From positions 1-37,881 of the forward strand of contig JAMCVZ010000034.1 in the NCBI GenBank assembly GCA_023476565.1: a stretch of 37,881 nucleotides of DNA, read 5' to 3'. A program made the translations under genes and the position numbers. Positions 1 through 37,881 of the stretch are shown here, one piece after another (position 1 is the stretch's first letter; every line of letters starts with the position of its first letter). Under the pieces are notes generated by a model. That model made no database searches and was not told where the DNA came from. It saw only the letters and a program-made list of their open reading frames with translations. The stretch is from Nitrospirota bacterium. GTDB lineage: Bacteria > Nitrospirota > Thermodesulfovibrionia > Thermodesulfovibrionales > Dissulfurispiraceae.

Positions 1-2
1 CC

Positions 3-143
3 ACGGCGTCCAGGGCTATGAAAATAAGCTTTGTCGCACAGTACCTGGAGCGCATTGCCGACCATGCCACGAATATTGCCGAAATGGTTATTTACCTGGT
101 AGCCGGGAAGATAATAAGGCATATGGCACTGCCGGGAGCATGA
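3..143 (+). CDS. phoU: PhoU C-terminal fragment (cut by window edge)
   Basis: The reading frame is open from the window edge and encodes 46 residues before a TGA stop. The segment [20 protein letters not shown] is the conserved C-terminal PhoU signature, a three-helix repeat with the E-R-I-A-D-H-A-x-N metal-binding helix. PhoU is a cytoplasmic negative regulator linking the Pst phosphate transporter to the PhoR kinase. The start, the promoter and any upstream pst genes lie outside the window. The family call is firm because of the helix motif, but only the last fifth of the protein is visible. Confidence 0.85.
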
Positions 144-221
144 GGAAATTCCGACTGCATCAAAGGAGATACCTGATAACTGCGGAATCATCTATAATAA
201 AAACCTTGCTCTTGTTTTTTG

Positions 222-638
222 TCACTTTTGGCTATCCAAACGTGACCAAGTGATATTTTCGATTTGAACCAGCATCTCCGCTCTTCTTAGCTCCCAGTAT
301 GCCTTGATAACTGAAAGGGCAATATTTCTTACCCTCATCTCCTTTTCAATCAAGGATTGCTCAGCCGCTATTTTTGCATATTTGATGCTTTCCGTTATTC
401 TGCCGCCTGCAAAGAGTTTCTGTGAGAATTGAAATACCAGGTCATTCTCATACTTCGGAACATTCCTCTGCGGGAATATCGTGTGGGTGGTCCCCATAAA
501 TTCAAATGTTATTTTTAATGGCTCGAATTTATCTATAAGGTTTGTGTATATTGTGCTTCCTGTGATATCAAGCCGAGGATATATTTCTGATTTAGTGGGC
601 TCGGTGGAGAGGTGTTTCCAAAAATGGGTGAGAATCAC
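222..638 (-). pseudogene. TolC-family outer membrane efflux protein remnant
   Basis: A 138-codon frame on the minus strand (GTG at 638) encodes a piece of the outer-membrane efflux protein (OEP/TolC) fold. It has the strand segment YPRLDITGS, the strand-to-helix segment NDLVFQFSQKLFAGGRI, and the long amphipathic helix ending in IKAYWELRRAEMLVQI. TolC-family proteins are usually 400-480 residues with a signal peptide and two such repeats. Here the N-terminal signal peptide and first helix, and everything after the first hairpin, are missing. There is no recognisable Shine-Dalgarno, and the first ten residues do not look like family sequence. I read it as a decayed fragment; no efflux partners are adjacent. 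Confidence 0.65.
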
Positions 639-734
639 AGATTAAGGCAGGAATTTAGATATTGGATATCCAGAAAAAAGAAAACAGGATGTCATGAAAA
701 TATCTGGACAAGAATATCAACTGGAAAATGGCCT

Positions 735-764
735 TTCGCAACAGAAAGTAATTAATGATATAAT
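735..764 (+). promoter_or_regulatory. Candidate sigma-70 promoter of the LPS cluster
   Basis: A perfect TATAAT lies at 759-764 with TTCGCA (four of six consensus positions) 18 bases upstream. The predicted start near 771 leaves a leader of about 20 bases before the ATG at 791. Based on consensus match and placement only. Confidence 0.4.
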
Positions 765-790
765 AACGAATCGAAAAGTAACGTACTGTT

Positions 791-1906
791 ATGGATAAGC
801 TTTTCTTCATAAAGAAGCGGTTTTCTCCCCACGGCGGGGGGGAGAACTACATGAACACACTTATCAGCCGGCTGAAGAACGATTATGAAATCACCGTTTT
901 CTCCAGCGAATGGGCGCCTGCGGAAGGTGTAGTGTTCGAGAAAGTACCCGTCTCAAACATGTGGTCATTCCTCTCTGCCGCAACGTTCAATGAGAACGCA
1001 TGTAAAATGGTCGGCAAGGCAAGGTCCCACTGCACAATCAGTTTCGAGCGAACGACCTGCCAGGACATTTACAGGGCCGGAGAGGGGTGTCATGCGGAAT
1101 GGCTGGAGATAAGATCGAGAATTGAACCGTTTTTAAAAAGGCTTTCCTTTACAATAAACCCGCTCCACATCCTGCTCCTTGATCTGGAAAAGAGATTATT
1201 CTCGGATACCGGGCTCATCATCGCCAATTCGAAAATGGTAAAGGACAACATCATAAAGCATTACGCCGTGCCCTCGGAAAAGATATCCATAATTTATAAC
1301 GGAGTCGACCTCTCACGGTTTTCTCCTGAGAATAAAGTCAGGTGGAGAGGGGAGATCAGGAAGGGGCTTGCCATACCGGAAGACTCAAAGGTACTGCTCT
1401 TTGTGGGCTCCGGGTTTAAGAGGAAAGGGCTTAAAACGTTTATAGATTCTCTTTCCCTTATAAGGCTGGATAATGTTAAAGTCCTCGTCATCGGCAAAGG
1501 CGATACAGGCGAATATAAAGCAGCGGCTAAAAGGTACGGCGTGCATGACAAGGTTATTTTCCTGAACCCGCAAAAGGAGATTGAGAGGTTCTATGCGGCG
1601 GCGGATCTTTTCGTCCTGCCGACCCTTTATGACCCCTTCAGCAATGCCACCCTCGAGGCAATGGCAGCCGGCATCCCTGTGATCACGACAGGGAACAACG
1701 GGGCCTCAGAGCTTATAGAGGACGGGCTGGAAGGCTTTACAATGGACGATCCGCTTGACTCAAGGGTTTTGGCGGAAAAAATAAAACTCGCCTTGGATGA
1801 TACGGCAATCATGGGAGAGAGGGCGAGGGCAAGGGCGGAAAGGTTCTCCATAGAAAAGGCAGCCGGCGAATTTGCCGGGATAATAAAAAAGGTTGCACCC
1901 ACTTAA
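791..1906 (+). CDS. GT4 family glycosyltransferase (WaaG-like)
   Basis: A 371-residue GT-B glycosyltransferase of family 4, the usual length. The N-terminal acceptor domain begins FFIKKRFSPHGGGENYM, with the glycine-rich loop of the first Rossmann fold. The middle has DIYRAGEGCHAEWLE, a pattern typical of WaaG-type LPS-core enzymes. The C-terminal nucleotide-sugar domain has FVGSGFKRKG (phosphate-binding Lys/Arg), then SNATLEAMAAGIPVI with the conserved Glu of the E-x7-E region. It probably adds a hexose to the LPS inner core at the cytoplasmic face of the inner membrane; the exact sugar cannot be read. It opens the glycosyltransferase cluster and is separated from the next GT4 gene by the vapBC-like pair. 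The ATG at 791 has a weak Shine-Dalgarno, but the fold starts immediately after it. Confidence 0.85.
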   Translation: MDKLFFIKKRFSPHGGGENYMNTLISRLKNDYEITVFSSEWAPAEGVVFEKVPVSNMWSFLSAATFNENACKMVGKARSHCTISFERTTCQDIYRAGEGCHAEWLEIRSRIEPFLKRLSFTINPLHILLLDLEKRLFSDTGLIIANSKMVKDNIIKHYAVPSEKISIIYNGVDLSRFSPENKVRWRGEIRKGLAIPEDSKVLLFVGSGFKRKGLKTFIDSLSLIRLDNVKVLVIGKGDTGEYKAAAKRYGVHDKVIFLNPQKEIERFYAAADLFVLPTLYDPFSNATLEAMAAGIPVITTGNNGASELIEDGLEGFTMDDPLDSRVLAEKIKLALDDTAIMGERARARAERFSIEKAAGEFAGIIKKVAPT

Positions 1907-1923
1907 AAACAGCAAATGCATTT

Positions 1924-1953
1924 TTGACAACATCATAAAAAATGATGTATATT
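1924..1953 (+). promoter_or_regulatory. Promoter of the vapBC-like module
   Basis: Consensus -35 TTGACA at 1924-1929, an 18-base spacer, and -10 TATATT at 1948-1953. The predicted transcription start falls at or beside the antitoxin ATG at 1959, which has no Shine-Dalgarno, so the transcript may be leaderless. Confidence 0.6.
1930..1948 (+). promoter_or_regulatory. Operator palindrome inside the vapBC-like promoter
   Basis: A perfect inverted repeat, ACATCAT-AAAAA-ATGATGT, fills the spacer between the -35 and -10 boxes. Ribbon-helix-helix antitoxins usually repress their own promoter by binding such palindromes, so this is the likely autoregulatory site for the protein encoded directly downstream. 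Confidence 0.55.
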
Positions 1954-1958
1954 TGTGT

Positions 1959-2219
1959 ATGAGAGCTTTAAAGAAAAAACCGATTCAAGTGTACATCGAG
2001 CCTGACCAGGATAGGGCCCTTGAAGTAATGTCCAGAAGGAAGGGCACCTCAAAAGCGGCAATTATACGCCTGAGTCTTTCCCATTATCTGACAATGACCC
2101 CGGTGGAAGAGGATCCGGCATTAGGGCTTGTCGGCCTCGGCAAATCAGGGAAAGGAGACCTGGCGGAAAAGCACGATCATTATCTTGCCAGATATTCTGC
2201 TCGAAAAAAGAGACGATAA
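1959..2219 (+). CDS. Ribbon-helix-helix antitoxin (VapB/CopG-like)
   Basis: An 86-residue basic protein. The start of the fold, KPIQVYIEPDQDRAL, is a classic RHH beta strand leading into helix 1. SRRKGTSKAAIIRLSLSHYL follows as the turn and helix 2. The C-terminal tail is flexible and charged and would wrap the toxin. I chose the ATG at 1959 rather than an upstream in-frame start at 1893, which would add 22 unrelated residues and run into the preceding gene and the promoter. The stop overlaps the toxin ATG by one base (TAATG), indicating translational coupling. It should neutralise the PIN toxin and repress the operon. Confidence 0.8.
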   Translation: MRALKKKPIQVYIEPDQDRALEVMSRRKGTSKAAIIRLSLSHYLTMTPVEEDPALGLVGLGKSGKGDLAEKHDHYLARYSARKKRR

Positions 2220-2641
2220 TGCTGACAGAGAATGTATTTGTTGATACAGGCGCATGGGTTGCACTGGCTGACATCGACGATACATATCACAAGCAGGCAT
2301 CAGCCATCTATCCATCCCTTCTCAGGCAGTATAAGGCTCTGCTCACAACAAATCTTGTTATAGCAGAATCATATATCCTCATACTCAAAGGACTGGGGCA
2401 TAAAGCAGCCGCACAGTTCCTCGATGGCATCAGTGCAAGCACAAGGATTATAAAAGTATATTCCACTGAGGATCTGGAGCGAGAGGCTGAGGGAATACTC
2501 AAACGATATGCTGATCATGACTTCAGCTACACGGATGCAGTAAGCTTTGCAGTGATGAAAAAGTACAAGGGTAAAAAAGCATTCTCTTTCGATGCCCACT
2601 TTGCGGTTATGCAATTCATTAAAATCCCCGAAATGAAATAA
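2219..2641 (+). CDS. vapC: PIN-domain ribonuclease toxin (VapC-like)
   Basis: A 140-residue single-domain PIN nuclease. The acidic Mg2+-binding residues are in their usual places: D9 in VFVDTGAW, E50 in NLVIAESY, D101/D106 in HDFSYTDAVSF and D125 in AFSFDAHF. VapC toxins cleave specific RNAs, often initiator tRNA or the 23S sarcin-ricin loop; the target here is unknown. It is translationally coupled to the RHH antitoxin by a one-base overlap. The module sits between two GT4 genes of the LPS cluster and looks like a passenger inserted into an otherwise continuous operon. All catalytic residues are present, so it is probably functional. Confidence 0.85.
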   Translation: MLTENVFVDTGAWVALADIDDTYHKQASAIYPSLLRQYKALLTTNLVIAESYILILKGLGHKAAAQFLDGISASTRIIKVYSTEDLEREAEGILKRYADHDFSYTDAVSFAVMKKYKGKKAFSFDAHFAVMQFIKIPEMK

Positions 2642-2644
2642 ACA

Positions 2645-3730
2645 GTGATTACGATACTTCATACGGAATCCTCAATGGGCTGGGGGGGACAGGAGATCAG
2701 GATAGTGCGGGAGTCCACCGGCATGATAAGAAGGGGCCACCACGTGATCATCGCCGCTCCCGAGCAGAGCACTATCGCAAAAAAGGCACGGGAGACGGGG
2801 ATCGATTTTCTGCCAGCGTTCTTCAATAAAAAGAATCCCCTTGCTGTAGTGAAAATGCTGTCGCTTCTCGGCAAGGCGAGGCCGGATATAGTCAATACCC
2901 ATAGCTCTTCGGATAGTTGGGTCGCCACGATTGCCTCACGGCTCTCAAGGACAAGACCGCGGATAGTCAGGACAAGGCACCTTTCCACGCCTATCAGCAC
3001 ATCATATCTCAGCCGCTTGATATATGACATCCTTCCCGATGCCGTAATGACCACAGGTGAGGAAATACGCCATAAAATGATAAGTGACAACAGGTTCAGC
3101 GCGTCAAAGATATTCTCCGTACCGACAGGGGTGGATCTTGAGCGATTCGACCCGGAGAAAACAGCCCCCGCCTTCCGGCCGGGCGGTTTCTCTATCGGCA
3201 TGGTCGGGGTCTTAAGGAGCTGGAAAGGCCATAACTTCTTTATTGAGGCAGCCCCGGAGATTTTAGAGCACATACCCGATGCGGTCTTTTACATAGCCGG
3301 TGACGGCCCCCAGCTTGAGAATATCAAGGGCCTTATTCGGGACCGGTCACTGGAAAGCAGGGTCCTCTTGCTCGGGCACAGGGAGGATATACCTGAAGTA
3401 ATGGCGTCGCTGGATATCATAGTCCACCCGTCCTATGGGCACGAAGGCGTTCCCCAGACACTCCTTCAGGCACTGGCAATGAAAAGACCCGTTGTAGCCT
3501 CTGATACAGGGGCGATAAAAGAGATAGTGATCGACAACAAAACAGGCTTTTTGATCGAACCCGGAAACCCTGAGCAGATTGCCGGAAAGGTTACCGAGCT
3601 TTATAGACACCCTGAATTGAGGGCCCGCTTCGGGGAGGCGGGGAGAAAGCTCGTCGAGGGGGATTATTCTTTTGAGAATATGCTCGGTAAGATCGAGCTT
3701 CTTTACGCAAAACTTTTCAATAATGCATGA
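2645..3730 (+). CDS. GT4 family glycosyltransferase
   Basis: A 361-residue GT-B enzyme starting at GTG 2645, three bases after the toxin stop. The start is supported because the first strand and glycine loop, ILHTESSMGWGGQEIRIV, begin immediately; a later ATG at 2675 would remove the strand. The C-terminal domain has GVLRSWKGHNFF (donor phosphate binding), YIAGDGPQLE, and HEGVPQTLLQALAMKRPVVA, the GT4 acidic/loop region. It probably transfers a hexose or similar sugar to the LPS core. It overlaps the next GT9 gene by eight bases, so the two are co-translated. Donor and acceptor cannot be deduced. Confidence 0.85.
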   Translation: MITILHTESSMGWGGQEIRIVRESTGMIRRGHHVIIAAPEQSTIAKKARETGIDFLPAFFNKKNPLAVVKMLSLLGKARPDIVNTHSSSDSWVATIASRLSRTRPRIVRTRHLSTPISTSYLSRLIYDILPDAVMTTGEEIRHKMISDNRFSASKIFSVPTGVDLERFDPEKTAPAFRPGGFSIGMVGVLRSWKGHNFFIEAAPEILEHIPDAVFYIAGDGPQLENIKGLIRDRSLESRVLLLGHREDIPEVMASLDIIVHPSYGHEGVPQTLLQALAMKRPVVASDTGAIKEIVIDNKTGFLIEPGNPEQIAGKVTELYRHPELRARFGEAGRKLVEGDYSFENMLGKIELLYAKLFNNA

Positions 3731-4805
3731 ATTTGAAGATATAAGAAAAATCCTCGTTATCAAGCTCCGGCATATCGGGGATGTCCTTCTCACTGTCCCT
3801 GTTTTCAGGGCCTTGAGGGAAAATTTCCCGGATGCGCATATCTCCGCCCTTGTTAATTCAGGGACAGAGGAAGTCTTAAGCGGCCATCCCCTCATAGATG
3901 AAGTGATAACCTACAACAGGGGGATCAAAAACTTACACCATGTGCAAAGGTACATCAAAGAGCTTTCTTTCCTTAAAGGAATCCGGTCCGGGGGCTTCGA
4001 TATGTCGGTTGACCTTACCAGCGGGGACAGGGCGGCCATACTGTCATTTCTTTCAGGCGCGAGATACAGATTCGCCTATGATCCCAGGGGGGACGGCTTT
4101 TGGGGGAAGCGTTATCTCTATACCCACCGTGCCCGGAAAGACGGCAGTCAGCATATGGTACTGCAAAACCTCGATATAATAAAGCAGTTTGGTATCAGTA
4201 CGGAGGATATTACTGTTGACATGGCCATTCCCAAAGACGCGCGTTCATTTGTAAAAAACGTTTTTGAGCGAAACACTATAAAAGAGACAGAGGCCGTTGT
4301 CCATATCCACCCGACATCGAGGTGGCTTTTCAAATGCTGGAAAGATGAATATATGGCTGAGGTGATAGACCGGCTCACCGATAGGGGAATAAGAGTAATC
4401 GTAACAGCATCCCCGGTTGCAAAAGAGCTGGAGAAGGCAAAGAGGATTTTATCAATGCTCAAGGGGATATCTCTGCCCATAGACTTGTGCGGCAGCACTA
4501 CCATCAAGCAGCTTGCGGCGATAGCCGCCGCAGCGACCCTGTTTTTCGGAGTGGATTCAGCCCCGATGCACATAGCGGCCGCTACCGGGACCCCTGTCAT
4601 CGCCCTCTTCGGGCCCACCGGCCATGCCCAGTGGGGGCCATGGGGCGCTGGGCACACCGTGCTCACAAAGAATATGAAGTGCATGGAATGCAAAAGGGAC
4701 ACGTGCGACGGGGTTGAAGTCAGGAAATGTCTTGAGGCGATAACTCCGGATGAAGTTTTTGATGCCATCACCCGGGCATTGCGGCTTAAGGGCATCGCAC
4801 GGTGA
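3723..4805 (+). CDS. GT9 family glycosyltransferase (heptosyltransferase-like)
   Basis: A 360-residue GT9 (WaaC/WaaF/WaaQ) enzyme. N-terminal LVIKLRHIGDVLLTVPVFRA is the family signature, with the catalytic-region Asp in IGD. The C-terminal donor-binding motif is FGVDSAPMHIAAATGTPVIA followed by LFGPTG. A C-terminal cysteine cluster (CMECKRDTC, then C) is common in GT9 proteins of anaerobes. I start at ATG 3723 rather than the in-frame TTG at 3672, which adds 17 unrelated residues; this gives an eight-base overlap with the upstream gene. GT9 enzymes add L-glycero-D-manno-heptose from its ADP form; three further GT9 or GT9-like genes follow in the cluster. Confidence 0.87.
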   Translation: MHEFEDIRKILVIKLRHIGDVLLTVPVFRALRENFPDAHISALVNSGTEEVLSGHPLIDEVITYNRGIKNLHHVQRYIKELSFLKGIRSGGFDMSVDLTSGDRAAILSFLSGARYRFAYDPRGDGFWGKRYLYTHRARKDGSQHMVLQNLDIIKQFGISTEDITVDMAIPKDARSFVKNVFERNTIKETEAVVHIHPTSRWLFKCWKDEYMAEVIDRLTDRGIRVIVTASPVAKELEKAKRILSMLKGISLPIDLCGSTTIKQLAAIAAAATLFFGVDSAPMHIAAATGTPVIALFGPTGHAQWGPWGAGHTVLTKNMKCMECKRDTCDGVEVRKCLEAITPDEVFDAITRALRLKGIAR

Positions 4806-4821
4806 GGCAGAACGATCTCTC

Positions 4822-5892
4822 ATGAGAAAGGCCTTTTGGAAAATAATGCAGCACCTCTTCCGGCCTGCACGATTTATGCGGGACGACATCAGGAACATCC
4901 TTGTTATCCGGATGAACAGAACAGGCGACATGATATGTACCATACCGCTCTTGAAAACATTAAGAAGGGAATTTCCGGGGGCATGTCTTACCGTACTCGC
5001 GGAAGATACCAATGCGAACGCAATTGAAAATGCGCCGTATATTGATAAGGTCATTGTATATAAAAAAAACAGGGGAATTTTCAAGAACAAGCACATAAAG
5101 CTGAGGGCAATGCTGAAAGATGCTAAGTTCGACCTCGCCATAGGCGTAAAAGGCGGGTTTTCTTCGAATCTTGCGATCGCGACATTTATGAGCAGGGCCA
5201 GATACCGCGTCGGCTATGTATCGGATAATTACCATCCGCTGAATTTACTTTATAACCTTCCGGTGCAGGAAGTGAACAAGACGGGCCATCAGATCGAGCA
5301 GTGCCTCAATCTGCTTAGCTCTCTTGGAATAAGGCCGGATAGCTTTCTAAAGGATATTTCTGTTAAAATCCCTGAGAAATCAAGGGCCGCTGTTCAGGAT
5401 TTTCTGCATCAGAGTAACGTAAATAGAGGAATCGGGAAGATTATTGTCCTGAGCATAAGCAACAGCGGACCTGAGACCACATGGCCGGTTGAGAATTTTA
5501 TTCAGTTGCTCAAAGAACTCAAAGAATACCGGATCAAGGTTATCATTACAGCCGTGCCCGCAGATTCCGATAAAGCAGTGAGAATTGCTGAGGCATCCCC
5601 TGACGCTCTTTATTATAAAACGCCGCACATAATGGATCTTGCGGCAATAGTAGAGATTGCAGATTTGTTTGTATGCCACGACAGCGGCGCCATGCACATA
5701 GGGGCCGCAGCAGGAGGCAGGATACTTGTCCTCATCGGAAGGGGGATAGCGCCTGAAGTCTGGGGACCTTACGGAGAGGGACATAAATGCCTCAAAAAGA
5801 CCCATATTAAAGACATTACGATCCCCGAGGTCTCTAATGAAATTGTAACGATGTTGAATATAAGGAGCAGGGAAAATCATCAAGCACATTAA
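4822..5892 (+). CDS. GT9 family glycosyltransferase
   Basis: A 356-residue GT9 protein. The first fold begins LVIRMNRTGDMICTIPLLKT, the family signature. The donor-site region reads CHDSGAMHIGAAAGGRILVL but continues GRGI rather than the usual FGPT, so the donor loop diverges from its neighbours and specificity may differ. I start at ATG 4822 rather than the upstream in-frame start at 4750, which lies within the previous gene. Its 3' end overlaps the next GT9 gene by 17 bases if that gene starts at ATC 5876. It belongs to the LPS-core heptosyl/hexosyl transfer pathway. Confidence 0.85.
   Translation: MRKAFWKIMQHLFRPARFMRDDIRNILVIRMNRTGDMICTIPLLKTLRREFPGACLTVLAEDTNANAIENAPYIDKVIVYKKNRGIFKNKHIKLRAMLKDAKFDLAIGVKGGFSSNLAIATFMSRARYRVGYVSDNYHPLNLLYNLPVQEVNKTGHQIEQCLNLLSSLGIRPDSFLKDISVKIPEKSRAAVQDFLHQSNVNRGIGKIIVLSISNSGPETTWPVENFIQLLKELKEYRIKVIITAVPADSDKAVRIAEASPDALYYKTPHIMDLAAIVEIADLFVCHDSGAMHIGAAAGGRILVLIGRGIAPEVWGPYGEGHKCLKKTHIKDITIPEVSNEIVTMLNIRSRENHQAH
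5862..5878 (+). promoter_or_regulatory. Strong Shine-Dalgarno preceding an ATC start
   Basis: AAGGAG at 5862-5867 is eight bases from ATC at 5876. The GT9 frame opens after a stop at 5861, and no ATG, GTG or TTG occurs in frame until TTG 6260, inside the protein. The ribosome-binding site therefore points to ATC as initiator (or the ATT at 5888). Confidence 0.6.
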
Positions 5893-7009
5893 AATCCTTG
5901 CGATCAAGGCGCTTGTCGGGCTCTTCAGGTTTTTTGCCCCTGAAAAGGATGGGCATACTGTAAATCCGAAGCGTTTCCTGGTAGTCAGCACAACGGGCAT
6001 CGGCGACACCCTGTGGGGGACCCCGGCAATCTCAGCACTGAAGGAAACATACCCGGACAGTTATATAGGTGTCCTTACGAACCCACCGGGATATGAGCTT
6101 CTGAAAGGGAATCCGGGGATAGACAGCCTTTTCATCTTCAAGAGGGGTGCACGCGGGATAGTCTCCGCCCCTGCCCTGGTAAAGGCGCTCAGGAGAGGGA
6201 GATTTGAGGCAGCCTTTATTTTCCATTCCTCTGACCGTATCGTATGGCTCATTACCTTTTTGTCGGGGGCCCCTGAAATTATAGGCACAGAGGGGCAGAA
6301 CAAGGGGCTTGATTTCATCCTTACACGGAAAATCGACTCGCAGAATACTGTCCACGGGATCGAGGCACGGCTGAATCTTATAAGTCAGATAGGAGCCGGC
6401 ACAAATAATAAGACGACCTCTGTTTATCTGGACGGAGGGGATAGAGAGCCTGCATCCAGCTTTCTCGAAAATAACGGCATTAAGAAGGATTCGCTGCTGA
6501 TAGGGCTTCATCCGGGCGCGCAAAAACCGTTTAAATGCTGGCCGCCAGAACGGTTCGTTGAGCTCGGGAGGCTCCTTGCAGGGCGGTTCGGATGCAGGAT
6601 CGTGGTGACCGGCAATAGGGGAGAAAAGCCTTTAGCCGACAAGATAGCTTCTGAGATTGAAGGAGCCGTATCCGCAGCCGGAAGGCTGACATTAAGGGAG
6701 ACAGCGGCGGTTATAGAGAAAGTGAATGTATTTATTACCAATGATACGGGACCTATGCACATCGCATTTGCCCTCAAAATACCTACCGTTGCGCTCTTCT
6801 CTCCAACCGACCCGAAACTGTGCGGCCCCTGTCAGGCAAAGGGGGCTGTTGTTATCGAGAAGCCCAAAACGTGCAAGCCGTGCATCGGCAAAAAATGCTA
6901 TAATCCAGTTTGCATGGAACAGATAACCCCGCAAGAGATAGTCGCTGCGGTCGAAACTCTACTGGGCAAACCAAACAAAGATGCGGATAGTTCTGAATTA
7001 CAGACATAG
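5876..7009 (+). CDS. GT9 family glycosyltransferase with non-canonical ATC start
   Basis: About 377 residues if initiated at ATC 5876. A conventional gene caller would start at TTG 6260, giving 249 residues without the acceptor half. Translation upstream of 6260 restores the complete GT9 N-terminus: a basic amphipathic lead (IKHIKILAIKALVGLFRFF), then RFLVVSTTGIGDTLWGTPAI, the family signature. The C-terminal half has GLHPGAQKPFKCWPPERF, FITNDTGPMHIAFALKIPTV and ALFSPTDP, then a Cys cluster (CKPCIGKKC). The N-terminal length before the signature matches other GT9 proteins, so the real start must be near 5876. Either a rare ATC start or a sequence error explains it. The gene overlaps the next by 29 bases. 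Confidence 0.8.
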   Translation: MIKHIKILAIKALVGLFRFFAPEKDGHTVNPKRFLVVSTTGIGDTLWGTPAISALKETYPDSYIGVLTNPPGYELLKGNPGIDSLFIFKRGARGIVSAPALVKALRRGRFEAAFIFHSSDRIVWLITFLSGAPEIIGTEGQNKGLDFILTRKIDSQNTVHGIEARLNLISQIGAGTNNKTTSVYLDGGDREPASSFLENNGIKKDSLLIGLHPGAQKPFKCWPPERFVELGRLLAGRFGCRIVVTGNRGEKPLADKIASEIEGAVSAAGRLTLRETAAVIEKVNVFITNDTGPMHIAFALKIPTVALFSPTDPKLCGPCQAKGAVVIEKPKTCKPCIGKKCYNPVCMEQITPQEIVAAVETLLGKPNKDADSSELQT

Positions 7010-7925
7010 AAACGAAAGACTCGAGGAAGCCTTACAGGAACTGGGACATTCCGTAGCTTATAATTTATGGGATATTCATGAGATATGTGCGCATGGCGCG
7101 GACGCGGTCGTCTTCGAATTCAAGCAGATACTCAAGGAAGAAGCGAAGTTTTTAAATTTGTCGCACAAACTCAAAAAGGCCGGGATCCCAAGGGCTACCT
7201 GGTGCCTTGATATGCCCAATATCGGGGCGCGGAGATGGAAGCTTTCCCTGCTCCTCAAGGCAAACCTTATCGATATTTTTGCCACACACTCCCTTCAGGA
7301 ACTGCCCGGCTCAAGCGCTGCAATACTTTACCTTCCGAACGCGGCATGGTTGAGCAGGTATAACATGAGAGGCCTTACGATGGACGATCTCAGGGACACC
7401 GATATCTATACTACAGATGTCTCATTCATCGGTAATATCGACTCCGCAAAACATCCCGAGCACCGCCATCGCACTGATTTTCTCAATGCCTTGGGCGAAC
7501 TTCTCAAAAAGAACAGGATAAATTACCGGTTCGAAGACGGGAGATTCCTGGATTTTGATGCACAGATCGAGCTGATACAAAAGAGCAAAATCAATATCAA
7601 CTTCGGATGCGCGGCAGACCGCGATGGGGAAAGGAGCTGGGGGCTGCCCGAAAGATGCTATGGCATTCCCGCATGCGGCGGGTTTCTGCTGTCCGACGAG
7701 AGGCTTCATGGCAGGGATGATTTCGTTGAGGGGGATGAGATTGTCATGTTCAACAGCCTGGATGAATGTATGCAGAAAATAATTTATTACATAAAAGCCG
7801 ATACCGAAAGAAGAAGGATTGCAGAAAATGCGCATAAAAGGGTACTTAATGAGCATACGTACAAGCACCGCGCCGAGAAATTGACAACTACGATCTGCGG
7901 TTTAAAAAAATACAGGCTGAACTGA
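6981..7925 (+). CDS. CgeB-like glycosyltransferase (Glyco_trans_1_2 type)
   Basis: A 314-residue protein resembling the CgeB/DUF3880 group of GT-B glycosyltransferases. N-terminal MRIVLNYRHRNERLEEALQE starts the first Rossmann fold. RATWCLDMPN is the DUF3880-like segment. The C-terminal half has SKININFGCAADRDGERS, LPERCYGIPACGGFLLSD and DFVEGDEIVMFNSLDE, typical of the family's glycosyl-transfer domain. The ATG at 6981 lies within the 3' end of the GT9 gene (29-base overlap), in keeping with tight operon packing. Family members modify surface polysaccharide or spore coat; here the LPS context suggests core or O-antigen sugar addition. Donor and acceptor are unknown. Confidence 0.75.
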   Translation: MRIVLNYRHRNERLEEALQELGHSVAYNLWDIHEICAHGADAVVFEFKQILKEEAKFLNLSHKLKKAGIPRATWCLDMPNIGARRWKLSLLLKANLIDIFATHSLQELPGSSAAILYLPNAAWLSRYNMRGLTMDDLRDTDIYTTDVSFIGNIDSAKHPEHRHRTDFLNALGELLKKNRINYRFEDGRFLDFDAQIELIQKSKININFGCAADRDGERSWGLPERCYGIPACGGFLLSDERLHGRDDFVEGDEIVMFNSLDECMQKIIYYIKADTERRRIAENAHKRVLNEHTYKHRAEKLTTTICGLKKYRLN

Positions 7926-7929
7926 TAAC

Positions 7930-7945
7930 AAGGAGATCTCTTATT
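7930..7945 (+). promoter_or_regulatory. Strong Shine-Dalgarno preceding an ATT start
   Basis: AAGGAG at 7930-7935 is followed after seven bases by ATT at 7943, in frame with the O-antigen ligase. The first canonical candidate, TTG 7973, has no Shine-Dalgarno in front of it. Confidence 0.55.
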
Positions 7946-9091
7946 TTTGCTCTCGATAAAATAAAGCTTGCATTGGCGGTTCTGCTGGTCATATCGCTGC
8001 CGTTTTCCGAGTCATTAAAGCTTATATGCCTGTTTCTTCTTCTCTTTATTCTACTTATCCAGCTCCACAGGAGAGAGGTAACTATACATCTGTCAATTGC
8101 CCATTACGGCTTCATAGCGCTCCTCCTGTCCGCCTTGATAAGCAGCGCCTTTGCTGCACATCCGGCCAAGAGCATTAAAGGGGTCAGGGATGTACTTTAT
8201 TACACCATCCCTTTCTTCATAGCGTGCAGCATCACCGGCGAAAAGAGCATAAGGGCTATTCTCTGGGGTCTTTACGCCTCAACAACTGCTGCTGCCCTGT
8301 TCGGAATATTCCAGTCCCTTCAGATACACAGGGCGCTTGAGATACACGCCCTGGGAAACAGCAATTATACCGCTATGTACTTCATAATAGTCATCGCATC
8401 CATGATCGGGACAATTATCTTTTCGGACAGGGATTCAGGCATCTCAAAGGCAGCTATAAGCGTATCCGCTTCCATAGTCCTCGTTGCCGCAGTCATGACT
8501 GCGATGAGGACATCGTTTTTGGCCCTGTTCCTGTTCGTAGCGGTCCTGGCTTTCAAGAACTGGCGGCTCAAGTCGGTGAAAGTGTTTTCCCTTGTGCTTT
8601 TATTGTTGGTTACCGCTTCAGTGTACTCTTATAAGCCCATGTTCCTGAAACTGTTCATGACCCAGTCTCTTGTCAGCAGATCGTATATCTGGCAGCATGC
8701 GCTTACCCTGTTCCTGGAGCACCCGGCTACCGGCATCGGACTCAACCATTTTCAATACACATTTCCCGTTACCTACACGCCCGAGGCCGGCGCAAGCTAT
8801 TTTGATGCACACAACATTTATCTGCAGATTGCCTCTCAGGTCGGGCTCCCCGGGCTTTTTGCCCTTTTCCTGATAATATTCGGGTTCATGGCCGTCTATA
8901 GAAAAATCAGGACGGAATCGGGATTTCAAAAAGGCATACAATACAGCGCCCTCGGAGGCTTTCTGGTCACCTTTGTGGGCGGGATATTCGACACCACGCT
9001 CCATCACGAACATGCCATTGTATTCACTCTCCTGGCGGGCTTCATGTTCGGACTTTATCCCGGGAAGGGACAGTCTCGTGGCAACCCATAA
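7943..9091 (+). CDS. O-antigen ligase / polymerase family membrane protein
   Basis: About 382 residues from ATT 7943 (372 from TTG 7973). A polytopic inner-membrane protein with roughly ten to twelve hydrophobic segments. The large periplasmic loop, about residues 240-290, has YIWQHALTLFLEHPATGIGL and YFDAHNIYLQIASQVGLPGL, the Wzy_C/WaaL signature with the conserved His of DAHN. WaaL enzymes transfer undecaprenyl-linked O-polysaccharide to lipid A-core in the periplasm; Wzy polymerases share the fold, so polymerase activity is an alternative. ATT is preferred as start because the only good Shine-Dalgarno is correctly spaced from it, and the ten added residues form a plausible cytoplasmic lead before the first membrane helix. 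Confidence 0.8.
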   Translation: MFALDKIKLALAVLLVISLPFSESLKLICLFLLLFILLIQLHRREVTIHLSIAHYGFIALLLSALISSAFAAHPAKSIKGVRDVLYYTIPFFIACSITGEKSIRAILWGLYASTTAAALFGIFQSLQIHRALEIHALGNSNYTAMYFIIVIASMIGTIIFSDRDSGISKAAISVSASIVLVAAVMTAMRTSFLALFLFVAVLAFKNWRLKSVKVFSLVLLLLVTASVYSYKPMFLKLFMTQSLVSRSYIWQHALTLFLEHPATGIGLNHFQYTFPVTYTPEAGASYFDAHNIYLQIASQVGLPGLFALFLIIFGFMAVYRKIRTESGFQKGIQYSALGGFLVTFVGGIFDTTLHHEHAIVFTLLAGFMFGLYPGKGQSRGNP

Positions 9092-10496
9092 GGTAAGCAT
9101 CATAATCCTCAACTGGAACAAGCTTGAATATACAAAACAGTGCGTAACCTCAATAGAACACAACACCCGCTACCAGAACTATGAGATAGTCCTTTTCGAC
9201 AACGGCTCCACAGAAACCGGGACAAAAGAATATCTCTCCTCGCTCAAACATAAAGTCATCACAAATCCCGTGAATCTCGGCTTTGCGAGAGGCAATAACA
9301 GGGCCGCTGCCGCAGCAGCAGAAGGCGAATTGCTCCTGTTCCTGAACAACGATACGATTGTCCATGCAAACTGGCTTGAAGAAATGGTCGGAGTAATGCA
9401 GCGGGATCCGGATTGCGGGATCGCCGGCAGCAAACTTCTCTACCCTGACGGGACATTACAGCATATAGGCGTTATGTTCGATCATAAGGGAAACCGCTGC
9501 CATCCCTTCAAAAAGCGCCCGGCTAACATCCCCGAAGCTGCGGCAACAGGTGAATGCGAAGCGGTAACAGGCGCCTGCCTGCTCATCCGGAAGGACATCT
9601 TTGAAAGGGTCGGGGGGTTTGATGAGCAATATCTCCATGGCTCGGAAGATATCGATTTATGCCTCAAGGTAAGGAAGCTGGGGTTGAAGGTAATGTACTG
9701 TTCCGGCAGTGTTCTGACTCATTTTGAACAGGTATCGTTAAAAGTCAGGGGCAGCCGGTTTAAAAAAAGGACCACAAGGCAAAACAACAGGCTCTTCTTT
9801 AAAAAATGGGGTGATACGCTGGATGATTTCAGACTGCCCAACGACCTTTCCGGTCTGAAGCCCTATCATTATTACCACCATACCCGCTCTGAGCTGCTAA
9901 GGCTGATTCCTCCCGGGGCAAAATTCATACTGGACGTCGGCTGCAGCAGCGGCATGCTCGGCAAGACCCTTAAAGATTCGAACGATAATCTGACAGTATG
10001 GGGGATCGAGATAAACGGCGCCATTGCGCAGGAAGCGGAAAGACGTCTCGATAAAGTCTTTGTGAAGGACATTGAAAAAAGCGAGCCCCTGTTCAGCGAG
10101 CAGACCCTCTTCGACTGCATCATATTTGCCGACGTGCTTGAACATCTGAGGGATCCCTGGGCTGCGCTGCAGAGATTCAGCAAGCACCTCTCCCCCGGGG
10201 GCACGGTAGTATGCAGCATCCCCAACATCCAGCACTATAAGATCATAAAAGATCTCATCCTGGACAGATGGCTGTACAGGGCGGAAGGTATCCTGGACAG
10301 AGATCATGTGCGTTTCTTCTCTCTTGCCACTATAAAGAATATGTGCGCGGTATCCGGCTATAAGATCATTGCAATCGAAAGGAATGAAAAAGCAGGCACG
10401 CTTCTCAAGGTAGCGAACAGGCTGCTGTGCAACAAATTAGACAAATTCCTCACCCAGCAATACCTGATTATATGCGAGAGACGGGGAGCACGGTAA
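9078..10496 (+). CDS. GT2 glycosyltransferase fused to a SAM-dependent methyltransferase
   Basis: A 472-residue two-domain protein. Residues about 5-260 are a GT-A family 2 enzyme: VSIIILNWNKLEYTKQCVTS, the nucleotide-binding DNGS, LLFLNNDT (DxD-like metal site), GACLLIRKDIFERVGGFDE and SEDIDLCLKVRKLG, as in rhamnosyltransferase-like proteins. Residues about 285-470 are a class I methyltransferase: FILDVGCSSGMLGKTL (SAM-binding motif I), then IIFADVLEHLRDPW and LSPGGTVVCSIPN. The start is GTG 9078, overlapping the ligase stop, preceded by a purine-rich Shine-Dalgarno at 9062-9070; the in-frame extension to 8973 lies inside the ligase gene. It probably adds and O-methylates, or caps, a sugar of the O-antigen or core. 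Confidence 0.85.
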   Translation: MATHKVSIIILNWNKLEYTKQCVTSIEHNTRYQNYEIVLFDNGSTETGTKEYLSSLKHKVITNPVNLGFARGNNRAAAAAAEGELLLFLNNDTIVHANWLEEMVGVMQRDPDCGIAGSKLLYPDGTLQHIGVMFDHKGNRCHPFKKRPANIPEAAATGECEAVTGACLLIRKDIFERVGGFDEQYLHGSEDIDLCLKVRKLGLKVMYCSGSVLTHFEQVSLKVRGSRFKKRTTRQNNRLFFKKWGDTLDDFRLPNDLSGLKPYHYYHHTRSELLRLIPPGAKFILDVGCSSGMLGKTLKDSNDNLTVWGIEINGAIAQEAERRLDKVFVKDIEKSEPLFSEQTLFDCIIFADVLEHLRDPWAALQRFSKHLSPGGTVVCSIPNIQHYKIIKDLILDRWLYRAEGILDRDHVRFFSLATIKNMCAVSGYKIIAIERNEKAGTLLKVANRLLCNKLDKFLTQQYLIICERRGAR

Positions 10497-11419
10497 TGCT
10501 CGGCTTTCTCAAAGCGCTCAGGGGAAACGAACTCGACCAGTTGCTGAGGAAAGCGGCAAAGAGCGGCAAAAAAACATTCCTTGTCGCATGGAACAGGGGG
10601 CTCGGGGATATAGCCCTTGGCCTCTATGCATTGGTCTGGAGGATAAAGGAATTTATACCGGATGCGCAGATAGACTTTCTTACACGGAAAGAACTCGAAG
10701 AGCCGTTCCGCCTGCTTGAGGGCACCGGGGTTATTGCTGTGCCGTGGTGGGAGCGGGGGATGCAGCTCGACATGGAAGATACGCTCAGGCGGCTACATTT
10801 GCGCAGGGACAGTTACGATATCGTTCTTGAAAAGATCAATCCCACAAAATGGCTTTCGTGGCAGAGAGGAAAGCTCACTCCGAAATTGAGATGGAAAGAT
10901 GAGTACGATGCGTTCAGCAGGCGTTTTAATATTTATGATTCATCCCTGCTTTATATCGGCGCCCATGTAAGTACCGAGACCGGGCAGTTTTACGGATACA
11001 AGAAAGATTGGCCGGCGGATAACTGGAGAACGCTCTTCGGGAGGCTTTCGGAAAACAGAAATGTGAGAATAATTCTCTTCGGCATCCATAAAACAGAGCC
11101 CTTCGATCTGCCTTCAGTTATAGACCTCAGGGGAGAGACCGGCTTTCTGGAAACGCTGTCCATAATAAAAAACTGCTGTAATGTGCTCATTGCTCCTGAT
11201 GGAGGCATTCTGTCAATGGCATATTACCTCGATGTGCTCTTTCCCATCACCGTTGTATCGTTATGGGCGGACCCGAACCAGGGGGTGCTCAAGCAGGCAG
11301 TGCCGTCGCCCAATACCGGGCTCAAGCATATCCCGCTGATCGGCACGGATAACGATATTTCGAAAATAAGCGTGGATTCCGTTCTCCGCATCCTTGATAC
11401 GGAAAAAGTCCTCCTCTAA
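10496..11419 (+). CDS. GT9-like glycosyltransferase, divergent
   Basis: A 307-residue protein with GT9-like organisation. N-terminal FLVAWNRGLGDIALGLYALV resembles the R-x-G-D signature of heptosyltransferases. The C-terminal APDGGILSMAYYLDVLFPIT occupies the place of the D-x-G-x-x-H donor motif, but the His is replaced and the FGPT loop is absent. The start is ATG 10496, overlapping the previous stop by one base (TAATG), with GGGGAG seven bases upstream; an in-frame extension to 10427 lies inside the previous gene. It is the last gene of the LPS cluster. The divergence suggests an altered donor or a non-heptose sugar; loss of activity cannot be excluded. Confidence 0.7.
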   Translation: MLGFLKALRGNELDQLLRKAAKSGKKTFLVAWNRGLGDIALGLYALVWRIKEFIPDAQIDFLTRKELEEPFRLLEGTGVIAVPWWERGMQLDMEDTLRRLHLRRDSYDIVLEKINPTKWLSWQRGKLTPKLRWKDEYDAFSRRFNIYDSSLLYIGAHVSTETGQFYGYKKDWPADNWRTLFGRLSENRNVRIILFGIHKTEPFDLPSVIDLRGETGFLETLSIIKNCCNVLIAPDGGILSMAYYLDVLFPITVVSLWADPNQGVLKQAVPSPNTGLKHIPLIGTDNDISKISVDSVLRILDTEKVLL

Positions 11420-11449
11420 TTTACACCCCCCTTATTTTCATGTTACGAT
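11420..11449 (+). promoter_or_regulatory. Candidate promoter of the MntA/HepT module
   Basis: TTTACA at 11420-11425 and TACGAT at 11444-11449 are separated by 18 bases. The start would fall at about 11456, the first base of the antitoxin ATG, which lacks a Shine-Dalgarno. A small palindrome GTTA-CGA-TAAC overlaps the -10 box and could be an operator. Confidence 0.4.
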
Positions 11450-11455
11450 AACCAT

Positions 11456-11854
11456 ATGAAAACTGTTGGAAATGTAACCATGCTGGACAGATTGATACGA
11501 AAGGCCTCGGCCGATAACGACGTGCTTGCAGTGATCCTGTTCGGCAGTGCAGCGAGAAACGAGACAACTTCTTTATCGGATAAGGATATATGCATCGTCC
11601 TCTTGCCGAAAGCATATGAATCCACTGCCCTGTCTCACAAAAAACTGGAGTATCTTTCAGAGTATGATTTCGATATACACGTTTACCAGCAACTTCCCAT
11701 ATATATCAAACACAGAGTGATTAAAGAGGGAAGGGTCCTGTTCTGTAGAGATGAAGATGCGCTCTACAAACTCGTGTTCCGAACAATCGAGGAATTTGAG
11801 GACTACAAATACTTTTATGAGGACTACCTGGAGAAAGTGGCAGATGCTCGATAA
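11456..11854 (+). CDS. mntA: MntA-like minimal nucleotidyltransferase antitoxin
   Basis: A 132-residue minimal nucleotidyltransferase. The defining GS-x10-D-x-D motif is intact (GSAARNETTSLSDKD), and the third acidic residue is supplied by YDFDIHVY. In characterised MntA/HepT (type VII) systems the antitoxin transfers AMP groups from ATP onto a tyrosine of the HEPN toxin and so inactivates it. The HEPN partner follows immediately with an 11-base overlap. The ATG at 11456 has no Shine-Dalgarno and lies one helical turn after the promoter, so a leaderless message is likely. A second in-frame ATG at 11480 is an alternative start that would still keep the catalytic core. Confidence 0.85.
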   Translation: MKTVGNVTMLDRLIRKASADNDVLAVILFGSAARNETTSLSDKDICIVLLPKAYESTALSHKKLEYLSEYDFDIHVYQQLPIYIKHRVIKEGRVLFCRDEDALYKLVFRTIEEFEDYKYFYEDYLEKVADAR

Positions 11855-12260
11855 GCAACGCGTACTCGTCAAGATAGACGAATTAGAGGGATATCTTAAA
11901 GAGCTTAAAAGCATTCTCCCCAAAGATTATGACGAGTATCTCTCATCGATTGAGAAACGGAGGGCATGTGAGCGGCTTTTGCAGGTTTCAGTGGAATGCG
12001 CAGTCGATATTTGCGGGTTTTTCATATCAGGGTTGCAGTTAGGACTCCCTGCAGAAGAAAGCGATATATTTGAGAAGCTCTTTCAAAATAAAATCATTTC
12101 AGCAGGGGTGAGGGATATCCTTAAGTCGATGAAGGGATTTCGAAACATCATAGTACATGATTATGCGGGAATAGATAATGCTATCGTTTATGAGATAGCA
12201 ACCACGCGATTAACTGATTTTGAAAGGTTCATCAGGGAAATACTGAATGCGCTACGGTGA
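11844..12260 (+). CDS. hepT: HepT-like HEPN ribonuclease toxin (DUF86)
   Basis: A 138-residue all-helical HEPN protein. The catalytic R-x4-H-x-Y motif, RNIIVHDY, is intact near residue 103. The Arg and His form the RNase site and the Tyr is the known AMPylation target of MntA. Upstream helices contain [18 protein letters not shown], typical of DUF86. I start at ATG 11844, inside the 3' end of mntA, rather than at an in-frame ATG at 11751 that would add 31 residues read from within mntA. The toxin's 3' end overlaps queF by 14 bases, so toxin and queF are probably on one transcript, an unusual arrangement. Confidence 0.85.
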
Positions 12261-12615
12261 AAAGAAAATAAAAGAGACGGCACTGGAGATATGGGACAAC
12301 CCGTATCCGGAACGGGATTACGATATCAATATCACATTCCCTGAATTTACCTGCCTGTGTCCCCGGTCAGGCTATCCTGATTTTGCGGCCATCAGTATTA
12401 ATTATGTACCCGCCAAAAAAATTGTAGAACTGAAGTCATTGAAGCTCTACCTTAATTCATTCAGGGATGTGCATATATCCCATGAGGAATCGACGAACAG
12501 GATATACGAGGAACTGGAGCGTATTTTAAAACCGCGATTCATCGAGGTTATCGGGGATTTCAATCCGCGGGGGAACGTAAAAACGGTTATACGGGTTGCG
12601 TCAAAGCGCCCTTAG
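12247..12615 (+). CDS. queF: NADPH-dependent 7-cyano-7-deazaguanine reductase (QueF, short form)
   Basis: A 122-residue type I (unimodular) QueF, which reduces preQ0 to preQ1 in queuosine synthesis. [13 protein letters not shown] carries the nucleophilic Cys38 and general-acid Asp45, seven residues apart as in the Bacillus subtilis enzyme. [16 protein letters not shown] is the QueF family motif with substrate-binding Glu and the NADPH-contacting basic residues. ATG 12247 is within the hepT 3' end. Its last 29 bases overlap the 3' end of trpF on the other strand. No other queuosine gene is in the window. Length and all motifs agree with the family. Confidence 0.93.
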
Positions 12616-13210
12616 CCCTTTCGATAAACAGCCGCATCTTCTTCAGGTCCTTCTTTCCTTTCTCCTCCTCTATACCGCTGCAGATATCAACTGCATAGGG
12701 CCTGACCCATTTGATCGCCTTTTCAACATTGTCCGGATTAAGGCCGCCCGAAAGGATGATCCTGCCGAATCTCTTTGCCTCCACCGCAATGTCCCAATTG
12801 AATATCTGTCCTGTTCCCCCGAACTGCTCAGGAGAATACGTGTCCAGAAGGAATGACGATACCCTGAACGCCTCGAGCGGTTTCAGATCCGTAAAATGCC
12901 TTACTCTGAGCGCTTTTATGACCCTGTGCCAGACCGTGCATGTTTCAGAGGGCTCATCACCGTGCAGTTGGAGAATATTGACACCGGCGAACTCCATGAT
13001 CTCTTTCATTCTGGCCTGCTCCTCGTTGACAAAAACTCCTATTGTTGTAATGAACGGGGGCAGATAAGAAATGATTTCCCTGGCCCTCTCGGCCGTTACA
13101 TATCTCGGGCTCTTCTCGAAAAATATGAATCCAAGGGCATCTGCACCATAATCAACCGCTGCCAGCGCATCTTCAATATTTGTTATCCCACAGATCTTTA
13201 CTTTAATCAT
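12587..13210 (-). CDS. trpF: Phosphoribosylanthranilate isomerase
   Basis: A 207-residue TIM-barrel enzyme converting N-(5'-phosphoribosyl)anthranilate to CdRP in tryptophan synthesis. [16 protein letters not shown] has the catalytic Cys of [47 protein letters not shown] (catalytic Asp) and [11 protein letters not shown] are all family motifs, the last binding phosphate. Full length. It is encoded opposite trpBA, with which it shares a roughly 215-base divergent region, an unusual split of the trp genes. Its 3' end overlaps queF tail-to-tail. Confidence 0.95.
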
Positions 13211-13236
13211 AGTTAACCTTATGCATTCATATACAA

Positions 13237-13353
13237 TTATATCACGGGCAGCCTGGCGAGCGGTTCTTTTACCGCCTCATCAGGATATTCGTAATCAACG
13301 AGCTTCCCGGACATATAATCCTCACCCCAAGCACGGCCATTATATCTCAACAT
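13237..13353 (-). CDS. Possible 38-residue small protein between trpF and trpB
   Basis: An ATG at 13353 opens a 38-codon frame beginning MLRYNGRAWGEDYMSGKLV and ending RLPVI. The composition looks protein-like (well-spread acidic, basic and aromatic residues) rather than random. I do not recognise a family. There is no clear Shine-Dalgarno, and the frame could be a shadow of the divergent promoter region. It could alternatively be a trp leader-type or decayed element; it has no tryptophan run (one Trp only). Confidence 0.3.
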   Translation of the reverse strand: MLRYNGRAWGEDYMSGKLVDYEYPDEAVKEPLARLPVI

Positions 13354-13368
13354 AATCTGTGATATAAT
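13340..13368 (+). promoter_or_regulatory. Weak candidate promoter for trpBA
   Basis: A perfect TATAAT at 13363-13368 has only a poor -35 match (TTATAT at 13340-13345, 17-base spacer). Placed about 57 bases before the trpB start. No clear attenuator or Trp-box array is visible. Confidence 0.3.
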
Positions 13369-13413
13369 ACCAAATCCTGAAAAAATTGCGCAGGATAATT
13401 GGAAATTCCCTGT

Positions 13414-13427
13414 GGAGGACCACAATT
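13414..13427 (+). promoter_or_regulatory. Strong Shine-Dalgarno preceding an ATT start
   Basis: GGAGG at 13414-13418 is six bases upstream of ATT 13425, in frame with trpB. Homologous TrpB proteins begin right there (M-K-K-L-P-D-like). The nearest canonical in-frame start, TTG 13386, has no Shine-Dalgarno and lies 13 codons upstream. Confidence 0.65.
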
Positions 13428-14621
13428 AAAAAACTGCCGGATAAAAAGGGGTATTTCGGGCACTACGGCGGCAGATTTGCCCCCGAGACCCTCATGTCCG
13501 CTTTGCATGAGCTCGAAAGGGCCTACATGCAGGCGAAAACGGATAAATCGTTCCAGGAAGAACTGAAACATTTACAGGCCACCTATATCGGAAGGCCTAC
13601 GCCCCTGTACTTTGCAAAGCGGCTTACGGAAAAACTCGGCGGCGCGAAGATATATTTGAAACGCGAGGACCTGGCCCACACCGGGGCGCATAAGATTAAC
13701 AACGCCCTCGGGCAGTCGCTCCTTGCAAAGCGGATGGGCAAAGAGAGATTGACAGCGGAGACCGGCGCCGGGCAGCATGGCGTTGCCACAGCCACAGGGG
13801 CCGCGCTGGCCGGGCTCGCCTGTGAGATATATATGGGCTCCGTAGATGTGCAGCGCCAGGCATTGAATGTCTTCAGGATGAAGCTGCTCGGGGCGGAGGT
13901 CAGAGAGGTGGACATCGGCTCTAAAACGCTTAAGGATGCGATAAACGAGGCCATGCGGGATTGGACGGCAAACGTCAGGACTACCCATTATGTGTTGGGG
14001 ACTGTTTTCGGCCCGCATCCTTTTCCGATGATCGTAAGGGATTTCCAGTCGATAATCGGCAAAGAGGCCAAAGGGCAGGTCACCAAAGCAGAGGGCAGGC
14101 TGCCTGACTACTTGATCGCCTGTGTCGGCGGCGGCAGCAATGCGATGGGTCTGTTCAACGAATTCCTTGATAAAGATATACGGATGATCGGCGTAGAGGC
14201 AGGGGGAAAAGGCATTGAGACAGGAGAGCATGCCGCTCGGTTCGCCGGGGGCTCCATCGGCATTCTCCAGGGGTGCAAGACTTATCTGCTTCAGGACGAC
14301 GACGGGAACGTCCTCGATACGCATTCGGTCTCTGCAGGGCTCGATTACGCCTCAGTAGGTCCTGAGCACTCCTTTCTTAAAGATTCGGGCAGGATCCGGT
14401 ATACCTATGCCACCGATGATGAGGCTTTGTCGGCATTCGAAATACTTTCAAAGACCGAAGGCATAATTCCCGCACTTGAATCGGCGCATGCCCTCGCAGA
14501 GGCCGTAAAACTCGCGCCCGGACTGTCCCGCGATAAAATCATGATCGTCAACCTCTCGGGCCGCGGGGACAAAGATGTGCAGCAGGTGGCGAAGATCAAG
14601 GGAGTAAACCTCTCCGATTAA
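13425..14621 (+). CDS. trpB: Tryptophan synthase beta chain, probable ATT start
   Basis: A 398-residue PLP enzyme that condenses indole and serine to tryptophan. [17 protein letters not shown] is the TrpB N-terminal signature. [18 protein letters not shown] carries the PLP lysine, [15 protein letters not shown] the catalytic Glu, and [15 protein letters not shown] the phosphate-binding glycine loop. The protein from ATT 13425 reads (M)[11 protein letters not shown], exactly the length expected for TrpB1. Starting at TTG 13386 would add 13 unrelated residues and ignore a good Shine-Dalgarno. It is followed after four bases by trpA; the two subunits form the alpha2-beta2 complex that channels indole. 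Confidence 0.95.
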
Positions 14622-14625
14622 AATT

Positions 14626-15432
14626 ATGAAAAAGACAAAAATTGCCATTACACTCGAAAAACTGAAAGAGCAGAGCAAGAAGGCCTTCATTCCCTACATC
14701 ATGGCCGGGGACCCGGATATTGAAACAACCATAGAGCGGGTCATGCTCCTCGAAAAGTGCGGCGCCGATATTATAGAACTGGGCATCCCGTTTTCTGATC
14801 CCCTTGCAGACGGCCCGACGATACAGCAGGCCGCGGGGAGGGCGTTGAAGTCAGGCACTACGCTCAGGAAAGTAATCGCAGCCGTGCGGGGATTGAGGCA
14901 TCATACCCGGATACCGATAATTCTGATGACCTACTATAACCCTGTTTTCAAATACGGGGAAGAGCTTTTTGTAAAGGATGCAATCGAAGCCGGCGTAGAC
15001 GGAGTCATCATCCCCGACCTTCCGCCCGAAGAGGCAGGGAGCTTTATAAAATTATCCAGGCCGTCCGGACCCGGAAGCGGCCTTGATACCATATTCCTGG
15101 TTGCGCCGACATCAACTGAAGCCCGGATAAAGAGCATAGTATCGGCATGCAGAGGTTTTGTATATTATGTCTCGATAACGGGGATCACCGGGTCAAAGCT
15201 CTCAATCGATGAAGCATTCAGAAAGCATATCGATACAGTTAAACAATTGGCAAAAAAACCCGTAGCCGTCGGTTTCGGGGTCTCGACTCCCGGGGAGGCG
15301 CAGACGGTCGGACGCCTTGCCGACGGTGTTATTGTCGGGAGCGCGATAGTAAAAAAGTTTCACGAGGAACCCGGGAATGCAGAGGGTTTCATCAAAGACC
15401 TGAGGGAGGCAATAAACAGCAGTAATCAGTAA
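14626..15432 (+). CDS. trpA: Tryptophan synthase alpha chain
   Basis: A 268-residue TIM barrel converting indole-3-glycerol phosphate to indole and GAP, in complex with TrpB. IIELGIPFSDPLADGPTIQ contains both catalytic acids (Glu of ELG, Asp of PLAD). YYVSITGITGSKL and VGFGVSTPGEA form the phosphate site. A short glycine/proline-rich stretch (RPSGPGSGLD) enlarges a loop between strand 5 and strand 6. The last residues, SSNQ, and the stop codon come from a repeat element that begins at the 3' end of the gene, so the original C-terminus appears to have been replaced. Four bases separate it from trpB. Confidence 0.95.
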   Translation: MKKTKIAITLEKLKEQSKKAFIPYIMAGDPDIETTIERVMLLEKCGADIIELGIPFSDPLADGPTIQQAAGRALKSGTTLRKVIAAVRGLRHHTRIPIILMTYYNPVFKYGEELFVKDAIEAGVDGVIIPDLPPEEAGSFIKLSRPSGPGSGLDTIFLVAPTSTEARIKSIVSACRGFVYYVSITGITGSKLSIDEAFRKHIDTVKQLAKKPVAVGFGVSTPGEAQTVGRLADGVIVGSAIVKKFHEEPGNAEGFIKDLREAINSSNQ

Positions 15433-15513
15433 ACAGTAACGCGTGATCAGTGAAAGGAAAGTTTCCTTAATTCTTTCTACTGATTACTGATTACCGATTA
15501 CTCGTCACGAATT
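15421..15513. repeat. Imperfect palindromic repeat between trpA and accD
   Basis: About 93 bases of a large imperfect inverted repeat. The left arm is made of units like AGTAATCAGTAAACAGTAAC, the right arm of TACTGATTACTGATTACCG, around a GGAAAGTTTCC centre. It covers the trpA stop and abuts the accD ATG, leaving accD without an obvious Shine-Dalgarno. Related repeats recur inside folC and lptD. Confidence 0.7.
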
Positions 15514-16365
15514 ATGGCCTGGTTCAAAAGAATAAAAGAAGTAAAGTCGGAAAAGAGAGTAAAGATACCCGAAGGGCTGTGGGTCAAATGCGACAGTTGC
15601 AAGGAGATCATCTACAAGAAAGAGATAGAAAAAAACCTCCAGGTATGCCCCAAATGCAATTACCACTTCAGAATAAGCGCCCTTGAGCGGATTCATTTCA
15701 TAGCTGATGAGGAGAGCTTCATTGAAATAGACGGCGAATTGGCCACAAACGATCCCCTCGACTTCAAGGATTCGATTCCCTACAAGGAAAGGCTTGCGGA
15801 TAATATAAAAAAGAGCGCCCTGAGAGAGGCCGCCATCTACGGGGATGCATCAATAGGCGGCAAGCCGGTTGTCCTCGCTATAATGGATTTTTCATTTATG
15901 GGGGGAAGCATGGGATCGATAGTCGGCGAGAAAATAGCACGGGCCGCCGAGAGAGCGCTGGAGATGAAAATCCCCCTGATTACCGTTTCCTCATCCGGTG
16001 GGGCGAGGATGCAGGAGGGCATGTTCTCTTTGATGCAGATGGCAAAAGTGTCCTCGGCGATTGCAAAATTAAAAGAGACGGACGTCCTGTATATATCAAT
16101 GCTTGCAGACCCCACTTTCGGCGGGGTAACCGCAAGCTTTGCCATGCTTGGGGACATAATAATCGCCGAACCCAAGAGTCTCATAGGATTTGCGGGCCCA
16201 CGGGTAATTGAGCAGACTATAAAGCAGCAATTGCCCGAGAACTTCCAGAGGGCCGAGTTCCTTCTCGAACACGGCATGATAGATCTCGTTGTCGAGAGGA
16301 AAGAGTTAAAAGACACCATACATACATTGATCGAACATTTTATGCCGGCATCGTTTGAGTCATGA
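15514..16365 (+). CDS. accD: Acetyl-CoA carboxylase carboxyltransferase subunit beta
   Basis: A 283-residue crotonase-fold subunit that, with AccA, transfers CO2 from biotin to acetyl-CoA to make malonyl-CoA. The N-terminal four-cysteine zinc ribbon (CDSC then CPKC) is intact at about residues 28-50. The catalytic core includes SSGGARMQEGMFSLMQMAK and DPTFGGVTASFAMLGDIIIA. Full length. The ATG at 15514 directly follows the palindromic repeat, with no Shine-Dalgarno in reach, so expression may depend on coupling or have been altered by the repeat. It overlaps folC by four bases (ATGA), a common accD-folC pairing. Confidence 0.95.
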   Translation: MAWFKRIKEVKSEKRVKIPEGLWVKCDSCKEIIYKKEIEKNLQVCPKCNYHFRISALERIHFIADEESFIEIDGELATNDPLDFKDSIPYKERLADNIKKSALREAAIYGDASIGGKPVVLAIMDFSFMGGSMGSIVGEKIARAAERALEMKIPLITVSSSGGARMQEGMFSLMQMAKVSSAIAKLKETDVLYISMLADPTFGGVTASFAMLGDIIIAEPKSLIGFAGPRVIEQTIKQQLPENFQRAEFLLEHGMIDLVVERKELKDTIHTLIEHFMPASFES

Positions 16366-17816
16366 GTTACAGGTACAGGGATGCAATCGATTATTTATAC
16401 GGCCTTCAGAAATACGGCATCAAACTCGGCATTGAGAAACCTGAAAAAATCCTGTCCCTCTTAGGCAACCCGCACAAGGGCTTTCTTTCCATACATGTAG
16501 CAGGCACGAACGGCAAAGGATCGGTGTCCGCCATGATATCGTCCATGCTCATGGCCCATGGTTATAAAGTCGGCCTCTTCACATCCCCCCACCTTGTAAG
16601 CTTTACCGAGAGGATCAGGATTGATAATAAGTATATCCCCGAGTCAGAGGTAGTAGCCCTCACGGAAGAAATAAGATTCAAAATTCAAAATTCAAAATTC
16701 AAAGTTGAGGAACCTACATTCTTCGAGTTTGTAACTGCCATGGCGTTTGTATACTTTCAACGCAACACAATTGATTGGGCTGTTGTGGAAACAGGCATGG
16801 GGGGCAGGCTGGACGCGACAAATGTCATAGTGCCCGAGGTCTCCGTTATCACAAAGGTAAGCTACGATCACAAGGAGTTCCTCGGCAATACGCTGGGCGA
16901 AATCGCAGGGGAAAAAGCCGGGATAATAAAAAGAGGCATTCCCGTCGTATGCGCGATGCAGGAGGAAGAGGTCGAGGCCGTAATACGCGCAACTGCTGAG
17001 AGCCGGTCATCCCGGCTCTTCATCTATGGAAAGGATTTCAGCGGCGCCCCGGCAGCGTCGGGGTTTAATGGAATCACATTCTCCTACAATAACGGCACAC
17101 ATGAACTCGCTGACCTGCACACGCCCTTACAGGGGGACCACCAGCTTCACAACGCATGCCTCGCGGTAAAGGCATCTTTGGTTGCGCTGGAAAGCAGTAG
17201 CTCTAAAGACAGTAACGAGTTACAAGTTACAAGTAACAAGTTAAAAGATAATAGTCCTGAAGACTCGTTACTTAAAAAGGGGCTTGCGGCAACAAAGTGG
17301 CAGGGCAGACTTGAACTGGTAAGCAGCAATCCGCCGATAATGATTGATGGAGCACACAACCCTGATGCGGCCCGGGCCTTATCCGCTTTCATCAAGAGAC
17401 ATCTTGGCAAGCATACGATCATTCTCATCATAGGGGTCATGGCCGACAAGGATCTCGACGGCATTCTGAGCCCTCTCCTGCCCCTTGCCTCACATATAAT
17501 CTTTACAGCGCCCAACTACGGCAGGGCAGCAGATCCCAACAAACTTGCGGAATATGCTTCGGCCTCGGGGATTGCGAATACTCATACTGAGCCGACCTTA
17601 AAGGAAGCAATCGGAACGGCTACTAAAATCAGTAACGAATTAAATCCCCCCTCACCCCCCTTTAGTAAAGGGGGGCAGGGGGGGATTACTGACTCGTCAC
17701 CCGTCACTCGTTACTCGCCGCTTATATTGATTACCGGCTCTTTCTACACCATAGGCGAGGCAATGGAAGTGCTCGGAGAAAAAGCCATCCTCGGCAGCTT
17801 GAGGGAAACGCTATGA
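16362..17816 (+). CDS. folC: Bifunctional dihydrofolate synthase / folylpolyglutamate synthase with repeat-derived inserts
   Basis: A 484-residue Mur-ligase-fold enzyme adding glutamate to dihydropteroate and folates. HVAGTNGKGSVSAMISSML is the P-loop, VVETGMGGRLDATNV and SYDHKEFLGNTLGEIAGEK are family motifs, and MIDGAHNPDAARAL marks the C-terminal domain. It is longer than the usual 420-440 residues. The excess lies in three in-frame inserts at repeats: FKIQNSKFKV near residue 110, a segment around SNELQVTSNKLKD near 285-305, and NPPSPPFSKGGQGG with its flanks near 425-450. All three fall where surface loops would be expected, so the enzyme may remain active. It overlaps accD and lptD by four bases each. 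Confidence 0.92.
   Translation: MSYRYRDAIDYLYGLQKYGIKLGIEKPEKILSLLGNPHKGFLSIHVAGTNGKGSVSAMISSMLMAHGYKVGLFTSPHLVSFTERIRIDNKYIPESEVVALTEEIRFKIQNSKFKVEEPTFFEFVTAMAFVYFQRNTIDWAVVETGMGGRLDATNVIVPEVSVITKVSYDHKEFLGNTLGEIAGEKAGIIKRGIPVVCAMQEEEVEAVIRATAESRSSRLFIYGKDFSGAPAASGFNGITFSYNNGTHELADLHTPLQGDHQLHNACLAVKASLVALESSSSKDSNELQVTSNKLKDNSPEDSLLKKGLAATKWQGRLELVSSNPPIMIDGAHNPDAARALSAFIKRHLGKHTIILIIGVMADKDLDGILSPLLPLASHIIFTAPNYGRAADPNKLAEYASASGIANTHTEPTLKEAIGTATKISNELNPPSPPFSKGGQGGITDSSPVTRYSPLILITGSFYTIGEAMEVLGEKAILGSLRETL
16676..16703 (+). repeat. Heptamer tandem repeat ATTCAAA x4 inside folC
   Basis: Four perfect copies of ATTCAAA, 28 bases, read in frame as part of FKIQNSKFKV. It lies just before the conserved PTFFEFVTAMAF segment, as a loop insertion. 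Confidence 0.85.
17211..17272. repeat. Inverted repeat with AGTAACGAGT/ACTCGTTACT ends inside folC
   Basis: Perfect 10-base terminal inverted repeats (17211-17220 and 17263-17272). The interior is a run of GTTACAAGTTACAAGTAACAA-like units. Translated in frame as a polar Ser/Asn/Lys-rich loop. Confidence 0.8.
17643..17687. repeat. GC-rich palindrome inside folC encoding NPPSPPFSKGGQGG
   Basis: A 45-base near-perfect palindrome: AATC6-TCAC6-TTTAGTAAAG6-CAG7-ATT. It is flanked on both sides by the GTAACGA/ACTCGTTACTCG-type repeats, about 17631-17715 in all, giving a composite insert. The reading frame is preserved. Confidence 0.85.
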
Positions 17817-19957
17817 AAGGCAGTTGCAAGTTGCCAGTAACAAGTAACAAGTCAGGAAGGGGAAAGAATCATAACCCAAAACTCAACTCGTTACTCGTCA
17901 CTCGTTACTTGTTACTTATACTGTCTTCTGTCCTCTGGCCTCTGCCCTCTCCCGCCCGGGCTGCTACCACTATCACTGCGGATGTTCTCGAGCACTACAG
18001 GGAGGACGACAGATATGTTGCGATAGGAAATGTAAAGATCGAAAAAGGCAAGGTTGTATTGTATGCGGATAAAGCGATCCTCTATAACAAATCGTCAGAT
18101 GCCGAAGCAAAGGGGCACGTTATTTACGAAGACGATACTACAGTGATCAATAGCGAGCAGGCCGAGCTGAACCTCGATACAAAGACAGGCAAGCTTTACA
18201 ATGCCTTGATCTTCCTTAAGAGCCAGAAGACCTTAAAGGGAGGGGGACCGAAGATCGGGTATTGGATAAAAGCCGAAAACCTGCAGAAAATAAAAGAGGA
18301 CCATTACCATGCGTCAACAGCAACATTCACGACATGCGATTCCGAACCATTTACAGGCGGCCGGCCTCAGGATTCAGCAGGAGGCAAAATCTTCGCGGCA
18401 GGAAGCCCGGACTGGTGCTTTAAGGGACATGATGTTGATATGGAGGTGGGCAAGAGGCTTACCGCACACAATGCAACATACAGAGTCAAGGGCCTGCCTG
18501 TCCTGTACTCTCCTTTTATCTGGGCCCCTGTGAAAACCGAGCGCGAAACCGGGTTCCTGTTCCCCCTTATAGGCAACACGAGCACAAAGGGCTTTCAATT
18601 CAGCCCTTCGTTTTTCTGGGCAATAGATGAAAACAAGGATGCGACTTTCAATCTCGATTACTACAGCAAGCGCGGCTTAGGCAAAAGCGCTGAATACAGG
18701 TATCTTGATTTTGACAGCAAAGGCAAGTGGTATTTATATCACCTCAATGATAAGAAATTAAACAAGACCTACTATCAGCTAAAAGGGATGCACGAGCAGC
18801 AGTTCGGTGATATAAGGGGCTTTGCTGATATCAATTATGTAAACGATCAGAACTTCTTCAGGGAGTTCGCCTACAAGAGGTCCGAACAAGTCCAGCGCTT
18901 CCTGCAGTCAACAGGGGAGGCCTCTCTGCCGCTCAGAAACTCAAGGCTTTATCTGCTCGGCCAATACTGGGTAGACCTTCAGGATAAAAACGCCCATGTG
19001 CCGCAGAGATTGCCTGAGGTCGGGTATGTAATAAATACATCCGGAATCGGGCCATTGATGTTTTACATGTCTTCCAGCCTTACCAATTTTGCACGCCGGA
19101 CAGAGGCAAGTGGACAGAGGCTGGATATCAACCCTACCCTGTCTCATTCATTCGGAGACTGGATACAGGTATTCCAGTCACTGTCCCTCAGGGAGACCGC
19201 ATATAACCTCAAGAACGCAGCGCCGTTCGATTCAATGCTTCACCGGGAAACTTTTGAATACAGGGCAAATGCCCTGACAAGACTTATCAAGCGCTACGGA
19301 TCATCGGCCACCCATATTATAGAGCCCTCTCTGTCTTATAGTTTTATTCCAGAGACCCATCCTTTGCCGACTTTCGATTCGGTCGAGCTTTTCGATAAAA
19401 TCTCGTCTGCACAACTTTCTCTTTTGAACACGCTCTATTTAAGGAATCTCACTTTGTCCGCCCGTCTGACACAGCCCTATGATTTCAATGCCTCAGCGCA
19501 CACGCTGCCTCCTACTCTGCTGGACGCATCAGTTTCAAGCGGGCCCTTCAGCTTGAGCCTGAACATGTCCGAAGACTTGAATAAAATGCAAACCGAGACC
19601 TTAAACACAAGCCTCAGCGCAACGGTGCTGAAAGGAACGACCATAAACCTGAGCGAATACTACGCACGGGCAGGTGATTTTATGCAGTATTACCTCGGGA
19701 TAGCTTCCGCAATTACGAACAAATGGTCTATCAACTGGAATATAGGATATGATACAAGAAAAGGCCAGGGGCTAAGGGCTCTGACACTGAGAAACATATA
19801 TACAGAGAAATGCTGGGCAATTGACCTGACCTTCTCAAGGAAGCCGGGATATGACATACGGCCTCCGGAATATAGTTTCCTGATAATGTTTGAGTTGAAA
19901 GGATTGGGCAGCTTTAAACCCTATGAATATAGTAGTCAATCTCAACAAAAATCCTAG
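17813..19957 (+). CDS. lptD: LPS assembly protein LptD
   Basis: A 714-residue outer-membrane protein that, with LptE, inserts LPS into the outer leaflet. After a signal peptide (hydrophobic LLLILSSVLWPLPSP, cut after ARA near residue 50) comes the OstA/LptA-like beta-jellyroll at about 52-220 (ITADVLEHYREDDRYVAIGN, AKGHVIYEDDTTVINSEQAE). A C-terminal beta barrel follows, rich in alternating aromatic strands, with YSPFIWAPVKTERETGFLFP at its start. The N-terminus is unusual: the first 30-40 residues, including the front of the hydrophobic core (SLLVTRYLLL), are encoded by a repeat. It overlaps folC by four bases and truB by 35. It is the exit point for LPS made by the upstream glycosyltransferases. 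Confidence 0.92.
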   Translation: MKGSCKLPVTSNKSGRGKNHNPKLNSLLVTRYLLLILSSVLWPLPSPARAATTITADVLEHYREDDRYVAIGNVKIEKGKVVLYADKAILYNKSSDAEAKGHVIYEDDTTVINSEQAELNLDTKTGKLYNALIFLKSQKTLKGGGPKIGYWIKAENLQKIKEDHYHASTATFTTCDSEPFTGGRPQDSAGGKIFAAGSPDWCFKGHDVDMEVGKRLTAHNATYRVKGLPVLYSPFIWAPVKTERETGFLFPLIGNTSTKGFQFSPSFFWAIDENKDATFNLDYYSKRGLGKSAEYRYLDFDSKGKWYLYHLNDKKLNKTYYQLKGMHEQQFGDIRGFADINYVNDQNFFREFAYKRSEQVQRFLQSTGEASLPLRNSRLYLLGQYWVDLQDKNAHVPQRLPEVGYVINTSGIGPLMFYMSSSLTNFARRTEASGQRLDINPTLSHSFGDWIQVFQSLSLRETAYNLKNAAPFDSMLHRETFEYRANALTRLIKRYGSSATHIIEPSLSYSFIPETHPLPTFDSVELFDKISSAQLSLLNTLYLRNLTLSARLTQPYDFNASAHTLPPTLLDASVSSGPFSLSLNMSEDLNKMQTETLNTSLSATVLKGTTINLSEYYARAGDFMQYYLGIASAITNKWSINWNIGYDTRKGQGLRALTLRNIYTEKCWAIDLTFSRKPGYDIRPPEYSFLIMFELKGLGSFKPYEYSSQSQQKS
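17836..17918. repeat. Inverted repeat encoding the LptD signal peptide region
   Basis: The left arm is AGTAACAAGTAACAAGT (17836-17852). The right arm runs from about 17886 to 17918 as tandem ACTCGTTACTCGTCACTCG, then TTACTTGTTACTT. A 13-base core is perfectly complementary between arms. It belongs to the same family as the folC elements. Confidence 0.8.
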
Positions 19958-20843
19958 CATCACCTCCCATGATGCCGTCACCGCAGTCAAAAAAACCTAT
20001 AAAGTAAAAAAGGCGGGGCACGCCGGCACCCTCGATCCTGCGGCAACAGGGGTTCTTCTTGTATGCCTGAACGAGGCGACCAAGATTACCGGGTTCCTGT
20101 CGGATCTGGACAAAGAATATATCGTGACCGCCAAGCTCGGGGAGTGTACAGATACCTATGACTCAGAGGGAGTGGTGATAAAAAAGACAGAGCGCTTTAC
20201 GGTAACCAGAAGCGAAATAGAAACCGCTATCCTGAAATTTACCGGGGATATCGAACAAATACCGCCCATGCACTCCGCTATCAAGGTATCCGGCAGGCCC
20301 CTGTACGAATTGGCCAGAAAGGGCATCGAGATAGAAAGAAAACCGAGAAGGATATCGATCAAAGCCATAGAAGTTCTCAATTTTGAAAGCCCTTTTCTTA
20401 CCCTGAAAGTATCATGCTCAAAGGGCACTTACATACGCTCCTTGTGCAATGACCTGGGCAATGAGCTCGGGGTCGGCGCATATATCACCGAACTGGTGCG
20501 CACCAGGATCGGGGACTTCACCATTGATAATTCAGCGGGCATCGATGATCTGCCCCATAAAGCTCCGGCACTGTATTCCATCGATACCGCCCTGAGACAT
20601 CTGCCGGAAATAAAGGTGGAATGGGATAATCTTAAAAGGGCAAAAAACGGCAATCCGATAAGAATAGGGCAAAAGTGCGGAAGGCAAGCTAGTGCGGAAG
20701 AACTAAAAGAGAGTCTTCAGGCTTCCGGGCTTCCGGGCTTCAGCTCCGCTTTCATACGGCTGAAAGATCCTGAAGGAAAGCTCTTCGGGATTGGAAAGAA
20801 AGGTAAAGATTCCGTTAAAATAGAGCGTTTATTTAACTTATAA
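19923..20843 (+). CDS. truB: tRNA pseudouridine-55 synthase
   Basis: A 306-residue TruB that isomerises U55 in the T-arm of tRNAs. The catalytic Asp38 lies in GHAGTLDPAATGVLLVC. DKEYIVTAKLGECTDTYDSEG, PPMHSAIKVSGRPLYELARKG and CSKGTYIRSLCNDLGNELG are the family motifs. A C-terminal extension from about residue 225 corresponds to the PUA-like domain. ATG 19923 overlaps the lptD 3' end by 35 bases, suggesting co-translation. No infB, rbfA or rpsO neighbours are present, so the usual translation operon context is absent. Confidence 0.95.
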   Translation: MNIVVNLNKNPSITSHDAVTAVKKTYKVKKAGHAGTLDPAATGVLLVCLNEATKITGFLSDLDKEYIVTAKLGECTDTYDSEGVVIKKTERFTVTRSEIETAILKFTGDIEQIPPMHSAIKVSGRPLYELARKGIEIERKPRRISIKAIEVLNFESPFLTLKVSCSKGTYIRSLCNDLGNELGVGAYITELVRTRIGDFTIDNSAGIDDLPHKAPALYSIDTALRHLPEIKVEWDNLKRAKNGNPIRIGQKCGRQASAEELKESLQASGLPGFSSAFIRLKDPEGKLFGIGKKGKDSVKIERLFNL

Positions 20844-20881
20844 GCGTCAAAGCTTAAATGCTGTACGCTATAACGCTTTTT
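20842..20881 (+). other. Hairpin between truB and purB
   Basis: AAGCGT (20842-20847) pairs with ACGCTT (20873-20878), followed by TTT, with a nested AGC/GCT stem. It could be a weak terminator or a small repeat-type element (units like TACGCTATAACGC). The purB Shine-Dalgarno begins straight after it. Confidence 0.3.
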
Positions 20882-20892
20882 GAGGAGGCTTC

Positions 20893-22191
20893 ATGATTGC
20901 ACGATACACACGCCCTGAAATGGGAAAACTCTGGGAGCCTGAGGGCAAATACCAGAAATGGCTTGATGTTGAAATAGCGGCATGCGAGGCATGGGCCGAG
21001 TTGGGGGAGATCCCGAAAGGCGCAGTGAAAACAATAAAGGAAAAGGCGGGATTCGATATCGGGAGAATCGACGAGATTGAAAAGACGGTAAAACATGACG
21101 TAATCGCCTTCCTTACATCCGTTGCCGAACTCGTAGGCCCTGAGTCGAGGTTCATTCATAAGGGACTCACCTCATCGGATGTTGTTGATACGGCCCTTTC
21201 TCTCCTCATGCGGGAGGCCGCTGACATTATCATCACCGATATAAAAGAGATGATGAATGTATTAAAGGTCCAGGCATTCAAATACAAAAATACTCCCTGT
21301 ATGGGCAGGAGCCATGGAGTGCATGCAGAGCCCCTGGTCTTCGGGCTGAAATTCGCCCTCTGGTATGAGGATGCAAAGAGGAACCTCCGCAGAATAGAAC
21401 AGGCAAAAGAGCTGATAAGCGTCGGAAAGTTCTCCGGCGCGGTCGGCACATTTTCAAACATCCCTCCCGAACTTGAAAAGAGGGTATGCAAAAAACTGGG
21501 GCTTACTCCGGAGCCTGTTGCGACCCAGGTAGTGCAGAGGGACAGGCATGCCGAATACATGACCGCCCTTGCCTTGGTGGCGGCGTCGGTTGAAAAGGTC
21601 GCCGTTGAAATCCGGCATCTGCAGAGAACCGAGGTCCTGGAAGCGGAGGAGCCTTTCACCGCAGGGCAAAAGGGGTCATCGGCCATGCCCCACAAGAGAA
21701 ACCCTGTCGGGAGCGAAAACCTTTCAGGACTTGCGAGGATCGTCCGCTCCAATGCGCTGGCAGCCCTGGAAGATATCGCACTCTGGCATGAAAGGGACAT
21801 ATCCCATTCCTCGGTGGAAAGGGTAATTGTACCTGACAGCACGATCCTGGTCGATTACATGCTGAACAGGCTGACCGGCATACTCGGAAACATGCATGTT
21901 TATCCAGAAAAGATGAAAGCGAATATGGACAGGAGCTACGGCCTGTACAATTCACAGGGGGTAATGCTCGCCCTTGTCGGGAAAGGCATGACCCGCGAGG
22001 ATGCATACGCGCTGGTACAGAAGAATGCGATGGAAAGCTGGAAAAGAGGGGCCGGCTTTATGGACCTGCTCATGAAAGACAGGAGCATAACCCGGCGGCT
22101 CGCCAAAGCCGAGATCAAAAAGATATTCGACCTGAAATATTACCTCAGGAATGTGGATTATATATTCAAAAGGGTATTCGGCAAAAGCTGA
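20893..22191 (+). CDS. purB: Adenylosuccinate lyase
   Basis: A 432-residue fumarase/aspartase-superfamily enzyme. It acts twice in purine synthesis, splitting SAICAR and adenylosuccinate with release of fumarate. GLTSSDVVDTALSLLMREA and MGRSHGVHAEPLVFG (catalytic His region) are present, and GQKGSSAMPHKRNPVGSEN carries the flexible signature loop with the catalytic Ser. A strong GAGGAGG precedes ATG 20893. It is the last gene of the + strand run and converges with the CBS-PAS kinase; only about 50 bases separate the stops, with no convincing terminator. Confidence 0.95.
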   Translation: MIARYTRPEMGKLWEPEGKYQKWLDVEIAACEAWAELGEIPKGAVKTIKEKAGFDIGRIDEIEKTVKHDVIAFLTSVAELVGPESRFIHKGLTSSDVVDTALSLLMREAADIIITDIKEMMNVLKVQAFKYKNTPCMGRSHGVHAEPLVFGLKFALWYEDAKRNLRRIEQAKELISVGKFSGAVGTFSNIPPELEKRVCKKLGLTPEPVATQVVQRDRHAEYMTALALVAASVEKVAVEIRHLQRTEVLEAEEPFTAGQKGSSAMPHKRNPVGSENLSGLARIVRSNALAALEDIALWHERDISHSSVERVIVPDSTILVDYMLNRLTGILGNMHVYPEKMKANMDRSYGLYNSQGVMLALVGKGMTREDAYALVQKNAMESWKRGAGFMDLLMKDRSITRRLAKAEIKKIFDLKYYLRNVDYIFKRVFGKS

Positions 22192-22240
22192 TCCAAAGTG
22201 CGAAAGCGGCAACCCCGCTACGATCGGGAAGAGGATCAAA

Positions 22241-24163
22241 TCAGAATAATATCTGCGGGGTCGGAAGGTATATGCAGAAAGTGGTTCCGACACCCATCTC
22301 GGATTCCACGGTAATATGCCCGTCGTGGTTCTTGACTATGGAATAGCAGATAGCGAGGCCGAGCCCTGTCCCCTTCCTGCTTCCCCGCTTCTTGGTTGTA
22401 AAATAGGGGTCGAATATTTTCTGCAAATGCATTTTCGGCACGCCGACGCCCTGGTCCTCAATGGATACCCTTACATATTTCCCCTCTTTAAGAGGCAGAC
22501 TGTCTTTTGCGCCTATTACGACGTTTTCAGCGCGGATTCTGATTGCCCCGCCGTTGGGCATGGCCTCCCGCGCGTTGAGGAACAGATTATGGATTACCCT
22601 GCTTATCTGCCCCTCATCCACTTCGACGGGCCAGAGCTCCGGGGAGGTGTAAAGCTCATACGCAGCACTCAGATCATCGGGCGAGAAGCTGACGGAATCC
22701 TTTATGAGCTCTGTGATAACGGCGATCTTCCTTACGGGCTCTCCGATCTTCGCAAAGGTGAAGAGCTGCTGGGTCAAATCCCGTGCAAGCCTGGACGCCT
22801 TCTCGGCCATGGTGAGGCTTTCGATCACCTTATCCTTGTTATCCATGCTCGATTTTGCCAGGGAGATACAGTTGAGGATACCGGCGATCAGGTTGTTGAA
22901 ATCATGGGCGATGCCTCCGGCAAGAACTCCGATGGATTCGAGTTTCTGCGCTTTGAGAAGCTCTTCTTCCAATTTCTTGCGGTCAGTAATATCCTGTGCC
23001 ATCAATACAAACCCGGCCAGATTCCTGTTATTGCCCAGTATGCTCGATATCCTGTATGCGATATAGTGGGTCCCGTCCTCCTTCTTTCTCTCCGTCGTAT
23101 AAGTGTATTCACCTTCTCTCTGTACCGTTTCAAAGGCCTCCTTGAAATTGAACGGATATGACTTGGCCTCAGTCCCCAAATCCGTTATTGCCCGGCCAAT
23201 GACCTCTTCCGCCTTGTATCCGAACAGTCTTTCAGCCACCGGATTGTAGTAGACGATATTGAGCCCCAGGTCCACAGCTACAATGGCCAGATCCGTAGAG
23301 GAGCGGAGGATATTTTCAAGGACTATCTTCTCGTTCAGTATTTTCTTTGTTTTCTGGAGGACTTCCTCCTTACCCCGTATAATTTCTTTTAAAAACTCTA
23401 TATACCTGTCCTCTATCTGCCTGACGATATCGTGCTGGGTAATCAGACCTGCTATAATGCCGTTCTTATCCACCACGACCAGCCTGCGTATCCTTTCGCT
23501 GCTCATGATCATCGCAGCCTCATGAACAGAGTCGCCCGCTGATATGGTACGGACAGGACGGCTCATAACCTTGCCGATCACGGTATCGTCTCTTTTGCTG
23601 TCCTCACGGAACAGGCGCACGACATCGCGCTCGGTCAATATGCCTACCGGACACTTGTCCTCTTCGACGATAATACAGCTTATGGAATACTTGGCCATGT
23701 GAGATACGGCATCCCTGAGCAGATAATCCTTGCCTACGGCCACTACATTCCTGGTCATAATCCTCGATATATTTTTCACCTCGACGAAATATTCGACGCC
23801 GAGGCTCTTCATTATATCGGACTGGGTAATCAGCCCCTCGAGCTCTCCCCTGGGACCTACAATAACAAGGTGCCGTATCTTGCGTGTTTCAAGAATATTG
23901 TATGCTTCGTATATATTGGTGGAGCTGCTTGCCGTGATAACCGGCTTGCTCATCAACTCCCCTATTTCAAGCCCGTCCAGGCGGTATCCGCGGTGCACGG
24001 CCTGGACAAAATCCCTTTCCGTAAATATACCCACGGGTTTCTTATTCTCGACAACAACCATGCAACTGATCCTGTTCTTTTCCATCAGGGCTATAGTTTC
24101 GGAAACAGCGGTATCGGGAGAAACGGAGATAACCGTGGATGTGAGTATCTTTCTGATTTTCAT
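22241..24163 (-). CDS. CBS(x4)-PAS hybrid sensor histidine kinase, soluble
   Basis: A 640-residue kinase without membrane segments. Four CBS motifs occupy about residues 1-255 as two Bateman pairs; each ends in a variant of PVGIFTERDFV, LEGLITQSDIM, PVGILTERDVV or IAGLITQHDIV, typical of nucleotide-binding CBS pairs. A coiled region leads to a PAS domain at about 285-400 (ERLFGYKAEEVIGR). A HisKA domain follows with H420 in GGIAHDFNNLIAGIL, then an HATPase with N, G1 and G2 boxes (VIHNLFLNAREAM, DQGVGVP, GTGLGLAICYSIVKNHDGH). No receiver domain and no adjacent response regulator are present. It probably senses adenylate or SAM-like ligands and redox or small molecules through PAS; the partner is unknown. 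Confidence 0.9.
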   Translation of the reverse strand: MKIRKILTSTVISVSPDTAVSETIALMEKNRISCMVVVENKKPVGIFTERDFVQAVHRGYRLDGLEIGELMSKPVITASSSTNIYEAYNILETRKIRHLVIVGPRGELEGLITQSDIMKSLGVEYFVEVKNISRIMTRNVVAVGKDYLLRDAVSHMAKYSISCIIVEEDKCPVGILTERDVVRLFREDSKRDDTVIGKVMSRPVRTISAGDSVHEAAMIMSSERIRRLVVVDKNGIIAGLITQHDIVRQIEDRYIEFLKEIIRGKEEVLQKTKKILNEKIVLENILRSSTDLAIVAVDLGLNIVYYNPVAERLFGYKAEEVIGRAITDLGTEAKSYPFNFKEAFETVQREGEYTYTTERKKEDGTHYIAYRISSILGNNRNLAGFVLMAQDITDRKKLEEELLKAQKLESIGVLAGGIAHDFNNLIAGILNCISLAKSSMDNKDKVIESLTMAEKASRLARDLTQQLFTFAKIGEPVRKIAVITELIKDSVSFSPDDLSAAYELYTSPELWPVEVDEGQISRVIHNLFLNAREAMPNGGAIRIRAENVVIGAKDSLPLKEGKYVRVSIEDQGVGVPKMHLQKIFDPYFTTKKRGSRKGTGLGLAICYSIVKNHDGHITVESEMGVGTTFCIYLPTPQILF

Positions 24164-24202
24164 ATGTTCAGACTGCTCTGCTCACTTTCCCCTGCACTAC
24201 AT

Positions 24203-24231
24203 AAATTAGACCACAAAACGTTTTCTGTCAG
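24203..24231 (-). promoter_or_regulatory. Candidate promoter of the CBS-PAS kinase
   Basis: On the minus strand CTGACA (24226-24231) and TAATTT (24203-24208) are 17 bases apart, about 40 bases before the kinase ATG. Consensus match only. Confidence 0.35.
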
Positions 24232-24363
24232 ATTTATGGAAACTTCTTATCAAAATAATAATAAGATATTGGAGAACTTTTGTAAATCCGAATTTATCAG
24301 GATACCTTCTCACCTTTTGCCGGGCCCCTTCGAATTTACCGCTCGCTCTTGCTTCCGGATAAT

Positions 24364-24397
24364 AAAAACCCTGCTCTTGTATTAAGAGCAGGGCTTT
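24364..24397 (-). terminator. Rho-independent terminator after the 24.4-24.6 kb small gene
   Basis: A perfect 10-base stem, CCCTGCTCTT (24368-24377) with AAGAGCAGGG (24383-24392), and a five-base loop. Read on the minus strand it is followed by TTTTTAT. It lies 35 bases past the stop of the minus-strand small gene. A CTTTT on the other side could make it bidirectional. Confidence 0.85.
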
Positions 24398-24427
24398 TGA
24401 TTTCGTTACCGCAAATATGCCGGCCCG

Positions 24428-24619
24428 TTATTTGGTCCGTGCATGAAGGCTATAGGTAATCCTTATGAACTCATCTTTTCTGCACTTGTAATCGAAGCCC
24501 GTCTCACGGTTTTCAAGGATAAACAATCCCTTACTGCAGGTTATTTCGTAAGGACAATCATTCCCATTGGCCCTTTTGTAAGCCTCTTTATATTGTTCTA
24601 TTAATTCCTGACTTCCCAT
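24428..24619 (-). CDS. Small hypothetical protein, 63 residues
   Basis: Begins MGSQELIEQYKEAYKRANG, an amphipathic helix, and continues with a compact segment containing three cysteines (NDCPYEITCSKG and YKCRKDE). It could bind a metal or form a disulfide. A strong purine-rich Shine-Dalgarno (GAGGGGGG on the minus strand) precedes the ATG, and a clean terminator follows, so it is probably a real monocistronic gene. I do not recognise the family; it is cytoplasmic by lack of a signal peptide. Confidence 0.65.
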   Translation of the reverse strand: MGSQELIEQYKEAYKRANGNDCPYEITCSKGLFILENRETGFDYKCRKDEFIRITYSLHARTK

Positions 24620-24850
24620 GCCCCCCTCACCTGACGTCTAAGCATCAGGCAACCGGTCTTTTTTCGATGCCGCACGTGATATTTTACCACCATTCCCCTC
24701 AATACTCCAAATAATGAGCGCTGAACATTGCAAATATCAGTATTTCCATTTGAAATCCATACAGTTGCAGCAGATCAACATTCGCTCACTTCCAAAAAAG
24801 GAGTATATGCTCCAAGAGCCTCTCATTCCCAGTGGCTTGCCAAAGATATA

Positions 24851-24878
24851 TTCACATTTTTTGTTCATAGGGTATACA
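24851..24878 (+). promoter_or_regulatory. Candidate promoter of the 24.9 kb small gene
   Basis: TTCACA at 24851-24856 and TATACA at 24873-24878 with a 16-base spacer, upstream of the small ORF at 24945. Confidence 0.35.
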
Positions 24879-24944
24879 ATAAATAAAGTCATTGAGGGGA
24901 TCTTAGAGTAACCGGTATAAGGCAGTGAAAGGAGTTAAGAAACT

Positions 24945-25106
24945 ATGGCAGTCTTTAAGAAACGTTACAAATTTTACGAGGCTGATAATGAGGGAATGTT
25001 TAGAGCTTACCCTTCTTTATATGAAACTAAGAAAAAGAAGAGCAAGATTAAAGGAATTATAAAAAGGATTAAAGAAGGGGTGTTAGGCAAACAGGCGCAG
25101 CATTAA
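24945..25106 (+). CDS. Small basic hypothetical protein, 53 residues
   Basis: An ATG at 24945 with AAAGGAG ten bases upstream opens a 53-codon frame. The product starts MAVFKKRYKFYEADNEGM and ends in a very Lys-rich tail (KKKKSKIKGIIKRIKEG), so it is strongly basic. It might bind nucleic acid or ribosomes. The strong Shine-Dalgarno and biased composition support coding; no homologue is recognised. It stands alone between two minus-strand small genes. Confidence 0.5.
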   Translation: MAVFKKRYKFYEADNEGMFRAYPSLYETKKKKSKIKGIIKRIKEGVLGKQAQH

Positions 25107-25167
25107 TACCTTATCGCATAGATAAGTCTTGCCGTGAAAAACAGATGAGCCTGTCAATGATTGGGAT

Positions 25168-25398
25168 TCAGCTTATCAAGGAGCGGTCCTTCAGTTCCTT
25201 TACCATCCGATCAAATTCGTCCCTATAACTGTGCCCGAGCTCGGTAATTGCATCGTACTGCTCCATGTCTCCGCCGGGATCGGCTATTGAAAGATATCTG
25301 TTGAACAGGGCTACGAAAATATTCCTCTTTGCAACCTCAAAATAATTATCTTCAAATGCAGCAACAATCTTAAAGGCGATATCCTCTATTTCAGCCAT
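25168..25398 (-). CDS. Small hypothetical protein, 76 residues
   Basis: A mostly helical, acidic protein beginning MAEIEDIAFKIVAAFEDNYF and ending in a helix (YRDEFDRMVKELKDRSLIS). The minus-strand Shine-Dalgarno AGGAGG lies about nine bases before the ATG, and an extended -10 box lies further upstream, so it is likely expressed. I do not recognise the family. No membrane segment or metal motif is visible. Confidence 0.6.
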   Translation of the reverse strand: MAEIEDIAFKIVAAFEDNYFEVAKRNIFVALFNRYLSIADPGGDMEQYDAITELGHSYRDEFDRMVKELKDRSLIS

Positions 25399-25428
25399 TC
25401 CTTAGTTCCTCCTCTTCATGTATACTGA

Positions 25429-25437
25429 ATTATAACA
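25429..25437 (-). promoter_or_regulatory. Extended -10 promoter element of the 25.2-25.4 kb small gene
   Basis: On the minus strand the sequence reads TGTTATAAT, an extended -10 (TGnTATAAT). No good -35 is seen, as is usual for extended -10 promoters. Confidence 0.45.
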
Positions 25438-25777
25438 GAAACTATTTTATTCACTTCCTTCGCTCAGGCGCAGCGGGATTGTGCAACGAGAACCAATCAT
25501 AAGGGCTGATTAACCCCGTGCATGTAGCACACAGCAAACATGAGATCACATGCAGGCAACTCGTTTCTCCGCATCACGTTGAGTTTACCATCCGGAGAGG
25601 ATATACTTAAAGCAGGATACGGATAATGGTACTAACAGTAAACAAGGGACATGAATTGCGCTTGTTTATAAAATATTGTTTCCGGGGGCCACAATAGCAA
25701 ACCGCCGGTCTGCTCTATTCCCCGCTCTACTATAATACTAAACAACTCCATTCGCAAATAACCCACTCAAAATTTCA
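25438..25777. other. Intergenic stretch with no recognised feature
   Basis: About 340 bases between the divergently transcribed small gene and the arsR-type regulator. I see no convincing ORF, tRNA or repeat. Some short ACATG/CATGT half-sites occur (near 25540-25580) that resemble the operator arms downstream, but no palindrome forms. Confidence 0.4.
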
Positions 25778-25807
25778 TTGACAAAATACATGCATATATC
25801 ATTATAT
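25778..25807 (+). promoter_or_regulatory. Promoter of the arsR-dsrEFH-like operon
   Basis: Consensus TTGACA (25778-25783), 18-base spacer, TTATAT (25802-25807; TATATA one base later is equivalent). The operator palindrome overlaps the spacer and -10. Confidence 0.65.
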
Positions 25808-25815
25808 ATGCATGT
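25788..25815 (+). promoter_or_regulatory. Operator palindrome for the ArsR-family regulator
   Basis: A perfect 12-base inverted repeat, ACATGCATATAT-CATT-ATATATGCATGT. AT-rich 12-2-12-like palindromes overlapping the -10 are typical for ArsR/SmtB repressors. It ends 21 bases before the regulator ATG, indicating autorepression. Confidence 0.75.
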
Positions 25816-25835
25816 ATGTACTCAGGAGGTATCAT

Positions 25836-26177
25836 ATGCGCTCACTAAGCAAAAAAGCCGAACTGCTGAAAATAATTGCCCATCCGGTCCGCATCAGCAT
25901 CCTTGAAGAGCTTACCAAAGGCATAAAATGTGTCAGCGATTTTGAAGAGTTTCTCGACATAAGCCAGCCCAACGTATCCCAGCATTTATCCCTCCTCAGA
26001 AAGCATGATGTTATCGATTATTATATCGACGGGAGACTCAGGTGCTACTTCCTCAAAGATCCTCTGATACCCGACATCATTGAACTTTTAAACAAAGTTT
26101 ATGAGGAGGAACTGCCTGCTCCTGCATGCTGCCCGGTAACCAGAAAAGGGACCTACCCGGGTGAAAGGAGGCGCTGA
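25836..26177 (+). CDS. ArsR/SmtB-family transcriptional regulator
   Basis: A 113-residue winged-helix repressor. AELLKIIAHPVRISILEEL is the N-terminal ArsR signature; ISQPNVSQHLSLLRKHDVID is the recognition helix-turn-helix; YYIDGRLRCYFLKDP forms the wing. The classic metal-site ELCVCDL is replaced by IKCVSDFEEF with one Cys. A C-terminal ACCP pair of cysteines could, with that Cys, sense thiol oxidants, persulfide or selenium compounds (inference). I start at ATG 25836, with AGGAGG six bases upstream; an in-frame ATG at 25812 overlaps the operator. It heads the operon with the DsrE-like selenoprotein about 65 bases downstream. Confidence 0.88.
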   Translation: MRSLSKKAELLKIIAHPVRISILEELTKGIKCVSDFEEFLDISQPNVSQHLSLLRKHDVIDYYIDGRLRCYFLKDPLIPDIIELLNKVYEEELPAPACCPVTRKGTYPGERRR

Positions 26178-26243
26178 TGAAGATAGGGATTATAAAGAGA
26201 AGTGATAGGGTAATAACATTCTGAATTCGGGGAGGAGATGACA

Positions 26244-26588
26244 ATGCAAAAAGAGATCGTGATGTTTCTTGCGACAACGCCTTACAGTTTTGAAAATACA
26301 CACACTATCCTCAAACTGGCGGACGCAGCCCTGCGGAAGGGGCAGAAAGTCAGGCTTATCGCGTCAGGAGACGGCGTTTTCTCGATTGTTAAGGGGCAAG
26401 TTCCCAAGTCGCTTTCGGCGCTGGAAGATCTTGTGGGCAGAGGGCTGAAGGTGGACATATGAACAGGCTGCATGAAGACCCGCGGTCTTGCGGCTGACGA
26501 TTCCGTTGACGGTGGTGAGATGAGCTCGCTCAAGGGGCTTTTCAATGTGATCAAGACAAATCCTGTTTTTTTAAACTTCGGCGTATAG
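26244..26588 (+). CDS. DsrE-family selenoprotein (in-frame UGA read as selenocysteine)
   Basis: A 114-residue DsrE/TusD-superfamily protein if TGA at 26460-26462 is read as Sec73. Residues 1-72 form the DsrE fold start (LATTPYSFENTHTILKLADA, KVRLIASGDGVFSIVKG). The frame continues past the TGA as T-G-C-M-K-T-R-G-L-A-A-D-D and ends at TAG 26586 in PVFLNFGV. In DsrE-family homologues the equivalent site is a Cys in a C-x-x-C-like pattern before RGL, so here it becomes Sec-x-x-Cys (U73, C76). A stem-loop suited to SECIS function follows the UGA. ATG 26244 has the best Shine-Dalgarno spacing (8 bases); ATG 26238 is only two bases from it. Conventional callers would truncate it at 26462. Confidence 0.88.
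26467..26494 (+). promoter_or_regulatory. Bacterial SECIS-like hairpin of the DsrE-like gene
   Basis: GCTGC (26467-26471) pairs with GCGGC (26490-26494, one G-U). A three-base bulge follows, then AAGACC (26475-26480) pairs perfectly with GGTCTT (26484-26489) around a CGC loop. The apex is about 20 bases past the UGA, the distance used by SelB-dependent bacterial SECIS elements. Confidence 0.65.
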
Positions 26589-26596
26589 GAGAGCAT

Positions 26597-26950
26597 ATGG
26601 AAAGTATCAGCATAATCTTAAGAAGAGCGCCGTACGGTACCATCGATACGCCTGAGGCTATCCGCCACGCCCTTGGGGGAGTGATTGAAGATATGACAGT
26701 AAAGCTGATTCTTGTAGATGGCGGGGTAAACGCGGCAAGAAAAGGACAGGATACCTCCTCAACCGAATACTTGAATGCAGAATCAGGGATCAGGGACTGC
26801 ATCGATATGGGAACTGAGGTATACGCCGATAAAGCCTCTATAAAAGAAGAATCCCTTGAAAGCAGCGACATCATAGAGGGAGTAATCGTCGCGAGCAGTT
26901 CAGAGCTTGCCGAAATTATTGCTAACAGCAACACAACCATGATCTTTTAG
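26597..26950 (+). CDS. DsrF/TusC-like sulfur relay protein
   Basis: A 117-residue DsrE/DsrF-superfamily protein: MESISIILRRAPYGTIDTPE opens the alpha/beta fold, and IRHALGGVIEDMTVKLILVD is the characteristic second helix and strand. DsrEFH/TusBCD complexes pass sulfane sulfur from protein to protein; DsrF/TusC is a structural subunit. One Cys (RDCIDMG) is present. AGGAG overlaps the stop of the selenoprotein gene, five bases before the ATG, so the two are coupled. Assigned as the F/C subunit by order E-F-H and by size. Confidence 0.8.
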   Translation: MESISIILRRAPYGTIDTPEAIRHALGGVIEDMTVKLILVDGGVNAARKGQDTSSTEYLNAESGIRDCIDMGTEVYADKASIKEESLESSDIIEGVIVASSSELAEIIANSNTTMIF

Positions 26951-26960
26951 GGGGGAATCC

Positions 26961-27242
26961 ATGCTTGTAATTATCAAGAGTGCGCCGGGCACGCCCGAAG
27001 GGAAGCGGGGCATCAAGCTGGCACGCGATATGGCTGCAGATGTCTGCCTGATGCAGAACGCCGTATATTTTGCTCATGATGAAAGGCTCGAGGGCTTTTG
27101 CGGAGCAGTATATGTGCTTGATGACGACTGCACGCTCAGGGGGTTAAGCGATAGCCGGCTCAAAAAAAGCATAAAGAAGCTGGACTACGATAGCCTTGTA
27201 GATGTGATAGTAAACGAGGATAAGATAATCGGGGCATTTTAA
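26961..27242 (+). CDS. DsrH/TusB-like sulfur relay protein
   Basis: A 93-residue protein of the DsrH/TusB family: MLVIIKSAPGTPEGKRG start, VCLMQNAVYFA (the strand before the conserved site), then VYVLDDDCTLRGLSDSRL, matching the usual YvL-x-x-D-x-x-x-RG pattern. In DsrEFH the H subunit contributes a possible sulfur-accepting Cys. Ten bases separate it from the DsrF-like gene, with AGGGGGGA as Shine-Dalgarno. With its two neighbours it completes an EFH set, but no dsrC/tusE, dsrAB or tusA lies in the window. Confidence 0.82.
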   Translation: MLVIIKSAPGTPEGKRGIKLARDMAADVCLMQNAVYFAHDERLEGFCGAVYVLDDDCTLRGLSDSRLKKSIKKLDYDSLVDVIVNEDKIIGAF

Positions 27243-27328
27243 AAACTCAGGTTAAAGCCGGGGCCACGATTAATGAAAAAAAACCTGCCGGCGGATTCCA
27301 GCAATTCACCTTTTTAAATGGCAGTAAT

Positions 27329-27357
27329 TTGCAGCAATTTTCAAATAAAGTTAAAAT
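27329..27357 (+). promoter_or_regulatory. Candidate internal promoter of selD
   Basis: TTGCAG (27329-27334), 17-base spacer, TAAAAT (27352-27357). It sits in the 159-base gap between the dsrH-like gene and selD, so selD may also be transcribed on its own. Confidence 0.45.
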
Positions 27358-27401
27358 AGACTATCCGGGCTGTTATTGAGCAACTTGAGAAAGGAGCGGC
27401 A

Positions 27402-28448
27402 ATGGACATCAAGCTTACAGAACTCTCAACCTGCGCAGGCTGAGCATCGAAATTCAGTCCTTCGGACCTGTCCCACGTGCTGGGGCAGCTACCTAAAATT
27501 ATGGATCCCAATGTGCTCGTCGGCACTGCGAATGCGGACGACGCCGGAGTATATCGTATTACGGACGACATCGCAGTTGTCCTTACTACCGATTTTTTTA
27601 CGCCGATTGTCGACGATCCGTACTGGTTCGGCGCAATTGCCGCTGCCAATTCACTCTCGGACGTCTATGCCATGGGCGGCAGGCCCGTTGCGGCATTGAA
27701 CATCGCCATGTTCCCGAACAATCCCGATTTCTTCCCCTCGCTGAAAGGCATCGTTCAGGGCGGTATCGATAAGATGGCGGAAGCCGGGGTACCCGTCATA
27801 GGAGGGCATACCATAAGGGACAGAGAGCCCAAATACGGATTCGCAGTTATGGGAATTATTCACCCCGGCAGGATACTTGACAACTCAAAGGCCCGGCCGG
27901 GTGATGCGCTGATACTCACCAAAAAGATAGGCACCGGCATCATTTCCACAGGGGTAAAGGCCGGGAAGTGCAGCGCTGCCGTTATCGGGGAGTTTACAAA
28001 ATCCATGGCAACATTGAACAGGAGGGCAAGCGAGGTTATGCTCGAAGCAGGTGTCAGTACGGCAACCGATATAACAGGATTCGGCCTGATCGGACATCTG
28101 AACGAAGTTCTCTCCGCAAGCAGATGCCGGGCGCGGCTTTCTGCAAGCCATGTCCCATTTTTCGAAGATGCCGTAAGGCTCGCCGGTATGGATGTAATTC
28201 CCGGGGGCACGAGGGAAAACAGAAAGATTTTCGAGCAGGACGTTACCTGGGGCGAAGGCGTTCCCGAGGTTGAAAAATTTCTATTGAATGATGCGCAGAC
28301 ATCGGGAGGGCTCCTCATTTTTGTACCGGAAGAGGAGGAGAATATGCTCGCTGCCGCCCTTCAAAAAGAAGGCATACCGGCGGCCCATATCGGGGAAGTA
28401 TTTGATGAGGGCGCGGGAGATTACAAGAGGATTTACGTTGATAAATAA
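27402..28448 (+). CDS. selD: Selenide, water dikinase; itself a selenoprotein
   Basis: A 348-residue SelD that makes selenophosphate from selenide and ATP, for Sec and 2-selenouridine synthesis. Starting at ATG 27402 (AAGGAG five bases upstream) the frame reads MDIKLTELSTCAG, then TGA at 27441-27443, then ASKFSPSDL. Sec14 occupies the catalytic position (Cys17 in E. coli), three residues before the essential Lys (K17 here). YRITDDIAVVLTTDFFTPIV, DVYAMGGRPVAALNI and GGHTIRDREPKYGFAVMG are the ATP/Mg motifs. Without Sec reading, callers start at 27477 and lose the active site. It lies downstream of the DsrEFH-like selenoprotein operon. Confidence 0.94.
27455..27470 (+). promoter_or_regulatory. 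Bacterial SECIS-like hairpin of selD
   Basis: CAGTCC (27455-27460) pairs with GGA-(bulged C)-CTG (27464-27470) around a TTC loop, the apex about 20 bases past the UGA. The spacing matches that of the DsrE-like gene's hairpin. Confidence 0.55.
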
Positions 28449-28651
28449 TAAAGCGTTAATGCCCTCCCTTGCCTGATCCATTTCCGCTGCACCGGCACGT
28501 TAACCGTCCGAAATTCTGCCGGTTCCATAAGGGTAAAAATTTTATGGACTCCCTGGTGCAAATCATATAATATATTATTACATTTCCGGGTATTTATCCG
28601 CTGGTGCAGTTGTTAAGACTATTGGTTTCATAAGCCGGAGTTTGAGAATCT

Positions 28652-28684
28652 GTTTCCTGAATTAAGTGTTGAGTTTCAGGAAAC
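28652..28684. repeat. 10-base inverted repeat between selD and speD
   Basis: GTTTCCTGAA (28652-28661) and TTCAGGAAAC (28675-28684), perfectly complementary with a 13-base loop. It could be an operator or transcript hairpin; no T-run follows. The surrounding 350-base gap otherwise holds only the speD promoter. Confidence 0.6.
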
Positions 28685-28715
28685 TATACTATATAATGAA
28701 AAAGTTTAAAAATTC

Positions 28716-28745
28716 TTGACAAGAAATGAATTTTTCAGCTATGAT
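28716..28745 (+). promoter_or_regulatory. Promoter of speD
   Basis: TTGACA (28716-28721), 18-base spacer, TATGAT (28740-28745). The start near 28752 places the following hairpin at the very 5' end of the message. Confidence 0.7.
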
Positions 28746-28754
28746 TTATAGCTT

Positions 28755-28771
28755 AAGGAGCGACGCTCCTT
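28755..28771 (+). promoter_or_regulatory. 5'-terminal hairpin in the speD leader
   Basis: AAGGAG (28755-28760) pairs with CTCCTT (28766-28771) around CGACG. The stem hides a perfect Shine-Dalgarno-like sequence near the predicted 5' end; it may stabilise the message or be regulatory. Confidence 0.5.
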
Positions 28772-28798
28772 CGATTCTAAACTGAAGGGGGTAGTGAA

Positions 28799-29206
28799 TT
28801 GTATGCTTTAGGTACCCATCTTTTGGTGGAATTGAAAGAATGCAACCCGGAAATTTTGAAGGACCTGAGCAAAGTCAAAGAGGCGCTGGTTTCCGCTGCC
28901 AAGGAAGCCAAAGCCACTATCATTGATGTATCCTTCCATGAGTTCAATCCGTTTGGAATCAGCGGTATGGTGGTGATAGCCGAGTCACACCTGTCCATAC
29001 ATACCTGGCCTGAATACTCTTATGCGGCAGTGGATATCTTTACCTGCGGGGATATTATAAAGCCCGAAGTCGCAGCTCATTATCTTATCGCCTGCTTCGA
29101 GAGCAAGAGTCCCTCCATTGTCGAGATGAAGAGGGGTATTATTTCCTGCTCAAATGAGAAGCTCCCGCATAAGGTATATGATTCCGAGCTCCAAATGGCC
29201 TCATAA
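28799..29206 (+). CDS. speD: S-adenosylmethionine decarboxylase proenzyme
   Basis: A 135-residue class 1B AdoMet decarboxylase, which makes the aminopropyl donor for spermidine. It is processed between Glu62 and Ser63 (AESHLSIHTWPE), with Ser63 becoming the pyruvoyl group. His68 and Cys83 (DIFTCGD) complete the catalytic set, matching the numbering of the Thermotoga maritima enzyme. The start is TTG 28799 with AAGGGGG seven bases upstream; no other in-frame start fits. No spermidine synthase gene is adjacent. It converges on pgk, leaving three bases between stops. Confidence 0.95.
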   Translation: MYALGTHLLVELKECNPEILKDLSKVKEALVSAAKEAKATIIDVSFHEFNPFGISGMVVIAESHLSIHTWPEYSYAAVDIFTCGDIIKPEVAAHYLIACFESKSPSIVEMKRGIISCSNEKLPHKVYDSELQMAS

Positions 29207-29209
29207 ACG

Positions 29210-30439
29210 CTATTTTCTGTCCGTCAGAGCCGATATGCCGGGGAGGTCTTTGCCTTCCAGCAATTGCAGTGAGGCGCCGCCCCCGGTGGATATAAATGTT
29301 ATGGCATCGCTCACCCCTGCCCTGTGCACAGCGTAATCCGTATCGCCGCCTCCGACGATCGTCAATGCGTAAGCATCGGCAACGACACGCGCCACTGCAA
29401 AAGTACCCCTGGAAAATGCATCTATCTCAAATACGCCCATCGGGCCGTTCCATATGATGGTCTTCGCGTTCTGAAGCGCCTCCGAAAAAAGTCTTACGGA
29501 AGCAGGGCCGATGTCGAGCGCACGCCATCCCTTCGGTATCTCCTGTGTTGTGACGATCTTGGTTTCCGCTCCCTGCTCGAGGCTCTGGGCAATAACGCTG
29601 TCAACCGGCAGGTAGAATTTGACGTTGCTTTTCCTGAGCTTGTCCATTATGTTTTTTGCAAGGTCCATCATCTCGGGCTCAACAAGGGAATCCCCGATCT
29701 CATATCCCATCGCCTTGATAAAGGTATATGCCATACCGCCCCCGACGATTACCTTGTCGACCTTATCCGCGAGGTTTTCGAGCACGCCGATCTTGCCCGA
29801 CACCTTTGCGCCGCCCAATATCGCCACGAACGGCCTCACCGGGTTTTCCACTGCTCCCTTCAGATACTCTATCTCCTTCTTCATAAGGAAACCCGCAGCA
29901 GCGGGAAGGAGCTTCGCGATCCCGACCGTGGACGCATGCGCCCTGTGGGCGGCTCCGAACGCATCGTTAACATAATAGTCGGCCAGTTTTGCAAGAGACC
30001 TGGAGAAGGCCTCATCGTTCTTCTCTTCCTCGGGGTGGAACCTCAGATTTTCGAGCAGGAGCACATCTCCTTCTTTCATCCTGGACACGAGGTTTTCCGC
30101 CTGCGGCCCCACGCAGTCAGGGGCGAAAAGCACCTCTTTGTTCAGGAGGCGGTGAAGTCTCTTCACAACAGGCGCCAGGCTGAAACGCGGCTCGGCTTTC
30201 CCCTTGGGTCTGCCGAGATGTGATGCGATGATCACTTTTGCGCCTTCATCTATCGCATAATTGATGGTAGGAAGCGTGGAGCGTATCCTGCTGTCATCCG
30301 TTATGACCATATTGTCATCCAGCGGAACATTGAAATCCGCCCTTATAAAAACCCTCTTCCCCGCTATCGGGAGGTCCTCAATCGTAAGTTTGCCTAATAT
30401 ATCCTTTATTTCAGCAGATATATTATTCCTCTTCGCCAT
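29210..30439 (-). CDS. pgk: Phosphoglycerate kinase
   Basis: A 409-residue glycolytic kinase transferring phosphate between 1,3-bisphosphoglycerate and ADP. GKRVFIRADFNVPLDD is the N-terminal substrate-binding signature. ASHLGRPKG, LLENLRFHPEEEKND and FVAILGGAKVSGKIGVLENL are family motifs, and GGGDTDYAVHRAG with STGGGASLQLLEGK forms the nucleotide-binding end. I start at ATG 30439, with AGGAG six bases upstream, rather than at 30499, which lies inside gap. It is coupled to gap two bases upstream and shares its operon. Confidence 0.96.
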   Translation of the reverse strand: MAKRNNISAEIKDILGKLTIEDLPIAGKRVFIRADFNVPLDDNMVITDDSRIRSTLPTINYAIDEGAKVIIASHLGRPKGKAEPRFSLAPVVKRLHRLLNKEVLFAPDCVGPQAENLVSRMKEGDVLLLENLRFHPEEEKNDEAFSRSLAKLADYYVNDAFGAAHRAHASTVGIAKLLPAAAGFLMKKEIEYLKGAVENPVRPFVAILGGAKVSGKIGVLENLADKVDKVIVGGGMAYTFIKAMGYEIGDSLVEPEMMDLAKNIMDKLRKSNVKFYLPVDSVIAQSLEQGAETKIVTTQEIPKGWRALDIGPASVRLFSEALQNAKTIIWNGPMGVFEIDAFSRGTFAVARVVADAYALTIVGGGDTDYAVHRAGVSDAITFISTGGGASLQLLEGKDLPGISALTDRK

Positions 30440-30441
30440 GC

Positions 30442-32767
<2,326 letters not shown>

Positions 32768-32934
32768 TTAGTTTGTGTATTTTTTCTTGTTCAAAGTTAA
32801 TATTAATTGTGCTTACCGCATTTAAAACGGGCAAAAAATGAAGTTCTTTATATTAGCATGTTAACCGTGTAAATTCAAATCACCCGCACGCGGCATATGA
32901 ACGCCTGCCCGCCCATATGTTAGAATGAAGGGCA

Positions 32935-34533
32935 ATGAAAAGAGAGAAGTTCGGCCTCGGACTGAGATTCAGCCTCACTGTCGGAATAATGCTCTTCCTT
33001 TTCTGCGCCCTCTTTTCAATAGTCCTCTATTACTACCTGAAAGCCCAGGTCGTAAAAGAAGCTGAGGCCAAGACAATGATAATCATGGCCCATGCAAGGG
33101 CTCTGGGCGACTATATCAAGGATTCCCTGAGGCCGCGGATGTTCGAGGTCCTTTCAAAAATAGAAGGCGGCGATGAGTTCATATTGGAGGCGATGTCGAC
33201 AACCCATGTGAATATCGAGGTCATGAAGAGGTTCAATAAATACCTGCCTGAGTTTATTTACAAAAGGACCTCTGACAAACCGCTCAATATAAAAAACACT
33301 GCCGATGAATTCCATTTAAAAATGATCCGGCACTTTGAAAAAAACAGGGGACAGGAATCGTGGCAGGGAATAGTCAGGACCGGCGGCGGTGAATACCTTG
33401 TCTATGCGCATCCTGTTGTTTCCGGACAAAGCTGTTTGAGGTGCCATGGAGAGCCGGAGGAGGTATCGCCCGCCATTTACAAGAAATACGGGACGACAGG
33501 CAAGTTCGGCTGGAAGGCGAACGCCGTCGTCGGGGTCGAATCCGTATCGGTTCCCCTGAATGTGGCATTCGCCCATGTCGAGAAGGTCGCGTTTGACACC
33601 TTTTTGTTCGGGATGGGCACCCTGTGGTTCCTTTTCATAGCCCTTTACGGCATTTTCAGGCATCTTGTTACCATACCGCTCAACTACCTTTCGGGCATCT
33701 TCAGGGGTATCGCAAACGGGACAGAGCCGCTCGGCAAAGATATCCCCAATACGCGCAGGGATGAAATAGGGGACCTCACCGACTCGTTCAACATGCTTGC
33801 GAAACACCTGCTCGATGCGCAGGACAGGCTCAAGAGGACTGCCAGGATCGAAAAGCAGATGATGGAGACGGAAAAACTGGCGGCGCTGGGACAGCTTTCG
33901 GCAGGCGTTGCCCACGAAATAAATAATCCGCTGGGGGGTATAAGGCTCTGCTTCAGCAACCTGATAGATACCGGGATGGATGAGAATACCAGGAGGCAGC
34001 ATATTGAGGTCATCAATTCGGGGTTCGATAGAATACATAATATCGTAAAGCAGCTCCTCGACTTTTCCAAAAACTCACCGTTAAGCACCGCACCGGCATC
34101 CATAAACGGCATTATAGAAAATGTGCTGAAGCTCTCGGAATATACCATTAATCAAAAGGGGGTAAAGCTCACAAAAAAGCTGACTGTGCGCCTGCCGGAC
34201 CTCATGGCGGATTCGAACAAGCTCGAACAGGTTTTTCTCAATCTTATCATCAATGCCATACAGGCCATGGACGGCGGCGGTGAACTGAAAATCAGGACAT
34301 GGTCCGATAAGGGCTCGTGCAAAGTATCCGTCGCCGATACAGGGAAGGGTATTCCCCATGATATAATCACCAGGATATTCGATCCTTTCTTCACCACGAA
34401 AGAGGTGGGAGAGGGGACAGGACTGGGGCTTACGGTGAGCAAGGCCATAATCGAGCAGCACAAGGGAAGTATCGCTGTAGAGACATCGGACAAAGGTACG
34501 GTCTTTACCGTCACCTTACCGGTTGAGCAATGA
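32935..34533 (+). CDS. Membrane sensor histidine kinase with c-type-heme DUF3365 domain
   Basis: A 532-residue inner-membrane kinase. TM1 at about 13-33, a periplasmic Tll0287-like (DUF3365) domain at about 50-215 with a covalent heme motif C167-L-R-C170-H171, TM2 at about 221-243, and HAMP to about 297. HisKA carries H327 in GVAHEINNPLGG, and the HATPase ends in GTGLGLTVSKAIIEQHKG. The heme domain suggests sensing of redox state or a diatomic gas or oxidant in the periplasm. It overlaps the NtrC-type regulator by four bases, giving a cognate two-component pair. It is transcribed divergently from the DUF1015 operon. Confidence 0.92.
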   Translation: MKREKFGLGLRFSLTVGIMLFLFCALFSIVLYYYLKAQVVKEAEAKTMIIMAHARALGDYIKDSLRPRMFEVLSKIEGGDEFILEAMSTTHVNIEVMKRFNKYLPEFIYKRTSDKPLNIKNTADEFHLKMIRHFEKNRGQESWQGIVRTGGGEYLVYAHPVVSGQSCLRCHGEPEEVSPAIYKKYGTTGKFGWKANAVVGVESVSVPLNVAFAHVEKVAFDTFLFGMGTLWFLFIALYGIFRHLVTIPLNYLSGIFRGIANGTEPLGKDIPNTRRDEIGDLTDSFNMLAKHLLDAQDRLKRTARIEKQMMETEKLAALGQLSAGVAHEINNPLGGIRLCFSNLIDTGMDENTRRQHIEVINSGFDRIHNIVKQLLDFSKNSPLSTAPASINGIIENVLKLSEYTINQKGVKLTKKLTVRLPDLMADSNKLEQVFLNLIINAIQAMDGGGELKIRTWSDKGSCKVSVADTGKGIPHDIITRIFDPFFTTKEVGEGTGLGLTVSKAIIEQHKGSIAVETSDKGTVFTVTLPVEQ

Positions 34534-35885
34534 AAAAGCATATTCTTATCGTAGAAGATGATCCCATCATGAGATTGGGGATGAGCCACTTCCTGACCTC
34601 CCAGGGGCATGAGGTCTCTCTCTGCACACGCGGCAGCGAGGGACTGAGCACTGTCAGGCACGGTTCTTTCGACCTCATCATTACCGATCTCAAATTGCCC
34701 GGCAAAGGCGGCCTTGACATACTCAAAAAAACAAAGGAGGTCGCCCCCAAAACAGGAGTAATAATCATCACGGGATATGCAGAGGTAAAAGGCGCCGTTC
34801 AAGCCATAAAAGAAGGCGCGTTCGATTACATAGCAAAGCCCTTTTCAAATGAAGAGCTCCTGATCGCCATTGAGCGCTTCTTCCAGTTCCAGAAACTTGA
34901 GGACGAAGTAATATATCTCAGGGAGACACTCAAAGGGAGGGGGAGCTGTGAGGACCTCATCGGAAACAGCCATGCAATAAAGGATGTGATCGACCGCATA
35001 GAATCGGTGGCATCCACGGATATCCCGGTCCTCATCCAGGGCGAGAGCGGGACAGGCAAAGAGCTCGTCGCCAACGCCATCCACAGATTGAGCCGGAGAA
35101 GCAGGAAGCCGTTTATCAAGATAAATTGCGCTGCGATTCCTGAAAACCTCTTCGAATCCGAGCTCTTCGGACATGAAAAAGGGGCTTTCACCGGAGCGAC
35201 CGACGTGAGGAAAGGCAAATTCGAGTTCGCTGACGACGGCACCATCTTTTTTGATGAAATCGGCGACATCCCTCTTTCCCTTCAATCGAAACTGTTAAGG
35301 GTACTGGAAGACAACATTATAACCAGGCTCGGCGGGAACACATCCATAAGGGTCGAGGTAAGGAGCATTTATGCCACCAGCAAAAATCTGAAAGAATGCG
35401 TTGCAGCCGGCTCTTTCAGGGATGACCTCTTTTATCGGATAAACGTTGTGCCGATAACCATCTCCCCGCTCAGGGAGAGAAAGGAGGATATACAACCGCT
35501 CATAGCGCATTTCATCCAGTGCTTTAAAGAGAAATTCAATAAAGAAGGGCTGGCCCTGTCACAATTCGCCTACGATACCCTTCTTAACTACAATTATCCC
35601 GGAAATGTCCGGGAGTTGAAGCATGCCATCGAGCGGGCAGTAGTGCTTTCAAAAGACGGGCTCATAGAGCTCAAGCACCTTCCCGATGAAATATCGGGAG
35701 CGGTTAACGGAATTTCCTGCATAAAAGATAATCTCTCCCTGGAGGCAAGTGTGCGTTGCTTAGAGAGGCAAAAAATCATTAAGGCGCTCAACGATGCAGG
35801 CGGCAAGAAAATGGAAGCCGCTAAAACACTTGGAATAAGCAGGAAAGTCCTCTGGAGAAAATTAAAAGAATACGGCATTAATTGA
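34530..35885 (+). CDS. NtrC-family sigma-54-dependent response regulator
   Basis: A 451-residue activator. A receiver domain at 1-120 has phospho-acceptor D53 (LIITDLKLPG) and the K of IAKPFS. An AAA+ domain at about 140-375 has Walker A GESGTGKELVA, GHEKGAFTGAT (the sigma-54 contact loop) and Walker B FFDEIGD. A Fis-type DNA-binding domain ends the protein (AAKTLGISRKVLWRKLKEYG). It is coupled to the heme kinase. Immediately after its stop lie twin palindromes and a sigma-54 promoter, which it probably activates. Confidence 0.95.
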   Translation: MKKHILIVEDDPIMRLGMSHFLTSQGHEVSLCTRGSEGLSTVRHGSFDLIITDLKLPGKGGLDILKKTKEVAPKTGVIIITGYAEVKGAVQAIKEGAFDYIAKPFSNEELLIAIERFFQFQKLEDEVIYLRETLKGRGSCEDLIGNSHAIKDVIDRIESVASTDIPVLIQGESGTGKELVANAIHRLSRRSRKPFIKINCAAIPENLFESELFGHEKGAFTGATDVRKGKFEFADDGTIFFDEIGDIPLSLQSKLLRVLEDNIITRLGGNTSIRVEVRSIYATSKNLKECVAAGSFRDDLFYRINVVPITISPLRERKEDIQPLIAHFIQCFKEKFNKEGLALSQFAYDTLLNYNYPGNVRELKHAIERAVVLSKDGLIELKHLPDEISGAVNGISCIKDNLSLEASVRCLERQKIIKALNDAGGKKMEAAKTLGISRKVLWRKLKEYGIN

Positions 35886-35903
35886 TGTTCCCAACCTGGA
35901 ACA
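35886..35903. promoter_or_regulatory. Upstream activator site 1
   Basis: TGTTCC-CAACCT-GGAACA, perfect 6-base arms, directly after the regulator stop. Centred about 120 bases before the predicted start of the sigma-54 promoter. Confidence 0.65.
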
Positions 35904-35918
35904 AATAATAGTTCCCCA

Positions 35919-35936
35919 TGTTTCCTTTCAGGAACA
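35919..35936. promoter_or_regulatory. Upstream activator site 2
   Basis: TGTTTCC-TTTCA-GGAACA, the same 18-base length as site 1, with centres 33 bases apart (three helical turns), as expected for cooperative NtrC-type binding. Confidence 0.6.
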
Positions 35937-35987
35937 AAATACCCCGGTAGCACAGAAATAGTCCTTTTATTTCAGCATATTTTTCAA

Positions 35988-36003
35988 TGGCACTGTACTT
36001 GCA
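35988..36003 (+). promoter_or_regulatory. Sigma-54 (-24/-12) promoter
   Basis: TGGCAC-TGTAC-TTGCA: GG and GC separated by exactly ten bases, a perfect match to the sigma-54 consensus. It leads to the YeiH-like gene about 95 bases downstream of the predicted start. Confidence 0.85.
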
Positions 36004-36108
36004 AAATATTGTCCACCAACACTTATGATCGGAGGTTATGCCTATGACATAGCAAAATTTGGAGGGAGCCTGAAAATTCTGCACTAAAAAGGAGGGAGGT
36101 TAAAGATT

Positions 36109-37863
36109 ATGGAAGAAAAGAAAAAGGGAATTAGTGAGGACTGGCTGTCTTTATGGATCGGCCTCTTTATTTTTGTACTTTCCCTTGGGGTCTTCGGAGG
36201 GATGGATATCCTCGGCTGGGGCGTAAGCAACAAGATATGGACAGACAGTCCCTTGAAGGCTATCGCTCCGGTATCAAAAAGTTTCCAGGGAGTGAAAGGC
36301 GATATTGTAAAAATCGAGGGACAGAAGGTCACCTTGAAAAAGGCTGACGGCAAGGAAGAAGCCATTACCGTAAAAGAAGATACTTCAGGGCTCAAGGTAG
36401 GCGACAAGTATGAGAAAAAAGGCATATCCGGTTTTGCATCGCTGTTCCTGACCTACCTTGCCATGCTCGTTATCATGGGGGTAGGAGCAAAGCTGCTGGG
36501 CTCAAATGTCGGCAAGTTTGCCATTGGCTTCACCATTGTGTTCTGGATAAGTTATTCGTGCTGGATTCTAGGTCATTACGCACATATAGCCGCTACAAAA
36601 AACCAACTCAAAGGCTTTAATATTTCATGGGCACTAAGCCTCACCGGAGAATCCGGGTTCATCATCGCCCTCATTGCAGGACTTGCTGTAGGCAACTTCT
36701 TCCCGAAATTTTCCGAGACGCTCAAAGAGGCATCACGGCCCGAGTTGTACATCAAGACCGCTATCGTTATTATGGGAGCCGGGCTGGGCCTTAAATCGGC
36801 CCAATCCCTGAGTCTGGCAACCAACGTCATGTTCCGCGGTCTCTGTGCTATCGTAGAGGCATATCTTATTTACTGGGCCGTTGTTTATTACGTCGCCCGC
36901 AAATACTTCAAATTCAGCAAGGAATGGGCCGCCCCTCTCGCTTCGGGCATATCCATCTGCGGCGTTTCGGCCGCGATAGCAACCGGCGGAGCGATCAGGG
37001 CGCGTCCCATAATTCCCATTATGGTTTCATCCCTTGTCGTTATCTTTGCGGTTGTCGAGATGGTTATTCTCCCGTTTGTTGCCCAGACCAGCCTGTGGAG
37101 CGAGCCGCTCGTAGCAGGCGCCTGGATGGGACTCGCGGTCAAGACTGACGGCGGCGCTGTTGCAAGCGGAGCTATTACCGACGCGCTTATAAGGGCAAAG
37201 GCCCTCGAAGCCCAGGGCGTCAATTACCAGGAAGGCTGGATAACCATGACCGCCACCACCGTAAAGATGTTCATCGATATCTTTATCGGCATATGGTCGT
37301 TCATCCTCGCCGTCATCTGGTGCACAAGGATCGAGTGTAAGGAAGGGCAAAAAGTACAGGCGGTTGAGATATGGTATAGATTCCCCAAATTCGTTCTCGG
37401 CTATGCCCTCACTTTCTTTCTTCTTCTGGCAATCTGCTGGCCTGCAGCCACCGCTATCACTCCTGTCGAGAAAGAGACAAAGGCTTTAAAACAGGAAATC
37501 ACCGTTGCTGAAAAACAGCTCCCCGCAGCAACCGAGCCTGCAGCACAGACAGCTTTAAATGAAAGAATCAAGGCTGCAAAAGATAAGATCAAGGGGCTGG
37601 AAGCCCAGATAAAAAAGCCGAAAGCCACAATGGCTGCGGCAAGCACAGCTACTGATGAAGGCAACGTATTCAGGGTCATGTTCTTCGTCCTCACGTTCTT
37701 TACTATCGGCCTTGTTTCCAATTTCAAAAAGCTCTGGGAGGAAGGCATCGGCAAGCTGGCAGCGGTTTACATCCTCTGCCTGTTCGGGTTCATCATCTGG
37801 ATAGGGCTCTTTATTTCATGGCTCTTCTTCCATGGGGTATTGCCGCCGGTAATAACAGGATAA
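36109..37863 (+). CDS. YeiH-family (UPF0324) putative exporter with extra domains
   Basis: A 584-residue inner-membrane protein; typical YeiH proteins have about 340. Recognisable core: LSLTGESGFIIALIAGLAVG, IKTAIVIMGAGLGLKSAQS, SGISICGVSAAIATGGAIRA and GAWMGLAVKTDGGAVASGAI. After TM1 there is a soluble insert at about 55-105 (KGDIVKIEGQKVTLKKADGK), rich in beta strands and like a small barrel. Before the last membrane pair lies a predicted coiled coil at about 450-510 (EKETKALKQEITVAEKQLP). The family is called sulfate exporter by prediction only; the substrate is unproven. GGAGGGAGG precedes ATG 36109. It is driven by the sigma-54 promoter and adjacent to the heme kinase/NtrC pair. Confidence 0.85.
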   Translation: MEEKKKGISEDWLSLWIGLFIFVLSLGVFGGMDILGWGVSNKIWTDSPLKAIAPVSKSFQGVKGDIVKIEGQKVTLKKADGKEEAITVKEDTSGLKVGDKYEKKGISGFASLFLTYLAMLVIMGVGAKLLGSNVGKFAIGFTIVFWISYSCWILGHYAHIAATKNQLKGFNISWALSLTGESGFIIALIAGLAVGNFFPKFSETLKEASRPELYIKTAIVIMGAGLGLKSAQSLSLATNVMFRGLCAIVEAYLIYWAVVYYVARKYFKFSKEWAAPLASGISICGVSAAIATGGAIRARPIIPIMVSSLVVIFAVVEMVILPFVAQTSLWSEPLVAGAWMGLAVKTDGGAVASGAITDALIRAKALEAQGVNYQEGWITMTATTVKMFIDIFIGIWSFILAVIWCTRIECKEGQKVQAVEIWYRFPKFVLGYALTFFLLLAICWPAATAITPVEKETKALKQEITVAEKQLPAATEPAAQTALNERIKAAKDKIKGLEAQIKKPKATMAAASTATDEGNVFRVMFFVLTFFTIGLVSNFKKLWEEGIGKLAAVYILCLFGFIIWIGLFISWLFFHGVLPPVITG

Positions 37864-37881
37864 AGAGAATAAGAAAAGGAG

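Follow-up and report, generated by a model that had tools for sequence, protein, structure and literature searches.

A predicted selenocysteine-containing DsrE-like protein in a DsrEFH-type gene set of Nitrospirota

An in-frame UGA in a dsrE-like gene of a Nitrospirota bacterium is very probably read through as selenocysteine (Sec), and a selenoprotein of the DsrE family is the best explanation of the locus. The gene lies in the window (the whole stretch of 37 881 nt that was analysed) and is followed by dsrF- and dsrH-like genes. Its reading as a DsrE-family selenoprotein, proposed in an earlier note made from the letters of the window, is upheld by a conserved TGA with a conserved protein downstream, a covarying hairpin, the placing of Sec at a functional Cys and the presence of selA and selB. 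With rather less assurance, we favour a dedicated selenium-dependent DsrEFH-type sulfurtransferase in Nitrospirota, which would be coupled to sulfide:quinone reductase (SQR), use Sec as its sulfur carrier (Se–S), be separate from the Cys-type set near the dsr genes and be hidden from normal gene calling. The features of the locus, all on the + strand, are as follows.

25836–26177, +, ArsR/SmtB-type regulator of 113 aa, conserved as first gene of the cassette (HTH_5, E=6.1e-10; NF033788, 71.3 bits, cut-off 55)
26231–26237, +, GGAGGAG, from the sequence a probable ribosome-binding site serving the ATG at 26244
26244–26588, +, predicted Sec-containing DsrE-like protein of 114 aa with the motif U-T-G-C (first ATG, at 26238, also possible)
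26460–26462, +, in-frame TGA, conserved in homologues and very probably read as Sec (residue 73)
26478–26495, +, predicted bacterial SECIS hairpin (arms 26478–26484 and 26489–26495, loop GUCU 26485–26488)
26597–26950, +, DsrF/TusC-like subunit of 117 aa (PF02635, E=8.2e-10; TIGR03010 TusC, 5.5e-8, below cut-off)
26961–27242, +, DsrH/TusB-like subunit of 93 aa (PF04077 DsrH, E=4.1e-10; TIGR03011 TusB, 1e-10, just below cut-off)
27402–28448, +, selD with its own in-frame TGA at 27441–27443 (CAG-U-ASK; TIGR00476, 361.8 bits)

Reading frame and conservation of the TGA codon

The frame holds a single in-frame TGA, after which it continues for 41 sense codons, as had been claimed, to a TAG at 26586–26588. 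The ATG at 26244 is the likely start, since the GGAGGAG at 26231–26237 fits it and homologues begin with MQKEI there; with this start the UGA is residue 73 of 114, the position that the earlier note had given. The product matched Pfam DsrE (PF02635) over residues 8–107, on both sides of the UGA (E=3.9e-12; 46.8 bits against a curated cut-off of 22.7), and scored 13.0 bits against the TusD/DsrE equivalog TIGR03012, missing its cut-off of 89.25.

All 15 full-length homologues found on public contigs of independent genomes carried a TGA at exactly the same codon, with a conserved U-T-G-C-(M/L/I) segment there. A search of 296 Nitrospirota genomes for relatives yielded 22 loci covering the codon in a first clade (clade A; 72–99 % identity, the own genome counted) and a further 51 at greater distance in a second (clade B; 40–50 % identity), each locus with one TGA. 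The TGA was present in every relative of at least 72 % identity that covered the codon. Stop-free loci comprised four of one family (G030, G045, G021 and G012), fragments ending before or starting after the position of the TGA codon, and remote relatives. Reading of the codon in its context covered 52 fetched loci, and the sequences there were distinct in 43 of them. In a tree of Sec and Cys forms, the Cys forms of one family (f21) were placed among clade B with modest support. Three remote DsrE-like matches of 31–33 % identity, each with one TGA (G006:C170:226–501, G016:C78:32189–32464 and G025:C117:12415–12690), are possibly a third Sec-type group. A plasmid collection contained only two DsrE matches, both distant (~31 % identity).

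Among 19 homologues pN/pS was 0.16 after the TGA and 0.11 before it, which indicates strong purifying selection on the sequence 3' of this codon. Both other frames downstream of the TGA contain stops. Taken alone, the openness of the frame after the TGA is weak evidence, since a shuffled stretch was open with probability 0.13. Comparison across genomes is strong evidence and reveals a constraint for read-through of UGA 26460–26462; we infer the actual insertion of Sec there.

A conserved hairpin downstream of the UGA

An RNAalifold consensus for 43 distinct, gap-free aligned sequences from both clades placed a hairpin at 26478–26495, i.e. at bases 16–33 after the TGA. Six of its seven pairs were kept in the window sequence and five of the seven showed changes on both sides (covariation). 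Paired cells made up 90.4 % of the hairpin, compared with 71.8 % in shuffles, none of which attained 90.4 %, and at most 54.8 % when the hairpin was slid along the alignment. The first loop base was G in all 43 sequences and the first two were GU in 41 of them. Bacterial SECIS elements are recognized by a G in their small apical loop (PMC1088965), and the hairpin at 26478–26495 has such a G and lies shortly after the UGA. It is inside coding sequence, so constraint on the protein adds to its conservation, though this hardly explains the paired changes.

Folding of the window alone gave unremarkable energies (z from −1.9 to 0 for the different stretches) and was dropped as non-significant in favour of the comparative evidence. 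The earlier claim of a bulged stem-loop at SECIS distance thus holds as far as the conserved hairpin goes, but not for the fold of the window alone, in which the hairpin of lowest energy is a different one.

Selenocysteine machinery

In the window's own genome selA is intact and selB is present in two pieces, separated at a C run by a shift of one base (about 2498–2514 of locus L007, G000:C47) that is probably a sequence or assembly error in a homopolymer. Searches of this assembly with the Rfam model, ARAGORN and a pattern did not recover selC, the anticodon-arm pattern having no match with three mismatches allowed; a DNA search with the selC region of the same-genus genome, run without a positive control, also gave no match. 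Two Rfam tRNA-Sec matches in this genome reached the gathering score of 47 bits (G000:C37:38799–38885 and C70:5–91), but were assigned to tRNA-Ser by ARAGORN and are false positives. A location of selC inside selB has been reported for some Nitrospirae (PMC13188914); it was looked for here and not seen.

The selC model scored above 60 bits in 34 of 40 genomes (own plus 39 relatives), the same-genus genome included, and all 16 loci that were checked with ARAGORN were called tRNA-SeC. The own assembly is a draft, 96 % complete and in 73 contigs, and for this reason a gap in the assembly is the simplest explanation of the missing selC, if not a proven one. Of the three genes that the earlier note had named for a check, selA and the split selB are therefore present, whereas selC was not found in the draft but occurs in close relatives; the refuting test that the note had set on selB and selC thus goes only half in its favour here. 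Co-occurrence of selC and Sec-type DsrE over 33 genomes was not significant (p=0.34), the cassette being missing from many genomes that have selC.

The residue replaced by Sec73

Three Cys-type homologues (L089, L095 and L096) have C-G-T-C at the columns of U-T-G-C, and Escherichia coli YchN, the closest solved relative in sequence (1jx7) and a Cys protein, aligns C-K-T-C there (E=1.4e-8). These forms agree with the proposal that the UGA stands where a C-x-x-C pattern has its first Cys, and with the Cys expected at position 73 of DsrE proteins. The two outer positions of UxxC are invariant in the alignment.

An AlphaFold model of the Sec-containing protein (pLDDT 89.6) matched YchN, DsrE (2hy5_A, TM 0.84), TusD (2d1p_A) and further chains of the DsrE family, well ahead of unrelated folds, and placed Sec at a strand–helix junction. 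PDB matches to designed PPR repeats were rejected as repeat-sum artefacts, in which no single stretch passes. Cys78 is the sulfur-binding, essential residue of Allochromatium vinosum DsrE and E. coli TusD (PMC3397948), and in the type II DsrE of cable bacteria Cys67 was shown by mutation to be such a residue (PMC13293266). Judged from the residue alignment with YchN, a profile alignment of the range 4–90 with 2hy5_A 2–91 and the fold match of the model, the predicted Sec73 corresponds to Cys78, the residue of DsrE/TusD that carries the persulfide.

Gene neighbourhood

The DsrE-, DsrF- and DsrH-type genes stand in tandem, as in a DsrEFH/TusBCD set, the DsrF- and DsrH-like products each scoring above the Pfam cut-off and below the NCBIfam TusC or TusB cut-off. 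The order that recurred in the fetched loci was ArsR, Sec-type DsrE, DsrF, DsrH, SQR and an MMPL transporter, with the ArsR gene upstream of dsrE in the majority of related loci. Some loci lacked part of the cassette, or had it beyond the stretch read. The SQR-like partner was compared with solved SQRs and matched them with E=1.7e-100 (3hyv).

The window locus is an exception, with selD after dsrH and no SQR or MMPL gene. The earlier note had set a UGA-containing selD next to the Sec-type dsrE; the TGA in selD is there, but dsrF and dsrH intervene, selD starting 160 bp after dsrH. Only one other fetched locus, L028, has selD near the cassette: a UGA-containing selD lies ~4 kb from dsrE, beyond the cassette SQR, and between SQR and selD are genes for a NifS-like desulfurase and a sterol-desaturase-like protein (8200–10487). 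Since selD is not a conserved neighbour of the cassette, its proximity is a weak argument and says little about function.

The own genome has three DsrEFH-like sets in total, two of them with Sec. A second Sec-type DsrE, 44 % identical to the first and with its own TGA (G000:C58:36094–36444; 7089–7445 of L020, minus strand), belongs to a complete cassette with ArsR, DsrF, DsrH, SQR and MMPL and without selD. On the same contig a Cys-type DsrH-E-F set with the motif C-E-A-C...R-G (C58:4006–5093; L151) lies about 10 kb from dsrA/dsrB-like genes at C58:15522–17714. NrfD- and ferredoxin-like genes lie beyond this Cys-type set. The dsrA match (L136, G000:C58:16557–17714) has one in-frame TAA in the matched range.

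Proposed function and alternatives

The position of Sec and the conservation of the gene set come from comparison of the loci; for complex formation, sulfur transfer, substrate and regulation we infer the following. The UGA would be decoded as Sec by SelB and tRNA-Sec, aided by the hairpin just downstream, and the DsrE-like product would most likely assemble with the adjacent DsrF- and DsrH-like proteins as a complex of the DsrEFH/TusBCD type. The selenol of Sec73 would act in the role of the persulfide-carrying Cys78, taking up sulfane sulfur from sulfide and then handing it on or reducing it, in sulfide oxidation or detoxification; the carrier would serve by way of SQR, under the ArsR-type regulator. 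A sulfane-sulfur role is suggested by the place of the set beside SQR and MMPL in most relatives and by the ArsR gene upstream. Sensing of sulfane sulfur is known for ArsR-type regulators of other systems (PMC12423496). On balance we lean towards this role as a sulfur carrier.

That the TGA is a true stop, leaving a pseudogene or a protein of 72 residues with a downstream frame open by chance, is extremely improbable: the missing selC and the open shuffled stretches noted above would fit it, but the same TGA and a conserved downstream protein occur in dozens of genomes, together with the purifying selection and the covarying hairpin. The earlier note had named a true stop with no conservation downstream in close relatives as grounds for giving up its reading, and what the relatives have is the same TGA with a conserved protein after it. 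A relay in which the Sec-containing DsrEFH set delivers selenium in place of sulfur to the product of the downstream selD, and so takes part in selenium metabolism, is improbable. It would account for the selD that follows dsrH here, for the NifS-like desulfurase and selD after the cassette of L028 and for the link between selenium use and YedF, which has a TusA-like and a DsrE-like domain (PMC5322559); but the recurrent neighbours are SQR, MMPL and ArsR, selD is near the set in two fetched loci only, and the second Sec cassette of the own genome has SQR and MMPL but no selD. Lack of conservation of selD near the cassette was the reason for not putting the relay first.

A thiol-disulfide redox protein, in which a selenenylsulfide of UxxC reduces a substrate and no persulfide is carried, is a serious rival and a possible, if not a probable, one. 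It would suit the two invariant positions of UxxC, and earlier surveys put DsrE-like UxxC proteins among the thiol oxidoreductases (PMC1088965, PMC2398784). Sulfur trafficking is favoured instead by the DsrF and DsrH partners, which are conserved along with the DsrE-like protein, and by the neighbouring SQR, and the CxxC spacing is common to YchN and to the Cys-type DsrE near dsrAB in the own genome. The redox and carrier roles are also compatible, in that a resolving Cys could release the persulfide from Sec.

Relation to known systems

DsrE-like UxxC selenoproteins of PF02635 have been reported since 2005, so the present protein is a member of a known selenoprotein family. Two sequences came from the Sargasso Sea in 2005, and others from Desulfovibrio vulgaris in 2006 and from the GOS data in 2008; WP_014524487.1 is given in a 2026 review. 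These share with the present protein the DsrE family, UxxC and a bacterial SECIS element downstream, but in the passages of those reports that list them they appear as single proteins, with no partner genes or function, whereas the present one belongs to a set of three subunits that recurs, with SQR, MMPL and ArsR, across Nitrospirota. Neither a Sec-type DsrEFH set nor the SQR/MMPL/ArsR context was found in the open literature (subscription papers lay outside the search), and a three-gene DsrEFH-type set with Sec as the sulfur-carrying residue appears to be new.

Type I DsrEFH of A. vinosum (2HY5) and TusBCD of E. coli (2D1P) likewise consist of tandem small subunits of the DsrE, DsrF and DsrH families and have the same fold, with Cys78 at the place of Sec. 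The set in the window differs from them in having Sec for Cys and an extra Cys three residues on, in that none of its subunits passes the NCBIfam TusB, TusC or TusD cut-offs and in not lying beside dsr genes. A. vinosum needs Cys20 of DsrH in vivo; the DsrH of several Sec cassettes lacks any Cys, so this function is not general here. Type II DsrEFH of cable bacteria (ISME J 2026) is also a divergent three-gene set of Nitrospirota and sulfate reducers with a single sulfur-binding position in DsrE, but it is based on Cys67 and syntenic with tusA and yeeE, whereas the complete Sec cassettes are surrounded by ArsR, SQR and MMPL. In the 2026 survey 99.3 % of type II DsrEFH sequences had the functional Cys (PMC13293266); the word selenium is absent from the survey.

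The presence of DsrEFH serves to infer the sulfur oxidation ability of sulfate reducers. Sec-type dsrE genes, which gene calling would cut at the UGA, could be missed in DsrEFH surveys and would tend to drop out of them because of such truncated calls. If the Sec-type sets are real, many Nitrospirota would have one or two further DsrEFH sets, and the supply of selenium would matter for their sulfur chemistry; the contribution of Sec to a persulfide carrier would also become open to test.
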